DNA of 64,000 nt from Polaribacter sejongensis (GTDB lineage Bacteria > Bacteroidota > Bacteroidia > Flavobacteriales > Flavobacteriaceae). Position 1 is the stretch's first letter. Every line of letters begins with the position of its first letter. Position numbers and translations under genes: made by a program. Shown piece by piece: positions 1-64,000 of the stretch. Location of the stretch: NCBI RefSeq assembly GCF_038024065.1, contig NZ_CP150667.1, positions 1,116,001 through 1,180,000 on the forward strand, given 5' to 3'. The notes below the pieces were generated by a model. It was not told the origin of the DNA and did not search any database. It was given only the letters and a program-made list of their open reading frames with translations.

Positions 1-1
1 T

Positions 2-505
2 GGTCATCCTTTGCAAGGTTTAACAGACGCAATTACTATTTCTGAAAATACTACAAAAAAGAAACCAAAAGTAGTATTAAGTTGGGCTCCACACGTAAAG
101 GCTTTGCCACACGCTGTTGCTAACAGCTTTACACAAGCAATGCAAAAAATGGATGTTGAATTTGTAATTACAAATCCTGAGGGCTATAATTTAAGTTCAG
201 AAATTACCAAGGACACTCCTATTTATCATAATCAAGAAGAAGCTTTTAAAGATGCAGATTTTATCTATACAAAGAACTGGAGTTCTTACGATGACTACGG
301 AAAAATATTAAAAACAGATTTAGATTGGATGATTACCAAAGAAAAAATTGGTGATGCAAAATTTATGCACTGTTTACCGGTTAGAAGAAATGTTGTAGTA
401 GAAGATGCTGTTTTAGATTCTGATAGTTCTTTAGTTATAGCACAAGCAAACAACAGAACCTATGCAGCACAATTGGTATTAAAGAAAATATTAGAAAATT
501 TATAA
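2..505 (+). CDS. argF': N-succinyl/N-acetyl-ornithine carbamoyltransferase, C-terminal part
   Basis: Transfers the carbamoyl group to an N-acylated ornithine in arginine synthesis (cytoplasm). The reading frame is open through the left edge (Gly-His-Pro-Leu-Gln), so only about half of a normal 310-330 residue protein is present. The carbamoyl-phosphate/ornithine site motif HCLPVRRN near residue 120 of the visible part is the form found in the Bacteroidota succinylornithine/acetylornithine enzymes rather than ordinary ArgF. The residue that separates acetyl- from succinyl-specific enzymes lies in the missing half, so the acyl group is undecided. It is followed by argB, argE and argH in one direction, consistent with a single arginine operon. 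Confidence 0.9.
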   Translation, partial: GHPLQGLTDAITISENTTKKKPKVVLSWAPHVKALPHAVANSFTQAMQKMDVEFVITNPEGYNLSSEITKDTPIYHNQEEAFKDADFIYTKNWSSYDDYGKILKTDLDWMITKEKIGDAKFMHCLPVRRNVVVEDAVLDSDSSLVIAQANNRTYAAQLVLKKILENL

Positions 506-509
506 CATT

Positions 510-560
510 TGTCAGGTCGAACGCAGTTGATAACTTGTTAACACCTCGAGGGCAATCGAG
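510..560. repeat. Degenerate REP-like remnant between argF' and argB
   Basis: The 72-base gap between argF' and argB is not a simple spacer. It holds GTCAGGTCGAACGCAGTTGA followed by a small dyad, CTCGA (545-549) and TCGAG (556-560). TCGA-centred motifs like this resemble dispersed intergenic repeats of Bacteroidota and the stem motif of the array at 53.9-55.6 kb. It is too decayed to assign a family, and its location inside an operon is unusual. No gene is present. Confidence 0.35.
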
Positions 561-577
561 TAAACACAGAAACAAAA

Positions 578-1354
578 ATGGAAAAACTATCAATCATAAA
601 AATTGGAGGAAACATCATTGAAGATGAAACTTCTTTAAATGCTTTTCTAAAATTATTTTCTAACTTAGACGGAAACAAAATTTTGGTTCATGGAGGAGGA
701 AAACGTGCCACGCATATTGCATCAAAACTAGGCATAGAATCTAAAATGGTAAATGGTAGACGTATTACAGATGCAGAAACGCTAGAAGTAATTACCATGG
801 TTTATGGTGGTTTGGTTAATAAAAATATAGTAGCAAAGTTACAAGCATTACAAATAGATGCTATTGGTTTAACCGGGGCAGATATTAACAGTATAAAATC
901 AGAAAAAAGACCTGTTAAGGAAGTCGATTTTGGTTTTGTAGGAGATGTAAAACAAGTAGCTTCTAATTCTATAGACAAATTAATTAAAGCCAATTTTACA
1001 CCTGTTTTTTGTGCAATTACACACGATGGAAACGGACAATTATTAAATACCAATGCAGATACAATTGCGAGTACTATTGCAGTTGGAATGAGTGAAATCT
1101 ACGAAACATATATTTATTATTGTTTTGAATTAAATGGTGTTTTAAAAGATTTTAATGATAAAAATTCTGTGGTAAAAAAAATCGATACGGATACGTATAA
1201 AGAATTATTAGACGCTAAAATTATTACAGACGGAATGATTCCAAAAATAGACAACTGTTTTGATGCTTTAAATAATGGAGTTTCAAAAGTACATATTGGA
1301 AACACTTCTATGCTGACTAAAGAAAACGATAATTTTACCACAATAACATTATAA
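578..1354 (+). CDS. argB: Acetylglutamate kinase
   Basis: Phosphorylates N-acyl-glutamate, the second step of arginine synthesis, in the cytoplasm. It belongs to the amino-acid kinase family and at 258 residues has the usual length for the non-regulated bacterial form. Visible motifs are KIGGN at residues 8-12 (phosphate-binding Lys), HGGGK at 38-42, NGRR at 59-62 for acylglutamate binding, and the C-terminal TDGMIPKI stretch carrying the second catalytic Lys. The N-terminal helix typical of arginine-inhibited ArgB is absent, so feedback inhibition by arginine is less likely (inference). It begins 72 bases after argF' and ends 2 bases before argE, which indicates co-transcription. Confidence 0.95.
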   Translation: MEKLSIIKIGGNIIEDETSLNAFLKLFSNLDGNKILVHGGGKRATHIASKLGIESKMVNGRRITDAETLEVITMVYGGLVNKNIVAKLQALQIDAIGLTGADINSIKSEKRPVKEVDFGFVGDVKQVASNSIDKLIKANFTPVFCAITHDGNGQLLNTNADTIASTIAVGMSEIYETYIYYCFELNGVLKDFNDKNSVVKKIDTDTYKELLDAKIITDGMIPKIDNCFDALNNGVSKVHIGNTSMLTKENDNFTTITL

Positions 1355-1356
1355 AA

Positions 1357-2424
1357 ATGAATATTGAAAAATTAACAGAAAACGCAATTTCTCTTTTAAA
1401 GAACTTGATTGAAACACAATCATTTTCTCAAGAAGAAGAAAATACAGCAAAATTGATAGAAGGTTGGTTTGTAGAAAATGAAATACCTTTTAAAAGAACA
1501 AAAAATAATATTTGGGCAACCAACAAATATTTTGATGATAGCAAACCTACCTTATTGTTAAACTCTCATCACGATACCGTACATCCAAATTCGGCATACA
1601 CCAATGATCCTTTAAAAGCCATAGTAGAAGATGGTAAATTATATGGTTTAGGTTCTAATGATGCTGGTGGTTGTTTGGTTTCCTTAATGGCTACATTCAC
1701 TAATTTTTACGCACAAGAAAACCTTAAATACAATTTGGTAATTGTAGCATCTGCAGAAGAAGAAAATAGTGGTCCTAATGGATTGAATAGTATGTTAGCT
1801 ATTATTCCACATATTGATGTGGCAATTGTTGGCGAGCCTACTTTAATGAATTTAGCGGTCGCAGAAAAAGGTTTAGTTGTTTTTGATGCTGTTGTAGCAG
1901 GAACTCCGAGTCATGCTGCACATCCAAATAATAACAACTCAATTTACAATACTATTGAAGTTTTACAGTGGTTTAAAGATTTTAAGTTTGAGAAACCTTC
2001 TGTGGCTTTAGGTGATGTAAAAATGACCGTTACACAAATTTCTGCAGGGTCTCAACACAATGTTGTTCCAGCGCATGTAGATTTAGTGGTAGATGTTCGT
2101 GTAAATGATGCGTATTCGAATAAAGAAATTAATGAAATATTACAAGAAAAAGCACCTTGTACTACAATTACACCAAGAAGTTTACGATTAAACTCCTCTT
2201 GTATTTCTACAAATCATGACTTGGTAAAAGCAGGAATTGCTATGGGAAGAGAAACTTACGGTTCTCCTACGCTATCCGATCAATCTGTGTTAACTTGCCA
2301 ATCTTTAAAATTAGGACCTGGAGACAGTACACGTTCTCATTCTGCCAATGAATTTATTTATCTTGCAGAAATTGAAGAAGGAATTCAAATTTATGTTGAG
2401 TTGTTGAATAGAGTAATTAAATAG
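1357..2424 (+). CDS. argE: M20 family acyl-ornithine deacylase (acetylornithine deacetylase type)
   Basis: Predicted to remove the acyl group from acetyl- or succinyl-citrulline/ornithine, releasing the free amino acid for the last arginine steps. It is an M20/ArgE/DapE family zinc hydrolase: the metal and catalytic motif SHHDTVHP lies near residues 69-76, the EEE catalytic/metal triad near 133-135, and GEPT follows. The 355 residues fit the compact flavobacterial form. The dimerisation (lid) domain is in the middle, around the TPSHAAHPN metal-proximal segment. It starts 2 bases after argB. The substrate may be acetyl- or succinyl-citrulline, because this pathway carbamoylates acylated ornithine; sequence alone does not decide. 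Confidence 0.9.
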   Translation: MNIEKLTENAISLLKNLIETQSFSQEEENTAKLIEGWFVENEIPFKRTKNNIWATNKYFDDSKPTLLLNSHHDTVHPNSAYTNDPLKAIVEDGKLYGLGSNDAGGCLVSLMATFTNFYAQENLKYNLVIVASAEEENSGPNGLNSMLAIIPHIDVAIVGEPTLMNLAVAEKGLVVFDAVVAGTPSHAAHPNNNNSIYNTIEVLQWFKDFKFEKPSVALGDVKMTVTQISAGSQHNVVPAHVDLVVDVRVNDAYSNKEINEILQEKAPCTTITPRSLRLNSSCISTNHDLVKAGIAMGRETYGSPTLSDQSVLTCQSLKLGPGDSTRSHSANEFIYLAEIEEGIQIYVELLNRVIK

Positions 2425-2564
2425 AGAAAAAAGAGAGTAGAAAATATAGACAAGAACCAAGACGCAAGAAGAGAAAATAATTAGAACTGATAGATTTAGT
2501 CTTGACTCTAAAAGTGAAACGGTCTTGTATCTTGATTCTAAATTTTAAAATAAAATTTACAAAT

Positions 2565-3839
2565 ATGAAACTTTGGGATAAAGGATTTTCAATAGATCAA
2601 CAAATAGAAAAATTTACCGTTGGTAATGATAGAGAAATTGACATGCATATTGCAAAATATGATGTTCAGGCTTCTTTAGCACACGCAATAATGCTAGAAT
2701 CTATAGGTATTATTACAGCGGATGAATTGAAAGATTTAAAAAGAGGATTGCAAGAATTAGCGGATGATATTGAAAACGGAGCCTTTGTTATTGAAGCTTC
2801 TTTTGAAGATGTACACTCTAAAATTGAATGGGAATTAACAAATAAGTTAGGCGAAGTTGGTAAGAAAATCCATACTGCTCGTTCTAGAAATGATCAAGTT
2901 TTAGTTGCTTTACAATTGTATTACAAAGAAAATTTAGCTGTTATAAATGATAAAACTAAAACTTTATTTGATACCCTTTTAAGTTTAGCAGAAACACATA
3001 AAGAAAGCTTATTACCTGGATATACGCATCTACAAGTTGCCATGCCATCTTCTTTCGGGTTGTGGTTTTCTGCCTATGCAGAATTGTTAATTGATGATGT
3101 ATATATGTTAAATGCTGTTTCTAGAGTTGTAGACCAAAACCCATTAGGTTCTGCTGCTGGTTACGGTTCTTCTTTTCCTATAGACAGAGAATTAACCACC
3201 AAAGAATTAGAATTTGCTACCATGAAGTACAATGTGGTTGCAGCACAATTAAGCCGTGGTAAAAGTGAGCGTTCTATTGCTTCCGCCTTAGGCGGATTGT
3301 GTAACACGATGTCTCGTTTTGCAATGGATGTTTGTTTGTATATGAGTCAGAATTTTGGGTTTATCACCTTTCCAGATGAATTAACAACAGGAAGTAGCAT
3401 TATGCCACACAAGAAAAACCCTGATGTTTTTGAATTGATCCGTGGAAAATGTAATAAAATACAGGCTTTACATACAGAAATGGTGATGATTACTAATAAT
3501 TTACCAACCGGTTATCACAGAGATTTTCAGTTATTAAAAGAAAATATTATTGCTGCTTTTGAAGATGTAAAAGATATTTTAGACATCTTTAATTATTCTA
3601 TTCAACAAGTAATTGTAAAAGATATTGATTTGAATGATGAAAAGTATCAATATTTATTTACTGTAGATAGTATCAATAATTTAGTGGTGGAAGGTATGTC
3701 TTTTAGAGAAGCGTATCAACAAATTGGCGGACAAGTACAAGCCGGAACGTACAAACCAGATTTAGGAAAACAACATACACATGTTGGAAGTATTCACAAT
3801 TTATCTTTGGATAAGATTGCTGAGAAATATCCGAAGTAG
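2565..3839 (+). CDS. argH: Argininosuccinate lyase
   Basis: Splits argininosuccinate to arginine and fumarate, the final arginine step. It belongs to the aspartase/fumarase superfamily, whose signature GSSIMPHKKNPD is clearly present, as are HTARSRNDQV and TGYHRDFQL. The frame is open back to 2502, but the extra 21 residues (rich in Lys, Ile and Leu) do not belong to the family. The ATG at 2565, preceded by an A-rich leader, gives the expected MKLWDKGF start and 424 residues. The 140-base gap after argE may hold a promoter or attenuator, but I see no clear -7 box. The gene ends at a strong bidirectional terminator. Confidence 0.95.
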   Translation: MKLWDKGFSIDQQIEKFTVGNDREIDMHIAKYDVQASLAHAIMLESIGIITADELKDLKRGLQELADDIENGAFVIEASFEDVHSKIEWELTNKLGEVGKKIHTARSRNDQVLVALQLYYKENLAVINDKTKTLFDTLLSLAETHKESLLPGYTHLQVAMPSSFGLWFSAYAELLIDDVYMLNAVSRVVDQNPLGSAAGYGSSFPIDRELTTKELEFATMKYNVVAAQLSRGKSERSIASALGGLCNTMSRFAMDVCLYMSQNFGFITFPDELTTGSSIMPHKKNPDVFELIRGKCNKIQALHTEMVMITNNLPTGYHRDFQLLKENIIAAFEDVKDILDIFNYSIQQVIVKDIDLNDEKYQYLFTVDSINNLVVEGMSFREAYQQIGGQVQAGTYKPDLGKQHTHVGSIHNLSLDKIAEKYPK

Positions 3840-3857
3840 AAATTATCTATTCCATAA

Positions 3858-3894
3858 AAAAAGCCTTGTTTACAAATTGTAAACAAGGCTTTTT
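3858..3894. terminator. Bidirectional intrinsic terminator
   Basis: A near-perfect hairpin (arm GCCTTGTTTACA, 3-base loop, complementary arm) is flanked by A and T runs on both sides. It lies between the convergent genes argH and the 3920-4516 outer-membrane protein and can end both transcripts. Confidence 0.9.
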
Positions 3895-3919
3895 ACTTTT
3901 TAAGTAATTTAAAGATTGT

Positions 3920-4516
3920 TTAAAAGTAAAAATTCACTCCAACGGCAGTACTAAAAACATCAAGTACACCAACCTCTTTAGACGTAATTGCATACCATAA
4001 ATAGGTTTCTACAGTTCCGAATTCTAAATAAAAATCTACTCCTTTAAAAATTTTTGGCTTTTTAAAATCCTTATGCAATAAAGCTCCTCCAAAAAAAGTA
4101 AAATGAACAGCTGTAGGCACATAATATCCATCAGGGTACAAACTAGGAAGCGTAGTAAAAGAATTCGTTCCTATGTCTAAAGTTGTTGTAAAACCTGCTA
4201 TAGGTGTTATTGTTAAATTTTCTCCAATTACTTTTCTATAAATAGGAAACGTGTTCTTAATGGTAATTAAATGAATATTATCTGCTCTAGAAGCAAATTC
4301 AGGCACAAAACCATATAATAATTCTGAATACAAAACATCATTAAATAATTGATAACCAGCTCCCACAGAAACAAGACCAATATTTCCTGCAAATTGAGCT
4401 TTTACATAATCTGGTACATACCAAGATTTCTCTTTAACTACAACTGTTTCTTGAGCATAAACATTGTTAAATAATAACAACAATATAGATACTATAAATA
4501 TTTTTCTAATTTTCAT
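3920..4516 (-). CDS. Predicted outer-membrane beta-barrel protein
   Basis: Function unknown. The protein (198 residues) has a clean signal peptide with cleavage probably after VYA-Q near residue 21, then alternating hydrophobic/polar segments rich in Gly, Tyr and Phe. It ends in an aromatic C-terminus (VNFYF), as expected for an outer-membrane barrel of roughly eight strands. It follows the phosphoesterase gene by 5 bases and is almost certainly co-transcribed with it, so the two may act on the same envelope substrate (inference). I recognise no specific family. Confidence 0.6.
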   Translation of the reverse strand: MKIRKIFIVSILLLLFNNVYAQETVVVKEKSWYVPDYVKAQFAGNIGLVSVGAGYQLFNDVLYSELLYGFVPEFASRADNIHLITIKNTFPIYRKVIGENLTITPIAGFTTTLDIGTNSFTTLPSLYPDGYYVPTAVHFTFFGGALLHKDFKKPKIFKGVDFYLEFGTVETYLWYAITSKEVGVLDVFSTAVGVNFYF

Positions 4517-4521
4517 TTATT

Positions 4522-5307
4522 TTATAATTCGATCAATTCAACACTAAACCCTTTATCCTTCACAGATACTATATTATACGCTTTCTCTTTAACTGCAGGC
4601 GCAGTTAGATAACTTACATCACCCTCTTCATATAAATAACTATGCGTATGTCCATGAATAGATAATGGAACATTGTATTCTGACATGGTAGACATGTATT
4701 TTTCTTTTAATTCATCGTCAAACTGATCTCCATAAGGAGGAATATGAGCAATAACAAATACTTGATTAAAAGATGTATTGTCTTCTAATTCTGATGTTAA
4801 CCAATCAAAATCTAACTCCTTTTCACTTTCCCAAACTACATTATCAAAAAGAACAAACTTGTTATTGTTAAATTCAAAAGAATAATTATAATCACCAAAC
4901 ATTTTCTTGTAGATGATTCCTCCATTGATATTATAATCATGATTTCCAATAACCGTTAGATAAGGTTTCTTTAATTTAGACATGATATCATGAAAAATTT
5001 CATATTCTCTTAATAATGCTTGATCAGCAATATCACCTCCAAAGATTACAAACTTAATGTCATCTCTTTTATTGATATCATCAATTACTGTACTAAGTTG
5101 ATCATAAAAAAAATGTACATCTGATAAAAAAGCGAATTTAAATTCTTTAGAGTCTACTGTAATATTCTCTAATAATTTTAAATTTTTATCAGTAGTATTT
5201 TGTTGTTCGGTTTTAACGTTTGCTTCATAAACACTAAACTCAAAAGGATGTTTACAGCTTGTAAAAACGAGTGTAAGACCTAGTATTAATATTCTAATAT
5301 ATTTCAT
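4522..5307 (-). CDS. Calcineurin-like metallophosphoesterase lipoprotein
   Basis: A two-metal phosphoesterase exported as a lipoprotein. The N-terminal signal ends in FTSC-K, a lipobox with Cys18 as the lipidated residue. The family motifs appear in order: SDVHF (D-x-H), GGDIADQ, GNHDYN, an AHIPPYG His and the final HGHTHSY. All metal ligands seem to be present, so it should be active in the periplasm or at the outer membrane. The substrate (nucleotide, phospholipid or phosphodiester) cannot be told from sequence. It is the first gene of a two-gene operon with the outer-membrane protein at 3920-4516, with a -7 box 30 bases upstream. Confidence 0.85.
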   Translation of the reverse strand: MKYIRILILGLTLVFTSCKHPFEFSVYEANVKTEQQNTTDKNLKLLENITVDSKEFKFAFLSDVHFFYDQLSTVIDDINKRDDIKFVIFGGDIADQALLREYEIFHDIMSKLKKPYLTVIGNHDYNINGGIIYKKMFGDYNYSFEFNNNKFVLFDNVVWESEKELDFDWLTSELEDNTSFNQVFVIAHIPPYGDQFDDELKEKYMSTMSEYNVPLSIHGHTHSYLYEEGDVSYLTAPAVKEKAYNIVSVKDKGFSVELIEL

Positions 5308-5336
5308 TTATTTTACCTATGTTTTATAAATTAATG

Positions 5337-5344
5337 CAAATTTA
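5337..5344 (-). promoter_or_regulatory. Candidate -7 promoter box for the phosphoesterase operon
   Basis: On the minus strand this reads TAAATTTG, an exact match to the Bacteroidota -7 consensus TAnnTTTG, 30 bases before the ATG at 5307. I see no convincing TTG/TTTG upstream element at the usual spacing. Confidence 0.5.
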
Positions 5345-5697
5345 TTCAATAAATAGACGACTTAAAAACATAAACTTACATTAAGTAAAATAAAAAATAA
5401 TCTCAAAAACACAAACACACATAACCATTTAAAAACCAAACACATAAACAACAAAATTCACGAATTAAATAAATAATATAATTAGTCGTTTTACTACCAA
5501 AAAACAATACATACTTCTTTTATGAATTGATAATTGAACTCCAAAAAGTCACTTTTGTAGACATAAAAAGTGATTCTACTTGTATTTTAGTAGGGATATC
5601 CCTTAAAAACGCAGGGACAACGCTTAATTTTATAACCATTTTAATACTATTTAACTTTTTAATTCTATATTGAAAAATTAACCCTAAAAAAAAATAC
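5345..5697. other. Divergent intergenic region with two dyads
   Basis: No gene is visible between the divergent phosphoesterase and SGNH hydrolase genes. The region is very AT-rich but holds a hairpin (TCACTTTT at 5549-5556 pairing with AAAAGTGA at 5566-5573) and a perfect 12-base palindrome AGGGATATCCCT at 5592-5603. The GC-containing palindrome stands out from its surroundings and lies about 95 bases before the hydrolase operon, so it is a candidate regulator-binding site. Confidence 0.45.
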
Positions 5698-6318
5698 ATG
5701 TTTTGGTATCATCCAGATTTAGAACGATTAGAAAATCAAATTAAAGAATTAGAATATCATCCAAAAACGATTTTTTACGGAAGTTCTACATTAACCCTAT
5801 GGAATAACTTAACTACTACTTTTAAAGAACATAAACCAATAAATTTAGGATTTGGAGGCTCTACCTTGGCTGCTTGTACTTGGTTCTTTGATCGTATTTT
5901 TGAAAACATAAAAGATATAGATGCTATTGTAATTTATGCAGGAGACAATGATTTAGGAGACGGCAGACATCCAGAAGAAATTATTCTATTTTTAGAAAAC
6001 TTACTATTTAAAATTAGAACTAAATACGGTAACATAAAATGTACTTGTATTTCTATAAAACCTAGTATTGCACGTAGTCATCTGCAAGAAAGCATCAATT
6101 ACACAAATAAAAACATTCAAAAGTTAATGTCTAAAGACGATAATTTTCATTTTGTAAATATTTATGATGCCTTATTAGATAAAAAAGGAGAACCGAATAG
6201 CAAGTATTTTGAAGAAGATGGATTACACTTTAACTCTAAGGGGTACAACTTATTAGAAAAAACACTCCAGAAACATCCTAAAATTTTCCCTCAAAAAATA
6301 CTCGAAAAAACATTTTAA
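5698..6318 (+). CDS. SGNH/GDSL family hydrolase
   Basis: A 206-residue hydrolase of the SGNH fold (esterases, acyl-hydrolases, sugar deacetylases). The four blocks are visible: FYGSST with the nucleophilic Ser (about residue 28), the oxyanion Gly in NLGFGGST, GDNDL (Gly-x-Asn-Asp) near residue 82, and the Asp/His pair in DGLHFNSKGY near the C-terminus. There is no signal peptide, so it is cytoplasmic unless exported otherwise. It is the first of three consecutive hydrolases (5698-7999) with small gaps, probably one operon; the substrate may be an acylated or acetylated carbohydrate, which is only inference. Confidence 0.85.
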   Translation: MFWYHPDLERLENQIKELEYHPKTIFYGSSTLTLWNNLTTTFKEHKPINLGFGGSTLAACTWFFDRIFENIKDIDAIVIYAGDNDLGDGRHPEEIILFLENLLFKIRTKYGNIKCTCISIKPSIARSHLQESINYTNKNIQKLMSKDDNFHFVNIYDALLDKKGEPNSKYFEEDGLHFNSKGYNLLEKTLQKHPKIFPQKILEKTF

Positions 6319-6330
6319 AATAGTATCTTA

Positions 6331-6350
6331 ATGAAAAATTAATTTTTCAT
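6331..6350. repeat. Perfect 20-base palindrome at the start of the next hydrolase gene
   Basis: The bases ATGAAAAATT followed by AATTTTTCAT form a perfect self-complementary 20-mer. Its last two bases are the A and T of the ATG at 6349, and its first twelve bases spell a Met-Lys-Asn-stop mini reading frame. A hairpin here would lie directly on the ribosome start region of the second hydrolase. Confidence 0.6.
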
Positions 6351-7077
6351 GAAAAGAGAATATCATAAATGGTATAGTCAAAATCTTGAAAAAGAAATGG
6401 AACTCCTTGTATTTGGATTTTCAGGTGAAAAAGTTTTGTTTTTCCCACCGAGAATGGGACGTTTTTATGATTATGAAAACTGGAAAATTATTGCCTCTGT
6501 AGAGCAAAAGATTAAAAAAGGAGAATTACAAGTTTATTGTGTAGACAGTGTAGATTTAGAATCTTTTTACAACAGTTTTAAAGATCCAGGTTATAGAATT
6601 TATAGACATATACAATATGAAAACTACGTTATAGAAGAAGTGCTCCCTTTCGCCAATTTACAAAACTCAAATAAAAATATAGTATCTGCAGGCTGCAGTT
6701 TAGGTGCTTACCATGCGGTAAACATAGCCATGCGACATCCAACATTGTTTTCTAAAGTTGTTGGTATGAGTGGACGTTATGATTTAACGAAATCTAATGG
6801 TTACTTTAAAGACTTGTTAAGTGGTTTTCATAATGATTTTGTGTACTTTAACATGCCTAATCAATATTTAAAAAATTTAGACGATCAAAATTTACTTAAT
6901 CAATTGAGTAAAATGAATATTATATTAGCCGTCGGTAAAGAAGATGTTTTTTTAGAAAGCAACTATAAACTATGTAATATTTTACAGGAAAAAGGAATTC
7001 CACATCACTTATTTGAATGGCAAGAAGAAGCCCATAGAGCATGTTATTGGCGTACAATGGTAAATCTCTATTTTTAA
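6349..7077 (+). CDS. Alpha/beta hydrolase, esterase-like
   Basis: A cytoplasmic alpha/beta-hydrolase (242 residues) related to uncharacterised esterase-domain proteins. The nucleophile elbow is SAGCSLGAYHAVN (G-x-S-x-G with Ser about residue 115), a late Asp lies around GKEDVF, and the catalytic His is probably in EEAHRACYW near residue 227. No signal peptide. It is the middle gene of the three-hydrolase group, 30 bases after the SGNH hydrolase. Its start lies in a perfect palindrome that could limit translation. The natural substrate is not evident. Confidence 0.75.
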   Translation: MKREYHKWYSQNLEKEMELLVFGFSGEKVLFFPPRMGRFYDYENWKIIASVEQKIKKGELQVYCVDSVDLESFYNSFKDPGYRIYRHIQYENYVIEEVLPFANLQNSNKNIVSAGCSLGAYHAVNIAMRHPTLFSKVVGMSGRYDLTKSNGYFKDLLSGFHNDFVYFNMPNQYLKNLDDQNLLNQLSKMNIILAVGKEDVFLESNYKLCNILQEKGIPHHLFEWQEEAHRACYWRTMVNLYF

Positions 7078-7087
7078 AATAACCTAT

Positions 7088-7999
7088 ATGAAACTAAGAC
7101 TTATTTTTTTATTTATGATAATATCCTTTGGTCAATTACAAGCACAAAATGAAGTTATCTCTCTTTGGAAAATCGTCCCAAATAGCATAGAAACTAGCGA
7201 AGAAGAATTTATAGAACATGGAGATATTATTAAAATATCTAAAGTTAAAAAACCAACATTAGAAATTTATGCTCCATCCAAACGAAATGCAACAGATAAG
7301 GCTGTTCTTATTTATCCAGGTGGAGGTTATACTATGTTAGCCTATGATTGGGAAGGCACTGAAATTGCAAAATGGTTTAATAGCAAGGGAATTACTGCTT
7401 TTGTTCTAAAGTATAGATTACCAAATTCTAAGTCTCAAAAAACTCCCAATGAAGCTCCTTTGCAAGATGCTCAAAGAGCGATGAGATGGGTTCGTTTTAA
7501 TGCTGATAAATTCGGTATTAATCCAAATAAAATTGGGGTAATCGGTTTTTCTGCTGGCGGACATTTAGCCTCAACTTTGGGCACTCAGTTTGATACTGAT
7601 AATAATTTTAAAGAAGAATCTATAGACACCATTTCTGCAAGACCAGACTTTATGGCTTTAATTTACCCCGTAATTACGATGAAGGATGATTATACACATA
7701 AAGGTTCTCGAAATCAATTGATAGGCAAAACACCTACCAAAGAATTAATAGAACAATACTCTAATGAGTTACAAGTTACAGAAAATACACCTCCTACTTT
7801 TTTAGTGCATTCTTCTAATGACAATGCAGTGCCTGTAGAAAACAGTATACAGTTTTACAAAGCTTTAAATGATAAAAAAGTAAAAGTAGAAATGCATATT
7901 TATCCTTATGGAGGTCACGGTTTTTCTTTAGCAATAAATCAAAAAGGTTATTTACATACTTGGTTAGATAGATTAGACGATTGGCTAAAAACCATGTAG
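7088..7999 (+). CDS. Secreted alpha/beta hydrolase (acetyl esterase/lipase type)
   Basis: An exported esterase of the Aes / BD-FAE type (303 residues), often found as acetyl-xylan or feruloyl esterase. The signal peptide (MKLRLIFLFMIIS...LQAQ) is followed by the oxyanion segment YPGGGY, the nucleophile GFSAGGHLAS (Ser about residue 155), an Asp in SSNDNAVP and the His in YGGHGFSLA near the end. It follows the previous hydrolase by 10 bases. With the SGNH enzyme this suggests removal of acetyl or other acyl groups from a polysaccharide, but no glycoside hydrolase is next to it. Confidence 0.85.
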   Translation: MKLRLIFLFMIISFGQLQAQNEVISLWKIVPNSIETSEEEFIEHGDIIKISKVKKPTLEIYAPSKRNATDKAVLIYPGGGYTMLAYDWEGTEIAKWFNSKGITAFVLKYRLPNSKSQKTPNEAPLQDAQRAMRWVRFNADKFGINPNKIGVIGFSAGGHLASTLGTQFDTDNNFKEESIDTISARPDFMALIYPVITMKDDYTHKGSRNQLIGKTPTKELIEQYSNELQVTENTPPTFLVHSSNDNAVPVENSIQFYKALNDKKVKVEMHIYPYGGHGFSLAINQKGYLHTWLDRLDDWLKTM

Positions 8000-8264
8000 C
8001 TTTAAATTATTTTTTAAACTCCAACTTTAAAAATGAACAAGAAAATTATTTCTTTTTAATAATTTAGAAAAATTAAATGCTTTATTCTATTTGGAAAAAA
8101 GAGCGTCCATTTATTTTTCAATTTCGTACTATTAAATCTTTAAAATGGACTATAAAGAACCCATACCTTCAATATAAATTTCAAAATATTTTTATATAAG
8201 CGATTTATTTATGTATTATATAATTTAACTATATAAAAATTACTAAAATCTCAACAAAAATCAG

Positions 8265-8295
8265 TTTTAAAAACCTCAAGAAACAAGTATCTTTG
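8265..8295 (+). promoter_or_regulatory. Candidate promoter of mqo
   Basis: TATCTTTG at 8288-8295 matches TAnnTTTG, with a T-rich TTTT at 8265-8268 and 19 bases between them. The leader to the ATG at 8315 is about 12-15 bases and A-rich. The rest of the 8000-8264 gap holds no gene; I only see a weak dyad, GTCCATTT at 8105-8112 with AAATGGAC at 8143-8150. Confidence 0.5.
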
Positions 8296-8314
8296 TGCTC
8301 TTAAAATAAAAAAA

Positions 8315-9673
8315 ATGCCAAAAATTTCATCTGTAAAACATTCCGAATTTGTACTTATTGGAGGTGGTATCATGTCTGCAACATTAGCCATCTTACTTTT
8401 TGAAAAATTTCCTGGGAAGAAAATAACCATCATAGAAAAGCTACCTACAATAGCCCAAGAAAGTTCTGAGGCTTGGAATAATGCAGGTACTGGACATGCT
8501 GGGAATTGTGAATTGAATTACACTCCAGAAAAAAAAGGTGTTGTAGATATTACAAAAGCCATCAGTATTTCGGAGCAATTTACAGAAACTTATAATTTTT
8601 GGAAAGACTGTGAAGAAAAAGGCTATATCAACAATTTATCAAAATGTATAAGCGAAGTTCCACATCTTAGTTTTGTTAGAGGAAAAAAAGACGTTGCTTT
8701 TTTAGAAAAGCGTTATGAGGTTATAAAAGATAACCCTCAATTTAAAGGAATGCTTTTCTCTAAAGATAAAGAACAAGTAAAAAAATGGCTCCCTTTAATG
8801 ATGGAAGGAAGAGCAGATAAAGAAGAAATTGCTGCTACCTTTTTTGAAAAAGGATATGATGTTAACTTTGGTGAAATTGCAGAACAAATATTTCGTTACT
8901 TAAAAAAACAAGACAACGTAGAGTTATTAAATCATAGTAACGTTAACAACATACAAAAGTCTAAAAGACGTAATTGGGTAGTAACAATAAAAGGGCAAAA
9001 CGTTGTTAAAAGCTGGATGCTTGCCTCTAAATATCTTTTTATTGGAGCTGGTGGAGGTACATTGCCTTTATTAGAGAAAGCAAATATAAAAGAAGCAAGA
9101 GGCTATGGAGGTTTTCCTATAAGTGGTCTATGGTTACGTTGTACCAATCCAGAAATTATAGAAAAGCATAACGCAAAAGCATACGGTAAAGCAGGACGTG
9201 GTGCACCACCAATGTCTGTTCCTCACATGGATTCTAGAATGATTAACGGTAGAAAAGAATTGTTATTTGGTCCTTTTGCGGGCTTTACAACTAGATTCTT
9301 AAAACACGGTTCTATGTTCGATTTACCTAGATCTGTAGAGTTTGATAATATTATGAGTTTATTAGGTGCTGGTTACCAAAATTTACCACTTGTAAAATAC
9401 TTAATAAAACAAGTAAGATTATCTTTTAAAGACAGAATGGAAGAATTAAGAGCTTTTTATCCTGAAGCAAATAATGACGATTGGAAAACTGTAATTGCTG
9501 GACAACGTGTTCAAATTATAAAAAGAAATAAAAAAGGGTTTGGTAAATTAGAATTTGGAACAGAAATAATAATTTCTGAAGATAAAACAATTGCTGCTCT
9601 TTTAGGCGCTTCACCAGGAGCATCTACTTCTTACTCTGTAATGAAAGAAGTGTTCGACAAAAGTTTTAAATAG
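8315..9673 (+). CDS. mqo: Malate:quinone oxidoreductase
   Basis: FAD enzyme that oxidises malate to oxaloacetate and feeds electrons to the quinone pool; peripheral membrane, TCA cycle. The FAD-binding IGGGIMSATLA motif starts at about residue 15, followed by the Mqo-specific NAGTGHAGNCELNYTP stretch, RGAPPMSVPHMDSR in the middle, and SPGASTSYSVM at the C-terminus. At 452 residues it is somewhat shorter than the commonly seen ~490-500, but the diagnostic segments are all present. It converges on crtY with only 8 bases between the stops and no terminator that I can see. Confidence 0.95.
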   Translation: MPKISSVKHSEFVLIGGGIMSATLAILLFEKFPGKKITIIEKLPTIAQESSEAWNNAGTGHAGNCELNYTPEKKGVVDITKAISISEQFTETYNFWKDCEEKGYINNLSKCISEVPHLSFVRGKKDVAFLEKRYEVIKDNPQFKGMLFSKDKEQVKKWLPLMMEGRADKEEIAATFFEKGYDVNFGEIAEQIFRYLKKQDNVELLNHSNVNNIQKSKRRNWVVTIKGQNVVKSWMLASKYLFIGAGGGTLPLLEKANIKEARGYGGFPISGLWLRCTNPEIIEKHNAKAYGKAGRGAPPMSVPHMDSRMINGRKELLFGPFAGFTTRFLKHGSMFDLPRSVEFDNIMSLLGAGYQNLPLVKYLIKQVRLSFKDRMEELRAFYPEANNDDWKTVIAGQRVQIIKRNKKGFGKLEFGTEIIISEDKTIAALLGASPGASTSYSVMKEVFDKSFK

Positions 9674-9681
9674 ATCTTAAG

Positions 9682-10818
9682 TTATAAAATTCTTTTAAAA
9701 AGTGCTATGATAAAATGTTTTGGAGGCATTTTAAGTATCACTTGTAAATCTTCAAAAACAGAAGTTTCTTCATCTAAAAATTTTAATATTTTTTTAGGTG
9801 AAGAACGTTTAAATAAATTTGAGAAAAGAAAAGATCCTATATGGTTTTTTTCACTTAAAATATCTAATAACAATAAATCATAAAACCAGAATTTATTTAT
9901 TTTATGAAATTTTGGTAATGGTTTATTTTGTTTTAAATGATTGGTTAAAAGGATTGTTTTTTTATTGATATTATTAAAAGTAAAACCTGTACTTGCTTTA
10001 GACCAACCACCTGCAGTACCAATATGAATAATGTTTTTAGAGTTTTTATTCCAAAATTTATAACAGGTCATTGGTATTAAACCTTGCTCTGTTTCAATAA
10101 TTTTATAATTGATAATATTTTTACTTTGTAGATATTTTTCTATTTCAGTTTTATAAATATTATAAGCTAATAAATCTTTAGAAAACAAGGTGTACTCAAA
10201 CAATGCTTCTTTTTTACTGTAAGGAAGTATATACATAAAACGTGTATTTCCTTTTTGTGCAACCGTAAAATCCATAAAAGTTGCTGCACTATCATCAAAA
10301 GAATCTTCTTCTGTTTGTATAAAAAAACCAACAAAATGTTGTCTTAAAACAGGATATTTAGACTGTTTTTTATAATCATCACTCAAAATACTATTAAGTA
10401 CAGTTAGTGTTTTTAAAACCTTATTTTCTGTAATTACTTCTGCCTCGGAGGATAGTTGATTAATATTAATAACACTTTCTTCAAGAAAGGAAATATTTGT
10501 TTTTAATGCTATTTGATTCCATATTTTTAGATAAAAATCTTTACTACGAATCATTTTATATTGATAAGGAGCAATACTTTCTACCTTGTTATAAATAGCA
10601 CTCTTAAACACAATATTTTTCCAAGAAGTAGTTAAAATATCATTCCATTCTCCATCTTGTTCTTCCCAATAACACCAAGTTTTATCGTTAACTTGCTTTT
10701 TTACTTCGTCTACAATCAATATAGATTTGTCATCAAAAAAAGAATCTTTAGACATCCTATAAGCCATCATTAGTCCAGATGCTCCTCCTCCAACAATTAT
10801 GTAGTCGTAATAATTCAA
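9682..10818 (-). CDS. crtY: Lycopene cyclase
   Basis: Predicted to cyclise the ends of lycopene to give beta-carotene; FAD/NAD(P)-binding, membrane associated. The N-terminus carries the dinucleotide motif IIVGGGASGLMMA, and the FMDFT and IGTAGGWSKASTGF segments are typical of CrtY-type lycopene beta-cyclases. The length (378 residues) is usual. It is the last gene of the crtI-crtB-crtZ-crtY series, 58 bases after crtZ, so it is probably expressed from the same transcript. Confidence 0.92.
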   Translation of the reverse strand: MNYYDYIIVGGGASGLMMAYRMSKDSFFDDKSILIVDEVKKQVNDKTWCYWEEQDGEWNDILTTSWKNIVFKSAIYNKVESIAPYQYKMIRSKDFYLKIWNQIALKTNISFLEESVININQLSSEAEVITENKVLKTLTVLNSILSDDYKKQSKYPVLRQHFVGFFIQTEEDSFDDSAATFMDFTVAQKGNTRFMYILPYSKKEALFEYTLFSKDLLAYNIYKTEIEKYLQSKNIINYKIIETEQGLIPMTCYKFWNKNSKNIIHIGTAGGWSKASTGFTFNNINKKTILLTNHLKQNKPLPKFHKINKFWFYDLLLLDILSEKNHIGSFLFSNLFKRSSPKKILKFLDEETSVFEDLQVILKMPPKHFIIALFKRIL

Positions 10819-10876
10819 AATAGAGATATAATGGTGTGTTTAGTAAAAATTGAAGAAATTAGTGAATTTTTAAACC

Positions 10877-11326
10877 TTAAAGTTTTGGTTTTTTAAAATA
10901 TTTAAAAGGTACAAATAACATTCCAAAACATTCTCCTTCTTCTTTTCCTAAATGCTTATGATGCATTTTATGCGCTTTTCTCAAACCTCTTAAATAACGA
11001 TTATTAGTATGTTTAAACCATTTAAAACGTTGGTGAATTAAAACATCGTGTACTAAAAAGTAGGCTATTCCGTAAAACAGAATTCCGAGTCCAATAAAAA
11101 ACAAGAACGTATATTCTGTATACGTACCAAAGTAAAAAAGTAAAATACTAGGTATGGCAAAAACAATAAAATAAGCATCGTTTTTTTCGAATACACCTTG
11201 GTATTTTGGCTGATGATGATCTGCGTGTAAATACCAACCAAAACCATGCATCACAAATTTATGAGTAACCCATGTAACGCATTCCATAAAAAGAAAAACA
11301 CCCAAAGTAATTAGAACAAAGATCAT
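10877..11326 (-). CDS. crtZ: Beta-carotene hydroxylase
   Basis: Di-iron membrane hydroxylase that converts beta-carotene to zeaxanthin. In 149 residues it shows the histidine clusters of the family: THKFVMHG and HADHH in the first third, and KAHKMHHKHL near the C-terminus, separated by two hydrophobic segments (roughly residues 50-95). Its ATG overlaps the crtB stop by one base (TAATG), which indicates translational coupling. With crtY it makes zeaxanthin the expected end product; no ketolase gene is in the cluster. Confidence 0.93.
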   Translation of the reverse strand: MIFVLITLGVFLFMECVTWVTHKFVMHGFGWYLHADHHQPKYQGVFEKNDAYFIVFAIPSILLFYFGTYTEYTFLFFIGLGILFYGIAYFLVHDVLIHQRFKWFKHTNNRYLRGLRKAHKMHHKHLGKEEGECFGMLFVPFKYFKKPKL

Positions 11327-12168
11327 TAAATAATGTTTAATTTATATTTTACGTAACTTCTAGCTAACAAATTTATTTTCATCGGATTCGATATACGAAT
11401 TCTAGTATCCATAATTTTTTCTGACGGAACATCTTTTAACTTCTTAAGCAGTCTTTTATAATATCGATATGCCATATAAACACCAAACTTAGCTTCAACT
11501 GGTAATTTAAGAATTCCGTTTTGGTATGCAAATTCAAAATCTGCTTCTATTTCATCAATAATTAACTGTTTAGAAGATGCATCTAATTCCCCTAAATTTA
11601 TATTAGGAAAATAAGAACGATTCAACACTTCAAAATCATCTTTTAAATCACGTAAAAAATTTACTTTTTGAAAAGCAGACCCCAAACGCATTGCAGCATC
11701 CTTTAACTCATTAAATCTTTTATCATCACCATCAACAAAAACCTTTAAGCACATTAACCCAACTACATCTGCAGAACCATAAATATACGCATCATATTCT
11801 TCTTTAGTTTGATATTCTGTTTTAAACAAATCTGCTTTCATACTTTTTAAAAAGGCTTGCACCATTTCATCTGGTATTTTATATTTAAGAACCGTTTGCT
11901 GAAAAGAATTTAAAATGGGATTTAGACTAATACCAAGCTCTTTTGCTAGATAATAATCTCTTTCAAAATGTTCCATTAAAAGTTCCTTATTATAATCATG
12001 AAAAGAATCTACAATTTCATCTGCAAAACGTACAAAACCATAAATATTATAAATATCTGTTCTAATTTTTGGAGACAACATATTTACAGCCAAAGAAAAA
12101 GAAGTGCTGTATTTTTTTGTAACCAACTTACTGCATTCACTAGAAACGCTATCAAATAGTTCTTTCAT
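11326..12168 (-). CDS. crtB: Phytoene synthase
   Basis: Condenses two geranylgeranyl diphosphates to phytoene, the committed step of carotenoid synthesis. The two Asp-rich substrate motifs are present: FADEIVDSF (residues about 48-56) and FLRDLKDDF (about 172-180), along with the squalene/phytoene synthase helical fold and a length of 280 residues. It starts 2 bases after crtI and overlaps crtZ by one base. No geranylgeranyl diphosphate synthase is in this cluster, so the precursor must come from a gene elsewhere. Confidence 0.95.
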   Translation of the reverse strand: MKELFDSVSSECSKLVTKKYSTSFSLAVNMLSPKIRTDIYNIYGFVRFADEIVDSFHDYNKELLMEHFERDYYLAKELGISLNPILNSFQQTVLKYKIPDEMVQAFLKSMKADLFKTEYQTKEEYDAYIYGSADVVGLMCLKVFVDGDDKRFNELKDAAMRLGSAFQKVNFLRDLKDDFEVLNRSYFPNINLGELDASSKQLIIDEIEADFEFAYQNGILKLPVEAKFGVYMAYRYYKRLLKKLKDVPSEKIMDTRIRISNPMKINLLARSYVKYKLNII

Positions 12169-12170
12169 AA

Positions 12171-13637
12171 TTATAGTTGATTTTTAAAGATTAATTCTGA
12201 TGCAATTTTTCCAGATATTAAAGCTGGTGGAACTCCAGGACCTGGAACAGTTAACTGCCCTGTAAAATACAAATTTTTTATTTTACTACTTTTTATTTTT
12301 GGTCTTAAAAAAGCAGTTTGTAAAAGTGTATTTGCCATTCCGTATGCATTTCCCTTGTAAGAGTTGTATTCACTTTTAAAATCATCTACACAAAAAGACT
12401 TTTTAAACAACACATATTTTTTTACTTCTTGATTTGTTAATGCCTCAAATCTATCCATAATTTTATGGAAATATTCTTCTCTTAGTTCTTCTGTATCTTC
12501 TATTCCGGGAGCTAAAGGAATTAAGAAAAAACCAGCTTCTTTACCTTCTGGTGCAGAAGTTTTATCTGTAATAGAAGTGAAATTTGCATAAAAGAGAGGA
12601 TCTGTTGGCCATTGCGGATCATCATAAATCTCTTTTGCGTGAGCATCAAAATCGGTATCAAAAAACAGCGTATGATGACTAACATTTTCAATTTTTTTAT
12701 CAAAACCAACATAAAACAATAAAGAAGATGGAGCAAAGGTTTTTTTCTCCCAATAACGCTCAGAATACTGTCTCACATTTTTATCTAACAAAGTTTCAGT
12801 ATGATGATAATCTGCTCCACTTAAAACTAAATCCGTTTTAATTTCTTTTCCATTTACCAATAAACCCGTTACATTTTTAGAAGTATCAGTTATAATTTTT
12901 TCAACATTGGCATTCGTTTTAAACGTTACTCCTAAACTTTTAGCCAAAGAAACCATACCTTCTATAACGGTATACATCCCTCCTCTTGGGTGCCAAGTTC
13001 CTAATCCGAAATCTGCATAATTCATAAAATTATAAAATGCAGGTGTATTATTAGGCTTTGCTCCTAAAAACAAAACAGGAAATTCTAATATCTTAATTAA
13101 TTTTTCACTTTTTATATCTTTTCTAACTTGTTTTCTTATGGTTGAAAAAAACTGAGAAACTCTTGCAATAGTTGTTGTATTTACCAATTCTAAAGGAGAA
13201 ACTCCTGGTTGATATACCAAATCTTTTATGGCAGTATCATAATTAGATTTTGCTGAATCTAAAAAAGTTTTTAAATGCTTAGCACTTCCTTTTTCTTCAT
13301 CTTCAAAAAGTTGATAAATTTCTTTTAATTCGCTGGCTATTTTAACGGATGAATTTTCTCCGAAATAAACTTCGTAACCAGGATTTAATTTATCCAGCGT
13401 ATAATAATCAGATGGTTTTTTATCAAAATCAGCAAAAAAACGCTCAAACACATCTGGCATCCAATACCAAGATGGCCCAATATCAAAAGTAAAACCATCT
13501 TTTTTATACTGTCTTGCTCTTCCTCCTAAAGTATCGTTTTTCTCTAAAATAATAACTTCATAACCTGCTTTTGCTAAATAACAAGAAGCTGATAAAGCAG
13601 AAAAACCCGATCCTATTATATAAATTTTCTTCTTCAT
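12171..13637 (-). CDS. crtI: Phytoene desaturase
   Basis: FAD enzyme that introduces the double bonds turning phytoene into lycopene. The N-terminal dinucleotide motif IIGSGFSALSASCYLAKAGY is followed by EKNDTLGGRARQY, and the C-terminal carotenoid signature around YFTGQLTVPGPGVPPALISGK is intact; length 488 residues is standard. It is the first gene of the pigment operon. The 58-base gap upstream, below the regulator gene, contains a -7 box inside an inverted repeat, so crtI has its own regulated promoter. Confidence 0.95.
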   Translation of the reverse strand: MKKKIYIIGSGFSALSASCYLAKAGYEVIILEKNDTLGGRARQYKKDGFTFDIGPSWYWMPDVFERFFADFDKKPSDYYTLDKLNPGYEVYFGENSSVKIASELKEIYQLFEDEEKGSAKHLKTFLDSAKSNYDTAIKDLVYQPGVSPLELVNTTTIARVSQFFSTIRKQVRKDIKSEKLIKILEFPVLFLGAKPNNTPAFYNFMNYADFGLGTWHPRGGMYTVIEGMVSLAKSLGVTFKTNANVEKIITDTSKNVTGLLVNGKEIKTDLVLSGADYHHTETLLDKNVRQYSERYWEKKTFAPSSLLFYVGFDKKIENVSHHTLFFDTDFDAHAKEIYDDPQWPTDPLFYANFTSITDKTSAPEGKEAGFFLIPLAPGIEDTEELREEYFHKIMDRFEALTNQEVKKYVLFKKSFCVDDFKSEYNSYKGNAYGMANTLLQTAFLRPKIKSSKIKNLYFTGQLTVPGPGVPPALISGKIASELIFKNQL

Positions 13638-13646
13638 TTTTAATTT

Positions 13647-13676
13647 TGTTTAACAAATATACAATTTTATTAAACA
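13647..13676 (-). promoter_or_regulatory. crtI promoter with -7 box inside an inverted repeat
   Basis: On the minus strand the -7 box TATATTTG occupies 13661-13654. It is enclosed by an inverted repeat TGTTTAA (13647-13653) and TTAAACA (13670-13676), 16 bases apart. A dyad over the core promoter is the usual operator layout for MerR-family proteins, and the gene just upstream encodes one. The downstream half (TTTGTTAAACAAAA) is nearly repeated at the regulator's own promoter. Confidence 0.6.
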
Positions 13677-13695
13677 TAAAATTGAAAATATAAAA

Positions 13696-14589
13696 TTATA
13701 TCACCTTTAACAAATCAGTTATAGTGTTATGTAGGTGAATTTGTGGACTTAAATCTAGGTGTTTAACCTGATTTACTTTCTGACCAATAGCTACAAATGT
13801 TTTACCTGAATTACGTATCATAACATCTATTTCTTTAAAATAATCTTCTATTTTATCATCATATGGTTTAATAGTTAAAGAAGTAATAAAACAAATTTCA
13901 TTATCACTTTCTAAAAAATAATCCAAATTGTTTAAAGGCAAACTTTGCCCTAAGTAAATGGTATGAGCTCCTCTTAAAACAAGTTCGTAATTTAAATATA
14001 AAAGTCCAATTTCATGAATTTCATTTTCTGGCAAAAACAACACATACGTTTTACTTGATTCAGAAATATCGAACTGTAGTTTTTCTGTATTTATAAGAAT
14101 TTTCTGAACAATTAAATTAGAAATAAAATGTTCATGAGCTGGTTTTAAAGTATCCGTTTGCCACAATAAACCTACATCATTTAAAAAAGGAATAAAGACT
14201 TCTTGAAAAATTTCTTGAAAAGTTTTTTCTTCTAAAAGCTTTTCATAAACATTGTTAAACAAGCGTTTATCAAACTGAAACATCGATAGTTTTAGAGCAT
14301 TAATAGATTCGTCATTTAAAGATGTTTCAAAAGCTAATGCTCTAGTTTGCAAAATTAACTCTTCATCAGACATTTTTGAAATCTTAGAAATCTTAATATC
14401 ATTATTATTTAATAAAACAATATTTAGAAGTTTCTGTAAATCTTCATTTGAATAAAAACGAATATTTGTTTCGCTTCTTTTTGGCTCTAAAAGATTGTAC
14501 CTCTTTTCCCATATACGGATTGTATGTGCTTTTATTCCTGAAATATTTTCAAGGTCTTTAATGGTAAAATCCAATTTAATATTGTTCAA
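13696..14589 (-). CDS. MerR-family regulator with cobalamin-binding domain (CarH/LitR-like)
   Basis: Predicted B12-dependent photoreceptor-type repressor of the carotenoid genes. Residues 8-75 form a MerR winged helix (TIKDLENISGIKAHTIRIWE), followed by a helical-bundle domain containing W143-x9-E153-H154, and a Rossmann B12 domain with E190-x-H192-x-x-G195 followed, 41 residues on, by SLT. These are the CarH/LitR signature motifs; His192 would be the lower cobalt ligand. In Thermus CarH the residue after the Trp is His132, the ligand formed after light exposure; here it is Gln144, so the photochemistry may differ. The final GG of the B12 motif reads GQ. The only usable start is TTG at 14589: an in-frame stop lies just upstream. 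It sits directly before crtI. Confidence 0.88.
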   Translation of the reverse strand: MNNIKLDFTIKDLENISGIKAHTIRIWEKRYNLLEPKRSETNIRFYSNEDLQKLLNIVLLNNNDIKISKISKMSDEELILQTRALAFETSLNDESINALKLSMFQFDKRLFNNVYEKLLEEKTFQEIFQEVFIPFLNDVGLLWQTDTLKPAHEHFISNLIVQKILINTEKLQFDISESSKTYVLFLPENEIHEIGLLYLNYELVLRGAHTIYLGQSLPLNNLDYFLESDNEICFITSLTIKPYDDKIEDYFKEIDVMIRNSGKTFVAIGQKVNQVKHLDLSPQIHLHNTITDLLKVI

Positions 14590-14610
14590 TGTATTTTATT
14601 TTTAGTTCAA

Positions 14611-14618
14611 CAAAGTTA
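14611..14618 (-). promoter_or_regulatory. Candidate -7 box of the B12-binding regulator
   Basis: On the minus strand this reads TAACTTTG, and the following bases give TAACTTTGTTGAACTAAAA. The crtI box reads TATATTTGTTAAACAAAA. The two promoters therefore share TAnnTTTGTTrAACwAAA, suggesting one protein (probably the regulator itself) acts on both. No clear -33 element is visible. Confidence 0.55.
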
Positions 14619-14708
14619 AAGAAAAAACAAAGAATAAAATATTTTTTATTTAAAATGTAACAATTTATACTTTTACCCTACTAATAGGTAACTAACTAAT
14701 TTACACAA

Positions 14709-15203
14709 GTGCAAAAAGATTTAGAGAAAAATTTTTTATTGGACTTTGAAGAAAATCAAAATATTGCTCATAAAATTTGTAGAATTTACACTACAAACCA
14801 AAGTGCTCATAATGATTTATTTCAAGAGATAACCATTCAGCTTTGGAAAAACTACCCAAAGTTTAGAGGAGATTCAAAATTTAGCACTTGGATGTATAGA
14901 GTAGCTTTAAATACAGCAATTTCGTTGTATAGAAAATCTACAAGAAGAGTTAAAACACAAGATATTAGTGATTTTGCTTATAAAATAAAAGCGACGGATT
15001 ATGATGATACAGAAGAGGTACAATTAAAAGCACTGTACCAAGCGATTCATCAATTGAATGATATTGACAAGGCGTTGATATTTTTATATCTTGAAGACAA
15101 ACCTTACAAAGAAATTTCTGAAACATTGGGGATTTCATCTGTAAATGCAAGAGTAAAAATGAATAGAGCAAAAGAGAAATTAAAAAACATTTTAAAGCCA
15201 TAA
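14709..15203 (+). CDS. ECF-type RNA polymerase sigma factor
   Basis: A 164-residue extracytoplasmic-function sigma factor. Region 2 is evident (HNDLFQEITIQLWKNYPKFRG, then KFSTWMYRVALNTAISLYRK) and region 4 at the C-terminus (YKEISETLGISSVNARVKMNRAKEKLK) provides the -35 helix-turn-helix. The start is GTG at 14709; an in-frame TAA at 14697 leaves no other canonical start. It is divergent from the B12-binding regulator across 119 bases and is followed 4 bases later by a membrane protein, the usual place for an anti-sigma factor. The arrangement recalls LitR-LitS of Streptomyces and CarQ-CarR of Myxococcus (inference from layout). Confidence 0.92.
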   Translation: MQKDLEKNFLLDFEENQNIAHKICRIYTTNQSAHNDLFQEITIQLWKNYPKFRGDSKFSTWMYRVALNTAISLYRKSTRRVKTQDISDFAYKIKATDYDDTEEVQLKALYQAIHQLNDIDKALIFLYLEDKPYKEISETLGISSVNARVKMNRAKEKLKNILKP

Positions 15204-15207
15204 CAGC

Positions 15208-15822
15208 ATGGATTTATTAGATAAATATAAAAAAACGTGGGAAAATCAACCAGAAGAAGGAAATAAATTTTCGTCTGTTGATATCTACAAAATGGCTAAA
15301 TCTAAGTCATCATCTATTGTAAAATGGATCTTTATTATTGGTATTTTAGAATTTGTAATTTTAAATTCTATGTACTTTTTCTTAGATATGGAAGAAGCAT
15401 ATTTAGAATATGAAAAAATTGGATTAATGAATTTTGTTTATTATTCTCAAGTTTTAGCATATATAATTTTGTTCTATTTTTTAGTAATGTTCTATAAGAA
15501 TTACAAAAGTATTTCTACCATTGATTCAACTAAAAAGTTGATGAAAAAAATTCTTAAAACTAGAAAAACAGTAAGAAACTATGTGATATTTAACTTAGGT
15601 TACATGGCATTAATGATGATTATTGTAATGGTAGCAGAAATAAATTTTAAGTTTGAAGATTTAGAAACCAAGCAAATATTTTTAATAATTCTCTTAACTC
15701 TAGTTATTACATTGGTAATATTAGGTGTCTTATGGCTCTTTTATCAATTGCTATATGGAATTTTATTAAAAAAATTAAACAGAAATTACAAAGAATTAGC
15801 TAAATTAGACGAGCCTAATTAA
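15208..15822 (+). CDS. Four-helix membrane protein, putative anti-sigma or sigma-associated factor
   Basis: I do not recognise a named family. The 204 residues begin with a cytoplasmic stretch (MDLLDKYKKTWENQPEEG) and contain about four transmembrane helices near residues 36-58, 74-97, 126-146 and 160-188, ending in a Lys-rich tail. It starts 4 bases after the ECF sigma gene and precedes a small outer-membrane barrel gene. A short soluble N-terminus plus membrane helices directly after an ECF gene suggests a partner that controls the sigma factor, but there is no recognisable zinc anti-sigma motif (HxxxCxxC). Confidence 0.6.
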   Translation: MDLLDKYKKTWENQPEEGNKFSSVDIYKMAKSKSSSIVKWIFIIGILEFVILNSMYFFLDMEEAYLEYEKIGLMNFVYYSQVLAYIILFYFLVMFYKNYKSISTIDSTKKLMKKILKTRKTVRNYVIFNLGYMALMMIIVMVAEINFKFEDLETKQIFLIILLTLVITLVILGVLWLFYQLLYGILLKKLNRNYKELAKLDEPN

Positions 15823-15830
15823 TTTGTATT

Positions 15831-16313
15831 ATGAAAAAATATGTTCTCTTTTTATTTTTAAGTTGCTCTTTTACAATGTTTTCTCAAGAAAACACTGATT
15901 TTTGGGACAATGTACAGTTTGGTGGTGGTGTAAGTATGAGTTTTGGTTCGCAAACTACCATTGGTATTTCTCCGAGTGCCATTTATAATTTTGACAATGG
16001 TTTTGCTTTAGGAACTGGTTTAACCTATATATATAGTAAATACGAAACAACAAAAACTAATGTTTATGGAGCGAGTATTATTTCTTTATACCAAATACCT
16101 AATATAGGTATTCAGCTTTCTGGAGAATTTGAACAATCTTTTGCAAATATTTCAGAAAACTCAAATAGTACATCAACAAGTTTTCCTGCCTTATATTTAG
16201 GTGCAGCTTATAATACTGGTCGTTTTGCTGTTGGTATAAGATATGATGTTTTATACGACAGCAGAAGCGTTTATGCCTCTGCTTTTTCACCAATTGTCCG
16301 TTTTTACTTTTAA
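15831..16313 (+). CDS. Small outer-membrane beta-barrel protein
   Basis: A secreted, probably outer-membrane protein of 160 residues. It has a signal peptide ending near MFS-Q (residue 19), then strands alternating small and aromatic residues (FGGGVSMSFG, GFALGTGLTYIYS, PALYLGAAYNTGRFAVGIRYDV) and a terminal Phe (PIVRFYF), typical of an eight-stranded barrel. It is the third gene of the ECF sigma operon, 8 bases after the membrane protein. Its stop codon overlaps that of the convergent threonine aldolase. Specific function unknown. Confidence 0.6.
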   Translation: MKKYVLFLFLSCSFTMFSQENTDFWDNVQFGGGVSMSFGSQTTIGISPSAIYNFDNGFALGTGLTYIYSKYETTKTNVYGASIISLYQIPNIGIQLSGEFEQSFANISENSNSTSTSFPALYLGAAYNTGRFAVGIRYDVLYDSRSVYASAFSPIVRFYF

Positions 16314-17329
16314 AAGTTTTTCAATTCTCTTAAAAGAATTTCATGCATTTCCGCTGTGTAATCTAAATGCGTAACAATTCTAATTCTTCCTTCGCCCATT
16401 GGCGTTAAAAGAATGTTTTTTGACTCCATTTTTTTAATAAACTTCTCTGCTCCTATTTTTGCATCAACATAGAAAATTACAATATTAGTTTCTATCGGTT
16501 CTACTTTAGTAACATAAGAAACCGATTCTAAAACAACACCTATTTCTTTTGCTCTTTTATGATCTTCAGCCAATCTTTCTACATGATTGTCTAAAGCATA
16601 AATTCCGGCTGCAGCTAAAAAACCGACTTGTCTCATTGCACCACCCAATAACTTTCTAATGCGCAAAGCTTTTGCTATATGTGCTTTAGAGCCTAATAAA
16701 ATAGAACCAATCGGTGCACCTAATCCTTTAGACAAACAAATAGAAATTGTGTCAAATAATTCGCCATATTGTTTTGGAGTTTCATTTTTTGCAACCATGG
16801 CATTAAATAAACGTGCTCCATCTAAATGAAAAGCTAAATTATTTTCTTTCGATATTTTCTGTAATTTTTCTAATTCAGAAAAATCCCAACAAGCTCCTCC
16901 TCCTTTATTTGTAGTATTTTCTATACAAACCAAACTTGCAAATGGCGTATGAATACCAAATCCTTCTGCAATAGCTTCTTGTAATTGTGCTGCTGTAAAC
17001 ATTCCTCTTTGACCATCAATTAACTTACAAGTTACTCCAGAATTGAAAGCTGCTCCTCCACCTTCGTAATTATAAACATGTGCATATTTATCACAGATTA
17101 ATTTATCTCCAGGTTGGGTATGTAATTTTATAGCTGTTTGGTTTGCCATGGTTCCAGAAGGAAAAAACAAGGCATCTTCCATTCCAAATATTTCAGCTGC
17201 TTTTTCTTGTAAAGCATTCGTTGTTGGATCCATTTTAAAAACATCATCACCAACTCTTGCATTCATCATTGCATCCAACATTCCCTTTGTTGGCTTGGTA
17301 ACAGTATCGGAAATTAAGTCTATTATCAT
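16310..17329 (-). CDS. ltaE: Low-specificity L-threonine aldolase
   Basis: PLP enzyme cleaving L-threonine or allo-threonine to glycine and acetaldehyde in the cytoplasm. The start DLISDTVTKPTKGML, the VGDDVF segment, HLDGARLFNA and the PLP-lysine motif SICLSKGLGAPIGS (Lys about residue 200) are diagnostic; 339 residues is normal. The gene converges on the small barrel protein and the two stops overlap over 4 bases, leaving no room for a terminator between them. Confidence 0.92.
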   Translation of the reverse strand: MIIDLISDTVTKPTKGMLDAMMNARVGDDVFKMDPTTNALQEKAAEIFGMEDALFFPSGTMANQTAIKLHTQPGDKLICDKYAHVYNYEGGGAAFNSGVTCKLIDGQRGMFTAAQLQEAIAEGFGIHTPFASLVCIENTTNKGGGACWDFSELEKLQKISKENNLAFHLDGARLFNAMVAKNETPKQYGELFDTISICLSKGLGAPIGSILLGSKAHIAKALRIRKLLGGAMRQVGFLAAAGIYALDNHVERLAEDHKRAKEIGVVLESVSYVTKVEPIETNIVIFYVDAKIGAEKFIKKMESKNILLTPMGEGRIRIVTHLDYTAEMHEILLRELKNF

Positions 17330-17418
17330 TACTTATTCTAATTTTTGATAAATCTATAAAATAACTATCATCTTTTAAAACAAGAATTCTTAAAAATTCA
17401 TTTATTTTTGTTCAACCT

Positions 17419-18513
17419 ATGATTACACAAGAACAACTTAAAGATATTGCCGAAAGAATTGAAAAGTTAAAATCTTATTTAGAGATTGATAAAAAACTGA
17501 TTGAAATTGCCAATGAAGAAGAGAAAACGGTAGATCCAGATTTTTGGAACAACCCTAAAGAAGCAGAGCTTTTTATGAAAGAGCTTCGCTTAAAGAAAAA
17601 TTGGGTAGAAGACTATCACAAAACCATCACTTTAAGTGAAGATGTAAATGTCTTATACGAGTTTTATAAAGAAGGAGAAGTTGAAGAAGCAGAAGTTGTA
17701 GAACAATTTGAAAAAGCAAGTACATTTTTAGAAGATTTAGAGTTTAAAAATATGTTATCCGACGAAGGAGATGTATTATCTGCTACCATACAAATTAATG
17801 CAGGTGCAGGTGGAACAGAAAGTTGCGATTGGGTAGAAATGTTGTCTAGAATGTACACCATGTGGGCAGAAAAGCAAGGTTATAAATTAAAGACACTTAA
17901 TTACCAAGCAGGTGATGTAGCTGGTATTAAAACCATAACCATAGAAATAGATGGTGATTATGCTTTTGGTTGGCTAAAAGGAGAAAATGGTGTACACAGA
18001 TTGGTACGTATTTCACCTTTCGATTCTAACGGAAAACGTCATACCACTTTTGGTTCTGTCTATGTTTTCCCTGTTGCCGATGATTCTATAGAAATAGAAA
18101 TCAATCCGGCAGATATAGAAATTATAACCGCGCGTTCTAGTGGTGCTGGCGGACAAAATGTAAACAAAGTTGAAACCAAAGTTCAGTTAACGCACAAACC
18201 AACCGGAATTCAGATTTCTTGCTCAAACTCGCGTTCTCAGCACGATAATAGAGCAACAGCATTAAAAATGCTAAAATCTCAATTATATGAAATTGAATTG
18301 CAAAAACAACAAGCCACAAGAGATGAGATTGAATCTGGGAAGCTAAAAACAGAATGGGGAAGCCAAATTAGAAACTATGTAATGCATCCTTATAAGTTGG
18401 TAAAAGATGTAAGAACTGGTCACGAAACAGGTAATGTAGACAATGTAATGAATGGCGATATAAATCCGTTTTTAAAGTCTTATTTAATGTTAAATGGACA
18501 AAAAAGCGATTAG
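17419..18513 (+). CDS. prfB: Peptide chain release factor 2, without programmed frameshift
   Basis: Reads UAA and UGA stop codons and triggers peptide release. The anticodon-like tripeptide SPF (RISPFDS) and the catalytic GGQ ([14 protein letters not shown], about residues 238-251) identify RF2 rather than RF1; length 364 is normal. In most bacteria prfB needs a +1 frameshift at an in-frame TGA near codon 26. Here the matching segment reads [11 protein letters not shown] straight through with no TGA and no slippery CTT-TGA, so the gene is expressed without autoregulatory frameshifting. Upstream is an AT-rich gap after the divergent aldolase. Confidence 0.95.
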
Positions 18514-18568
18514 ATTTTTAATTATTTAAATTACAATTATTAGAAGCTATTTCCTACTAGGAATTTAT

Positions 18569-18693
18569 CTTGAGCTAAGTCGAAAGATTATATCTTTTTT
18601 TAAGAAAAATAAAAAAAGGATGCCATTTCAATCAGGGCTAAACTAATTTGCAAACGAATAGCAAAACTTTGAAACTTTGAAACTTTGAAACTT
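18569..18693. repeat. Intergenic REP-like remnant and AAACTTTG octamer repeat
   Basis: The 187-base gap between prfB and the arsC-like gene holds CTTGAGCTAAGTCGAAAG (18569-18586), similar to dispersed TCGA-type repeats, followed by a small AAAGAT/ATCTTT hairpin with a T run that may end prfB. At 18664-18693 the octamer AAACTTTG is repeated three times plus a partial copy, ending 7 bases before the next ATG. The octamer resembles the -7 box TAnnTTTG. Confidence 0.55.
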
Positions 18694-18700
18694 AAAAATA

Positions 18701-19042
18701 ATGATTAAAATATACCACAACCCACGTTGTTCTAAATCTAGACAAGGGGTAGAAATTTTAGAAAACTCTAAGAAAGAATTCGAAATAGTAAAATATTTAG
18801 AAGAAATTCCAACAGAAAAAGAACTAACAGAAATTATTAAAATGTTAGACATCTCTCCTATTCAGTTAGTTAGAAAAACAGAAAAAATATGGAAAGAAAA
18901 CTACAAAGGAAAAGAGTTATCTGACAAGGAGGTTATCAAAGCAATGATAGAGTATCCAAAGTTAATAGAACGCCCAATTGTTATCAATAATAACAAAGCA
19001 GTTATCGGCAGACCTCCAGAAAATATTAAATCCATAATTTAA
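18701..19042 (+). CDS. arsC: ArsC-family protein (arsenate reductase, glutaredoxin type)
   Basis: A 113-residue thioredoxin-fold protein of the ArsC/Spx superfamily. The N-terminal YHNPRCSKSRQG carries the single catalytic Cys of glutaredoxin-linked arsenate reductases, and the C-terminal IERPIVINNNKAVIGRPPE is the family's conserved end. Despite the name, many flavobacterial members are not linked to arsenic genes, and none lie nearby; a general thiol reductase or YffB-like role is possible. It appears to be a single-gene unit with octamer repeats in front. Confidence 0.85.
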   Translation: MIKIYHNPRCSKSRQGVEILENSKKEFEIVKYLEEIPTEKELTEIIKMLDISPIQLVRKTEKIWKENYKGKELSDKEVIKAMIEYPKLIERPIVINNNKAVIGRPPENIKSII

Positions 19043-19142
19043 CCTTAACTTTTTTGTGTTTTGTTTAACTTTTCTTTAACTACTTCTAATTAAACTTAGA
19101 GAGAACTTTGCTGTCTTAAAATAACAAGATTCAAAGACAATT

Positions 19143-21605
19143 ATGAAGAAAATTACACTCTTATTACTTTGCCTATTAACATCAACCTATTTGCTAGCTC
19201 AAAAACCTAGTAATGAAACTATTTCTATTACAGGTAAAGTTGTAGATGCAAATACCAATCAACCATTAGAATATGCTACTGTAGTTTTAAAAAACACTGA
19301 AACGCAAGTAGTTTCTGGGGGAATTACAGATCAAACAGGTAGTTTCAATATTAAAAACCCAATAGGAACGTACGAAATTAGTGTAGAATTTATTTCTTTT
19401 AAAACTATTAAGTATCCAGTTCAAGAAATTTTATCAAACAAAAATTTAGGAACAATCAAACTTTACGAAGACACAAGTAGTTTAGATGAAGTGGTTTTTA
19501 TAGCAGAAAAATCTACGGTAGATATTCGTTTAGATAAAAAAATATATAACGTTGGTAAAGACATGACTGTAAAAGGTGGTTCTGCTTCTGATGTTTTAGA
19601 CAACGTACCTTCTGTAGATGTAGATCCCGAAGGAATTGTTAGTTTAAGAGGTAGTGAAAACGTACGTATTTTAATAGACGGAAAACCATCTGCTTTAGTT
19701 GGTTTAAGCGGTGCAGATGCTTTAAAACAATTGCCTTCTGATGCTATTGAAAGAGTTGAAGTAATTACATCTCCATCTGCAAGATATGACTCTGAAGGAA
19801 CTGCAGGAATTTTAAACATCATTTTAAGAAAAGGAAAAGCTTCTGGTTTTAACGGTTCTGTAAATGTTACTGCCGGAGATCCTAAAAATTACCAAGCTGG
19901 TGTAAATTTAAATTTACGTACAGAAAAAATAAATGTTTTTTCTAACCTTGGTTATAATAATAGTAGAAGCCCTGGTATTTACGATTCTGATATTACTTAT
20001 TTAACAGGTAATGTTGTAGATAGTATAAGAGTAGAAAATAGAGACAACGAAAGATTAAGAAAAGGCTTTAATGCTAATTTTGGTTTAGAGTATTACTTAA
20101 ACAAAAAAAGTTCTATTACAGGTACTATTTTTGTGAGAGACTCTAATAATGATAATGTTTCTATAAACAACATTAGTTCTTTTGATACTAGCGAAAACAA
20201 CTTATATAATTCTTTACGTATACAAGATGAATCAGAAAAAGATCAAACACTTCAATTCTCTTTAAATTACACAAATAATTTAGATGATAAAGGTCAAAAA
20301 TTAACTGTAGACCTACAACATAGTGCTAGTTCAGAAAATGAATTTGCAATAATTACAGATACAAATCCAGAAACAAATACAACAAACGAACTTTCTATAG
20401 ACAATTTAGTGCAGGCAGATTACGTTTTACCAATCGGTGAAAACTCACAATTTGAAGCAGGTTATCGTGGTAGTTTCCAAGACTTATCGTCAAATTACTT
20501 AGTTGTCGCTCCTAATTTAGACCCAGCATACAACCCTTCTAATAACTTAGAATTCATTCAAAATGTAAATGCTTTTTACACACAATTTGGAAGTAAAATT
20601 AACAAGTTTTCTTATTTATTAGGTTTAAGAGCAGAAATTACAAACATTGATATTCAATTATTGAATAACAATGAAAATTACAATAAAAATTATACAGATT
20701 TGTTTCCAACCGTAAACTTTGGGTATGAATTAAACGATGATCAAAGTTTTACCTTAGGATATAGCAAAAGATTAAGAAGACCAAGCTCTCGCTATTTAAA
20801 TCCATTTGAAAGTAGAGAAAGTGAAGTTATTTTTTCTAAAGGAAACGTAGACTTAGACCCTACATATACAAACTCTTTCGATTTAGGTTACTTAAATACT
20901 TGGGGGAAATTAACTTTAAACTCCTCTATTTATTACCAACATTCAACAAACAATATCTCGAGAGTTAACAGTCAAGATGTTAGATTTGTAAACGGAAAAG
21001 AAACCAATGTAATTATTAGACAACCTATTAATTTAGCTTCAGAAGACAGATCTGGTTTCGAATTTACAGCAAATTATAACGCTAGTAGAAAAGTACGTTT
21101 TTCTGGTAGTTTTAACTACTATCAATTCGAAACAGAAGGAGAATACACTTACAACGTTACAGACCCTAATAATGGCAACCTAACACCAATTACTCAAAAT
21201 TTTGATACAAAAAATGACTCTTGGTTCACGCGTTTCGATGCTAAAATTACACTTCCTTGGGATATTCAATCTCAAACAAGAGTTTTTTATTACGGTCCAA
21301 AAAACGATGCACAAAGCGAGAGAGAAGGTATTTTATCTACAAACATAGCACTTAGTAAAGATATTTTAAAAGACAAAGGTACCTTAGTACTTAATGTTAG
21401 TGATCTTTTTAACTCTAGAAAGTACCAAGTTGTTGGGTACGCTCCAAGTAAAGAAAACCCTACAAATATTACTGACCAAACATTTCAAAGAAGAATGCGC
21501 CAGGTGTCTTTAACTTTTACCTACAGATTTAATCAGAGTAAAAACCAAAAAGATAGAAAACCAGCTGGAAATAGAGAAGATGATGGTGGCGGAGATGAAT
21601 TTTAA
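19143..21605 (+). CDS. TonB-dependent receptor-type outer-membrane protein
   Basis: A large outer-membrane receptor (820 residues). After a signal peptide (to about residue 19) comes a carboxypeptidase-regulatory-like domain (ITGKVVDANTNQPLEYATVVLKN, about 28-110), then a plug domain (DVLDNVPSVDVDPEGIVSLRG; IERVEVITSPSARYDSEGTAGI) and a C-terminal barrel. It is the outer-membrane beta-barrel family common in Bacteroidota, not the SusC type, and no SusD partner is next to it. The C-terminus is unusual: after the last strand (TFTYRFNQ) there is a soluble Lys/Arg- then Gly/Asp-rich tail (NREDDGGGDEF). The ligand is unknown; neighbours give no hint. Confidence 0.85.
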   Translation: MKKITLLLLCLLTSTYLLAQKPSNETISITGKVVDANTNQPLEYATVVLKNTETQVVSGGITDQTGSFNIKNPIGTYEISVEFISFKTIKYPVQEILSNKNLGTIKLYEDTSSLDEVVFIAEKSTVDIRLDKKIYNVGKDMTVKGGSASDVLDNVPSVDVDPEGIVSLRGSENVRILIDGKPSALVGLSGADALKQLPSDAIERVEVITSPSARYDSEGTAGILNIILRKGKASGFNGSVNVTAGDPKNYQAGVNLNLRTEKINVFSNLGYNNSRSPGIYDSDITYLTGNVVDSIRVENRDNERLRKGFNANFGLEYYLNKKSSITGTIFVRDSNNDNVSINNISSFDTSENNLYNSLRIQDESEKDQTLQFSLNYTNNLDDKGQKLTVDLQHSASSENEFAIITDTNPETNTTNELSIDNLVQADYVLPIGENSQFEAGYRGSFQDLSSNYLVVAPNLDPAYNPSNNLEFIQNVNAFYTQFGSKINKFSYLLGLRAEITNIDIQLLNNNENYNKNYTDLFPTVNFGYELNDDQSFTLGYSKRLRRPSSRYLNPFESRESEVIFSKGNVDLDPTYTNSFDLGYLNTWGKLTLNSSIYYQHSTNNISRVNSQDVRFVNGKETNVIIRQPINLASEDRSGFEFTANYNASRKVRFSGSFNYYQFETEGEYTYNVTDPNNGNLTPITQNFDTKNDSWFTRFDAKITLPWDIQSQTRVFYYGPKNDAQSEREGILSTNIALSKDILKDKGTLVLNVSDLFNSRKYQVVGYAPSKENPTNITDQTFQRRMRQVSLTFTYRFNQSKNQKDRKPAGNREDDGGGDEF

Positions 21606-21610
21606 AAGTA

Positions 21611-21842
21611 TTTGGGCGTTTTAACAGGCTTTCCGCACTCGCTTTTTTTCTGAAAAAGAAAAAAGAGCTCAAACAATTGCTTCAATCCCTAACGCGGGCA
21701 TATTTGCTAATTATTTGTTACTACAACAAGTTTTGCAAGTTTGCCCGCGTTAGGGATTCTAGTGAAAAGCCCACAGGTTTTTACCTTTGTAAAAAACGAG
21801 GACTTGTAACGGAAATCCCGCCCCTTGTGGTAACGCCCAAAA
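21611..21842. mobile_element. 232-bp terminal-inverted-repeat element with central long hairpin
   Basis: The left end TTTGGGCGTTTTAACAGG and the right end, read on the other strand, TTTGGGCGTTACCACAAGG, form imperfect terminal inverted repeats. The centre holds a 17-base perfect inverted repeat, AATCCCTAACGCGGGCA at 21684-21700 and its complement at 21742-21758, with a 41-base partly self-complementary loop. GC-rich arms stand out in this AT-rich genome. No credible gene is inside. It looks like a non-autonomous MITE/REP-type element placed between the receptor gene and its terminator. Confidence 0.6.
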
Positions 21843-21843
21843 A

Positions 21844-21878
21844 AAACTCGTTCAAATAAATGAACGAGTTTTTTTTTA
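21844..21878. terminator. Bidirectional intrinsic terminator
   Basis: AAACTCGTTCA pairs with TGAACGAGTTT across a 6-base loop, with a T run on the plus strand and an A run on the other side. It ends the receptor transcript and the convergent small membrane-protein gene. Confidence 0.9.
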
Positions 21879-21897
21879 ATTATATGTTTTAAAAAGA

Positions 21898-22071
21898 CTA
21901 CTTACCTTCGGCAGCTTTTTTAGCTTCTTTCTTTAACTTCATATTTTCCCAGATAGTTCCACCAATCCAGTAAGGAACCACAAATGTTAATAAGAATATT
22001 AACAACCAAAAACCAGCTGTAAAAATAAACATAAATAAAACCAATCCTGAAAATTCTGAAAAATCTAACAT
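21898..22071 (-). CDS. Small (57-residue) membrane protein
   Basis: A short gene on the minus strand, read ATG at 22071 to TAG at 21898. The protein begins MLDFSEFSGLVLFMFIF, has one long or two close hydrophobic helices (residues about 9-35), then PYWIGGTIWENMKLKKEA and a basic tail ending AAEGK. The transmembrane segment followed by a charged tail, a strong terminator after the stop and position opposite the receptor all support a real gene. The function is unknown; I believe similar small proteins recur in Flavobacteriaceae but have not checked. Confidence 0.7.
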   Translation of the reverse strand: MLDFSEFSGLVLFMFIFTAGFWLLIFLLTFVVPYWIGGTIWENMKLKKEAKKAAEGK

Positions 22072-22197
22072 TTGTATATTTTGTAAAATTATTATTGCAA
22101 AAATAATATTTATTTTTAAAAGATAGGCATCAAAAAAACATTTTTTTTAGTTATCTAAAAATGATAAATATCAACTTTATGTAATCATAGTTTTTTG

Positions 22198-22205
22198 TAA
22201 ATTTG
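22198..22205 (+). promoter_or_regulatory. Candidate -7 promoter box of fumC
   Basis: TAAATTTG matches TAnnTTTG 25 bases before the fumC ATG; a TTTA at 22176-22179 sits 18 bases upstream as a weak -33 element. Confidence 0.5.
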
Positions 22206-22230
22206 TGTATCTAAAATTTACATTATAATT

Positions 22231-23628
22231 ATGAAATATAGAATCGAAAAAGACACTATGGGAAACGTAGAAGTTCCTGCAGACAAATATTGGGGTGCAC
22301 AAACAGAACGCTCTAGAAACAACTTTAAAATAGGTGCTTCTGGTTCTATGCCATTAGAAATTGTTTATGGTTTTGCATATCTAAAAAAAGCAGCTGCATA
22401 TACAAATACAGAGTTGGGTGTTTTAACAGAAGAAAAAAGAGATTTAATCGCACAAGTTTGTGATGAAATTTTAGAAGGAAAGTTAGATGACCAGTTTCCT
22501 TTAGTTATTTGGCAAACAGGTTCTGGTACACAATCTAACATGAATGTGAACGAAGTAATTGCTAACAGAGCGCAAGAAATTGCAGGAAAAGTAATTGGTG
22601 AAGGCGAAAAAGTGATTCAGCCAAATGATGATGTAAATAAATCGCAATCATCTAACGATACATTTCCTACAGGTATGCACATTGCTGCTTACAAAAAAAT
22701 TATAGAAACTACTATTCCTGGAATTACACAATTAAGAGATACTTTAAAAGCAAAAACCGAAGCTTTTAAAGATGTTGTAAAAATTGGTAGAACACATTTA
22801 ATGGATGCTACTCCACTTACTTTAGGTCAAGAGTTTTCTGGTTACGTTGCACAATTAAACTTCGGTTTAAAAGCGCTAAATAATACATTAGAGCATTTAT
22901 CTCAATTAGCTTTAGGTGGTACAGCAGTAGGTACAGGATTAAATACACCTGCAGGTTATGATGTTTTAGTTGCAAAATATATTGCACAATTTACAGGAAT
23001 GCCATTTATTACAGCAGAAAACAAATATGAAGCTTTAGCAGCACATGATGCTTTAGTAGAAACGCATGGAGCGTTAAAGCAAATTGCTGTTTCTTTAAAT
23101 AAAATTGCAAACGATATTAGAATGATGGCTTCAGGACCAAGATCTGGAATTGGAGAAATTATTATTCCTGCAAACGAACCAGGCTCTTCTATTATGCCTG
23201 GTAAAGTAAACCCAACACAGTGTGAAGCTATGACAATGGTTGCTGCTCAAGTTATGGGTAATGACGTTGCCGTAACAATTGGTGGTGCTCAAGGACATTA
23301 TGAATTAAATGTTTTTAAACCTGTAATGGCTGCTAATGTTTTACAATCGGCTCAATTAATTGGCGATGTTTGTAAATCTTTTGATGAACATTGTGCTGCT
23401 GGTATAGAACCAAATCATGCTAGAATTACAGAATTGGTAAATAATTCTTTAATGTTAGTTACTGCTTTAAATACTAAAATCGGGTATTATAAATCTGCAG
23501 AAATTGCAAATACAGCACACGCTAACGGAACAACTTTAAAAGAAGAAGCTGTTCGTTTAGGCTATGTAACTCCAGAACAATATGACGAATGGGTAAAACC
23601 AGAAGAAATGACTGGCGGTTTAAAATAA
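22231..23628 (+). CDS. fumC: Fumarate hydratase, class II
   Basis: Interconverts fumarate and malate in the TCA cycle; iron-independent homotetramer in the cytoplasm. The superfamily signature [26 protein letters not shown], and [20 protein letters not shown] are all present and 465 residues is the standard length. It is a single-gene unit between its own -7 box and a strong terminator. It links the argH product fumarate to malate, the substrate of the Mqo encoded earlier in the window. Confidence 0.97.
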
Positions 23629-23650
23629 AAATATTAATTTTACATTCTCT

Positions 23651-23679
23651 AAAAGCTGCATACTTATGCAGCTTTTTTT
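23651..23679 (+). terminator. Intrinsic terminator of fumC
   Basis: AAAAGCTGCAT pairs with ATGCAGCTTTT over a short loop and is followed by a T run. Confidence 0.85.
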
Positions 23680-23710
23680 GGCTAAACAAAGTAAATCATA
23701 ATAAAAGAAA

Positions 23711-24190
23711 ATGAAGATGAACAAACACGAAGAATTTATGAGCGAAGCTGTAAAAGCGGCTTTAAAAGGAATGAACAATAACGAAGGAGGTCCTTTTGGA
23801 TGTATTGTTGTAAAAGACGGAAAAGTAATTGGTCGTGGAAACAACAAAGTAACTTCTACAAACGACCCAACGGCACACGCAGAAGTAACTGCAATAAGAG
23901 ATGCTTGTAAAAACATCGGTTCTTTTCAGTTAGACGGTTGTATTATATATACTTCTTGCGAGCCATGTCCTATGTGTTTAGGTGCGATTTACTGGGCAAG
24001 ACCAGACAAAGTTTTTTATGGAAGTAATCAGCAAGATGCTGCAAATATTGGTTTTGACGATGAATTTATCTACAAAGAAATTCCTTTACCTTACGAGAAA
24101 AGAAGTATTCCTTTTGAGCAAATAGGAAGAGAAATTGCATTAGAGCCTTTTAATAAATGGGCAGAAAAACAAGATAAAACAGCTTATTAA
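23711..24190 (+). CDS. guaD: Guanine deaminase, cytidine-deaminase fold
   Basis: Predicted to deaminate guanine to xanthine. The zinc motifs HAEVTAIRDAC and TSCEPCPMCLGAIYWARP place it in the CDA superfamily, and the long match to Bacillus GuaD (SNDPTAHAEVTAIR, GFDDEFIYKE, and a C-terminal end in an aromatic residue) separates it from the tRNA adenosine deaminase TadA. 159 residues is usual. The ATG at 23711 is used; a second ATG two codons later is also possible. It is alone between two terminators. Confidence 0.85.
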   Translation: MKMNKHEEFMSEAVKAALKGMNNNEGGPFGCIVVKDGKVIGRGNNKVTSTNDPTAHAEVTAIRDACKNIGSFQLDGCIIYTSCEPCPMCLGAIYWARPDKVFYGSNQQDAANIGFDDEFIYKEIPLPYEKRSIPFEQIGREIALEPFNKWAEKQDKTAY

Positions 24191-24198
24191 ATTCCTCT

Positions 24199-24265
24199 AA
24201 AAAACTGAAATTTCTTCTCAGTTTTTTTATATAACTAAAAAAGCATCGAATTAGCGATGCTTTTT
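24199..24265. terminator. Two adjacent terminators between guaD and wzc
   Basis: The first hairpin (AAAACTGA / TCAGTTTT, ending about 24228) has a T run serving guaD. The second (AAAAAGCATCG / CGATGCTTTTT, 24238-24265) has A and T runs on both sides and can end the convergent wzc transcript. Confidence 0.85.
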
Positions 24266-24271
24266 GAATTT

Positions 24272-26740
24272 TTAATTCTTTTTAAATAAACTAGATATTC
24301 TAGAGAAGAAGCCTTTATTGTCTTCATCCTCATGATAGCCATTACCGTATTTTCCGTAACCATAGCCGTAACCGTAGCCATAACCATAGCCGTAACCATA
24401 ACCGTATTTATTCTTTATAGAAAAGTCGTTTAAAACATAACTAATATTGGTTACTTCTTTATTTTTATACTTATCATCTATCATTCTCATCATTCCCTTT
24501 TCGGAATAATCCTGACGGATAACATAAATAATAGCATCTCCATATTTAAACAATTCTAAAGCATCTGAAACTAAACCAACAGGCGGTGTATCAATAATAA
24601 CATAATCATATCTTTCTTGAAGATCTTTAATCATCTTATCTGCCGTTTCATTCAGTAATAATTCAGATGGATTTGGAGGTATTGGTCCAGACAAAATAAG
24701 ATCTAGGTTTGGTACTTTAGTCTTAATTATAATTTCATCTAATGTCTTTTGCTTAATTAAATGATTTACCACACCAACGTCATTGGTTAAATCAAAATCA
24801 TCATAAATTTTAGGTTTTCTTAAATCTAAACCTATTAATACCGTTTTCTTTCCGCTTAAAGCAAAAACAGTTGCCATATTTATAGAAATCATTGTTTTCC
24901 CTTCTCCACTTACAGAAGAAGTTAAAACTAATGTCTTTGATTTATCCGCATCTGTATTCTTAAACAAAAATTGAATATTAGATCTAAGCGCCCTGAAAGA
25001 TTCTGAAACAGAAGATTTTGGTTTATTAAAAACAGCTAGGTTATTATTTCCATGGTTTTTACCTACAACACCTAAAACAGGAATTGCATAATTATTTTGA
25101 ATATCTTCTGCTGTGTGAATTTTATTATCTAAAACCTCTCTAGTTATGATGTAAAATAATGGAAAAACAATTCCCAACATTAATCCTACTAAATAATTAA
25201 AACTTGGTATTGGGTATACAGGTCCATTACCTAAATCTTTAGCCGTGTCTATAATTTTAACATCAGATACATTTGCAGCTATCGCTGTACCAGCTTCATA
25301 ACTTTTTTGCTTCAAATAATTATAATTTGCTTCAGAAATTTCATAGTTTTTCTCAAATTTTAATAAGCCTTGTTCAGTTTTAGGTAATCTTTTTAACTTA
25401 CTTTTATAACTAGATAAATTAGACCTTAACTTATTAAGTTTATTATTATTAACTACTTTTAATGTTGAAATATTTTCTAAAAGATTATTTTTAGAAATCT
25501 TAATTTCATTGCTTAATACTACAATACTTGGGTGACTATCTGTTACAGAACCTCTTAATTTCTCTCTTAAGCTAGATTTCTGTATAAGAATAGATATTTC
25601 TTCTGCAATTTTCATATCTTGAATAGATATTAAAGCAGGCACAGGTACGTTTTCTCCAAAAGAATCATGTGAGCTTATATAACTTCTTAAGTTATTTAAA
25701 TAGTCATTAAATTCTAATATCCCTTTCTTTTCTTTTTCTAAGTCAATTGTTTGATCAAAAATAACACTCCCTTCTTCAGATAGATCGTAAATATTATTTT
25801 TTTCTTTATAAACCCCTAACTCTTCCTCTATTCTCTTTAAACTATCTTCTACTTTTGTAAATAAAACTTCAATATATTCTTTTGTTCTTTTAGCATAAAG
25901 AATCTTTTGCTCTTGTTTGTCTTTATCTAAAATAAAAACGGTTGTGTTTAAATAATCTACAATTCTATTCTTATTTGTACCATCTTTAGACAACTGAAGC
26001 ATCGAAGACCCATTTGTAATATCAGATACACTTATTGACCTATTAGCCCCAACGGTGCCATCAAAACTTACAAACTGAATAAAATATTTTTCTCCTATAT
26101 TAAATTTATTATTTTTTTTAAGTGAAAAATTTAAAAATGAAGTATTTACTTCTTCATCTATTTTAAACTCTTTAGAAAAAGATGTTTTATTAGAGTTATA
26201 ATTACTTATTACACTAGAATCATATGTAATTAATTGGTTAGTACCTAATTCATTAAAATCAAAAGACAAATTATAAGTATTCTCTCCAGTAATTTCTACT
26301 TGTAAAAGCTTATTATATAATTGAGGCTTGCTAGTATTAAGATTAACTATAAAAGGTGTCTGTCCATACACATCTTCTAGCCTATACCTTCCTTCTTTTA
26401 AATAATTTATAAAGAAATTTAATTTTTTAACAACTTTTTCATTATGTGTTCTAGAAGTTAAGACTACTTTAATCGTTTCTACAGCATCACTTGCTCCCCC
26501 CCAGTTAAAAGCGATATTTGTTCCGGTAGAAAATAATGGATTATTTTCTTCTTTTACAGAAATAACTGTGTTAAGACTATAAATTTTAGGTTTATAGTCA
26601 TTCATAAATTTAGCAACAATTAATGCAATAATAATAGTTACAAAAAAAAGTTTCCAATAAGATAAAACTTTAAAAAGATAACCTTTAACATCAATATTGT
26701 TTTGAATAGTACTATTATCTAGTTTATTAAAATTATCCAT
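24272..26740 (-). CDS. wzc: Wzc-type polysaccharide co-polymerase / tyrosine autokinase
   Basis: Inner-membrane protein that drives capsule or exopolysaccharide polymerisation and export through cycles of tyrosine autophosphorylation. 822 residues: a Wzz domain with a first membrane helix at about 27-46, a long periplasmic coiled coil, a second helix around 515-537, then a cytoplasmic BY-kinase with Walker A GEGKT (612-616), Walker A' near LIGLDLRKP and Walker B near YVIIDTPPVG. The C-terminal tyrosine cluster is unusual: nine consecutive Tyr-Gly pairs (24353-24406) followed by KYGNGY. It starts 6 bases after the Wza gene. Confidence 0.93.
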   Translation of the reverse strand: MDNFNKLDNSTIQNNIDVKGYLFKVLSYWKLFFVTIIIALIVAKFMNDYKPKIYSLNTVISVKEENNPLFSTGTNIAFNWGGASDAVETIKVVLTSRTHNEKVVKKLNFFINYLKEGRYRLEDVYGQTPFIVNLNTSKPQLYNKLLQVEITGENTYNLSFDFNELGTNQLITYDSSVISNYNSNKTSFSKEFKIDEEVNTSFLNFSLKKNNKFNIGEKYFIQFVSFDGTVGANRSISVSDITNGSSMLQLSKDGTNKNRIVDYLNTTVFILDKDKQEQKILYAKRTKEYIEVLFTKVEDSLKRIEEELGVYKEKNNIYDLSEEGSVIFDQTIDLEKEKKGILEFNDYLNNLRSYISSHDSFGENVPVPALISIQDMKIAEEISILIQKSSLREKLRGSVTDSHPSIVVLSNEIKISKNNLLENISTLKVVNNNKLNKLRSNLSSYKSKLKRLPKTEQGLLKFEKNYEISEANYNYLKQKSYEAGTAIAANVSDVKIIDTAKDLGNGPVYPIPSFNYLVGLMLGIVFPLFYIITREVLDNKIHTAEDIQNNYAIPVLGVVGKNHGNNNLAVFNKPKSSVSESFRALRSNIQFLFKNTDADKSKTLVLTSSVSGEGKTMISINMATVFALSGKKTVLIGLDLRKPKIYDDFDLTNDVGVVNHLIKQKTLDEIIIKTKVPNLDLILSGPIPPNPSELLLNETADKMIKDLQERYDYVIIDTPPVGLVSDALELFKYGDAIIYVIRQDYSEKGMMRMIDDKYKNKEVTNISYVLNDFSIKNKYGYGYGYGYGYGYGYGYGKYGNGYHEDEDNKGFFSRISSLFKKN
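24353..24406 (-). repeat. Nine-fold Tyr-Gly hexamer repeat at the end of wzc
   Basis: Nine in-frame hexamers TAyGGn encode (Tyr-Gly)9, the autophosphorylated tail of the kinase. Synonymous changes (TAC/TAT, GGT/GGC/GGA) break perfect identity, but the tract could still change length in steps of two residues without loss of frame. Confidence 0.85.
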
Positions 26741-26746
26741 AAATCG

Positions 26747-27529
26747 CTATAAATTTCTTGCTAAAATAAAAGTAGTACTTATTAATGTAAATAAAGAAAC
26801 AATTGTTGTGAGTGCTCCAAGACCAGTAGTACCTGTTCCCCATGTCTTTTGTTTCAGTGGAATAACATTTATAATATCATTTGGTTTGATATAAAATACG
26901 TCCGAATCAAAAGCGCTTATTTGTGTTAAATCAATTGTGAATTTTTCTGTCCCCGTAATCGAGTTTCTTATAATTTCAACTCTTTTTCTATTACCAACAG
27001 CTGTAATATCTCCAGAACTAGAAATAGCATCTATAATGGAAAGTTTATTTTGATAAATAATATTAGGACCTGGATTTCCTATTTCTCCAATGGCTGTATA
27101 CTTAATACCAGCCAATTTTACAGAAACAAAAAGCTCTTCTTGTGTTTTAATGAATTTTTTTAATTCATTTTCTATTTTTTTTCGAACCTCTAGCTCAGTA
27201 TACCCTAAAACATTAATTTCTCCTAAAGTAGGCATTCTTATATTTCCATAACTATCAATACTATAACCATTAAAAAATATTTGAGATTCATCTATATTTG
27301 TATTATTAGAATTACTAGATTGTTTCTTAAAAACGGATACTAAAGTCTCGTCATTAGATTTTATATCTATATTTAAGATATCATCAACCTGTAACTTGTA
27401 AGGAATATTATTAATTCTTTTAATTTCTTTTTTTGCAATTGGCTCTCCTTGTAGATAAATTATATCCTTAGCTGGTATACACGAAAAAAGAAAAGGAATA
27501 AATAAGAGCAGTAAAAAATGGTTTCTCAT
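26747..27529 (-). CDS. wza: Polysaccharide export outer-membrane lipoprotein (Wza type)
   Basis: Outer-membrane exporter partner of Wzc. The start MRNHFLLLLFIPFLFSC is a lipoprotein signal with Cys17 of the chosen protein as the lipid site, followed by a poly-saccharide export domain (YKLQVDDILNIDI) and SLBB-type repeats (GEIGNPGPNIIYQNKLSIIDAI), ending in a hydrophobic C-terminal helix. An ATG at 27556 is in frame but falls inside the -7 box, so 27529 (260 residues) is preferred; 27544 is possible. Only wza and wzc are here, so the sugar-assembly genes must lie elsewhere. Confidence 0.9.
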   Translation of the reverse strand: MRNHFLLLLFIPFLFSCIPAKDIIYLQGEPIAKKEIKRINNIPYKLQVDDILNIDIKSNDETLVSVFKKQSSNSNNTNIDESQIFFNGYSIDSYGNIRMPTLGEINVLGYTELEVRKKIENELKKFIKTQEELFVSVKLAGIKYTAIGEIGNPGPNIIYQNKLSIIDAISSSGDITAVGNRKRVEIIRNSITGTEKFTIDLTQISAFDSDVFYIKPNDIINVIPLKQKTWGTGTTGLGALTTIVSLFTLISTTFILARNL

Positions 27530-27553
27530 TGTAATTTTAATCATAAATATGCA

Positions 27554-27561
27554 CAAATATA
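27554..27561 (-). promoter_or_regulatory. Candidate -7 promoter box of wza-wzc
   Basis: Reads TATATTTG on the minus strand, an exact TAnnTTTG, placing the transcript start near 27547 and excluding translation from the upstream ATG at 27556. Confidence 0.55.
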
Positions 27562-27614
27562 CTTTTTAAAAGTGGTTTACTATAATTTTATTTTACTTTC
27601 GTTTTTTATAAAAA

Positions 27615-28391
27615 ATGATTTATTTGATAACAAAATATTTAAAATTTCTCGTAAAATCATCCAATCAACATGGGGTTCACTCCCCTTTTGTGTATGATTT
27701 AATAACCAAATGTTTTTACAAAAAAACAGACCCAATATTAGTTCAATTATTTTATAAAACGAAGCAACAACTATTAGACAACAAAAGTTTGATAAAAGTC
27801 ACAGATTTTGGTGCAGGTTCTAAAGTTTTTAAAAATAATGAGCGTCAAGTTTCTAAAATTGCAAAAATTGCAGGTTTATCAAACAAAAAAGCTAAATTAT
27901 TAATTCGTTTAATTCAATATTTTAAACATAATAATTTATTAGAAATTGGTACTTCTTTAGGTTTAGGTACATCAGCAATTAAAATTGGAAACAATAAAAC
28001 AAATATTACAACATTAGAAGGTTGCCCAGAAACTAGTAAAATTGCTGAAAATTTATTTTTAAAAAATAATTATAAAAACATTCAGATAATTACTGGCGAT
28101 TTTAAAGAAACTTTACCCAAAGCTGTCAAAAACCAACAATTCGATTGTATTTATTTTGATGGAAATCATACAAAAAAAGACACCTTACATTATTTTAATA
28201 CTTGTTTAAATACCGTTACTAATAATTCAGTATGGATTTTTGATGATATTTACTGGAGTGACGAAATGAAAGAAGCCTGGACAGAAATTAAAAATCACAA
28301 AAAAGTAACCGTTACCGTTGATGTTTTTTACTGGGGAATTGTTTTCTTCAGAAAAGAACAGGAAAAAGAACATTTTAAAATAAGAGTCTAA
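27615..28391 (+). CDS. Class I SAM-dependent methyltransferase
   Basis: A 258-residue methyltransferase of the O-methyltransferase (Methyltransf_24-like) type. The SAM-binding motif I reads LLEIGTSLGLGTSAI (about residues 113-127), motif II ends in LEGCPE with the acidic ribose ligand, and FDCIYFDGNHTKKDT carries the acidic motif typical of the family. There is no signal peptide. It is divergent from wza-wzc and 90 bases upstream of the cobalamin adenosyltransferase; I infer no shared function. Substrate unknown. Confidence 0.8.
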   Translation: MIYLITKYLKFLVKSSNQHGVHSPFVYDLITKCFYKKTDPILVQLFYKTKQQLLDNKSLIKVTDFGAGSKVFKNNERQVSKIAKIAGLSNKKAKLLIRLIQYFKHNNLLEIGTSLGLGTSAIKIGNNKTNITTLEGCPETSKIAENLFLKNNYKNIQIITGDFKETLPKAVKNQQFDCIYFDGNHTKKDTLHYFNTCLNTVTNNSVWIFDDIYWSDEMKEAWTEIKNHKKVTVTVDVFYWGIVFFRKEQEKEHFKIRV

Positions 28392-28438
28392 TTCTTTAAA
28401 AGTGTTAAATCGTGTTAATTTTAAACAGCACTCCTTTT

Positions 28439-28454
28439 AAACTTTGTAACTTTG
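28439..28454 (+). promoter_or_regulatory. Octamer pair with -7 box before the cobalamin adenosyltransferase
   Basis: AAACTTTGTAACTTTG, two tandem octamers; the second is an exact TAnnTTTG box 27 bases before the ATG at 28482. It belongs to the AACTTTG clusters seen in several gaps of the window. Confidence 0.45.
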
Positions 28455-28481
28455 ATTTAATGAAAAACCGCAACTAATATT

Positions 28482-29054
28482 ATGAAAATATATACAAAAA
28501 CTGGTGATGCTGGTACAACCGCTCTTTTTGGAGGTACTAGAGTAAAAAAATACAATTTACGTATAGAAAGTTATGGTAATGTAGACGAACTAAATTCTTA
28601 TATTGGATTAATAAAGGATCAAAACATAAGTGTTTCTATTAAAGAATCTTTATTAAAAATTCAAAATGAATTATTTACTTTGGGTGCTATGTTAGCAACT
28701 CCTCCAGAAAAAGAAACTTTAAAAAATGGAAAAGAGAGACTCAACATTCCAAAAATTGATGATGCTTCTATTCTGTTTTTAGAAGAAGAAATTGATAAAA
28801 TGGATTTAGAGCTCCCTCAAATGACTCATTTTATTCTTCCTGGCGGACATCAATCTGTGTCATTTTGTCATATTGCAAGATGTATTTGCAGACGAGCAGA
28901 ACGCTTAGTTGTAGAACTAAATGATCAAGAAAACATTAATATTGACATACTAAAATACTTAAACCGACTTTCTGACTACCTTTTTACGTTGGCACGAAAG
29001 TTGTCCAAAGACTTATCAGTAGAGGAAATCAAATGGATTCCTACAAAAAATTAA
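28482..29054 (+). CDS. pduO: ATP:cob(I)alamin adenosyltransferase, PduO type
   Basis: Attaches the adenosyl group of ATP to cob(I)alamin, making adenosylcobalamin in the cytoplasm. The 190 residues show the PduO signature: N-terminal KIYTKTGDAGTTALFGGTRV (ATP loop), SYGNVDELNSYIG, and the C-terminal SFCHIARCICRRAERLVV with FTLARKL. It stands alone without cobalamin-synthesis genes, fitting a scavenged-B12 lifestyle. Its product is the chromophore expected for the CarH/LitR-like regulator at 13696-14589 and also a cofactor for methylmalonyl-CoA mutase, so a specific link is inference. Confidence 0.93.
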   Translation: MKIYTKTGDAGTTALFGGTRVKKYNLRIESYGNVDELNSYIGLIKDQNISVSIKESLLKIQNELFTLGAMLATPPEKETLKNGKERLNIPKIDDASILFLEEEIDKMDLELPQMTHFILPGGHQSVSFCHIARCICRRAERLVVELNDQENINIDILKYLNRLSDYLFTLARKLSKDLSVEEIKWIPTKN

Positions 29055-29172
29055 CACGTTCTTTTTTTATCGATTTAAAGAAGTTTTTCATTTTATTTCA
29101 TCCTTAAAGCATTAATTTTAAGATATTAACAAATTGAAAGAATAACTTCTCTATATATTTCTTAAAAAAGAC

Positions 29173-29202
29173 TTGTATAATTCAGTAAAAAAATTATTTT
29201 TG
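29173..29202 (+). promoter_or_regulatory. Promoter of the DUF2795 gene
   Basis: TTG at 29173-29175 and TATTTTTG at 29195-29202 are separated by 19 bases, a full match to the flavobacterial TTG-N17-23-TAnnTTTG promoter. The ATG follows 21 bases later. Confidence 0.7.
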
Positions 29203-29223
29203 CACAAAATTAAACATTAAGAA

Positions 29224-29445
29224 ATGTATTGGACATTAGAATTAGCATCTTATTTAGCAGATGCGCCTTGGCCAGCAACCAAAGACGAATTAATAGATTA
29301 CGCTATTAGAACTGGATCTCCTTTAGAAGTAGTAGAAAACCTACAAGATATAGAAGATGAAGGTGATGCGTATGACTCAATTGTTGAAATTTGGCCAGAT
29401 TATCCTACCGAAGATGATTATCTTTGGAATGAGGATGAATACTAA
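29224..29445 (+). CDS. DUF2795 domain protein
   Basis: A 73-residue very acidic protein (MYWTLELASYLADAPWPATKDELIDYA...) with the conserved YWTLELASYL and PATKDELIDYA segments of DUF2795, a small protein highly conserved in Bacteroidota. Its molecular role is unknown to me. It has a strong canonical promoter and its own terminator, so it is a separate, probably well-expressed unit just upstream of secA. Confidence 0.88.
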   Translation: MYWTLELASYLADAPWPATKDELIDYAIRTGSPLEVVENLQDIEDEGDAYDSIVEIWPDYPTEDDYLWNEDEY

Positions 29446-29462
29446 ACATAATAATTAAATAT

Positions 29463-29490
29463 AAAAAGTCTCTAAAGAGGCTTTTTTTTT
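29463..29490 (+). terminator. Intrinsic terminator after the DUF2795 gene
   Basis: AAAAAGTCTCT pairs with AGAGGCTTTTT (one wobble) and runs into a T tract. Confidence 0.8.
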
Positions 29491-29587
29491 GTTTTCTTAT
29501 AATCTAGAAAACTATTTTTCAGGCTTTTAAAAAACCTGATACGGAACTATAATGCAGTTATTAATTTAACTGAAAATAACATAATAA

Positions 29588-32500
29588 ATGAATATTTTAA
29601 ATTCAGTAATCAAACTTTTTGTTGGTGATAAGCAAGAAAAAGATTTAAAAATTTTACAACCAGTTGTTGAAAATGTAAAAAAATTCGAAATAGAATTTTC
29701 TAAACTTTCTAACGATGGTTTAAGGGCCAAAACCATCGAGTTTAAGCAAAGGATAAAAACTGCTACAAAAGAGTTTGATACTAAAATTACTGAATTAGAA
29801 GAAGAAGCTAAGACAGCAGATATAGATCGTCAAGAAGATATTTATACTGAAATAGATGCTTTAAAAGATGAAGCATATAAAGTTTCTGAAGAAACTTTAC
29901 TTAAAATTATGCCAGAAGCTTTTGCTATAGTAAAAGAAACGGCAAAACGTTTTGTAGAAAATGAGCAAGTAGAAGTTACAGCATCTCCTTTTGATAGAGA
30001 ATTATCTGCAGAAAGAGATAACGTTACTTTAGAAGGTGATAAAGCTTTTTGGGCAAATTCTTGGGATGCATCCGGTAAAGCTGTCACTTGGGACATGGTT
30101 CATTATGATGTTCAATTAATTGGTGGATCTGTTTTACACCAAGGTAAAGTTGCAGAAATGATGACTGGTGAGGGAAAAACATTAGTTTCTACCCTTCCCG
30201 TTTATTTAAATGCATTAACTGGTAACGGAGTTCACTTAGTAACAGTAAATGATTATTTAGCAAAACGTGATAAAGCGTGGATGGGACCAATTTTTGAGTT
30301 TCATGGTTTTACAACAGACTGTATCGATTATCATCAACCAAATTCTGATGCGCGTAGAAAAGCATATAATGCAGACATTACGTATGGTACAAATAACGAA
30401 TTTGGTTTCGATTATTTACGTGATAATATGGCTAGCTCTAAAGACGATTTAGTACAAAGAGCACCTAACTACGCAATTATTGATGAAGTAGATTCTGTTT
30501 TAATTGATGACGCGAGAACGCCGTTAATTATTTCTGGACCAGTACCACAAGGAGACAGACATGAATTTAACGAATTAAAACCTTTAGTTTCTGAAATCGT
30601 TACTAAACAAAAAAATCACTTAGTTAGTGTTTTTGCTGAAGCTAAAAAATTAATCGCAGAAGGAAACGATAAAGATGGAGGATTTTTATTATTAAGAGTT
30701 TACAGAGGTTTACCAAAAAACAAAGCATTAATTAAGTTTTTATCTCAAGAAGGAAATAAACAAATCTTGCAGAAAACAGAAAACTACTACATGCAAGATA
30801 ACAACAAATTAATGCCACAAGTAGATGAAGACTTATGGTTTGTTGTTGAAGAAAAAAATAATCAAATTGATTTAACAGACAAAGGAATCGCAGATTTATC
30901 AGAAAAAACTGCAAATGAAAACTTCTTTGTATTACCAGATATCGGAGTAAAAATTGGTGAAATAGATAATTCTGAAAGTAGTAAAGAAGAAAAAACTGCT
31001 CAAAAAGAAGAACTATATAAAGACTTTAGCATAAAAAGTGAACGCATTCATACCATGAACCAACTTTTAAAAGCATACACTGTTTTTGAAAAAGATGTTG
31101 AATATGTGGTTATGGAGAACAAAGTAATGATTGTTGATGAGCAGACAGGTCGTATCATGGATGGTCGTCGTTATTCAGACGGATTACACCAAGCAATTGA
31201 GGCAAAAGAAAATGTAAAAATTGAAGATGCTACTCAAACTTTTGCTACTGTAACCTTACAGAATTACTTTAGAATGTACAGAAAACTGTCTGGTATGACA
31301 GGTACAGCAATTACGGAAGCTGGTGAGTTATGGGAAATATACAAATTAGATGTTGTAGAAATCCCTACAAACAGACCTATTCAAAGAGATGATAAGGAAG
31401 ATTTAATTTACAAAACTGCGCGTGAAAAATACAATGCAGTAATTGAAGATATCGTAAAACTAGTTGAACAAAATAGACCTGTTTTAGTTGGTACAACTTC
31501 TGTAGAAATCTCAGAATTATTAGGTAGAATGTTACAAATGCGTAAGATTCCTCATAATATTTTAAATGCAAAATTACACAAAAGAGAAGCAGATGTTGTT
31601 GCGCAAGCTGGTAAACCTGGTATTGTTACAATTGCAACAAACATGGCTGGTCGTGGTACCGATATTAAATTATCTAAAGAAGTAAAAGATGCTGGTGGTT
31701 TAGCTATTATTGGTACAGAACGTCATGATTCTAGACGAGTAGATAGACAGTTACGTGGACGTGCAGGAAGACAAGGTGATGTTGGGTCTACTCAATTTTA
31801 TGTTGCTTTAGATGACAATTTAATGCGTCTTTTTGGTTCTGATAGAATTGCCAAAATGATGGATAGAATGGGCTTAAAAGAAGGTGAAGTAATTCAGCAT
31901 TCTATGATTACCAAATCTATTGAAAGAGCACAAAAGAAAGTAGAAGAAAATAACTTCGGTATTCGTAAGCGTTTGTTAGAGTATGATGATATTATGAACG
32001 CTCAACGTGAGTTTGTTTATAAAAGAAGACGTCATGCATTAGATGGTAAACATTTACAGGTAGATATTGCAAACATGATTTATGACACTTGCGAATCTAT
32101 TACGAATACGAATAAAGCAGCTAAGAATTTCCACAATTTTGAATTTGAATTGATTAAATTTTCTTCAATGACTTCTCCTTTTACAGAAGAAGAATTTGAT
32201 AAACTTTCACAAAAAGAAATCACAGACAAATTATACGATCTTGTTACAGAACATTACAAAAACAAAATTGAAAGAAATGCCGTTTTAGCATTCCCTGTAA
32301 TTAAAGATGTTTTTGAAAATGAAGGTGATCGTTATGAGCGTATTGTAGTTCCTTTTACTGACGGTACTAAATCTTTACAAGTTGTAACCAACTTAAAAGA
32401 TGCTTATGAAAGTGAAGGAAAAAGTTTAATTACAGATTTCGAGAAAAACATTACGTTAGCAATTATAGATGAAAACTGGAAAGATCATTTACGTAAAATG

Positions 32501-32929
32501 GATGATTTAAAACAATCTGTTCAGAATGCATCTTATGAGCAAAAAGATCCTTTATTAATCTACAAGTTTGAAGCTTTTGAATTGTTTAAAACTACTGTTG
32601 ATGAAATAAATAGAGAGGTATTATCTTTCTTATTTAAAGGAGAGCTTCCTAGTCAAGATGCGAATCAAATTTCAGAAGCACGTCAACAAAAAAGAGAAAG
32701 TTTAAATACAAGTAAAGCTGATGTTCAAAACTCTACAGAACAAGCTATAGAGAGTTCTCGTCAAAAACAATCTGAACCTGTTGAAACCATAGTACGTGAA
32801 CAACCTAAAGTTGGAAGAAATGAGCGCGTTACAATTAAAAATGTAATGAGTGGTGAAGAGAAAGAAGTAAAATTTAAACAAGCTATTCCTTTAATTGAAA
32901 AAGGAGAATGGGTTGTAGTAAATAAATAA
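29588..32929 (+). CDS. secA: Preprotein translocase ATPase SecA
   Basis: Motor that pushes unfolded preproteins through SecYEG. The DEAD-type nucleotide-binding domain shows [14 protein letters not shown] (Walker A), [21 protein letters not shown] (Walker B) and the helicase-like domain with [11 protein letters not shown] and [12 protein letters not shown]. At 1113 residues it is longer than the ~900 of E. coli; the extra length, including an insertion between about residues 340 and 480, is usual in Bacteroidota. The C-terminus has a Gln/Ser/Lys-rich linker and lacks the Cys-rich zinc motif, ending in a basic stretch with [13 protein letters not shown]. Confidence 0.97.
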
Positions 32930-32955
32930 ACTATTTATTTTAGTATATAAATAAG

Positions 32956-32986
32956 AAGTCCAAAGTTAAAAGCTTTGGACTTTTTT
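32956..32986 (+). terminator. Intrinsic terminator of secA
   Basis: AAGTCCAAAG pairs with CTTTGGACTT across a 7-base loop and is followed by a T run. Confidence 0.85.
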
Positions 32987-33050
32987 ATTTTTAAGAATAC
33001 AGCCTCCATTTTTATTATTTCTAGAATCAATTAAAAAATATTAAACACAA

Positions 33051-33083
33051 AAAACCGTTTAGAAAATCTCTAAACGGTTTTTA
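33051..33083. terminator. Terminator of folE
   Basis: AAAAACCGTTTAG and CTAAACGGTTTTT form a 13-base stem with a 7-base loop; A and T runs on either side let it end the minus-strand folE transcript. Confidence 0.85.
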
Positions 33084-33120
33084 ATATTTATAGAATTCTG
33101 TTTAAACAGAAATAATAGTT

Positions 33121-33810
33121 TTATTCGAAACTTGTATTCATTTTTAGGTACTCTAAAAATTCTCTTTTCGTTTCCTTTTCTTTAAATTTACCTCCAAACT
33201 CAGCAGTAACAGTAGAGCTTTCGATATCTTTAATACCTCTAGAGTTAACACATAAGTGCTTTGCATCAATAACACAAGCAACATCTTCTACACCTAAAGC
33301 TTCTTGCATCGCTTGTACAACTTGCATTGTTAAACGCTCTTGCACTTGAGGTCTCTTAGAAAAATACTCTACAATTCTATTCATTTTAGAAAGTCCAATT
33401 ACTTTTCCATCAGAAATGTAAGCAACATGTGCTCTACCAATAATTGGCAATAAATGATGTTCACAGGTAGAATATACAACGATATTTCTTTCTACCAACA
33501 TTTCACCATAATTGTAATTATTATCAAAAGTTGATGCTTTTGGTAAATTTTTAGGGTTTAATCCCATAAAAAGTTCATTAACAAAAGATTTAGCAACTCT
33601 TTTAGGAGTTCCTTGTAAACTATCGTCTGTTAAATCCAAACCTAAAGTGGTTAAAATATCCTTAACACTCTGTTGGATTCTTTCAATTTTTTCTTCATCA
33701 GTTATATCAAAAGCATCTGCTCTTAATGGAGTTTTGGCTGATGTACCAACGTGATTCTCTCCTATTTCTTCAATTCTTTCGTCATTCATTTTGCTGCTCA
33801 ATTCAAACAT
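33121..33810 (-). CDS. folE: GTP cyclohydrolase I, type IA
   Basis: Converts GTP to dihydroneopterin triphosphate, the first step toward folate and other pterins. The zinc site is intact (YSTCEHHLLPI and CVNSRGIKD), with GTPKRVAKSF and QVQERLTMQV also typical. The frame opens at a TTG at 33831, but that codon lies inside the -7 box TAAATTTG (33829-33836), so translation more likely begins at ATG 33810 (229 residues) or at the family-like MNDERIEEIGE at 33789. It follows hisS by about 60 bases in the same direction but has its own promoter. Confidence 0.93.
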   Translation of the reverse strand: MFELSSKMNDERIEEIGENHVGTSAKTPLRADAFDITDEEKIERIQQSVKDILTTLGLDLTDDSLQGTPKRVAKSFVNELFMGLNPKNLPKASTFDNNYNYGEMLVERNIVVYSTCEHHLLPIIGRAHVAYISDGKVIGLSKMNRIVEYFSKRPQVQERLTMQVVQAMQEALGVEDVACVIDAKHLCVNSRGIKDIESSTVTAEFGGKFKEKETKREFLEYLKMNTSFE

Positions 33811-33828
33811 TTCATTCTTATTATAGTG

Positions 33829-33836
33829 CAAATTTA
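33829..33836 (-). promoter_or_regulatory. Candidate -7 promoter box of folE
   Basis: Minus strand reads TAAATTTG, an exact match; transcription would begin near 33822, just ahead of the ATG at 33810. Confidence 0.5.
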
Positions 33837-33893
33837 CGTGTTTGCAACGTATTATTTTAGTTTACGAATCAATAAAAATTATAAAACTATAAT

Positions 33894-35261
33894 TTATGCT
33901 TTTAGTAAGGATAGTATTTCTGATAAATTACCATCTTTTTGCTCTCCAGAATTCATATTCTTTAAAGTAAAAACATCGTTTACAACATTAGAAACTACAA
34001 ATTCTATTTCTCTAGAACTAACATATTTCCATTGTCGCTTTTGTGCCTTATTACTTTCTGCTAAATCAGGATAAAATTCACTTTTTATATTATTTTCTCT
34101 TAAAACCTTAATGGCTTTCATTTTTAAAACATCCGAATTAGAATCAAAGTTTAAGAAAATAACCTTTGGTTTTGGTAAATCTACAGCTTTAAACAACCCT
34201 AATTCTTCTAATACTAAATAGATTCTGTCTAATCCGAAAGAGATTCCAACTCCAGAAACATCTTTTAAACCAAAGATTCCTGTTAAATCGTCATATCTAC
34301 CACCACCACCAATAGAACCCATTTTTACACCTTTTGGCGCAGCAACTTCAAAAATTGCTCCTGTGTAATAATTTAATCCTCTTGCTAAAGTAACATCTAC
34401 TTCTAAAGTTGCTGTTTCTAAACCTAATGCTGAAACAGAATTAATTACAAAACGCAACTCTTCTACTCCATTTGTTCCTTCTTCAGAAGTTGATAACAGA
34501 CTTTCTAATGAAGCTAATTTATCTAAATTAGACCCAGAAAAATCGAACAAAGGTTGTACTTTTTCAATAGCGTCCTCCGTAATTCCTTTAGACAACATTT
34601 CTTTAACAACACCGTCTTTACCAATTTTATCTAACTTATCTAAAGCTACAGTAAAATCGATTAATTTATCTTGTGCACCAATAACTTCTGCAATTCCAGA
34701 AAGTATTTTTCTATTGTTAATTTTGATATTCGTTCCTGCTAAACCAAGTTTACTAAAAACGGTATCATATAATTGTACAAATTCTACTTCTTGCCATAAA
34801 GATTTACTACCAACAACATCTGCATCACACTGAAAAAACTCTCTAAAACGTCCTTTTTGTGGTCTATCTGCCCTCCAAACAGGTTGTACTTGATATCTTT
34901 TAAAAGGAAACGTAATATCATTTTGATGTTGCACAACGTAACGAGCAAAAGGCACTGTTAAGTCATAACGTAATGCTTTTTCTGAAATTTGGCTGGTAAC
35001 TTTTAAGCTATTTTTTTCTGATAAAAGACCTTCATCGGCTTTCTTTAAAAAGTCTCCAGAGTTTAAAATTTTAAAAATCAAACGATCTCCTTCTTCACCA
35101 TATTTCCCCATTAAGGTTGATGAATTTTCGAAACTTGGTGTTTCTATAGGTTGAAATCCGAATGTTTCAAAAGCAGTTTTTATCGTATTCATTATATACG
35201 TTCTATTAGCTACTTCTGTTGGCGAAAAATCTCTGGTTCCTTTTGGAATACTTGGTTTCAT
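33894..35261 (-). CDS. hisS: Histidine--tRNA ligase
   Basis: Class II aminoacyl-tRNA synthetase charging tRNA-His. Motif 2 appears in QVQPVWRADRPQKGRFREFFQCDADV, the histidine-specific motifs LDKLDK and ARGLNYYTGAIFEV in the middle, and motif 3 as GVGISFGLDRIYL; a C-terminal anticodon-binding domain follows (KVIFLNFDSNSDVLKM). 455 residues is normal. The preceding 117-base gap toward the BrkB-like gene contains several overlapping AT-rich inverted stretches but no sure promoter. Confidence 0.97.
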   Translation of the reverse strand: MKPSIPKGTRDFSPTEVANRTYIMNTIKTAFETFGFQPIETPSFENSSTLMGKYGEEGDRLIFKILNSGDFLKKADEGLLSEKNSLKVTSQISEKALRYDLTVPFARYVVQHQNDITFPFKRYQVQPVWRADRPQKGRFREFFQCDADVVGSKSLWQEVEFVQLYDTVFSKLGLAGTNIKINNRKILSGIAEVIGAQDKLIDFTVALDKLDKIGKDGVVKEMLSKGITEDAIEKVQPLFDFSGSNLDKLASLESLLSTSEEGTNGVEELRFVINSVSALGLETATLEVDVTLARGLNYYTGAIFEVAAPKGVKMGSIGGGGRYDDLTGIFGLKDVSGVGISFGLDRIYLVLEELGLFKAVDLPKPKVIFLNFDSNSDVLKMKAIKVLRENNIKSEFYPDLAESNKAQKRQWKYVSSREIEFVVSNVVNDVFTLKNMNSGEQKDGNLSEILSLLKA

Positions 35262-35378
35262 ATAAATCAGTTATCAATGTTCATTTATCATTTTTTAATA
35301 AACCAGATTAGATTACTGATAATTGTTAAATGATAATTGCTTTTAGCGAGCGCAAATATCGTGAAAAACTTAGAAATG

Positions 35379-36317
35379 TTATAAAATAGAATCAATTTTA
35401 TTTCTGAACCTTAAAGCGTAAATAGCTGCATTTAACTCAAACCCTAACAATAAGATAATTGCATTTAGCCATACAAATAACATCAAGATTAAAAGAGTAC
35501 CAATAGAACCGTATAATTGATTGTATTGTGCAAATTTCACTACATAAATTCCGAATAAATAAAACGTACATAAAGATACAACTGTGGTTAAAAGTGCTCC
35601 TGCAGAAAAGAATTTTGTTTCTTTTCCTTGTTTTGTTCCGTATCTAAAAAGCAACGAAACTATGGTGAAAATCATCACTAGAAAAATGAGACTTCTTCCA
35701 TAATAAAACAGATCTAAATCGGTTGTATCTAGCCAACCTGTTTCATCAATTTTAGACAATGCAAATTGATATAAAATTAGTGAAGTTATTACTATAATTA
35801 AAAAGAATGACATTAATAAAGAGACTCCTAAAGAGACAAAATAGGCTCTAAAAACATTTCTAACATCAGTTATATGGTATGAATGTTCAAAACCACCAAA
35901 GATAGCATTCACACCATTTGTCATTAGAAAGATAGACAGTAAGAAACCAAAAGAAAGCAAACCTCCATATTGATTATTAATAATATCCTTTAACACAACA
36001 TCTACAGCTTCGAAGGTTTGTGGCGGTAACACCTCTTTTATAAATGAAAATAAGCCTTCTTGGAAGCCTTCTATTGGAATGTATGGAATTAACGTTAAAA
36101 TAAACAGCAAAAAAGGAAAAACAGCCATAAAAAAACTGAATGCAATTCCTCCTGCTCTAGTTGTTAAGGCTCCTTTTACAATACCAATAATGTACATTTC
36201 TATTACATCGTACAAAGACATTCCTTCTAAACCAGGAATTTTTATTCTTTTTCCAAATAGTACCAAGAAATTTACAACTGGTATTTTTTCTAGTTTTTCT
36301 TCTATTTCTCTTGACAT
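35379..36317 (-). CDS. YihY/BrkB family membrane protein
   Basis: An inner-membrane protein of the YihY/virulence-factor-BrkB family (312 residues) with six predicted helices: about 55-80, 105-130 (weaker), 135-160, 180-210, 225-250 and 270-300. The conserved GGIAFSFFMAVFPFLLFILTL segment after helix one and the NGVNAIFGGFEHSYHI motif are diagnostic. The function is unsettled; the family was once called ribonuclease BN by error. No clear partner is adjacent. Confidence 0.85.
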   Translation of the reverse strand: MSREIEEKLEKIPVVNFLVLFGKRIKIPGLEGMSLYDVIEMYIIGIVKGALTTRAGGIAFSFFMAVFPFLLFILTLIPYIPIEGFQEGLFSFIKEVLPPQTFEAVDVVLKDIINNQYGGLLSFGFLLSIFLMTNGVNAIFGGFEHSYHITDVRNVFRAYFVSLGVSLLMSFFLIIVITSLILYQFALSKIDETGWLDTTDLDLFYYGRSLIFLVMIFTIVSLLFRYGTKQGKETKFFSAGALLTTVVSLCTFYLFGIYVVKFAQYNQLYGSIGTLLILMLFVWLNAIILLLGFELNAAIYALRFRNKIDSIL

Positions 36318-36371
36318 TAAGTTGCAAAGTTTAAATTAGCTGCAGAGCTACAAAGTTGAATAACTGTAAGA

Positions 36372-36734
36372 TTAGTTTCTTTTTGATTTTATAGTTCTAA
36401 TAAAACTAGATAACATTCTCTCTATTTCTCTTGATAATTCATATAAATTTTCAAACTTACCTTTATTGATATATTCTAAATTAAAAGCAATTTCCACTTG
36501 TGTCTGTAATTCAAAAAGAGATGCCATTGCAATATTTAAAAAACGAAGATAATCTTTCACTCCTTCTCTACCATAACCTTCAGAAATATTACTAGGTATT
36601 GAAACTGCAGACCTTCTTAATTGAGAAGTTAGGCCAAATGTTTCTTCTTTTGGAAATGATTTAGATACTTTATAAATTTCAGTAACAAAGTTCATCGACT
36701 TTTGCCAGACTAACAAATCTCTAAATGTTTTCAT
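36372..36734 (-). CDS. Four-helix bundle protein (23S rRNA intervening-sequence / avd-like)
   Basis: A 120-residue protein of the S23/avd-like four-helix family: MKTFRDLLVWQKSMNFVTEIYKVSKSFP, then FGLTSQLRRSAVSIPSNISEGYGR and YLRFLNIAMASLFELQTQVEIA are the conserved segments. Such proteins are encoded in rRNA intervening sequences or accompany diversity-generating retroelements, but in Flavobacteriia free-standing copies are common. Here there is no rRNA, reverse transcriptase or variable repeat nearby. Its own promoter-like TAACTTTG boxes lie 20 and 38 bases upstream. Confidence 0.88.
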   Translation of the reverse strand: MKTFRDLLVWQKSMNFVTEIYKVSKSFPKEETFGLTSQLRRSAVSIPSNISEGYGREGVKDYLRFLNIAMASLFELQTQVEIAFNLEYINKGKFENLYELSREIERMLSSFIRTIKSKRN

Positions 36735-36752
36735 ATCTTTTTTTTATTAGTG

Positions 36753-36831
36753 GCAAAGTTAAAAATAGTTTCAAAGTTACAAAGTTTAGCTTGTTACTCT
36801 GCAACTCTGTAACTTTGCTACTTTGTAACTT
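36753..36831. repeat. Inverted cluster of AACTTTG octamers
   Basis: Between the four-helix and pentapeptide genes, CAAAGTTA occurs at 36754-36761 and 36772-36779 and CAAAGTTT at 36780-36787; the opposite orientation TAACTTTG occurs at 36810-36817 with CTTTGTAACT after it. Each copy of CAAAGTTA is TAACTTTG (TAnnTTTG) on the minus strand, so the cluster offers several -7 boxes to the four-helix gene and could also fold as a hairpin. Confidence 0.55.
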
Positions 36832-36832
36832 T

Positions 36833-37405
36833 TCAATCAACTACAACTCTATATTCTGATAAAAGCCCAATAACATTGTCTTTACTAAACTTCCCTCCTT
36901 TTAAACGATTCTTTTCCGGACTGATATTAAAGTTAAAAGCTGTTCTAAAGTCTGACTTTTCTAAATTAGTTTCACCAAAAATGGCTCCATTAAAGTCACA
37001 ATTATCAAAAATGGAATTGGTTAAAACGGCTTCTGTAAAATCTACTTCTTGTAAGTTACAATTACTAAATTTTGTATTCGGAATTTTTAATTGATAAAAA
37101 GACGAAAAACTTAATTGACAATCTTTAAAACTAAATTGTAATAAAAACGAATCGCATTCATTAAATTTTACACCTATCATTTTACAATTGATAAAAGTAA
37201 CCTCTTTAAAAGCCGTATTATCTACAATTGCATTGCTAAAATTACAATCTATAAAATCGCATTCTACAAACTGAATATTTGATGCATGTACATTCTCAAA
37301 ATTACAATTAGTGAATGTACAATTGTCATACTCTCCTTTGTTTATCTTAGTTTTCTTAAAATCAATTTTAGTAAATTCCTCACTATCAAAATAAGTATCT
37401 GTCAT
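36833..37405 (-). CDS. Pentapeptide repeat protein
   Basis: A 190-residue right-handed beta-helix built from pentapeptides of the A(D/N)LxX type: NCTFTNCNFENVHASNIQFVECDFIDCNFSNAIVDNTAFKEVTFINCKM and so on to about residue 165. Unlike most such proteins it is rich in Cys at the position before Asn/Asp-Phe (around 12 Cys), which may reflect the central F/C pairs. It might mimic DNA in the manner of MfpA/Qnr, but there is no direct evidence. It starts 6 bases downstream of the NlpE gene end, so the two are co-transcribed. Confidence 0.85.
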   Translation of the reverse strand: MTDTYFDSEEFTKIDFKKTKINKGEYDNCTFTNCNFENVHASNIQFVECDFIDCNFSNAIVDNTAFKEVTFINCKMIGVKFNECDSFLLQFSFKDCQLSFSSFYQLKIPNTKFSNCNLQEVDFTEAVLTNSIFDNCDFNGAIFGETNLEKSDFRTAFNFNISPEKNRLKGGKFSKDNVIGLLSEYRVVVD

Positions 37406-37411
37406 CTAAAC

Positions 37412-37780
37412 TTATTCTTGTTTTGTTAATTTATAATTTAACTCACTTTCAATTTTATTACCATCAATATCTAGCATTTCAATGTAATTGTCACCAATTT
37501 CATATTTAAATGGACTCGTTTCTAAGGCTAAAATTACTTTTCCGTTTTCAACGGAATAATTTCCCGTTTTCGTAAAAACAGCATCATCACCTTGTCCTTT
37601 ATACACGCTCTCTAACACAAAAGTTCCATCTGAATTTAAGGTCATTGTATTATCGATTCCCGTACAACTTGCACATGGAAATTCGCCAATATAAACACCA
37701 GAGACATCTTGTGGTGTGTTATTTTTACATGCTGAAAATAGAATACAAACTATTGCTATAACTTTTATAATATGTTTCAT
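37412..37780 (-). CDS. NlpE-like copper-resistance lipoprotein
   Basis: A 122-residue lipoprotein. The signal peptide ends in LFSAC-K (lipidated Cys18), followed by the NlpE N-terminal domain with GVYIGEFPCASCTGIDNTMTLNSDGTF. The CxxC pair (PCASC) matches the possible copper or disulfide site of NlpE. In E. coli NlpE senses envelope stress and surface adhesion through Cpx; there is no Cpx here, so only a general envelope or copper-related role is suggested. It follows the M3 peptidase by 8 bases and precedes the pentapeptide protein. Confidence 0.85.
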   Translation of the reverse strand: MKHIIKVIAIVCILFSACKNNTPQDVSGVYIGEFPCASCTGIDNTMTLNSDGTFVLESVYKGQGDDAVFTKTGNYSVENGKVILALETSPFKYEIGDNYIEMLDIDGNKIESELNYKLTKQE

Positions 37781-37788
37781 TTTATTAA

Positions 37789-39891
37789 TTATTTTAAACC
37801 TCTTGCTTCTAACATTGGTGCTGCTTTAGGATCTCTACCTGCAAATGTTTTATACATTTCTGCATAATCCATTGTGTTTCCTTTAGATAAAACTTGCTCA
37901 CGGAATTTTTGTCCGTTTTCACGAGTTAACAAGCCATTGTCTTTAAACCAATCATACGCATCATGACTCAACATTTCTGTCCATAAATAAGAATAATAAC
38001 CTGCTGCATAACCACCACTAAAAATGTGTGCAAAATAAGTAGAGCGATATCTTGGTGGAATTTCATCCAAATTTAATTTCATACTTTTTAAAGCTTCTGC
38101 TTCAAAATTAGCGACATCTTCAATAGTATCATTTGCAGAAATTGTATGCCATTTCATATCTAAACTAGAAGAACATAAATTCTCTATCATAGAATATCCT
38201 TGATTAAAGGTACCTGCATCTTTAATTTTTTGTAATAATTCTACAGGAATCACTTCTCCTGTTTTATAATGTATCGCGTAATTATTTAAAATTTCTGGAT
38301 GCGTTGCCCAGTTCTCGTTAAACTGAGAAGGAAATTCTACAAAATCTCTTGCTGTACTTGTACCAGAAATAGACGTATATTGTTGATTTCCGAAGAAACC
38401 GTGTAATGCATGGCCAAACTCATGAAACATGGTTTCTACTTCATCAAAACTGATTAATGCAGGTTCTCCTTCTGCTGGTTTAGATGAATTACAAACATTA
38501 TAAATTACCGGTTTTTGGTTACGTAATTTAGATTGTTTTACAAAATTACTCATCCAAGCACCACCACGTTTGCTATCTCTTGCAAAATAATCTCCAAAGA
38601 ATAATCCTAATTTAGAACCGTCCTCTTCAAACAACTCATACACCACAACATCTGGGTGATAAGTAGGAATATCTGTACGTTTTTTAAATGTAATTCCGTA
38701 TAACTTTGTAGCAGCGTAAAAAACTCCTTTTTCTAAAACGTTTGTCATTTCAAAATAAGGTTTTACGTCATCTTCGTTTAAGTTATATTTAGACTTACGT
38801 ACTTTTTCTGCATAATGATTCCAGTCATAAGGCGCTAATTTAAAATCTTTTCCTTCTTTATTAATTTCTGCCTGAATCTCTTTTATTTCTGATGCTGCCT
38901 TTTCTAATGAGCCAGGAATTAAGTTTTCAAACATATTAAAAACCTTGTCTGGTGTTGCAGCCATGGTTCCTTGTAAACTCCAACTAGCATAGTTGTCAAA
39001 ACCTAAAATCTGAGCTTTTTCTGCTCTTAACTTTGTCATTTTTAAAACAAGATCACTCGTATCGTATTCACCAGCATCTGCTCTATGAATCGATTTTTCA
39101 AACAATTCCTTTCTTACTTCTCTATTTTCTAAGGTTTGTAAAGAAGCTTGTTGCGTTGTATTTACTAACTGAATTTCATAGGCACCATCTTTTTCTAAAG
39201 ACTTTATTTTTTCATCAGAAAAACCTTTTAAATCTTCTTTATTAGTAACTGTAATTCCGCCTTTTTTACTTGCATCTAATAATTTCTTTCCAAAATCATT
39301 AGACAAACTCGCTATTTCTGAATTGATTTCTTTTAATTTCTCCTTTTTTTCTTCGGATAAATTTGCGCCTGCTTTAGAAAAATTCTTAAAATACTCACCA
39401 ACTAAATGTTTAGATTCCGCATCTAGATTAGCTTCAGAAAGATTCTCATAAACCGATTTTACTTTTGCAAATAATTGTGTGTTTAGTAAAATATCATCGT
39501 TGTGTTTAGAAAACTTTGGTGCTAATTCTTTTTGATTTTCTTTAATCGTATCATTGGTATGCGCGCCTGCCAATCCATAAAAAACTGCATTTACGTCATC
39601 TAATTTTTTGCTACTTTCTTCTAAAGCTAAAATAGTGTTTTCAAAAGTTGGATCATCTGTGTTCTCTGTAATTTTTACAATTGCCTCGTTTTGTAATTTC
39701 ATACCTTCTAAAATAGCCGGTAAAAAATGTTTCGACTTTATTTTAGTAAAATCTGGCGTTCCATACTCTAAAGTACTTTTTATCAATAAAGGATTTTTAG
39801 AAATATCCATCGTGTTTTCTTTTTTAGTTTCCTTAGTGTTGCAAGAAATCACCAACATTAAAGAAGCTGCAATTGTTATATATTTTTTCAT
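37789..39891 (-). CDS. dcp: M3 family zinc metallopeptidase (dipeptidyl carboxypeptidase type), lipoprotein
   Basis: Peptidase of the thimet oligopeptidase/Dcp family (700 residues). It carries a lipoprotein signal (LMLVISC-N, Cys17) and the zinc motif HEFGHALHGF near residue 495, plus GYAAGYYSYLWTEMLSHDAYDWF at the C-terminal active-site wall. Location is probably periplasmic face of a membrane, where it trims short peptides. The start ATG 39891 has a TAACTTTG -7 box (39909-39916 on the minus strand) 18 bases upstream. It heads a likely operon with NlpE and the pentapeptide protein. Confidence 0.93.
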   Translation of the reverse strand: MKKYITIAASLMLVISCNTKETKKENTMDISKNPLLIKSTLEYGTPDFTKIKSKHFLPAILEGMKLQNEAIVKITENTDDPTFENTILALEESSKKLDDVNAVFYGLAGAHTNDTIKENQKELAPKFSKHNDDILLNTQLFAKVKSVYENLSEANLDAESKHLVGEYFKNFSKAGANLSEEKKEKLKEINSEIASLSNDFGKKLLDASKKGGITVTNKEDLKGFSDEKIKSLEKDGAYEIQLVNTTQQASLQTLENREVRKELFEKSIHRADAGEYDTSDLVLKMTKLRAEKAQILGFDNYASWSLQGTMAATPDKVFNMFENLIPGSLEKAASEIKEIQAEINKEGKDFKLAPYDWNHYAEKVRKSKYNLNEDDVKPYFEMTNVLEKGVFYAATKLYGITFKKRTDIPTYHPDVVVYELFEEDGSKLGLFFGDYFARDSKRGGAWMSNFVKQSKLRNQKPVIYNVCNSSKPAEGEPALISFDEVETMFHEFGHALHGFFGNQQYTSISGTSTARDFVEFPSQFNENWATHPEILNNYAIHYKTGEVIPVELLQKIKDAGTFNQGYSMIENLCSSSLDMKWHTISANDTIEDVANFEAEALKSMKLNLDEIPPRYRSTYFAHIFSGGYAAGYYSYLWTEMLSHDAYDWFKDNGLLTRENGQKFREQVLSKGNTMDYAEMYKTFAGRDPKAAPMLEARGLK

Positions 39892-39957
39892 TTTTTTTAT
39901 TTTAGTTACAAAGTTAAAAGTAGTTACAGAGTAAGAAAGTCAGACTTTTTAACATTC

Positions 39958-40815
39958 TTAAAACGCTTTCAAACTTAAATCTAAATTATAAACCGAATGT
40001 GTTAATGCACCAGAAGAAATAAAATCTACACCACATTCTGCATATTTTCTAATCGTTTCTTCATTAATCCCTCCAGAAGATTCTGTTAAGCAAGTATCAC
40101 CAATTAGAGCTACCGCTTTTTTAGTATCTTCATAATTAAAGTTGTCTATTAAAATTCTGTAAACACCATCGTTAGACAAAATTTCTTTAATTTCTTCTAA
40201 ACTTCTAGCTTCCACAATAATTTTAATATCGATATTCTTTTCTGCTAAATATTTCTTTGTTTTGGTAATGGCTGCTGTAATTCCGCCAGCAAAATCGATG
40301 TGATTGTCTTTAATCATCACCATATCATACAAGGCAAAACGGTGATTTTCTCCACCTCCAATTTTAACAGCCCATTTTTCAATAACTCTAATTCCTGGTG
40401 TGGTTTTTCTAGTATCTAAAACTTTTGTTTTTGTTCCTTTTAATAAATTAGCAAAAAAAGCTGTCTTGGTTGCAATTGCAGACATTCTTTGCATGGCATT
40501 TAAAACCAAACGTTCTGCCATTAAAATAGATTGAGATTTCCCAGAAACATGAAAAACAATATCTCCATATTTTACATCATCACCATCGTTTATAAATGTT
40601 TCTATTTCTAAATCTTCATCAACGTAAGAAAAAACTTGTTTTGAAAATTCTACTCCGGCAATAATTCCGTCTTCTTTTACCAACAATTTTGCCTTTCCTT
40701 GTGCATCGGCAGGAATACAAGAAAGTGATGTATGGTCTCCATCACCAATATCTTCTCGAATGGCATTTTTTATAATTAAATCTAATTCTTTTTGAAATTG
40801 TTCTTTTGATATCAT
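39958..40815 (-). CDS. nadC: Nicotinate-nucleotide pyrophosphorylase (carboxylating)
   Basis: Quinolinate phosphoribosyltransferase of de novo NAD synthesis. The family's signature segments are present: REDIGDGDHTSL at the N-terminus, RMSAIATKTA, DTRKTTPGIRVIEKWAVKIGGGENHRFALYDMVMIKDNH in the middle (PRPP and quinolinate Lys/Arg), and the final ISSGALTHSV. 285 residues is normal. It is separated from the M3 peptidase by a 66-base gap carrying AACTTTG repeats and is divergent from rlmH across about 190 bases. Confidence 0.96.
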   Translation of the reverse strand: MISKEQFQKELDLIIKNAIREDIGDGDHTSLSCIPADAQGKAKLLVKEDGIIAGVEFSKQVFSYVDEDLEIETFINDGDDVKYGDIVFHVSGKSQSILMAERLVLNAMQRMSAIATKTAFFANLLKGTKTKVLDTRKTTPGIRVIEKWAVKIGGGENHRFALYDMVMIKDNHIDFAGGITAAITKTKKYLAEKNIDIKIIVEARSLEEIKEILSNDGVYRILIDNFNYEDTKKAVALIGDTCLTESSGGINEETIRKYAECGVDFISSGALTHSVYNLDLSLKAF

Positions 40816-41005
40816 AATTCATTAATTCTGATGTAAAAATAACAATGATTTTCAACTTTTGGTCTGTTCTGTCCAATTTATGTTTTAAATCTTATAAATT
40901 TGTTTTCTTTTTTTAAAGTTTGTCTGCTACACAGTAAGTATGAGTTTTAAAAAAGGAATTAATCATAAAATTTAGGTTTCGCCTAAGCCCGACCAAACAA
41001 AAAAT
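40816..41005. other. nadC-rlmH divergent gap
   Basis: No gene is visible. A TAAATTTG box at 40895-40902 on the plus strand could serve rlmH with a leader of about 100 bases. The leader contains a small hairpin, TTAGG-TTTCG-CCTAA (40972-40986), about 20 bases before the rlmH ATG. Neither is certain. Confidence 0.35.
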
Positions 41006-41479
41006 ATGAAAATTAAATTACTCGCTATAGGTAAAACAGATAATAAACAATTAATGCTGTTAATTGATGAATATCAAAATAGGTTAAAACATTATATAAA
41101 GTTTGAGTTAGAAATAATTCCTGATATTAAGAATGTAAAAAATCTTAGCGAAATTCAACAAAAAGAAAAAGAAGGTGAATTGATTTTGTCTAAACTACAG
41201 AACACCGATAATTTAGTTTTGTTAGACGATAAAGGCAAACACTTTACCTCTATTGAGTTTTCTAAATATTTACAGAAAAAAATGAACGCTGGTATTAAAC
41301 AATTAGTCTTAGTAATTGGCGGACCTTATGGTTTTTCTGATGCGGTTTATAAAAAGTCTGTCGGAAAAATATCTTTATCTAAAATGACATTTTCTCACCA
41401 AATGATTCGCCTTTTTATTGTAGAACAGTTGTACAGAGGTTTTACTATTTTAAAGAATGAGCCGTATCATCATGAATAA
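41006..41479 (+). CDS. rlmH: 23S rRNA (pseudouridine1915-N3)-methyltransferase
   Basis: SPOUT-fold methyltransferase acting on helix 69 of 23S rRNA in assembled ribosomes. 157 residues: LLDDKGKHFTS, the knot motif LVIGGPYGFSD, and the conserved end ISLSKMTFSHQMIRLFIVEQLYRGFTILKNEPYHHE. The C-terminal PYHHE confirms that the protein runs to 41479. Its last 35 bases overlap the end of the convergent HTH membrane protein, so the two transcripts share coding sequence there. Confidence 0.95.
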   Translation: MKIKLLAIGKTDNKQLMLLIDEYQNRLKHYIKFELEIIPDIKNVKNLSEIQQKEKEGELILSKLQNTDNLVLLDDKGKHFTSIEFSKYLQKKMNAGIKQLVLVIGGPYGFSDAVYKKSVGKISLSKMTFSHQMIRLFIVEQLYRGFTILKNEPYHHE

Positions 41480-42275
41480 TCGAATCTTTACAGGTTTTAA
41501 AAGTATCGTTTAAAAAGAAGGTTTCAAGTATTAATATTGGAATAATCAAAAATAAGGCAACAGGCCATAGTATTAAAGTAATGGCCATAATTCCGTTTAC
41601 AATTTTTACAATACCCGTAACTTGAGCAAACGAACCTAAATTTTCTTTTAACCCTAAAATCCCTAATCCCATAATTAATTCTCCAACACCAAAAATCATC
41701 ATTAAAAACACACCTATTGCTATTTCCAATGCACCTATAAAACCGTTACTCTTCATAAAAAAAGTAGCAAATGAAATAAGTATAGCTATACCAAAATAAA
41801 TGTAAATTGCTTTTATTAATAAGGTATTATTAAACTTTTGAGCAATAATCTTATAACCCTTAAGAAATGGAATTACAAAAAGGAAAAATAGAATTACATA
41901 CGGTATTCTAAAAACCAAGAGCCAAAAACCTGATACTTTATGAGTTGTAAAATATACCTCCATTAAAATACCTATCAACGTAATAATTGAATAAAAAACA
42001 CCAAAAACCCAACTTTTATTCAAGGATTTTAATTCTGTATTAGTCCAATTAATTACATTTTTTTCATCTAAAGAACTCTCGTTTATGTTTTGCAAATCTT
42101 CCCCTAATACTTCAAGAATAATTTTTATAGTATAACTTCTAGGGTTTACTTCTCCTGCTTCAATTCGCTGAATTGTTCTAACATTAATATTGCATTGTTC
42201 TACCAACTCTTCTTGAGTTAATCCATTTCTTTTTCGCAGTTCAAAAATACGTTTACCTAATTCTGGTTGCTTCAT
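41445..42275 (-). CDS. Membrane-anchored HTH (XRE-type) regulator
   Basis: An unusual transcription factor: residues 1-65 form a Cro/C1-type helix-turn-helix (MKQPELGKRIFELRKRNGLTQEELVEQCNINVRTIQRIEAGEVNPRS), and the rest contains about six hydrophobic helices in the C-terminal two thirds. It would be a DNA-binding protein tethered to the inner membrane. The frame opens at 42299, but MKQPELG at 42275 gives a standard HTH start (276 residues). The 3' end overlaps rlmH by 35 bases. Target genes and signal are unknown. Confidence 0.8.
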   Translation of the reverse strand: MKQPELGKRIFELRKRNGLTQEELVEQCNINVRTIQRIEAGEVNPRSYTIKIILEVLGEDLQNINESSLDEKNVINWTNTELKSLNKSWVFGVFYSIITLIGILMEVYFTTHKVSGFWLLVFRIPYVILFFLFVIPFLKGYKIIAQKFNNTLLIKAIYIYFGIAILISFATFFMKSNGFIGALEIAIGVFLMMIFGVGELIMGLGILGLKENLGSFAQVTGIVKIVNGIMAITLILWPVALFLIIPILILETFFLNDTFKTCKDSIIHDDTAHSLK

Positions 42276-42465
42276 TGTATGTATATTTTTATTTATCATA
42301 CAATGTTAATTTAGATTTATATTTTGGAGGTACATTTTTGTTGATTTTAACCCGACATTTACACGACAAACCAATAATAGTAATGGATACAGCGTTTTAA
42401 TTATTTTTGCAATTTACAGTTATTTTTTGTTATTTAAGTAAACTAAAAAATAAAGTAGCATATAT

Positions 42466-42496
42466 AAATTGATTACATTTGTTTAAAAATCAATTT
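42466..42496 (+). promoter_or_regulatory. rdgB promoter with -7 box inside an inverted repeat
   Basis: TACATTTG at 42474-42481 matches TAnnTTTG and lies inside a perfect 9-base inverted repeat, AAATTGATT (42466-42474) and AATCAATTT (42488-42496). The right half ends 7 bases before the rdgB ATG. A repressor bound here would block transcription; the divergent HTH protein gene is an obvious candidate, unproven. Confidence 0.5.
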
Positions 42497-42503
42497 ATTT
42501 TTA

Positions 42504-43085
42504 ATGAAATTAGTATTTGCAACAAACAACCTTAACAAACTTAGTGAAGTTCAGGAAATGTTACCAGACTCAATACAATTATTGAGTTTAAGAGATATTA
42601 ACTGTTTTGACGAAATAGAAGAAACAGAAACCACTTTAGAGGGAAACGCTAAATTAAAAGCAGATTATATTTCCAAAAAATTTGGTTATAATTGTTTTGC
42701 AGATGATACAGGTTTAGAAGTAGAAACCTTAGAAGGAAAACCAGGTGTATATTCTGCACGTTTTGCTGGCGAGCCTTCTAATTCTGAAAACAATATGCAA
42801 AAATTATTGGTAGATTTAAAACCTGCTGAAAACAGAAAAGCACAATTTAGAACCGCAGTTGCTTTAAACTTAAATGACGAAAATTTTCTTTTCGAAGGAA
42901 TTTGTAAAGGAGATATTTTAGAAAAAAAACACGGAGAAAAAGGTTTTGGATATGATCCAATTTTTAAACCAAAAGGTTTTGAAAAATCTTTTGCTGAAAT
43001 GACTTCGGAAGAAAAAAACACCATTTCTCATAGAGGAATTGCAATTCAGAAATTAGTAAAATTTTTATCAAAATATAATTATTAA
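42504..43085 (+). CDS. rdgB: XTP/dITP diphosphatase (non-canonical purine NTP pyrophosphatase)
   Basis: Hydrolyses dITP, dXTP and ITP to monophosphates to keep them out of nucleic acids. The family markers are the start MKLVFATNNLNKLSEVQ, the metal-site FADDTGLEVETLEGKPGVYSARFAG, and EKGFGYDPIFKPKGF with SHRGIA at the end; 193 residues is usual. It is a single-gene unit with a dyad-flanked promoter and a long 3' hairpin. Confidence 0.96.
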   Translation: MKLVFATNNLNKLSEVQEMLPDSIQLLSLRDINCFDEIEETETTLEGNAKLKADYISKKFGYNCFADDTGLEVETLEGKPGVYSARFAGEPSNSENNMQKLLVDLKPAENRKAQFRTAVALNLNDENFLFEGICKGDILEKKHGEKGFGYDPIFKPKGFEKSFAEMTSEEKNTISHRGIAIQKLVKFLSKYNY

Positions 43086-43103
43086 AATCAAACTCTAAAA
43101 CAT

Positions 43104-43138
43104 TATCTTCAAGTTAAAAGGATTTTAACTTGAAGATA
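43104..43138. repeat. Perfect 16-base inverted repeat after rdgB
   Basis: TATCTTCAAGTTAAAA and its exact complement are separated by only GGA. The stem is perfect but has no T tract, so it is not a textbook terminator. It lies 19 bases after the rdgB stop. It may be an RNA 3' end or decay-control structure. Confidence 0.7.
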
Positions 43139-43199
43139 TAACGCAGCTTTAGAGAAGTTTAAAAATAAGTTTAGACTGCGCACAACCAGACAACCATCA

Positions 43200-44228
43200 A
43201 TGGAAAACAAATCATACACAAAACACTTCTTTTTATTATCAATTTCACTAGTCGTTTTGTTCTTTTTGAACATCAGTTTTGGGTCTGTTTCAATTCCGTT
43301 TAAAGATATTTTTAACAGCCTTTTTGGTGGTAATGTAACCAAGGAAAGTTGGGAAACTATTATTATCAATTTTAGAGTACCCAAAGCTATAACTGCTGTT
43401 TTAGTAGGTTCTGGCTTGTCTATTTGTGGTTTATTAATGCAAACCTTATTTAGAAATCCTTTGGCGGGTCCTTTTGTACTTGGTATTTCTTCTGGAGCAA
43501 GTTTAGGTGTTGCTATTTTAATATTGGGTTCTTCGGTTTTTGGAGGTTTTTTTCTTGCAAGTTCAGTCTCTAACTGGTCTTTGCCTATTGCTGCAAGTCT
43601 AGGTGCTTTTTTAGTTTTATCTGCCGTAATTATTGCAGCAAATAGAGTAAGAAATACCATGTCCATTTTAATCATCGGATTGATGTTTGGTTCCTTAACA
43701 TCTGCAGTTATAAGTGTTTTAGCATATTTTAGTGAAGCAGCTCAAATTCAACAATATTTATTTTGGAGTTTTGGTAGTTTGGGTAATTTAACTTGGAATG
43801 AAATTACCGTTTTTGTTATTATTTACTGTATCGGAATATTAGGAACCATCACCGTTATAAAACCTTTAAACAGTTTTTTATTAGGTGAAAACTATGCTAA
43901 GAGTTTAGGTGTTAATGTAAAAAAAAGTAGAAATATTATTTTACTAATTACCAGTATTTTAACTGGAGTAATTACAGCCTTTTCTGGGCCAATTGCCTTT
44001 GTAGGATTAGCAGTTCCGCACATAGCACGAATGTTGTTTTCTAGCTCTAATCATAAAATTTTATTACCCGCAGTAGCTATTATTGGTGCCATTGTTTTAT
44101 TAATTTGCGATGCTATTGCACAAATGCCTACAAGCGAATTTACATTACCTATTAATGCAATTACATCTTTATTTGGTGCACCAATTGTTATTTGGCTGCT
44201 AATTAGAAAAAAGAGATTGTTTGTATAA
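43200..44228 (+). CDS. FecCD-family ABC importer permease (iron/B12 type)
   Basis: Inner-membrane permease of the BtuC/FhuB/FecCD family (342 residues, about ten helices). Conserved segments: RVPKAITAVLVGSGLSICGLLMQTLFRNPLAGPFVLGISSGA and, for the coupling helix, GPIAFVGLAVPHIARM. The ATPase follows after 109 bases of octamer-rich sequence. No periplasmic binding protein or TonB receptor lies next to it, so the cargo (iron-siderophore, haem or cobalamin) cannot be fixed. Cobalamin would fit the scavenging adenosyltransferase elsewhere in the window, but that is speculation. Confidence 0.9.
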   Translation: MENKSYTKHFFLLSISLVVLFFLNISFGSVSIPFKDIFNSLFGGNVTKESWETIIINFRVPKAITAVLVGSGLSICGLLMQTLFRNPLAGPFVLGISSGASLGVAILILGSSVFGGFFLASSVSNWSLPIAASLGAFLVLSAVIIAANRVRNTMSILIIGLMFGSLTSAVISVLAYFSEAAQIQQYLFWSFGSLGNLTWNEITVFVIIYCIGILGTITVIKPLNSFLLGENYAKSLGVNVKKSRNIILLITSILTGVITAFSGPIAFVGLAVPHIARMLFSSSNHKILLPAVAIIGAIVLLICDAIAQMPTSEFTLPINAITSLFGAPIVIWLLIRKKRLFV

Positions 44229-44340
44229 TTAAGTAGCAAAGTTAAAAGTAGTGACAAAGTTACATCCTTAAAAATCTATAAGCACAGAAGCTGAACTTTG
44301 TAACTCTAAACCTTTGTAACTCTAAACCTTTGAAACTTTG
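44229..44340. repeat. AACTTTG-type repeat cluster between permease and ATPase genes
   Basis: The gap contains CAAAGTTA and GACAAAGTTAC, then the 16-mer CTTTGTAACTCTAAAC twice in tandem (44296-44327), and ends in CTTTGAAACTTTG. The final TTG of this repeat is the only available start codon of the ATPase gene. Confidence 0.6.
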
Positions 44341-45135
44341 AAAATAAAAAATAAACATATCATCCTTAAAACTGAAAATCTATCGATAGGTTATCAGCAA
44401 AAAAAGAACTCTAAAATTATTGCATCTAACATTAATTTAGAAATTGAAAAAGGAAAATTAATAACGGTTTTGGGTAAAAACGGAATCGGAAAGTCTACTT
44501 TATTAAGAACACTTTCTAAGGTTCAAAAACCTATTTCTGGAGAAATCTTCATTCATCAGAAAAATTTACAAAACTTCACAGAAAAAGCACTTTCTACTCA
44601 ATTAAGTTTGGTATTAACAGAACGTTTACCAGAAAGCCAGTTAACGGTTTACGAATTAATTGCATTAGGCAGACAGCCTTACACCAATTGGATTGATAAA
44701 CTTTCTAGCAAAGACATCGAAAAAGTAGATACAGCTATTAATCAAACAGAAATAGAACAACTTAAAAACAACCGTTTTTATGAATTAAGTGATGGTCAGC
44801 TGCAAAGAGTTTTAATTGCACGAGCATTAGCGCAAGACACCGAAATTATTATTTTAGATGAGCCAACAGCCCATTTAGACATGCATCATACCATTAAGAT
44901 ATTTTCATTATTAAAAAAATTAGTTGCAGATACTAATAAAACAATTATAATTTCTTCACACGAAATAAACCTATCTATTCAATTAGCAGATGAAGTAATG
45001 CTTTTAACAGAAAACACAGTACACTTCGGTACACCTACAGAATTAATAACAATTAATGCTTTTGACACACTTTTCCCTAAAGAACTTGTTAATTTTAACA
45101 AAACGTTACAACAATTTGTGATTAACAAAAGTTAA
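44338..45135 (+). CDS. ABC importer ATP-binding protein (FecE/BtuD type)
   Basis: ATPase partner of the FecCD permease (265 residues). Walker A GKNGIGKST, signature LSDGQLQRVLIARAL and Walker B IIILDEPTAHLD are intact. It uses a TTG start at 44338: an in-frame TAA at 44323 rules out upstream starts, and no ATG or GTG occurs before the Walker region. The start codon is formed by the terminal AAACTTTG octamer of the preceding repeat, an odd placement for a translation start. Confidence 0.9.
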   Translation: MKIKNKHIILKTENLSIGYQQKKNSKIIASNINLEIEKGKLITVLGKNGIGKSTLLRTLSKVQKPISGEIFIHQKNLQNFTEKALSTQLSLVLTERLPESQLTVYELIALGRQPYTNWIDKLSSKDIEKVDTAINQTEIEQLKNNRFYELSDGQLQRVLIARALAQDTEIIILDEPTAHLDMHHTIKIFSLLKKLVADTNKTIIISSHEINLSIQLADEVMLLTENTVHFGTPTELITINAFDTLFPKELVNFNKTLQQFVINKS

Positions 45136-45182
45136 GTTTGAGCTTTATTTTATTTTCAATATAATTTTATTCAACACAATTC

Positions 45183-46214
45183 ATGAAAAACATCCTTTAT
45201 ACATTTGGACTATTTTTTTTAATAGCATGTAGCTCTAGTAAAAATGCTACAAAAGAAGATTCAAACATCGATTATGCTGCTCAATATGCTGCATCAATTA
45301 CAGCTGAAGATTTAAAAACTAATTTATATATTTTTGCTTCGGATGAATTTGAAGGTAGAAATACCGGAGAACCTGGACAGAAAAAAGCGATTGAATTTTT
45401 AAAAAACTTCTATGTTTCTAAAGGAATCTCTTCTGGTTTAGGAGGCGATAATTATTATCAAGAAGTACCTGCTGAATGGATTAATAAAAATACACGTCGT
45501 GGTAAATATAAAGATTCAGAAAATGTTTTAGCATTTATAAAAGGATCAGAAAAACCAGATGAAATTGTAGTTATTTCTGCTCATTTAGATCACGAAGGTG
45601 TAAAAAATGGTGAAATTTATAACGGTGCAGATGATGATGGTTCTGGTTCTGTAGCTATTTTAGAAATTGCAAAAGCTTTTAAAGAAGCAGAAAAAGCAGG
45701 AAAAGGCCCTAAAAGATCGATATTATTTTTACATGTTACCGGTGAAGAAAAAGGATTATTAGGTTCTAAATATTATACTGAAAACCCAATATTTCCATTA
45801 GCAAATACTGTTTGTAATTTAAATATTGATATGATTGGCAGAATTGATGACGCACACAAAACAGACACGAACTACATCTATTTAATTGGAGCAGATAAAT
45901 TGAGCACAGAGCTTCACCAAGTTTCTGAAAACGCTAACACTAAATACACCAATATTAATTTAGATTATACTTATAATGATGAAAATGACCCAAATCGTTT
46001 TTACTATAGATCTGATCATTATAACTTTGCTAAACACAATATTCCTGTAATCTTTTATTTTAACGGAACACATGAAGATTACCATAAACCTTCTGATACT
46101 CCTGATAAAATTGAATATGAATTACTAGAAAAAAGAACTCGTTTGGTTTTTCATACAGCATGGGAAGTTGCCAATAGAGCAACAAGGTTAGTTGTTGATA
46201 AAGCTGGCAAGTAA
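45183..46214 (+). CDS. M28 family zinc peptidase, lipoprotein
   Basis: Exported aminopeptidase or related M28 enzyme (343 residues). Lipoprotein signal LIACSS (Cys16), then the metal ligands in AHLDHEG, GADDDGSGS, TGEEKGLLGS and NIDMIGR, followed by RSDHYNFAKHNIPVIFYF with a late His. All ligands appear present, so it is probably active at the periplasmic or outer-membrane face. It follows the ABC genes by 47 bases but may be independent; a strong terminator follows. Confidence 0.88.
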   Translation: MKNILYTFGLFFLIACSSSKNATKEDSNIDYAAQYAASITAEDLKTNLYIFASDEFEGRNTGEPGQKKAIEFLKNFYVSKGISSGLGGDNYYQEVPAEWINKNTRRGKYKDSENVLAFIKGSEKPDEIVVISAHLDHEGVKNGEIYNGADDDGSGSVAILEIAKAFKEAEKAGKGPKRSILFLHVTGEEKGLLGSKYYTENPIFPLANTVCNLNIDMIGRIDDAHKTDTNYIYLIGADKLSTELHQVSENANTKYTNINLDYTYNDENDPNRFYYRSDHYNFAKHNIPVIFYFNGTHEDYHKPSDTPDKIEYELLEKRTRLVFHTAWEVANRATRLVVDKAGK

Positions 46215-46240
46215 TACGTTTTAGTCAATAAAAAATTAAG

Positions 46241-46268
46241 AAAAACCTCACAAAATTGTGAGGTTTTT
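46241..46268. terminator. Bidirectional terminator
   Basis: AAAAACCTCAC and GTGAGGTTTTT form a stem with flanking A and T runs. It lies between the M28 peptidase and the convergent TPR gene and can serve both. Confidence 0.88.
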
Positions 46269-46279
46269 AATTTTAGAAC

Positions 46280-47650
46280 TTATTCCGTTGCTTTTTTATA
46301 ATCAACTAAAAGTTTTTGCACTTTTTTATCGTCATAGACAATTGGGTACAATTCTTTTAAAATAATATGATAATCGTAATCTATTGTTAAAGCAGTAATT
46401 AAGTGATCAAATCCGTATTTTTCTTTATTCAGAATAAAAAATAAGCCTGCTAATCTATATTCTATTTCAGCAGCATCTTTGTAAAATTTTTGTGCTTTAA
46501 CTAGAGTACTCATAGCATCGTTAAATTCGCCTAAAAAAGATAATACATCCGTTAAACCTATAAAAACCTCTAAGTCGGTATCATTTAAACTTAAACATTT
46601 TACATAACCAACTACCGCTTCTTCATAGAAGTTAAGTCTTAAATTAATTTCAGCATATCGTCTCCAATACAAAAAATTATCCTCTTCAATTTTTAACGCC
46701 TTAGAAATATAATAAGCAGCTTTCTGATAGTTTTCATCTAAAAAATATAAATTAGCGAGTGACACCCAACCTTTATCTAACAAAGGATCTTCATGTACCG
46801 CTTTTTTATAAAATGAAATAGCTTCATCTAAATTTAATAATTTTTCATAGCACTCTCCTACCCTAAGACATACAAAAGCAGTTGCATCATCTAATTCTAA
46901 CGTAATTAAATAATTATCGATCGCTTCTTTATAACGCCCTAATTGCTCTAAGGTTTTTGCTTTTTCTAAATAACCTCCAATAAAAGATTCATCAATTAAA
47001 ACAGCATATTCAAAAGACATTAAAGCCTTTTCAAACATTTCTAAAATAAAATATTGCCTTCCTAATTGATGCCAAGCAACCTCACAATATGGATTTCTTT
47101 CTACATAAGCATTTAAATACGTTATTGCTTCTTCATGTTTAGCTTCCATATCGAAACAATACACTACATTATACAAGGCAGAATAATCTTCAAAATCGAC
47201 TTCTACACACTTTATAAACGTAGAACGTGCATTATTAAAGTCGTCTAAATACAAATATTCCATTCCTAAAAGAGACCAAACATCTACTTTATCATCTGTA
47301 AAAGTCAACGCTTTTTTTAATAATTCTATAGCTTCTTTATGGTTTCCTTGTTTAGAACTGATGGTTGCTTTTTGTATAAAAACTTCATCATTATTAGGCT
47401 CTAAACGCTCAATTATTTTTAATAATATGGATGCTTTATCTAACTCATTTTCAAAAACATAAATTTCTACTTGTAGTAATTTTAACTCTACAGAAGCAGG
47501 GTGTTGTTGCAACCCTAATTTTACGGCTTTTTTAGCCAAAGCATGTTTACCAGCATCTAAATAATGTACAATTATTTCTTCAAACTCAACCAGATCAAAA
47601 AAATAAACTGCGTTGGTTTTAAGCATGGATTCAAACTTTAAGAGGGACAT
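46280..47650 (-). CDS. Tetratricopeptide repeat protein
   Basis: A 456-residue protein made almost entirely of about eleven to twelve TPR helical pairs (for example VWSLLGMEYLYLDDFNNARSTFIKCVEVDFED, AWHQLGRQYFILEMFEKALMSFEYAV, CLRVGECYEKLLNLDEAISFYKKAV). No signal peptide and no membrane helix, so it is likely a cytoplasmic scaffold. The family is conserved in Flavobacteriia in this size, but I know no function. It is divergent from pyrR. Confidence 0.85.
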   Translation of the reverse strand: MSLLKFESMLKTNAVYFFDLVEFEEIIVHYLDAGKHALAKKAVKLGLQQHPASVELKLLQVEIYVFENELDKASILLKIIERLEPNNDEVFIQKATISSKQGNHKEAIELLKKALTFTDDKVDVWSLLGMEYLYLDDFNNARSTFIKCVEVDFEDYSALYNVVYCFDMEAKHEEAITYLNAYVERNPYCEVAWHQLGRQYFILEMFEKALMSFEYAVLIDESFIGGYLEKAKTLEQLGRYKEAIDNYLITLELDDATAFVCLRVGECYEKLLNLDEAISFYKKAVHEDPLLDKGWVSLANLYFLDENYQKAAYYISKALKIEEDNFLYWRRYAEINLRLNFYEEAVVGYVKCLSLNDTDLEVFIGLTDVLSFLGEFNDAMSTLVKAQKFYKDAAEIEYRLAGLFFILNKEKYGFDHLITALTIDYDYHIILKELYPIVYDDKKVQKLLVDYKKATE

Positions 47651-47775
47651 AACTATTAGTTTTGAATTAGTATATTAAAGGTACTATAACTACGAGTTCC
47701 CATTTAATTTAGGTTATTTTTTTTTTAACAATTTAGTTAACATTAAAGTGATTTCGTTTTTAGTTGCTATAAATT

Positions 47776-47805
47776 TTGCACATACATTTATTTACAGTAA
47801 TTTTG
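47776..47805 (+). promoter_or_regulatory. Promoter of pyrR-pyrB
   Basis: TTG at 47776-47778 and TAATTTTG at 47798-47805 are 19 bases apart, a full match to the flavobacterial consensus. The transcript start would be near 47812. Confidence 0.65.
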
Positions 47806-47821
47806 ATTTTCAATAACTATC

Positions 47822-47839
47822 AAGCTAAATTGATAGCTT
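47822..47839 (+). promoter_or_regulatory. Hairpin in the pyrR leader next to the start codon
   Basis: AAGCTA and TAGCTT pair across a 6-base loop, ending 4 bases before the pyrR ATG. In a leader of about 32 bases this covers the ribosome start region. It is not the PyrR attenuation hairpin of Bacillus, and no terminator/antiterminator pair is visible. Confidence 0.4.
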
Positions 47840-47843
47840 TCTT

Positions 47844-48383
47844 ATGAGCAAAAAAAACTTACTTAACTCAAAGGATATTGAAATAATTTTACATCGATTG
47901 GCTTGTCAGTTAATCGAAAATCATAACGATTTTTCTAATACCGTATTAATTGGTTTGCAACCAAGGGGTAGTTTTTTGGCTAATAGATTAGCCGATTTAT
48001 TAAAAAACACTTACAACGTTAAAGACTTAAAATTAGGATTATTAGATATTACCTTTTACAGAGATGATTTTAGAAGAAGAGATGCACCTTTAGCAGCTAC
48101 AGCGACTAAAATGGACTTTATAATTGAAGGTAAAAATGTAGTAATTATTGACGATGTTTTGTTTTCTGGTAGAAGCATTAGAGCTGCATTAACTGCAATG
48201 CAAGCCTACGGCAGACCAGATAATATTGAGCTATTAGTATTAATAGACAGACGTTTTAGTAGACATTTACCAATTCAGCCAAATTATAGAGGCCGTCAAG
48301 TAGATGCTATTAACCATGAAAAGGTATTAGTTACCTGGAAAGAAACACACAAAAAAGACGCAGTTTACATAGAATCAAAATAA
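47844..48383 (+). CDS. pyrR: PyrR bifunctional regulator / uracil phosphoribosyltransferase
   Basis: Phosphoribosyltransferase-fold protein that in Gram-positive bacteria binds pyr mRNA in response to UMP and also has weak UPRT activity. PRPP motif VVIIDDVLFSGRSIRAALTAM and the PyrR-specific RGRQVDAINHEKV and IGLQPRGSFLANRL segments are present; 179 residues is normal. It lies 2 bases before pyrB in one operon, supporting a role in pyrimidine control, but the leader lacks a recognisable PyrR-binding hairpin, so regulation may be by translation or the protein may act only as an enzyme. Confidence 0.93.
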   Translation: MSKKNLLNSKDIEIILHRLACQLIENHNDFSNTVLIGLQPRGSFLANRLADLLKNTYNVKDLKLGLLDITFYRDDFRRRDAPLAATATKMDFIIEGKNVVIIDDVLFSGRSIRAALTAMQAYGRPDNIELLVLIDRRFSRHLPIQPNYRGRQVDAINHEKVLVTWKETHKKDAVYIESK

Positions 48384-48385
48384 TT

Positions 48386-49315
48386 ATGTCAGAATTAAGT
48401 GTAGAACATTTATTAGGAATAAAGTATCTAAAAGAAACTGATATTGATCTTATTTTTAGAACTGCAGATCATTTTAAAGAGGTAATTAACAGACCTATTA
48501 AAAAAGTTCCTTCTCTTAGAGATATTACTATTGCTAACTTGTTTTTTGAAAACAGTACGCGTACAAAATTAAGTTTCGAATTGGCAGAAAAAAGACTTTC
48601 TGCAGATGTAATTAACTTTTCTGCAGGACAATCTTCTGTAAAAAAAGGAGAAACTCTAATTGATACCGTAAACAATATTTTAGCAATGAAAGTTGATATT
48701 GTTGTTATGCGACATGCAAGTGTTGGAGCTGGCGTTTTCCTATCTAAACATGTAGATGCTAAAATTATTAATGCTGGAGACGGAACGCATGAACACCCGA
48801 CTCAAGCTCTATTAGACTCTTATTCTATTAGAGAAAAATTGGGCAGTGTAAAGGGCAAAAAAATAGTTATTGTAGGAGATATTTTACACTCTAGAGTTGC
48901 ATTATCTAATATTTTTGCACTGCAATTACAAGGTGCCAAAGTAAAGGTTTGTGGCCCTACAACACTTATTCCTAAATACATTTCTAGTTTGGGTGTAGAA
49001 GTAGAAACCAATCTAAAAAAAGCTTTAGAATGGTGTGATGTTGCCAATGTTTTACGTGTTCAAAATGAAAGAATGGATCTTAAGTACTTTCCTTCTACCA
49101 GAGAATACACGCAACTTTTTGGTATAAATCAAGAGATTTTAGATAGTCTCGACAAGAAAATTGTAATCATGCATCCAGGACCTATAAACCGTGGTGTAGA
49201 AATTACAAGTGAAGTTGCCGACTCTAATCAATCTATTATTCTAAACCAAGTAGAAAACGGAGTTGCCGTAAGAATGGCAGTTATTTATTTATTAGCACAA
49301 CAAGTTAAGCGATAA
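48386..49315 (+). CDS. pyrB: Aspartate carbamoyltransferase catalytic subunit
   Basis: Makes carbamoyl-aspartate for pyrimidine synthesis. The carbamoyl-phosphate motif FFENSTRTKLSFE, the QSSVKKGETL (80s loop) Ser-Lys, HPTQALLD and HPGPINRGVE are all present, and 309 residues is usual. No regulatory subunit pyrI is adjacent, consistent with a PyrR-type (class B/C) organisation. The toxin-antitoxin pair follows immediately. Confidence 0.95.
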   Translation: MSELSVEHLLGIKYLKETDIDLIFRTADHFKEVINRPIKKVPSLRDITIANLFFENSTRTKLSFELAEKRLSADVINFSAGQSSVKKGETLIDTVNNILAMKVDIVVMRHASVGAGVFLSKHVDAKIINAGDGTHEHPTQALLDSYSIREKLGSVKGKKIVIVGDILHSRVALSNIFALQLQGAKVKVCGPTTLIPKYISSLGVEVETNLKKALEWCDVANVLRVQNERMDLKYFPSTREYTQLFGINQEILDSLDKKIVIMHPGPINRGVEITSEVADSNQSIILNQVENGVAVRMAVIYLLAQQVKR

Positions 49316-49321
49316 ATTTCT

Positions 49322-49329
49322 TATATTTG
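49322..49329 (+). promoter_or_regulatory. Candidate -7 box of the toxin-antitoxin pair
   Basis: TATATTTG is an exact TAnnTTTG directly after the pyrB stop and 6 bases before the antitoxin ATG at 49336, so a transcript from it would be almost leaderless. The TTG at 49327, an alternative start, lies inside this box. No -33 element is clear. Confidence 0.4.
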
Positions 49330-49335
49330 GGAAAG

Positions 49336-49569
49336 ATGAGTACAGCTGAATTAAAAAATAAAATTCAATATTTTTTAGAAAACGCAGATGACAAAGTATT
49401 AAAAATTGTTAACGGCGTTTTTGAAAATTATTATCAAGATGAAATCGTTGCATTTTACCCTGACGGAAAACCAATGACCAAAAATAATTATATTACGGAT
49501 ATTGAAACAGCAAATAACCAAGTAAAAGAGGGAGATTATATTTCTGTTGAGGAACTTGAAAATGAATAA
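49336..49569 (+). CDS. Putative antitoxin of a RelE/ParE-type module
   Basis: A small acidic protein (77 residues from ATG 49336): MSTAELKNKIQYFLENADDKVLKIVNGVFENYYQDEIVAFYPDGKPMTKNNYITDIETANNQ... ending in acidic VEELENE. The size, predicted helical N-terminus and disordered acidic C-terminus, and overlap with the downstream RelE/ParE-like gene, match antitoxins of this group; the sequence by itself is weakly conserved. It comes right after pyrB and the toxin start overlaps its last 8 bases. Confidence 0.7.
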   Translation: MSTAELKNKIQYFLENADDKVLKIVNGVFENYYQDEIVAFYPDGKPMTKNNYITDIETANNQVKEGDYISVEELENE

Positions 49570-49840
49570 TAAGATTACTAAAGTTGTTTGGACAAGAAAA
49601 GCTCAAGAATCTTTACTCTTAATCTTAGAATATAGGTATACTAAATCGCCATCAGCAAGAAAAATTGTAAGAAAAGATATTATTAGAGCTTCAAAAGAAA
49701 TTCAGTTTGCTGAACAATTTCAAAAAGATGACATTTTACCAGAATACCGAAGAATAATTTTTAGAGATTATAAACGAATCTATTCTTATGAAAAAGAAGT
49801 AGTTTACATCTTAAATGTTATTTGTACAAAAGCGAATTAA
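49562..49840 (+). CDS. RelE/ParE superfamily toxin
   Basis: A 92-residue toxin: KITKVVWTRKAQESLLLILEYRYTKSPSARKIVRKDIIRAS, then EYRRIIFRDYKRIYSYEKEVVYILNVICTKAN. The pattern (W-T-x-x-A-x-x-x-L at the N-terminus, a conserved YRRIIFRDYKRIYSYE strand and a terminal hydrophobic strand) is that of ParE/RelE. The ATG at 49562, overlapping the antitoxin stop by 8 bases, gives a more typical start than the longer frame from 49547. Whether it is a gyrase poison (ParE) or an mRNA cleaver (RelE) is not clear. Confidence 0.85.
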   Translation: MNNKITKVVWTRKAQESLLLILEYRYTKSPSARKIVRKDIIRASKEIQFAEQFQKDDILPEYRRIIFRDYKRIYSYEKEVVYILNVICTKAN

Positions 49841-49844
49841 AATA

Positions 49845-50177
49845 ATGAAAATATTAAAAAAAGATACATATACACTTATTTCAAGTGATGAAAAGTCATT
49901 CTCTGAATTCTACAATTCTTTCTTAATTGAAGAAGAAAAAAGATCTAAAGAGCATATTATTATACAAATTTCAGACAACATTAACGCTTCAATAAAAGAT
50001 TTTTTACTATTTTTGAGAATAGCAGCTCAAAAAAAGGAAAATGGCACATCATTTGTATTAGTAAATTCTAGTATTAATATAGACGATTTTCCAGAAAACT
50101 TTAACATTACTCCTACTGTACAAGAAGCAATAGATGTAATAGAAATGGAAGCTATGGAAAGAGAACTAGGATTTTAA
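49845..50177 (+). CDS. Small conserved hypothetical protein upstream of rnz (STAS-like?)
   Basis: A 110-residue cytoplasmic protein (MKILKKDTYTLISSDEKSFSEFYNSFLIEEEKRSKEHIIIQIS...FVLVNSSINIDDFPENFNITPTVQEAIDVIEMEAMERELGF). The alternation of short strands (HIIIQIS; SFVLVNSS) and helices, ending with a helix after a TPTVQEAIDVIEMEAMERELGF tail, resembles a STAS/anti-anti-sigma fold, but I cannot claim the family. The ATG at 49845 is preferred over one at 49815. It comes just before the type IX domain gene and rnz. Confidence 0.65.
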   Translation: MKILKKDTYTLISSDEKSFSEFYNSFLIEEEKRSKEHIIIQISDNINASIKDFLLFLRIAAQKKENGTSFVLVNSSINIDDFPENFNITPTVQEAIDVIEMEAMERELGF

Positions 50178-50188
50178 ACAAGAAGCAA

Positions 50189-50509
50189 ATGGTAAAAAAA
50201 CTACTTTTTATTTTATTTTTATGTTACACTTCAATTGGTTTTTCTCAAGAAAACTCTATTGATGGTTTATCTGCTGCTCCAAATCCATTTACCAATTCTA
50301 CCAAAATTAGTTTTTCATCAGACGCTAACAAGACCATTTATTTTACGGTTAAAAATGTTCTAGGAAAAACAGTATATAGAAAAAGTATTCAGATTAAATC
50401 TGGTAAAAATAACATTCCTTTTTATAAAGATAATTTAGCTACAGGTATGTACATTTATAGTATTCAAGACAATAAAAGAACCATCTCTAAACGATTTGTG
50501 ATTAGATGA
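50189..50509 (+). CDS. Small exported protein consisting mainly of a type IX sorting (T9SS type A) domain
   Basis: A 106-residue protein: a signal peptide (MVKKLLFILFLCYTSIGFS-Q) followed directly by a C-terminal sorting domain, with LSAAPNPFTNSTKISF, a KTVYRK strand, and the end TGMYIYSIQDNKRTISKRFVIR. These are the T9SS type A motifs (PNP near the start, G-Y/I-Y near the middle, K-x-x-I/V-x at the end). Normally the domain is attached to a large cargo; here there are only about 10 residues between signal and domain. Its 3' end overlaps the rnz start by 4 bases (ATGA). Confidence 0.85.
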   Translation: MVKKLLFILFLCYTSIGFSQENSIDGLSAAPNPFTNSTKISFSSDANKTIYFTVKNVLGKTVYRKSIQIKSGKNNIPFYKDNLATGMYIYSIQDNKRTISKRFVIR

Positions 50510-51420
50510 GTATAGCACTAACTATTTTAGGATGCCATTCTGCAACTCCTAGAAAAAACGCTTTTCCTACTTCTCAATATTTAGAAATTAACAACAGTCA
50601 TTTTTTGATTGATTGTGGAGAAGGTACGCAGCGTCAAATGAGAAAATATAAAGTAGGTTTCTCTAAAATAAATCATATTTTTATTACGCATTTACATGGC
50701 GATCATTTTTATGGTTTAGTTGGATTATTAGCTACTTTCGGAATATTAAATAGAGAAAAAGAACTCCATATTTATGGACCAAAAGGTATTAAAGAAGTTA
50801 CTTTATTACAATTGAGAGTTTCTCAATCTCACGCAAAATATAAAATGATTTTTCATGAATTAACCTCAAAAGAAAGTGAGCTTATTTTTGAAGATGATAA
50901 AGTTTCTGTAACTACAATTCCTTTAAACCACAGAGTTTATACAAATGGTTATTTGTTTACAGAAAAGCAAAAACCAAGAAAATTAAACATGTTAAATATT
51001 AGCGGATATCCAGATATTGATAAAGCTGATTATTTAAATATAAAAGCAGGTAAAGATGTTGTTTTACCTTCTGGAGAAGTTGTTTCTAATTTAGAATTAA
51101 CAATTCCGGCAGACAAACCTTTAAGTTTTGCCTTTTGTAGCGATACTTGCTATAAACCAGACATTGTACCTATTATAAAAGATGTAGATCTATTATACCA
51201 CGAAGCTACTTTTTTAGCAGATAGAGAAGATTTGGCAAAAAAGACCAAACACGCAACAACAAAACAAGCTGCTGAAATAGCAAAACAAGCCAACGCTAAA
51301 CAATTAATAATTGGGCATTATTCTGGCAGATATAAAGATATTAACGTTTTTAGAGCGGAAGCACAAGAAATATTTAAACACACGCACTTAGCCGAACCTG
51401 GTAAAGTATTTAAAATATAA
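50506..51420 (+). CDS. rnz: Ribonuclease Z
   Basis: tRNA 3'-end endonuclease of the metallo-beta-lactamase family (304 residues). The zinc motif THLHGDHFYG (about residues 62-71) and late DTCYKPD and HYSGRYKD ligands are conserved. The ATG overlaps the stop of the sorting-domain gene by 4 bases, which suggests coupling, though the functions are unrelated (genome-context inference). The gene converges on the CoA-binding protein, with a long inverted repeat between. Confidence 0.95.
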   Translation: MSIALTILGCHSATPRKNAFPTSQYLEINNSHFLIDCGEGTQRQMRKYKVGFSKINHIFITHLHGDHFYGLVGLLATFGILNREKELHIYGPKGIKEVTLLQLRVSQSHAKYKMIFHELTSKESELIFEDDKVSVTTIPLNHRVYTNGYLFTEKQKPRKLNMLNISGYPDIDKADYLNIKAGKDVVLPSGEVVSNLELTIPADKPLSFAFCSDTCYKPDIVPIIKDVDLLYHEATFLADREDLAKKTKHATTKQAAEIAKQANAKQLIIGHYSGRYKDINVFRAEAQEIFKHTHLAEPGKVFKI

Positions 51421-51425
51421 TTAAT

Positions 51426-51511
51426 AAGTAAATTGAATTGGTTTTTCTAAATTTATTAGAAAATAAAATATTTTGAAAAGGGAAGTTTAACTTTACCAAT
51501 TCAATTTACTT
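51426..51511. repeat. 17-base perfect inverted repeat between convergent genes
   Basis: AAGTAAATTGAATTGGT at 51426-51442 is exactly complementary to 51495-51511. The 52-base interior contains a second hairpin (TTCTAA/TTAGAA, about 51445-51461). The right arm ends 2 bases from the CoA-binding protein's stop codon. It could serve as a two-way terminator, but no T tract is next to the outer stem, and the stem is longer than usual. Confidence 0.65.
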
Positions 51512-51512
51512 T

Positions 51513-51875
51513 TTAATATTGATTCATGCTCAGCATTACTAATGTACAAGCAACTTCTGTCTCAATAGAATTCTCTTCTAAAAGTTTTACAAATTCTCCA
51601 TTTTCAGACCCAGGATTAAAAATTACCCTTCTAGGTTTTAATCCAATTATATAGTTATAGTATTCTTCTTGATTTTTTGGATTTAGATACAAAGTAACCG
51701 TATCAATATTTTCAAACTCTTTTTTTTCGGTTTCAATGACAACACCTAAAACGGTTCCTTTTCTTATGCCTAAAGCAGCAACTGGTATTTCTTTATCTAC
51801 GAGTCTTTTTATAGCAATATTAGAATATTTGTTAGGATTTGTTGATGCGCCAAGAACTAATGTTACATTTTTCAT
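51513..51875 (-). CDS. CoA-binding domain protein
   Basis: A 120-residue Rossmann-like protein of the CoA_binding_2 family (YccU-like). The start MKNVTLVLGASTNPNKYSNIAIKRLVDKEIPVAALG carries the nucleotide-binding G-A-S-x-N-P-x-K-Y motif, and the end RVIFNPGSENGEFVKLLEENSIETEVACTLVMLSM is conserved. No catalytic domain is attached. Role unknown; it may be a CoA-sensing protein. Confidence 0.85.
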   Translation of the reverse strand: MKNVTLVLGASTNPNKYSNIAIKRLVDKEIPVAALGIRKGTVLGVVIETEKKEFENIDTVTLYLNPKNQEEYYNYIIGLKPRRVIFNPGSENGEFVKLLEENSIETEVACTLVMLSMNQY

Positions 51876-52155
51876 TCTGTTAATTTACGTTAAACAAATT
51901 TAATATCATAACAAATATAAACCAATCGATTAATAAAAGCTAGTAATATTAGAAATCCAATATACCTATTTAATTTCATTTTTTTAAAAATACAAAAACA
52001 GTAAATGAAATATTAATTAAAAAGAAATATAAAATAACTAGAGATCTCATTACTTATAATGAGGTTTTTATTTCACCTTAAAAAATACTTTCATATCAAA
52101 ATAAAAAGAGAAAGTTTCACTTTAATTAAGTAATCATTTTTAGCATCTTTGTAAC
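51876..52155. other. Intergenic region before the Crp-like gene, with hairpin
   Basis: No gene is visible in 280 AT-rich bases. A terminator-like hairpin, CTCATTA and TAATGAG at 52046-52063 followed by GTTTTTA, is oriented for a plus-strand transcript although no plus-strand gene lies just upstream. It could end a small RNA or act in the leader of the regulator at 52156. A near-match to the -7 box, CATCTTTG, lies at 52144-52151. Confidence 0.35.
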
Positions 52156-52731
52156 ATGTATCAATCTATAACAAATCATATCAATAATCATATTACTCCA
52201 ACAACTATTGATTTGCAATTGTTTAATGCCATTCTAACGGAAACCTCTATACCTAAAGGTCAGTTTTTACTATTACCAGGCGCCATTGTAAAACACGAAT
52301 ACTTTGTAATAAAGGGCTGTTTAAAAGCTTATTATATGGATGATAAGGGGAATAGACATATCATACAATTTGCTATAGAAAATTGGTGGGTAGGAGATTT
52401 TGATGCATTTTACAATCAAACACCTTCCATATTACATATAGAAGCTATAGAAGACTCTAAATTATTATCTATAAGCTATGACAATCTTCAAAAAATTTAT
52501 GATGAAGCGCCTATTTTTGAACGTTACTTTAGAATTTTAACCACAAAGGCATTCATCGCGCAGCGAAAAAGAATTTTATCTACATTAGAAAAAAATACCC
52601 AAGAACGTTATCTAGAATTTTGCTCCTCATACCCAAATATAGAAGATAGAGTACCTAATTACGACATTGCAAATTATTTAGGTGTTTCTCCAGAAAACTT
52701 AAGTCGCGTAAGGCGACAACTGAAAGGTTAA
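52156..52731 (+). CDS. Crp/Fnr family transcription regulator
   Basis: A 191-residue regulator: an N-terminal cyclic-nucleotide-binding beta-roll (FLLLPGAIVKHEYFVIKGCLKAYYMDDKGNRHIIQFAIENWWVGD) and a short C-terminal winged helix (ISSYPNI...VPNYDIANYLGVSPENLSRVRRQLKG). It lacks the Cys set of Fnr, so an oxygen sensor is unlikely, and the ligand is unknown. An Old Yellow Enzyme gene follows 87 bases downstream in the same direction with its own -7 box, a combination often seen for stress-responsive regulators; its target is probably that gene (inference). Confidence 0.85.
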   Translation: MYQSITNHINNHITPTTIDLQLFNAILTETSIPKGQFLLLPGAIVKHEYFVIKGCLKAYYMDDKGNRHIIQFAIENWWVGDFDAFYNQTPSILHIEAIEDSKLLSISYDNLQKIYDEAPIFERYFRILTTKAFIAQRKRILSTLEKNTQERYLEFCSSYPNIEDRVPNYDIANYLGVSPENLSRVRRQLKG

Positions 52732-52778
52732 ATCTTTCTTAATTGATCTAAGTCAATAATATTAGCTTTCTATTCCTG

Positions 52779-52786
52779 TAATTTTG
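52779..52786 (+). promoter_or_regulatory. Candidate -7 promoter box of the Old Yellow Enzyme gene
   Basis: TAATTTTG matches TAnnTTTG 33 bases before the ATG at 52819; I find no TTG at the usual upstream spacing, so a regulator may be needed for strong use. Confidence 0.45.
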
Positions 52787-52818
52787 TGTAGATTTAACAA
52801 TATAAAAGTCAACATTAA

Positions 52819-53913
52819 ATGAGCAAGCAACAATTATTAACTCCATATAATAAAAATATTAATTTAAAAAACAGGGTCGTAATGGCTCCCATGACTCGTA
52901 GTAGAGCAGATAACGAAGGTAATGTGCCTACTAACGAATTACATGGTTTGTATTACGAACAACGCGCATCTGCAGGTTTAATTATAACAGAAGGCGCACA
53001 AGTATCTAAAGATGCAGTTGGTTACATTTATACTGCAGGAATATATTCTGATGAACAGGTTGAAGGTTGGAAACAAGTAACCAAACGTGTACATGACAAA
53101 GGAGGAAAAATCTTTATTCAATTATGGCATGTTGGTAGAATATCACACCCAGATTTTCATAACGGAGAATTACCACTTTCTGCATCAGCAATAAACCCAA
53201 ATGCACAATCTTTTACGCCAGAAGGTTTTAAAGATACTGTTACACCAAAAGAAATGACGGTTGAAGATATTAAAACTACGGTTAACGATTTTAAAAATGC
53301 TGCTGCAAATGCCGTAAAAGCAGGTTTTGATGGCGTAGAAATTCACTCTTCTAACGGTTATTTATTTCATCAATTTTTTACGAGCTGTTCTAATACAAGA
53401 ACAGATAATTATGGTGGAAGTATTGAAAACAAAACGCGTTTCTTTTTTGAAGTTTTAGACGCAATGAAAGAAGTAATTCCTCAAGAAAAAATAGGTGTAC
53501 GTTTCAATCCTTCTCTAAACGGTTTGTTTGGCATCAATTTAGATGAAGAAACAATACCAACATTCGAGTACATAATTAAAAAACTAAACGATTACAATTT
53601 AGCATACGTTCATCTTTCAGAACCTTTTACAGATGTTTCTGATGTTCCTTTTGCAGTAACTGAAATAGCAAAACATTTCCGTCCGTTATATAATGGAACT
53701 CTAATGATTAACACTTCGTTTGATAAAGAAAAAGGAAATAAAATACTTGAAGATGGAGATGCAGATTTAGTTGCTTATGGGAAACCTTTTATTTCTAACC
53801 CAGATTTAGTAGAACGTTTTGAAAACAATTTAGAATTAACTGAGTGGGATCAAGATACTTTTTACAGCCAAGGAGCTAAAGGTTATACAGATTACCCAAA
53901 AGCTAGTAAATAA
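52819..53913 (+). CDS. Alkene reductase of the Old Yellow Enzyme family
   Basis: FMN-dependent NAD(P)H oxidoreductase of the OYE/NemA type (364 residues), reducing activated C=C bonds, nitro groups and similar electrophiles. The FMN and substrate motifs are present: VVMAPMTRSRAD at the N-terminus, IQLWHVGRISHP, VEIHSSNGYLFHQFF (the catalytic His and Asn pair) and the C-terminal VAYGKPFISNPDL. Preceded by a Crp-like regulator. Ends 30 bases before the large repeat array. Confidence 0.9.
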   Translation: MSKQQLLTPYNKNINLKNRVVMAPMTRSRADNEGNVPTNELHGLYYEQRASAGLIITEGAQVSKDAVGYIYTAGIYSDEQVEGWKQVTKRVHDKGGKIFIQLWHVGRISHPDFHNGELPLSASAINPNAQSFTPEGFKDTVTPKEMTVEDIKTTVNDFKNAAANAVKAGFDGVEIHSSNGYLFHQFFTSCSNTRTDNYGGSIENKTRFFFEVLDAMKEVIPQEKIGVRFNPSLNGLFGINLDEETIPTFEYIIKKLNDYNLAYVHLSEPFTDVSDVPFAVTEIAKHFRPLYNGTLMINTSFDKEKGNKILEDGDADLVAYGKPFISNPDLVERFENNLELTEWDQDTFYSQGAKGYTDYPKASK

Positions 53914-53944
53914 TTAGTTTTTAAATAGTGTTTTGGAAGTGTAA

Positions 53945-54640
53945 GGCAGTCTGAGTCTATTGAAGCCCATTTAGCTGCACTTCGACAAGCTCTGTGTGAC
54001 ATTTGGAGTTTTAATTGGGTTTCCATTTTAACTGGAAAATATTTTTGTTTAAAATCACATTTTTTACCAATCACTCAAAAAAACAATTTAGAAAACGAAT
54101 GTCAGTCAGAGCCTGTCGAAGACCATTTAGATGCACTTCGACAAGCTCAGTGTGACATTTAGAATTTTAATTGAGTTTACGTTTTAACTGGACAATATTT
54201 TAGTTTAAAATCACATTTTTCACCAATCATTCTAAAAGAACAATTTAGCAAACGAGTGTCAGTCTGAGCCTGTCGAAGACTATTTAACTTACACTTCGAC
54301 AAGCTCTGTGTGACATTTAGAGTTTTAATTGGCTTTAGTTTTAACTTGATAATACTTTAGTTTAAAATCACACTATTTACCAATCATTCTAAAAGAACAA
54401 TTTAACAAACAAATGTCAATCTGAGCTTGTCGAAGACCATTTGTGTGACATTTTGAGTTTTAATTGGATTTACGTTTTAACTGGACAATATACTAGTTTA
54501 AACTCTACTTTTTTCCAATCAATCTAAAAAAACAATTTAGAAAACAAATGTCAGTCTGAGCCTGTCGAAGACCATTTAACTGCACTTCGACAAGCTCTGT
54601 GTGACATATTGAATTTAAATTGAGTTTAAAAAAAATAAAA
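53945..54640. repeat. Left block of ~157-bp tandem hairpin repeats
   Basis: Five head-to-tail units start near 53945 (degraded), 54100, 54257, 54414 and 54549, with spacings of 157, 157 and 135 bases. A unit begins TGTCAGTCTGAGC-TGTCGAAG and, after about 14 bases, carries the partner arm CTTCGACAAGCTC and TGTGTGACA, so each unit can form an about 22-base stem. The rest is an AT-rich tail with a second, weaker dyad (ATTGG...CCAAT; TTTTAACT...AGTTTAAAA). The fourth unit has lost the right arm, and the fifth is cut at about 54630 next to the nuclease gene. Confidence 0.9.
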
Positions 54641-54675
54641 TATACTCACAAATTTTAATTCAAATTACAAAACAA

Positions 54676-54984
54676 CTATATTTTAGAATCTTTATTTTCT
54701 GAATAGTTTTTAGAAAACTTTACTAAATCACTCCAATTTTCATCAATCAAAGCTTTCTTTTTTCTGTGAGACCAGCCTTTAATTTTCTTTTCATATTGAA
54801 TTGCATCTCTCGAATCTGAACACTCTAAATACCATTTTAATTCAATTGGTAGCCTAGAAAAAGTATAGGAGTCTTTACTTTTCCCTGACTTATGTTCAAA
54901 CAATCTTCTTTCTAAATTATTTGTCATTCCTGTGTAATAAGAATTATCAGAGCATAGTAAAATGTAGACATAATAAATTCTCAT
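54676..54984 (-). CDS. GIY-YIG nuclease-family protein
   Basis: A single-domain GIY-YIG protein (102 residues). YVYILL (residues 5-10) and YYTGMT (16-21) form the GIY-YIG core; Arg26/Arg27, the AIQYEKKIKGW block with Glu65 and the downstream RKKKALIDENW are the catalytic arm. It is alone, minus strand, and lies within the ~157-bp repeat array: repeat units abut both sides. The unit to its left is broken close to the stop codon and a partial unit restarts 17 bases upstream of the start. Similar UPF0213/YhbQ-type proteins act on DNA in repair; here the surroundings suggest a repeat-linked role (inference). No -7 box is evident. Confidence 0.9.
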   Translation of the reverse strand: MRIYYVYILLCSDNSYYTGMTNNLERRLFEHKSGKSKDSYTFSRLPIELKWYLECSDSRDAIQYEKKIKGWSHRKKKALIDENWSDLVKFSKNYSENKDSKI

Positions 54985-55001
54985 AATTTAGTTTTTGGAT
55001 A

Positions 55002-55613
55002 ATGCACTTCGACAAGCTCAGTGTGACATTTAGAGTTTGAATTGGGTTTACGTTTTAACTTGAAAGTTTTTAGTTTAAACTCACATTTTAACCAATCATT
55101 ACAAAAAAACAATTTAACAATCGCATGTCAGTCTGAGCTTGTCGAAGACTATTTTTTACACTTCGACAAGCTCTGTGTGACATTTAGAGTTTTAATTGGG
55201 TTACGTTTTAACTTGACAATATTTTTGTTTAAAATCACATTTTTAACCAATCATTCAAAAAAAACAATTTAACAAACAAATGTCAGTCTGAGCTTGTCGA
55301 AGACCATTTTACTGCACTTCGACAAGCTCTGTGTGACATTTAGAGTTTTAATTGGGTTTACGTTTTAACTTGACTAAATCTTAGTTTAAAATCACCTTTT
55401 TCGCCAATCATTCTAAAAGAACAATTTAGAAAACGAATGTCAGTCTGAGCCTGTCGAAGACCATTTTAGGTTACACTTCGACAAGCTCTGTGTGATATTT
55501 AGAATTTAAATTGGGTTTCCATTTTAACTTGACTATATTTTAGTTTAAAATCACATTTTTCACCAATCATTCCAAAAGAACAATTTAACAAACGAATGTC
55601 AACCCTCTTCTTT
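55002..55613. repeat. Right block of ~157-bp tandem hairpin repeats
   Basis: A partial unit starts at about 55002 (at the right arm, CACTTCGACAAGCTCAGTGTG) and is followed by full units at 55126, 55281 and 55438, with spacings of 155, 157 and 159 bases; a last TGTCA at 55597 starts a unit that is cut off before fabH. The sequence matches the left block closely and in the same orientation, so the nuclease gene interrupts a single array. Two units (starting near 53945 and 55126) contain TATTTTTG, the -7 consensus, where others have TATTTTAG. Confidence 0.9.
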
Positions 55614-56621
55614 TTACCATCTAATAATTACACTTCCCCAAGTAAATCCACTTCCAAAGGCAGCTAAAACAACTAAATCGTTGTCTTTTATTTTTCCTTC
55701 TTCCCAAGCTTCGGTTAAAGCAATAATTACAGAAGCTGCTGTTGTGTTTCCGTATTTTTGAATATTATTAAAAACCCTATCATCAGACAACTTAAACTTC
55801 TTTTGTATAAATTGTGCGATACGTAAATTTGCTTGATGCGGAATTAACATATCAATGTCTTCTTTCTCTAATTTGTTTGTTGCTAAACCTTCTACAATTG
55901 CTTCAGAAAAACGTGTTATGGCGTGCTTAAAAACAAACTGACCATTCATATAAGGGAAATAAGAAACATCATCCGGGTCATTTCTTTCTATAATTCCTGG
56001 AACCCATTTTCCGGTAGACGGTCCTTCTAAAACCAATTCTTTTGCATGTTTACCTTCCGAATGTAAATGAGAAGATAAAATTCCTTTTCCTGCTTCTTCA
56101 CTTCTAGAAAGTACAGCAGCTCCTGCTCCATCTCCAAAAATCACCGAAATATTTCTTCCTCTTGTAGATTTGTCTAATCCTCCTGAATGATTTTCTGCTC
56201 CAATAACCAAAACATTTTTATACATTCCTGTTTTAATAAATTGGTCTGCAACAGACATTGCATAAATAAAACCAGAACATTGGTTACGTACATCTAAAGC
56301 CGGAATTGTTCCCATATCTAACATTTCTTGTACTTGAACTCCACCTCCAGGAAAATACATATCCGGACTTAAAGTTGCAAATACAATAAAATCGATATCA
56401 TCTTTTGTTAACCCAGCTCTTTCAATTGCAATTCTAGATGCTTTTGCGCCCATAACTGCCGTTGTGTCTTCTGTTTTTGGGTCTATCCAACGTCTTTCCT
56501 TAATTCCTGTTCGTTCTTGAATCCATTCATCTGAAGTTTCCATGAACTCTTTTAAGTCGTTATTGGTAACAACATTCTCTGGAACATAATACCCAAGTCC
56601 CGTTATTTTTGAATTATACAT
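55614..56621 (-). CDS. fabH: 3-oxoacyl-ACP synthase III (ketoacyl-ACP synthase III)
   Basis: Condenses acetyl-CoA (or another acyl-CoA) with malonyl-ACP to start fatty-acid synthesis. The catalytic triad is visible: Cys in RNQCSGFIYA, His in LIPHQANLRI and Asn in KYGNTTAASV; 335 residues is normal. The repeat array ends directly at its stop codon (the last repeat fragment reaches about 55600). It is divergent from htpG. Confidence 0.93.
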   Translation of the reverse strand: MYNSKITGLGYYVPENVVTNNDLKEFMETSDEWIQERTGIKERRWIDPKTEDTTAVMGAKASRIAIERAGLTKDDIDFIVFATLSPDMYFPGGGVQVQEMLDMGTIPALDVRNQCSGFIYAMSVADQFIKTGMYKNVLVIGAENHSGGLDKSTRGRNISVIFGDGAGAAVLSRSEEAGKGILSSHLHSEGKHAKELVLEGPSTGKWVPGIIERNDPDDVSYFPYMNGQFVFKHAITRFSEAIVEGLATNKLEKEDIDMLIPHQANLRIAQFIQKKFKLSDDRVFNNIQKYGNTTAASVIIALTEAWEEGKIKDNDLVVLAAFGSGFTWGSVIIRW

Positions 56622-56801
56622 AATTATATATTGTTTTTTTGATTTTTTGCAAACTCTTAATACGTAAAAGTACTAATTTATAAAAATAAACGAAAGAGTT
56701 GACATTAAAATAATATTTATGTCATCTTGTCATAAAATTCTCTTTGGTATTTTTTTTGAATAACCTTTATCAGAATAATAAATTAATAAAATAAACATAA
56801 A
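56622..56801. other. fabH-htpG divergent gap with dyad
   Basis: A 180-base divergent promoter gap with no gene. A perfect dyad TGACAT (56700-56705) and ATGTCA (56719-56724) is separated by 13 bases, followed by TTGTCA at 56728. It lies about 75-100 bases before the htpG ATG and might be an operator. No HrcA CIRCE element is present. Confidence 0.4.
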
Positions 56802-58706
56802 ATGGCAAAAGGAAATATTAATGTATCAGTAGAAAATATTTTTCCACTAATTAAAAAATTCTTGTATTCAGATCATGAAATCTTTTTACGTGAATTAATT
56901 TCTAACGGAACAGATGCAACTTCTAAACTAAAGCATTTAATTGCTATTGGTGAAGCTAAAACTGAATTAGGTGATGCTAAAATTGAAATCAGCATAGATA
57001 AAGATGCTAAGACAATTACTATTAAAGATCAAGGTTTAGGAATGACTGCAGATGAAGTTGAAAAATACATCAACCAAATTGCGTTTTCTGGAGCTGAAGA
57101 ATTTTTAGATAAATATAAAGACAACGAAGCAGGAATTATTGGTCATTTCGGACTAGGTTTTTACTCTGCTTTTATGGTTGCAGAAAAAGTAGAATTAATT
57201 ACAAAGTCTTTTAAAGACGAACCTGCTGCACATTGGACTTGTGATGGTTCTCCAGAGTTTACATTAGTAGAAAGTGATAAAGCAGACAGAGGTACAGAAA
57301 TTATTTTGCACGTTGCAGAAGATTCTTTAGACTTTTTAGAAGAAAGTAAAATTGGTGGTTTATTAAACAAATACAACCGTTTTAACCAAGTGCCAATTAA
57401 ATTTGGAACAGAAGAAATTAACGATCCTGAGTTTACACCTGCAACTACAACAGATGCTGAAGGTAAAGAAACTACAGAGCCTCATAAAAAAATTACAGTT
57501 GATAATATTATCAACAACACAGAACCTGCTTGGACAAAAGCACCTGCAGATTTAAGTGATGAAGATTATGAAAACTTCTACAGAGAATTGTATCCAATGC
57601 AATTTGAAGAGTCTTTATTCCACATTCATTTAAATGTTGATTATCCTTTTAACTTAACAGGTATTTTATTTTTCCCTAAGTTATCTACATCAATGGATAT
57701 GCAAAAGGACAAAATTCAATTATACCAAAACCAAGTTTTTGTTACAGATAATGTAGAAGGAATTGTTCCTGATTTCTTACAAATGTTAAAAGGTGTAATT
57801 GATTCTCCAGACATTCCTTTAAACGTTTCTCGTTCTGGTTTACAGGCAGACGGAGCTGTAAAGAAAATTTCTGGCTACATTACTAAAAAAGTAGCAGACA
57901 AATTATCTTCTATCTTCAAAAAAGACAGAGCTGATTTTGAAACAAAATGGAACGATATTAAAGTAATTATTGAGTACGGAATGTTGTCTGAAGATAAATT
58001 CTTTGACAAAGCGAAGAAATTTGCATTGTACCCAACAGTTGCAGATACGTATTTTACATTTGATGAATTAATTGAAAAAACAAAAGATTCTCAGACTGAT
58101 AAAGAAGGAAATCACGTTCTTTTATATACATCAAACAAAGAAGCACAACACAGTTATATCCAGGATGCAACAGCTAAAGGATATGAAGTATTGTTATTAG
58201 ATTCTCCTATTATTTCTCATTTAATGCAGAAATTAGAAGGTGGTGATGCTAAAGTAAAATTCTCTAGAGTTGATGCAGATCACGTAGATAATTTAATTAA
58301 GAAAGACGATAACGTAATTTCTAAATTATCTGAAGATGAAATTGCAACTTTAAAACCAATTATTGAAGGTGCAGTAAATTCTAAAACATATACAGTTCAA
58401 TTAGAAGCGATGGATTCTGCTTCTTCTCCGTTTATGATTACAGTGCCAGAATTTATGCGTAGAATGAAAGAAATGCAAGCTTCTGGTGGTGGTGGAATGA
58501 TGGGAATGGGTAATTTCCCAGACATGTATAACTTAGTGGTAAATACAAACAGCCCATTAGTTGCTGATATTTTAAATAATAAAGATGAAGCGGCTCAGAA
58601 AGGTTTAATTTCTCAAGCTTTTGATTTAGCTAAATTATCTCAAAACCTTTTACATGGTGAAGAGTTAACAAACTTCATAAAACGTTCTTACGCGTTAATT
58701 AAGTAA
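56802..58706 (+). CDS. htpG: Molecular chaperone HtpG (Hsp90 family)
   Basis: Cytosolic Hsp90-family ATP-dependent chaperone. GHKL ATPase motifs: DHEIFLRELISNGTDATSKL (the ATP lid Asn/Asp region), DQGLGMTADEV and GHFGLGFYSAFMVA. The middle and C-terminal domains follow with LNVSRSGLQAD and a final helical domain; 634 residues is the usual length. There is a Gly-rich loop (ASGGGGMMGMGNF) near residue 565. The terminator and a REP-like repeat follow. Confidence 0.96.
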   Translation: MAKGNINVSVENIFPLIKKFLYSDHEIFLRELISNGTDATSKLKHLIAIGEAKTELGDAKIEISIDKDAKTITIKDQGLGMTADEVEKYINQIAFSGAEEFLDKYKDNEAGIIGHFGLGFYSAFMVAEKVELITKSFKDEPAAHWTCDGSPEFTLVESDKADRGTEIILHVAEDSLDFLEESKIGGLLNKYNRFNQVPIKFGTEEINDPEFTPATTTDAEGKETTEPHKKITVDNIINNTEPAWTKAPADLSDEDYENFYRELYPMQFEESLFHIHLNVDYPFNLTGILFFPKLSTSMDMQKDKIQLYQNQVFVTDNVEGIVPDFLQMLKGVIDSPDIPLNVSRSGLQADGAVKKISGYITKKVADKLSSIFKKDRADFETKWNDIKVIIEYGMLSEDKFFDKAKKFALYPTVADTYFTFDELIEKTKDSQTDKEGNHVLLYTSNKEAQHSYIQDATAKGYEVLLLDSPIISHLMQKLEGGDAKVKFSRVDADHVDNLIKKDDNVISKLSEDEIATLKPIIEGAVNSKTYTVQLEAMDSASSPFMITVPEFMRRMKEMQASGGGGMMGMGNFPDMYNLVVNTNSPLVADILNNKDEAAQKGLISQAFDLAKLSQNLLHGEELTNFIKRSYALIK

Positions 58707-58711
58707 TAAAA

Positions 58712-58788
58712 CGTCATTACGAATGAGGAACGAATGAAGTAATCTGTTTCTTTAAATTTACAGATTGCTTCATACCTCGCAATGACTT
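58712..58788. repeat. GTCATT-type inverted repeat after htpG
   Basis: CGTCATTACGA...GAAGTAATCTG on the left and CAGATTGCTTCATACCTCGC...AATGAC on the right are imperfectly complementary arms around an AT loop. The motif resembles the GTCATTGCGAGG/GAAGCAATC repeat found in many bacterial genomes, with an insertion in the left arm. It begins 5 bases after the htpG stop and precedes the true terminator. Confidence 0.7.
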
Positions 58789-58795
58789 ATAATAC

Positions 58796-58828
58796 AAAAA
58801 CCTCTCTGTGTATTCAGGGAGGTTTTTT
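58796..58828 (+). terminator. Intrinsic terminator of htpG
   Basis: AAAAACCTCTCTG pairs with CAGGGAGGTTTTT (one wobble) and is followed by T residues. Confidence 0.85.
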
Positions 58829-58963
58829 ATTTGTCCTTTTTTTATCAGAAAATATAAAGCAAAACCTCTCATTCCTTTTTATAACACTAAAATATCAAAC
58901 AGTATTTTTTCTTTTGATAATTTGAATGTTTTTGTATTTTAGGAATCAGAATTAATATGTACA

Positions 58964-59302
58964 ATGAAATTAATACACACAAATACATTACCAGAAATAG
59001 GCACAAGTCACGATGAAAATGTCAAGAAAAAAGTATTTATAGAAAGAGGAGAAATTCCTCAATTAATGATGTTTGGTTCTGCAACTTTTACACCCGGACA
59101 AACTGTAGAAACGCATAGACATGATACCATGTACGAAGTTTTTTATATACAATCTGGTAAAGCAGAGTTTATTGTGAATGACAAAAAAATGATTGTAGTT
59201 CCTGGAGATTGTATCACTATTGAACAAGGAGAATTCCACTCCATGAATAATCCTTTTTTAGAAAATGTAACATGGGTTTATTTTGGAATTGCAACAGACT
59301 AG
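58964..59302 (+). CDS. Cupin-domain protein
   Basis: A single cupin barrel (112 residues). Motif 1 is THRHDTMYEVFYIQSGKAEFIV (two His, one Glu region as metal ligands) and motif 2 is PGDCITIEQGEFHSMNNPF with a third His. Such proteins bind a metal and serve as small enzymes or sensors; no partner or fusion hints at the substrate. A weak terminator follows. Confidence 0.85.
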   Translation: MKLIHTNTLPEIGTSHDENVKKKVFIERGEIPQLMMFGSATFTPGQTVETHRHDTMYEVFYIQSGKAEFIVNDKKMIVVPGDCITIEQGEFHSMNNPFLENVTWVYFGIATD

Positions 59303-59456
59303 CAGACTAAATTTAAAGATTCCTTTTAGCTTTTTAAAATACGTTTTCGTAACCATCATAAAGCTGCTTTAAAATTCCACTTTGTAAATTCAAAGTCATT
59401 TTTTCTGGTTAAAACTGTAACTAAACTTAACTTTTTTTACTGCTGCTAAAAACCAC

Positions 59457-59488
59457 AAACCTCACTATTCATTCAGAGAGGTTTTTTG
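59457..59488 (+). terminator. Weak terminator-like hairpin after the cupin gene
   Basis: AAACCTC and GAGGTTT pair across a 14-base loop and run into TTTTG. It lies about 155 bases after the cupin stop, so it is only a possible end for that transcript. The remaining 59303-59587 gap holds no gene. Confidence 0.5.
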
Positions 59489-59587
59489 TTTGATTTTGTC
59501 AAGAAAAAAGGGTAAATTCGTTCGACTTCTGATAAATGAATTGAAATTTATTTTATCAAAATAGTTGTGCACAATTAAACAAAACAC

Positions 59588-61564
59588 ATGAATAAACCTG
59601 AAGAACTTATAATTTCAAATTTAATTTTACCGATTGTGAAAGACATTCTTTTGCCGAAAATTCAAACTGTTTTCAGTAAATTTGCTATAACGAATACAAC
59701 ACCAAATAAGGTTGAAGAAAATTTTGATAGTTATCTTACTCAACGCTATGAAAAATTTCTAACAATTGACACGCTCGTATTTCCTAATAAACAAACTCTA
59801 TTAGAAATACTATATCAGCCTTTAACATTAAGCTGTCAGGATGGAAATAAGAACACTCAAATAGAAATAAAGATAAATAATTACCCTGAGAACTTAATTC
59901 CTGAATACATCAGAGTAATTATAGAAGATACCGCAGGCATGGGTAAATCCACGATTACAAAAAAATTATTTCAATCAATAATTCTAGAAAAAAAAGGTAT
60001 ACCTATTCTCATTGAATTAAGTCAAATAAATAATAAAAACAATATACTTAAAGAAATTCAAAATCAACTTTCTCCAATCGGAAAAAAACTGAGTCAAGAT
60101 TTTATATTAAAATTAATTAATGAAGGTGATTTTATCTTTTTATTCGACGGTTTTGATGAAATAGCTCTGGATGATAGAGAATATGTAATTAGAGAATTAC
60201 ATAAATTCATTGAAAAAGCCAATTACAATTTCTTTCTTATAACATCAAGACCTGAGGACTCTTTAGCTTCTTTTGGTGATTTTCAAAAATTTAACGTAAA
60301 ACCATTAGAAAAAGGAGAAGCCTACAGTTTATTAAATAAGTATGACTCGTATAGTTATCGTCCAATTTCGAAAAACTTAATTAAACAATTAAATGATACT
60401 CCTGATGATTCACTTCAAGAATATTTAAGTAACCCATTTCTAGTTTCCTTATTGTATAAGTCTTATGAATTCAAAAAAGATATACCTATTAAAAAGAGTC
60501 AATTTTACCAGCAAGTTTATGATGCTCTTTTTGAAACACATGACCTATCGAAAGAAGGTTATTTAAAAAGAGATAAATATAGCAATTTACATATTGATGA
60601 TTTTGAAAGAGTATTAAGACATATCGGTTATTTCACCTCAATTGAAAACAAAGTTGAATATGATAAAAACACCATAATTAAATTTATTGATAAAGCAAAA
60701 AAACATATCAGTGACCTTAAATTTAGATCAAGCGATTTTTTAAAAGATTTAATTAAAACTGTTCCAATTTTCAAAAAAGAAGGAAATTATTATAAATGGG
60801 GGCATAAATCTCTTCAAGATTATTTCGCTGCAAAATTCATTTGGATTGACTCGAAAGAATCTCAACAAGCAATTCTTGAAAAAATGTATTTCGATTCTAG
60901 AATAAAACGGTTTTATAACCTTTTAACTATTTATTATGAATTAGACCCTAACGGTTTTGATAACACCATTTTAAAATGGGCATTAACAGATTTTCAAACT
61001 TTTGCTTCTACAAATTATGAAGATTGGGACAAAAAAGAAAAACGTGTAAAAACAAGAATTGAAAATCACTATAACAAATCATGCGTCATAGCGATTACAA
61101 AAAAAGAAGATTTTGAAACTATACGTTCTTCTAGTGACAAAAAAAATAGAGATGTACATAATTATTATAGAAAAAAAGTAAAAACTAAATATTCAACAAA
61201 TAATTCAAATCATACAACTTTTAATTATTTTGAAAAACCTATGGTTGTTTCATTATCTTATATTGGAGTTAATTCTGCAAAAAACACTTTAATAGATTTG
61301 ATTAGTGTAACTCATCCAAAATTAGCTGAATACAAAGGTCATAAAATTCATTTAAAAGAACTAACATCATCTCTTCAAGAAGATTCTGTTTATCAATTAG
61401 ACGATAAAAAATCAAATATATTAAATCAAGAAAACGTATTCGAAACCACTAACGACCTAATAATGAGTGATTTTTGTTTCAACTTTGACGAAGCTTTAAA
61501 TAAGCTGAAAGAACTTAATAAAACAGATTCTAAAAAAGTAAAGAATGAACTTTTAGATTGGTAA
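59588..61564 (+). CDS. NACHT-domain NTPase, putative antiphage or immunity-type protein
   Basis: A 658-residue P-loop NTPase of the NACHT/STAND group. Walker A is GMGKST (residues 117-122), Walker B FLFDGFDE (184-191) and sensor ITSRP (218-222). The N-terminal ~100 residues are a helical leader of unknown fold. After the NACHT (to about residue 420) comes a helical region and a C-terminal domain of unclear type (about 500-640), with no leucine-rich or TPR repeats visible. In bacteria such proteins often serve in phage defence (bNACHT group). It stands alone between a cupin and a DUF3124 gene and is followed by a cassette-like tail. Confidence 0.85.
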   Translation: MNKPEELIISNLILPIVKDILLPKIQTVFSKFAITNTTPNKVEENFDSYLTQRYEKFLTIDTLVFPNKQTLLEILYQPLTLSCQDGNKNTQIEIKINNYPENLIPEYIRVIIEDTAGMGKSTITKKLFQSIILEKKGIPILIELSQINNKNNILKEIQNQLSPIGKKLSQDFILKLINEGDFIFLFDGFDEIALDDREYVIRELHKFIEKANYNFFLITSRPEDSLASFGDFQKFNVKPLEKGEAYSLLNKYDSYSYRPISKNLIKQLNDTPDDSLQEYLSNPFLVSLLYKSYEFKKDIPIKKSQFYQQVYDALFETHDLSKEGYLKRDKYSNLHIDDFERVLRHIGYFTSIENKVEYDKNTIIKFIDKAKKHISDLKFRSSDFLKDLIKTVPIFKKEGNYYKWGHKSLQDYFAAKFIWIDSKESQQAILEKMYFDSRIKRFYNLLTIYYELDPNGFDNTILKWALTDFQTFASTNYEDWDKKEKRVKTRIENHYNKSCVIAITKKEDFETIRSSSDKKNRDVHNYYRKKVKTKYSTNNSNHTTFNYFEKPMVVSLSYIGVNSAKNTLIDLISVTHPKLAEYKGHKIHLKELTSSLQEDSVYQLDDKKSNILNQENVFETTNDLIMSDFCFNFDEALNKLKELNKTDSKKVKNELLDW

Positions 61565-61731
61565 AACAGTGCCCAATACCGTGTATTAAAATTTGCTATA
61601 TTAGTGCTTTATCAAAGTCAGTTGCATTTTTGTAAACAACAATTTTCCTGCGGAAAATAACCATTCACTTAACACGAAACTTTCAATCCACAAACAGGTC
61701 AAACAAACTACTTCCATTTCTCCAAAAAAAA
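61565..61731. other. Tail after the NACHT gene with cassette-like sequence and hairpin
   Basis: No gene is visible. The segment starts with CAGTGCCCAATACCGTGTA and TTAGTGCTTTATCAAAG, wording that resembles sequences recurring behind accessory genes in Bacteroidota (from memory, unverified). A perfect hairpin ATTTTCC-TGC-GGAAAAT lies at 61642-61658. It may be the 3' boundary of a mobile gene cassette carrying the NACHT gene. Confidence 0.35.
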
Positions 61732-62241
61732 ATGAAAAAATACACTTTACTAATCATCCTAAGTCTATTACTTTTAAGCTGTAATAAAGAGAAAGAAGTC
61801 AGCTCTGTAGATTTTAAAAATTGGTCTAAAAGACACTTAGCAATCAATACCAAAGATTCTTTAGAACACGGCAAATCTTATTTATCTGTATATTCTCAAA
61901 TTTACAGTGTTTCAGAACACAAAACCCACAGTTTAACTGCTATGGTTAGTTTGCGGAATACAAGTGATACAGACACCATCTATTTGTTAAAAGCAGAATA
62001 TTACGATACCAAAGGAAAGTCTGTTCACTCTTATTTTGATAAAACAATCTTTCTAGCTCCTTTAGAAACTGCAGAAATAATCATAGACGAAGTAGAAAAA
62101 AATGGAGAAACGGGTTCTAATTTTATTTTCGAATGGAAAATACCAAAAGATTGCCCAGAACCTTTATTCGAAGGAATCATGAATTCTACTAAAGGTCAAC
62201 AAGGTTTATCTTTTACCACACAGTCTAGAAGAATTAAATAA
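61732..62241 (+). CDS. DUF3124 lipoprotein
   Basis: A 169-residue exported lipoprotein (signal ending LLLLSC-N, Cys17). The conserved parts of DUF3124 are visible: GKSYLSVYSQIYSVSEHKTHSLTAMVSLRNTSDTDTIYLLKAEYYDTKGK and the FLAPLETAEIIIDEVEKNGETGSNFIFEW segment. The fold is probably a beta sandwich on the periplasmic side; the function is unknown. It precedes the zinc metallopeptidase by 38 bases and may be co-transcribed. Confidence 0.8.
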   Translation: MKKYTLLIILSLLLLSCNKEKEVSSVDFKNWSKRHLAINTKDSLEHGKSYLSVYSQIYSVSEHKTHSLTAMVSLRNTSDTDTIYLLKAEYYDTKGKSVHSYFDKTIFLAPLETAEIIIDEVEKNGETGSNFIFEWKIPKDCPEPLFEGIMNSTKGQQGLSFTTQSRRIK

Positions 62242-62279
62242 AAATAAACAGTAAATTTATCTTTTTAAAATGATATTTT

Positions 62280-63176
62280 ATGAAGTGGAAAGGAAATAGA
62301 AAAAGTTCTAATGTAGAAGATAGAAGAGGCGCTTCTTCGGGTGGTAGTTCTGGTGGTTTAGGCAGTTTAAGTCCTATGATAATTGGGCTTCTACTAAAAT
62401 TAGTGACTTCTAAAAAAGGATTAATTATTGTAGGTATTGTTTTGGCTGTCATGTATTTTACAGGAAACAATCCCTTAAACTTTATTACAGGAAATACTGG
62501 TAACCAAATAGAATCTTCAACTACTTACAAAGGAACAGCTAAAGAAAATGAGTTGGCAGAATTTAGTAACCAAGTTTTAAGAAGTACAGAAGATGTTTGG
62601 AATACAATTATACAAGATTATAGAGAACCGACTTTAGTTCTTTTTACAGGTTCTGTGAATTCTGCATGCGGAAGTGCTTCTAGCGCAACTGGTCCTTTTT
62701 ATTGTCCTGGTGATGAAAAACTATACATAGATTTAAGTTTTTTTGAAGAAATGGAAAGAAATTTAAATGCGCCCGGAGATTTTGCACAAGCGTATGTAAT
62801 TGCGCACGAAGTTGGCCATCACATTCAAACCATAACAGGTATCAGTAAAAAAGTACAAGCTTTACGTGGTAAAGTGAGTCAAACTGAATACAACAAATAC
62901 TCTGTTATGTTAGAATTACAAGCAGATTTTTACGCTGGTGTTTGGGCGCATCATTCTCAAAAAGATAATTTAATTTTAGATGACAATGATTTAGAAGAAG
63001 CCTTAAATGCTGCAAATGCTATTGGAGACGATCGTTTACAAAAACAATCTACAGGAAGAGTGGTTCCTGATTCTTTTACACACGGAACTTCTGCACAAAG
63101 AATGCGTTGGTTTAAAAAAGGTTTTGACACAGGTGATGTTAACCAAGGTGATACCTTTAGTGCAAGTTCTTTATAA
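62280..63176 (+). CDS. YpfJ-family neutral zinc metallopeptidase
   Basis: A membrane-anchored zinc protease-like protein (298 residues). An N-terminal basic and Gly/Ser-rich stretch (MKWKGNRKSSNVEDRRGASSGGS), one transmembrane helix (about residues 52-66) and a periplasmic domain with AHEVGHHIQ (HExxH) and later ELQADFYAGVWAHH are characteristic of the YpfJ/KPN_02809 family. The DUF3124 lipoprotein gene is just upstream. Substrate not known. Confidence 0.9.
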   Translation: MKWKGNRKSSNVEDRRGASSGGSSGGLGSLSPMIIGLLLKLVTSKKGLIIVGIVLAVMYFTGNNPLNFITGNTGNQIESSTTYKGTAKENELAEFSNQVLRSTEDVWNTIIQDYREPTLVLFTGSVNSACGSASSATGPFYCPGDEKLYIDLSFFEEMERNLNAPGDFAQAYVIAHEVGHHIQTITGISKKVQALRGKVSQTEYNKYSVMLELQADFYAGVWAHHSQKDNLILDDNDLEEALNAANAIGDDRLQKQSTGRVVPDSFTHGTSAQRMRWFKKGFDTGDVNQGDTFSASSL

Positions 63177-63648
63177 GAGTAAATAGAATTTATATAAAAC
63201 AAAAAAAACTCTACACTTAAATAACGAAGGGCTCAAATAACCAAGGACTTAAGCAATAGTGTAATGAAATATATTAAAAAATGAGTTTTTAAAACATTCA
63301 CAAAAAGACTACTCAACTTCTTTTAAACTTCCAATTTCACAAGAAATAAAACTTGGTGAGCTGACTTAAGTTAAAGTATCACCTAGACATGGTATTCAAA
63401 TAAAAAAAAATTGCCACCAAAGTAATCCATCAATATCAAGAGTAATTTAGAAAAACTATAGTTTTTACCTACTGCTTACTAGGGTAATATAGATCTAAAA
63501 ATCAAAAATGCTTAAGTGAAACGCATATAAAAACATACAAATAAAAAAAACTGAACAATGACGACATTGTTCAGTTTTTTTATTTTAAAATTTTATCCTT
63601 TATAAATCTGTATCGATTATTTAAGAATATAAATACTTTATAAGTAAA
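63177..63648. other. Gap after the metallopeptidase, with bidirectional terminator
   Basis: This 472-base gap has no credible gene; its composition (mixed ACT-rich, with short direct and inverted words) differs slightly from the neighbouring intergenic DNA and could be decayed sequence. At its right end a strong hairpin AACTGAACAATG / CATTGTTCAGTT (63545-63580) with flanking A and T runs is a bidirectional terminator for the DUF349 gene on the minus strand. Confidence 0.6.
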
Positions 63649-64000
63649 TTAGTAATCTAGTTTCTTAATGTAACTTAACTTTTCTTTCCAAATAGCCAAA
63701 TCTACTTTAAACTCATTTACTCTATTTTTTACATTTAATACTAAAGGATTATCATCTGTTGCGTTAGAAAAGAAACCTAAATTATTTTCTAATTGCTGAA
63801 TTTCTTTAACAACTTCATCAATTTTCTTTCTAACAAACATTTGCTCAGAATCTAACTTTCTAACATCGTTATCTGCTGCAAGGCTATCTACAACATGTGT
63901 AAATTTTAACATAGCAACTTCATTCTTGTCTAGATCTAAACCACTTAAGGCTCTATCTATTAACTTGTTAAATTTACCATCTATATGTCTTGCATTTCTT
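63649..64000 (-). CDS. DUF349 protein, C-terminal part
   Basis: The minus-strand frame continues past the right edge of the window (RNARHIDGKFNKLIDRALSGLDLDKNEVAMLKFTHVVDSL...). The visible 116 residues end in KKIDEVVKEIQQLENNLGFFSNATDDNPLVLNVKNRVNEFKVDLAIWKEKLSYIKKLDY, a coiled-coil tail of the DUF349 family well conserved in Flavobacteriia. The inner ATG at 63912 is not the start. Function unknown; a strong bidirectional terminator lies just after the stop. Confidence 0.85.
   Translation of the reverse strand, partial: RNARHIDGKFNKLIDRALSGLDLDKNEVAMLKFTHVVDSLAADNDVRKLDSEQMFVRKKIDEVVKEIQQLENNLGFFSNATDDNPLVLNVKNRVNEFKVDLAIWKEKLSYIKKLDY

Follow-up and report, generated by a model that had tools for sequence, protein, structure and literature searches.

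What is a gene for a small GIY-YIG protein doing inside a tandem array of hairpin repeats, and does the protein act on the repeats around it? The question is raised by a stretch of 64,000 nucleotides from Polaribacter sejongensis (the window, meaning here the whole of that stretch), in which a tandem hairpin-repeat array at 53945-55603 is interrupted by one GIY-YIG gene. Few repeats in bacterial genomes are as well known as the REP-like ones, and RAYT enzymes serve only one superfamily of them. In the accessible parts of their paper, Di Nocera, De Gregorio and Rocco (2013, PMC3733652) sorted REPs into the GTAG and CGTC superfamilies, with TGTC variants noted, placed Neisseria dRS3 and Rickettsia RPE-4/6 among the CGTC REPs, recorded these in five phyla including Bacteroidetes, and reported that CGTC REPs seem to have no dedicated transposase and that no transposase flanked by CGTC repeats was found.

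We consider it probable that the array is a REP-like cluster akin to the CGTC/TGTC superfamily, and that the GIY-YIG protein is its cognate enzyme, as RAYT is for the GTAG REPs. This hypothesis, which can be tested, would answer an explicit open question, namely that of the enzyme of the CGTC REPs.

The array, its half-units and the GIY-YIG protein

According to Tandem Repeats Finder, the period is 157 at 53947-54628 and 159 at 55005-55601, with the GIY-YIG gene, the only gene inside the array, between them; this bears out the earlier note's description of a tandem ~157-bp hairpin array around a single GIY-YIG gene. Copy spacings obtained by repeat search are 154-159, with a single 135 and a gene-sized gap. 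The exact core GAGCNTGTCGA defines 15 half-units between 53977 and 55497, 7 on the plus and 8 on the minus strand, and decayed half-unit remnants were seen by eye at about 53945 and 55597. Each half-unit consists of a TGTC tag (14 of 15 copies; TATC in the other), one base, and a covarying 4-bp stem that encloses the fixed loop. Half-units mostly form inverted pairs, 27-30 bp core to core, and the array unit is a head-on pair followed by a spacer of ~100 bp. The gene occupies the position expected for one spacer and one forward half-unit, and the half-unit at 55004..55028 (minus strand) has no plus-strand partner, the gene standing in that place. The whole is flanked by two convergent genes, 52819-53913 and 55614-56621, which from their translations encode an old-yellow-enzyme-like reductase and a FabH-like synthase, respectively. 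The features are as follows.

53945..55603, no strand: whole array; its ~157-bp tandem units are broken by the GIY-YIG gene
53923..55610, no strand: segment missing in the close relative G231
53977..54001, minus: half-unit TGTC-A-CACA-GAGCTTGTCGA-AGTG
54100..54124, plus: half-unit TGTC-A-GTCA-GAGCCTGTCGA-AGAC
54133..54157, minus: half-unit TGTC-A-CACT-GAGCTTGTCGA-AGTG
54257..54281, plus: half-unit TGTC-A-GTCT-GAGCCTGTCGA-AGAC
54291..54315, minus: half-unit TGTC-A-CACA-GAGCTTGTCGA-AGTG
54414..54438, plus: half-unit TGTC-A-ATCT-GAGCTTGTCGA-AGAC, minus-strand partner lost
54549..54573, plus: half-unit TGTC-A-GTCT-GAGCCTGTCGA-AGAC
54582..54606, minus: half-unit adjoining the 3' side of the GIY-YIG gene
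54676..54984, minus: GIY-YIG nuclease gene, 102 aa, UPF0213-like (PF01541, E 2.2e-17)
55004..55028, minus: half-unit TGTC-A-CACT-GAGCTTGTCGA-AGTG, 19 bp upstream of the gene's start codon
55126..55150, plus: half-unit TGTC-A-GTCT-GAGCTTGTCGA-AGAC
55158..55182, minus: half-unit
55281..55305, plus: half-unit
55314..55338, minus: half-unit
55438..55462, plus: half-unit
55473..55497, minus: half-unit, tag decayed to TATC

Among 89 distinct contexts of the fixed core, drawn from the fetched loci, stem positions 3 and 4 are Watson-Crick paired in 74 and 81, against 25+-4 and 27+-4 after shuffling; four pair types occur at each position, and TGTC stands one base ahead of the stem in 64 of these 89 A-type contexts. 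Across phyla, the corresponding counts for 123 contexts from 80 loci of a broad collection are 108 and 103, against 48+-5 and 40+-5. Related sequences can exceed shuffles in such a test, yet several stem types are found within the P. sejongensis genome. By our reading, the tag is followed by A, 4-5 Watson-Crick pairs, GA/GA, one G-C and a 5-nt loop, and a count of 8 pairs in the stem requires that two G.A mismatches be allowed.

The two halves of the window dimer differ in stem, GTCT/AGAC as against CACA or CACT/AGTG. The 22-base stem described in the earlier note does pair, but it joins two different half-units and, as their stems are unlike, is mismatched exactly where the small hairpins pair. 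In DNA folding of one window dimer, the long stem is favored over two small hairpins (-13.6 kcal/mol, z -4.4).

The array was rightly held in the earlier note not to be a CRISPR: the stretches that separate the hairpins are repeats too, with 60-90% identity, on which ground we rejected that candidate, and no cas-like ORF was seen by eye among the translations from 50000-60000 of the window. A known RNA family was likewise set aside, as an Rfam scan of the array units gave no family at gathering score. Elsewhere in the window, the frame at 59588-61564 (plus strand) encodes a 658-aa protein with a P-loop-like stretch, DTAGMGKSTITKKLF, and by eye the look of a NACHT-type NTPase; such NTPases are known from bacterial NLR-like defence.

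The window protein matches the UPF0213/GIY-YIG domain proteins of PDB entries 1ZG2 (BH0048) and 1YWL (EF2693) with an E of 2.4e-12 and belongs to the same sequence family; we know of no repeat partner for either. Among 84 aligned relatives, Y7 is conserved in 83, Y17 in 84, R27 in 83, H31 in 84 and E65 in 84. We take these to be the catalytic residues, from the roles of their counterparts in GIY-YIG restriction enzymes, and their retention makes it likely that the window protein is an active nuclease.

Gene and hairpin in the genome, family and genus

All four small GIY-YIG genes of the P. sejongensis genome have hairpins on both sides, of differing kinds. By eye, the window gene lies among type A, the genes at 749 kb and 1864 kb among C-type hairpins that differ in stem and tag, and the gene at 724 kb among a fourth type. 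A reading in which repeats occur at only one of the four genes was rejected, since the scan behind it covered a single loop class. The TGTCATTCCGAAGAATTGAGGAATC repeats around the 724-kb gene form yet another type of hairpin, in which the GAG..TCGA order is lacking.

The family sample comprised 199 genomes, from which 90 loci among the matches listed were used; four of these (L091, L141, L143, L144) have no ORF of >=70 aa. Of 86 small GIY-YIG genes (among the matches listed, identical flank pairs removed), 81 have a hairpin of the form stem4-GAG-N-TCGA-stem4' no more than 300 bp away, compared with 25 of 179 control ORFs from the same loci and 1.2% of shuffled flanks; the shuffles, here and in the test outside the family, preserve single-base composition only. 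The descriptor and the loop classes were drawn up after the flanks had been viewed, so that independent support matters. It comes from descriptor-free matching of flank to flank, in which 66 of 89 genes (among the matches listed, some present twice through overlapping loci) have a repeat scoring >=16, as against 7 of 208 controls. These statistics treat related loci as independent.

The A core itself is specific to the nearest relatives: among the matches listed, it is found near the gene in seven of the nine nearest family sequences, our own included, and within 1.3 kb in none of the 21 next-nearest, one of which has it at 1.4 kb. The remaining family hairpins are C (with a GAGCGNAGTCGA loop), B (GAGTG, an inner stem and TGTATCGA) and A with a long insert, and A, B and C share one scheme of tag, stem, GAG...TCGA and stem. 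A simple classifier assigned a loop class to 83 of 85 family genes (among the matches listed) and to 39 of 172 control ORFs. On a tree of these 85 proteins, from which identical proteins and lengths outside 75-200 were left out, the loop class changes 10 times, compared with 38.3 times when shuffled, and none of 200 shuffles was as low. One clade of 35 genes is entirely C and another of 28 entirely B, whereas the window's clade of 10 has six A, three A with insert and one B, and a fourth clade of 10 rows is mixed; each of the three large clades is thus found among its own loop class. The tree has few columns and many weak forks, and neither the C clade (98/74) nor the B clade (88/60) is strongly supported.

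Paralogues provide a further comparison. In the 12 genomes that carry genes of different clades, every gene has the hairpin class of its own clade (for example, A and B in G157, and B, C and C in both G168 and G138), which speaks against an origin of the pattern in genome composition or in intergenic spots where both tend to insert. For this test, clades B and C were read off the printed tree with the label as a guide, and two of 14 genomes, each holding an unplaced gene, were left aside.

In the genus, an A-type gene, delimited at >=61% identity by a cut chosen after viewing the list, is present in six of 97 genomes, and exact A cores flank each of these genes on either side. Carriers hold 4-57 cores per genome and the 91 non-carriers 1.3 on average; 31 of these 91 hold some cores, up to 21. 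A separate case in the family sample is G177, in which the A motif occurs 40 times, often as inverted pairs at a distance of 42 bp; its one GIY-YIG match among those listed is weak, so that many repeats go with no close partner gene.

The REP/RAYT-like pairing that the earlier note envisaged, with a GIY-YIG enzyme in the place of RAYT, thus holds as an association, given the hairpins at 81 of 86 homologues and a loop class that tracks the tree, and so does its remark that Bacteroidota GIY-YIG genes end near TGAGC.TGTCGAAG motifs. The note would have called the link chance if copies were scattered with no tie to GIY-YIG genes, or if homologues generally lacked repeats: the copies are indeed scattered, in the manner of REPs, but repeats do accompany the homologues. 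The link between GIY-YIG gene and hairpin is not coincidental.

An association could also arise if the hairpins were older chromosomal repeats that had spread by other means, and small GIY-YIG genes were selfish elements that use them as landing sites, by cutting and inserting there, without spreading them. Homing endonucleases are known to include GIY-YIG domains, the window gene stands in place of a spacer and one plus-strand half-unit, and many genomes hold repeats but no close homologue of the gene, all of which such a homing-type parasite would explain. Clade-specific loop classes and the larger number of repeats in carriers better suit an enzyme that maintains its own repeat, and we regard this main rival as unlikely.

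Placement of the repeats and differences among relatives

In the relative G231, whose flanking regions are 94.9% and 96.5% identical to those of the window, 116 dissimilar bp lie between the same convergent genes in place of the window's 1,688 (53923-55610). Examined for an intact target site, G231 was found to be without gene and array together; there is no A core in 10 kb around the site and no A-type gene among the G231 matches, and no target-site signature was observed for the array units. A site at 475 kb spans ~1,870 bp with 16 cores in P. sejongensis and 227 bp with one core, in the matched left part, in G231, so that an array has grown or shrunk in tandem since the two diverged. Four congeners encode GIY-YIG proteins 81-86% identical to that of the window elsewhere, three of them at one shared place and the fourth at another. 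Close relatives therefore differ both in array size and in the presence of the array with its nuclease gene, differences for which gain and loss may be equally good accounts.

Throughout the family the gene is patchy, with a match in 116 of 199 genomes; it is multi-copy, sits at different sites among congeners and is duplicated in tandem in places. Two copies lie ~1 kb apart at one locus (L087, genome G013) and ~0.5 kb apart at another (L140, G108). This distribution is not what would be expected of a host repair nuclease that trims cruciforms or hairpins and lies near them for no mobile reason; moreover, nothing requires a repair enzyme to have its substrate on both flanks or to correspond to it in loop class. 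Such a caretaker role would fit the stable folding of the dimer (z -4.4) and the structure specificity of SLX1-like GIY-YIG enzymes, but we consider it very improbable.

Genome-wide, the placement of the cores is REP-like. The P. sejongensis genome contains 47 exact TGAGCNTGTCGAAG sites and 57 GAGCNTGTCGAAG sites, with arrays near 475.6, 1170, 1261, 1825 and 2796 kb as well as single units, and none of the 57 cores in the retrieved genome stretches falls within an ORF of >=100 aa. Genes around the repeats are convergent in nine of 16 stretches and divergent in one. A-type units near 1825 kb are interleaved, as seen by eye, with a different inverted repeat whose arms resemble GCGAGCGT...ACGCTCGT.

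Intergenic units, often between convergent genes, and one half-unit 19 bp ahead of the GIY-YIG start codon are what one might find if the repeats were RNA or regulatory elements, such as terminators or attenuators of the nuclease mRNA, involving no chemistry between nuclease and repeat. We give this still less credence, in view of the occurrence of units, in arrays or singly, at a great distance from any GIY-YIG gene, the pairing of hairpin class with the protein tree and the lack of an Rfam family at gathering score. Mobilization by a RAYT/Y1 transposase, with an incidental GIY-YIG link, is to us the least probable reading: the two Y1_Tnp genes of the genome, at 705 kb and 2635 kb, are away from every listed motif site, and no transposase flanked by CGTC repeats was found in the work cited above, within its accessible parts (PMC3733652).

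Other phyla, a proposed replicator and known systems

The system extends further than the earlier note supposed, into Actinobacteria, Chloroflexi and Proteobacteria. The core is present in many phyla, with at least 119 stretches found in the broad collection. At 80 motif-centred loci examined among these, no small GIY-YIG ORF was found in <=8 kb, and a broader GIY-YIG profile still gave 0 of 80; as a positive control, the profile recovered 66 of 70 known PF01541 loci, the four missed having UvrC-sized frames. Together with the 31 of 91 genus non-carriers that hold copies, this indicates that most copies lie far from the gene or outlive it. A reading of the 0 of 80 as failure of the link outside Bacteroidota was rejected when the gene-centred test reversed it: among 30 gene-centred loci in 32 genomes, chosen for holding the core and so not a neutral sample, eight have a GIY-YIG domain with cores to either side.

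L337, L340, L341, L353, L354, L356, L359: A-type cores on both sides (Deltaproteobacteria, Eremiobacterota, Dehalococcoidia, Desertihabitans, Plantibacter, Sphingomonas gilva, Microbacterium)
L344: C-type cores on both sides (Proteobacteria)

Every one of the 198 genomes in the phylum sample has a PF01541 match, UvrC-like ones included. Outside the family, flank-to-flank repeats accompany 37 of 65 small GIY-YIG genes (the best PF01541 matches rather than a random draw, after three of 70 loci with short flanks were dropped and two large ORFs set apart) and two of 62 control windows; the strict descriptor is found at 22 of the 65 and at two control windows. The figure of 37 overstates REPs, since some flank repeats, among 23 loci inspected by eye, are not REP-like: at L394 (G417) the repeat is the tandem gene itself, in three copies 317 bp apart; those at L400 and L393 are terminator-like; and the gene at L386 (G471) stands between copies of a direct repeat that resembles a tRNA 3' end, an arrangement that brings to mind an attachment-site duplication.

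A YGTC tag, for which a chance match is twice as likely as for a fully specified one, occurs at 45 of 86 family genes and 28 of 65 outside genes, compared with 12 of 81 and 6 of 59 distal windows and 14 of 86 and 4 of 65 reversed flanks. It is present on both sides in 17 of 86 and 16 of 65, respectively, whereas three other tags occur 2-7 times and never on both sides. A scan for GTAG, which also required A after the tag, gave 3 of 86 (distal, 5 of 81). A few outside loci fit CGTC REPs, compared by the description of these. In Sphingomonas sp. Root241 (G488), copies of CGTCATCCCCGCGAAAGCGGGGAC at 1450434 and 1450782 surround a GIY-YIG domain at 1450521-1450739, and the pattern has 191 matches in the genome on both strands with up to two mismatches, against 0 for the control; in a pattern search of eight genomes, G491 had no match.

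The mechanism that we propose for the cognate enzyme is as follows. With the hairpin in single-stranded or cruciform form, the GIY-YIG protein would recognize its tag and GAG..TCGA loop and would cut there. As we know of no strand-joining activity in GIY-YIG enzymes, insertion would need host repair. Repair of the cut from other copies could produce tandem amplification and conversion of units, and could carry the gene with its units to new intergenic sites. This host-repair route is the weakest step. The pair may thus be a small replicator, selfish or in part domesticated, that would be mobilized by a hydrolytic GIY-YIG nuclease and not by an HUH transposase.

A broader proposal, to which we assign an even chance, is that across bacteria the CGTC/TGTC REP superfamily as a whole, including dRS3 and RPE, has its missing partners in small UPF0213-like GIY-YIG nucleases. 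They would then form a second replicator class parallel to REP/RAYT, spread by nuclease cuts and host repair, with co-evolving loop-class recognition. The ~100-residue protein, with three matched enzyme-hairpin classes, provides a concrete enzyme candidate for CGTC REPs. Such a role would also give a function to a widespread family whose usual annotation is GIY-YIG domain or UPF0213 protein.

The association of enzyme and repeat is real, broad and, as far as a search of the open literature reaches, unreported. 'GIY' does not occur in the accessible text of Di Nocera et al. (PMC3733652), nor in the parts available of a 2025 RepRanger paper and a 2018 HuH phylogenomics paper, and two further papers holding both GIY-YIG and repeat terms draw no link between them in the portions consulted. 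No report of a link between GIY-YIG and REP hairpins was found in open-access PMC literature, judged partly by titles and abstracts. The earlier note's phrase, an undescribed repeat-nuclease system, therefore stands for the link, but the repeats themselves connect to the described CGTC REP superfamily.

Among known systems, the CGTC REPs come closest. According to the accessible parts of PMC3733652, they have in common with the window units an unpaired tag at one end (CGTC, TGTC or CCTC in the superfamily, TGTC in the window), apparently a short hairpin starting with A-T, intergenic location and occurrence in several phyla, as well as inverted dimers, which in some CGTC families have unlike halves. 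They differ in stem and loop (8-9 bp and 4-5 nt, compared with 4-5 bp and an 11-nt GAG..TCGA loop in the window), in that clusters are rare among them whereas the window units form an array, and in being reported with no enzyme, for which we propose the GIY-YIG candidate.

GIY-YIG homing endonucleases share with the window protein the nuclease fold and a gene near its presumed target; in the window, however, there is no intron and, in 102 residues, no extra DNA-binding domain, and the target would be a multi-copy hairpin. The GTAG REP/REPIN systems with RAYT (TnpA-REP) likewise combine a tagged imperfect hairpin, an enzyme gene flanked by its own repeat class and many dispersed non-autonomous copies, but their tag is GTAG and their enzyme an HUH/Y1 transposase, where the pair proposed here has a TGTC/CGTC tag and a hydrolytic GIY-YIG protein (PF01541).
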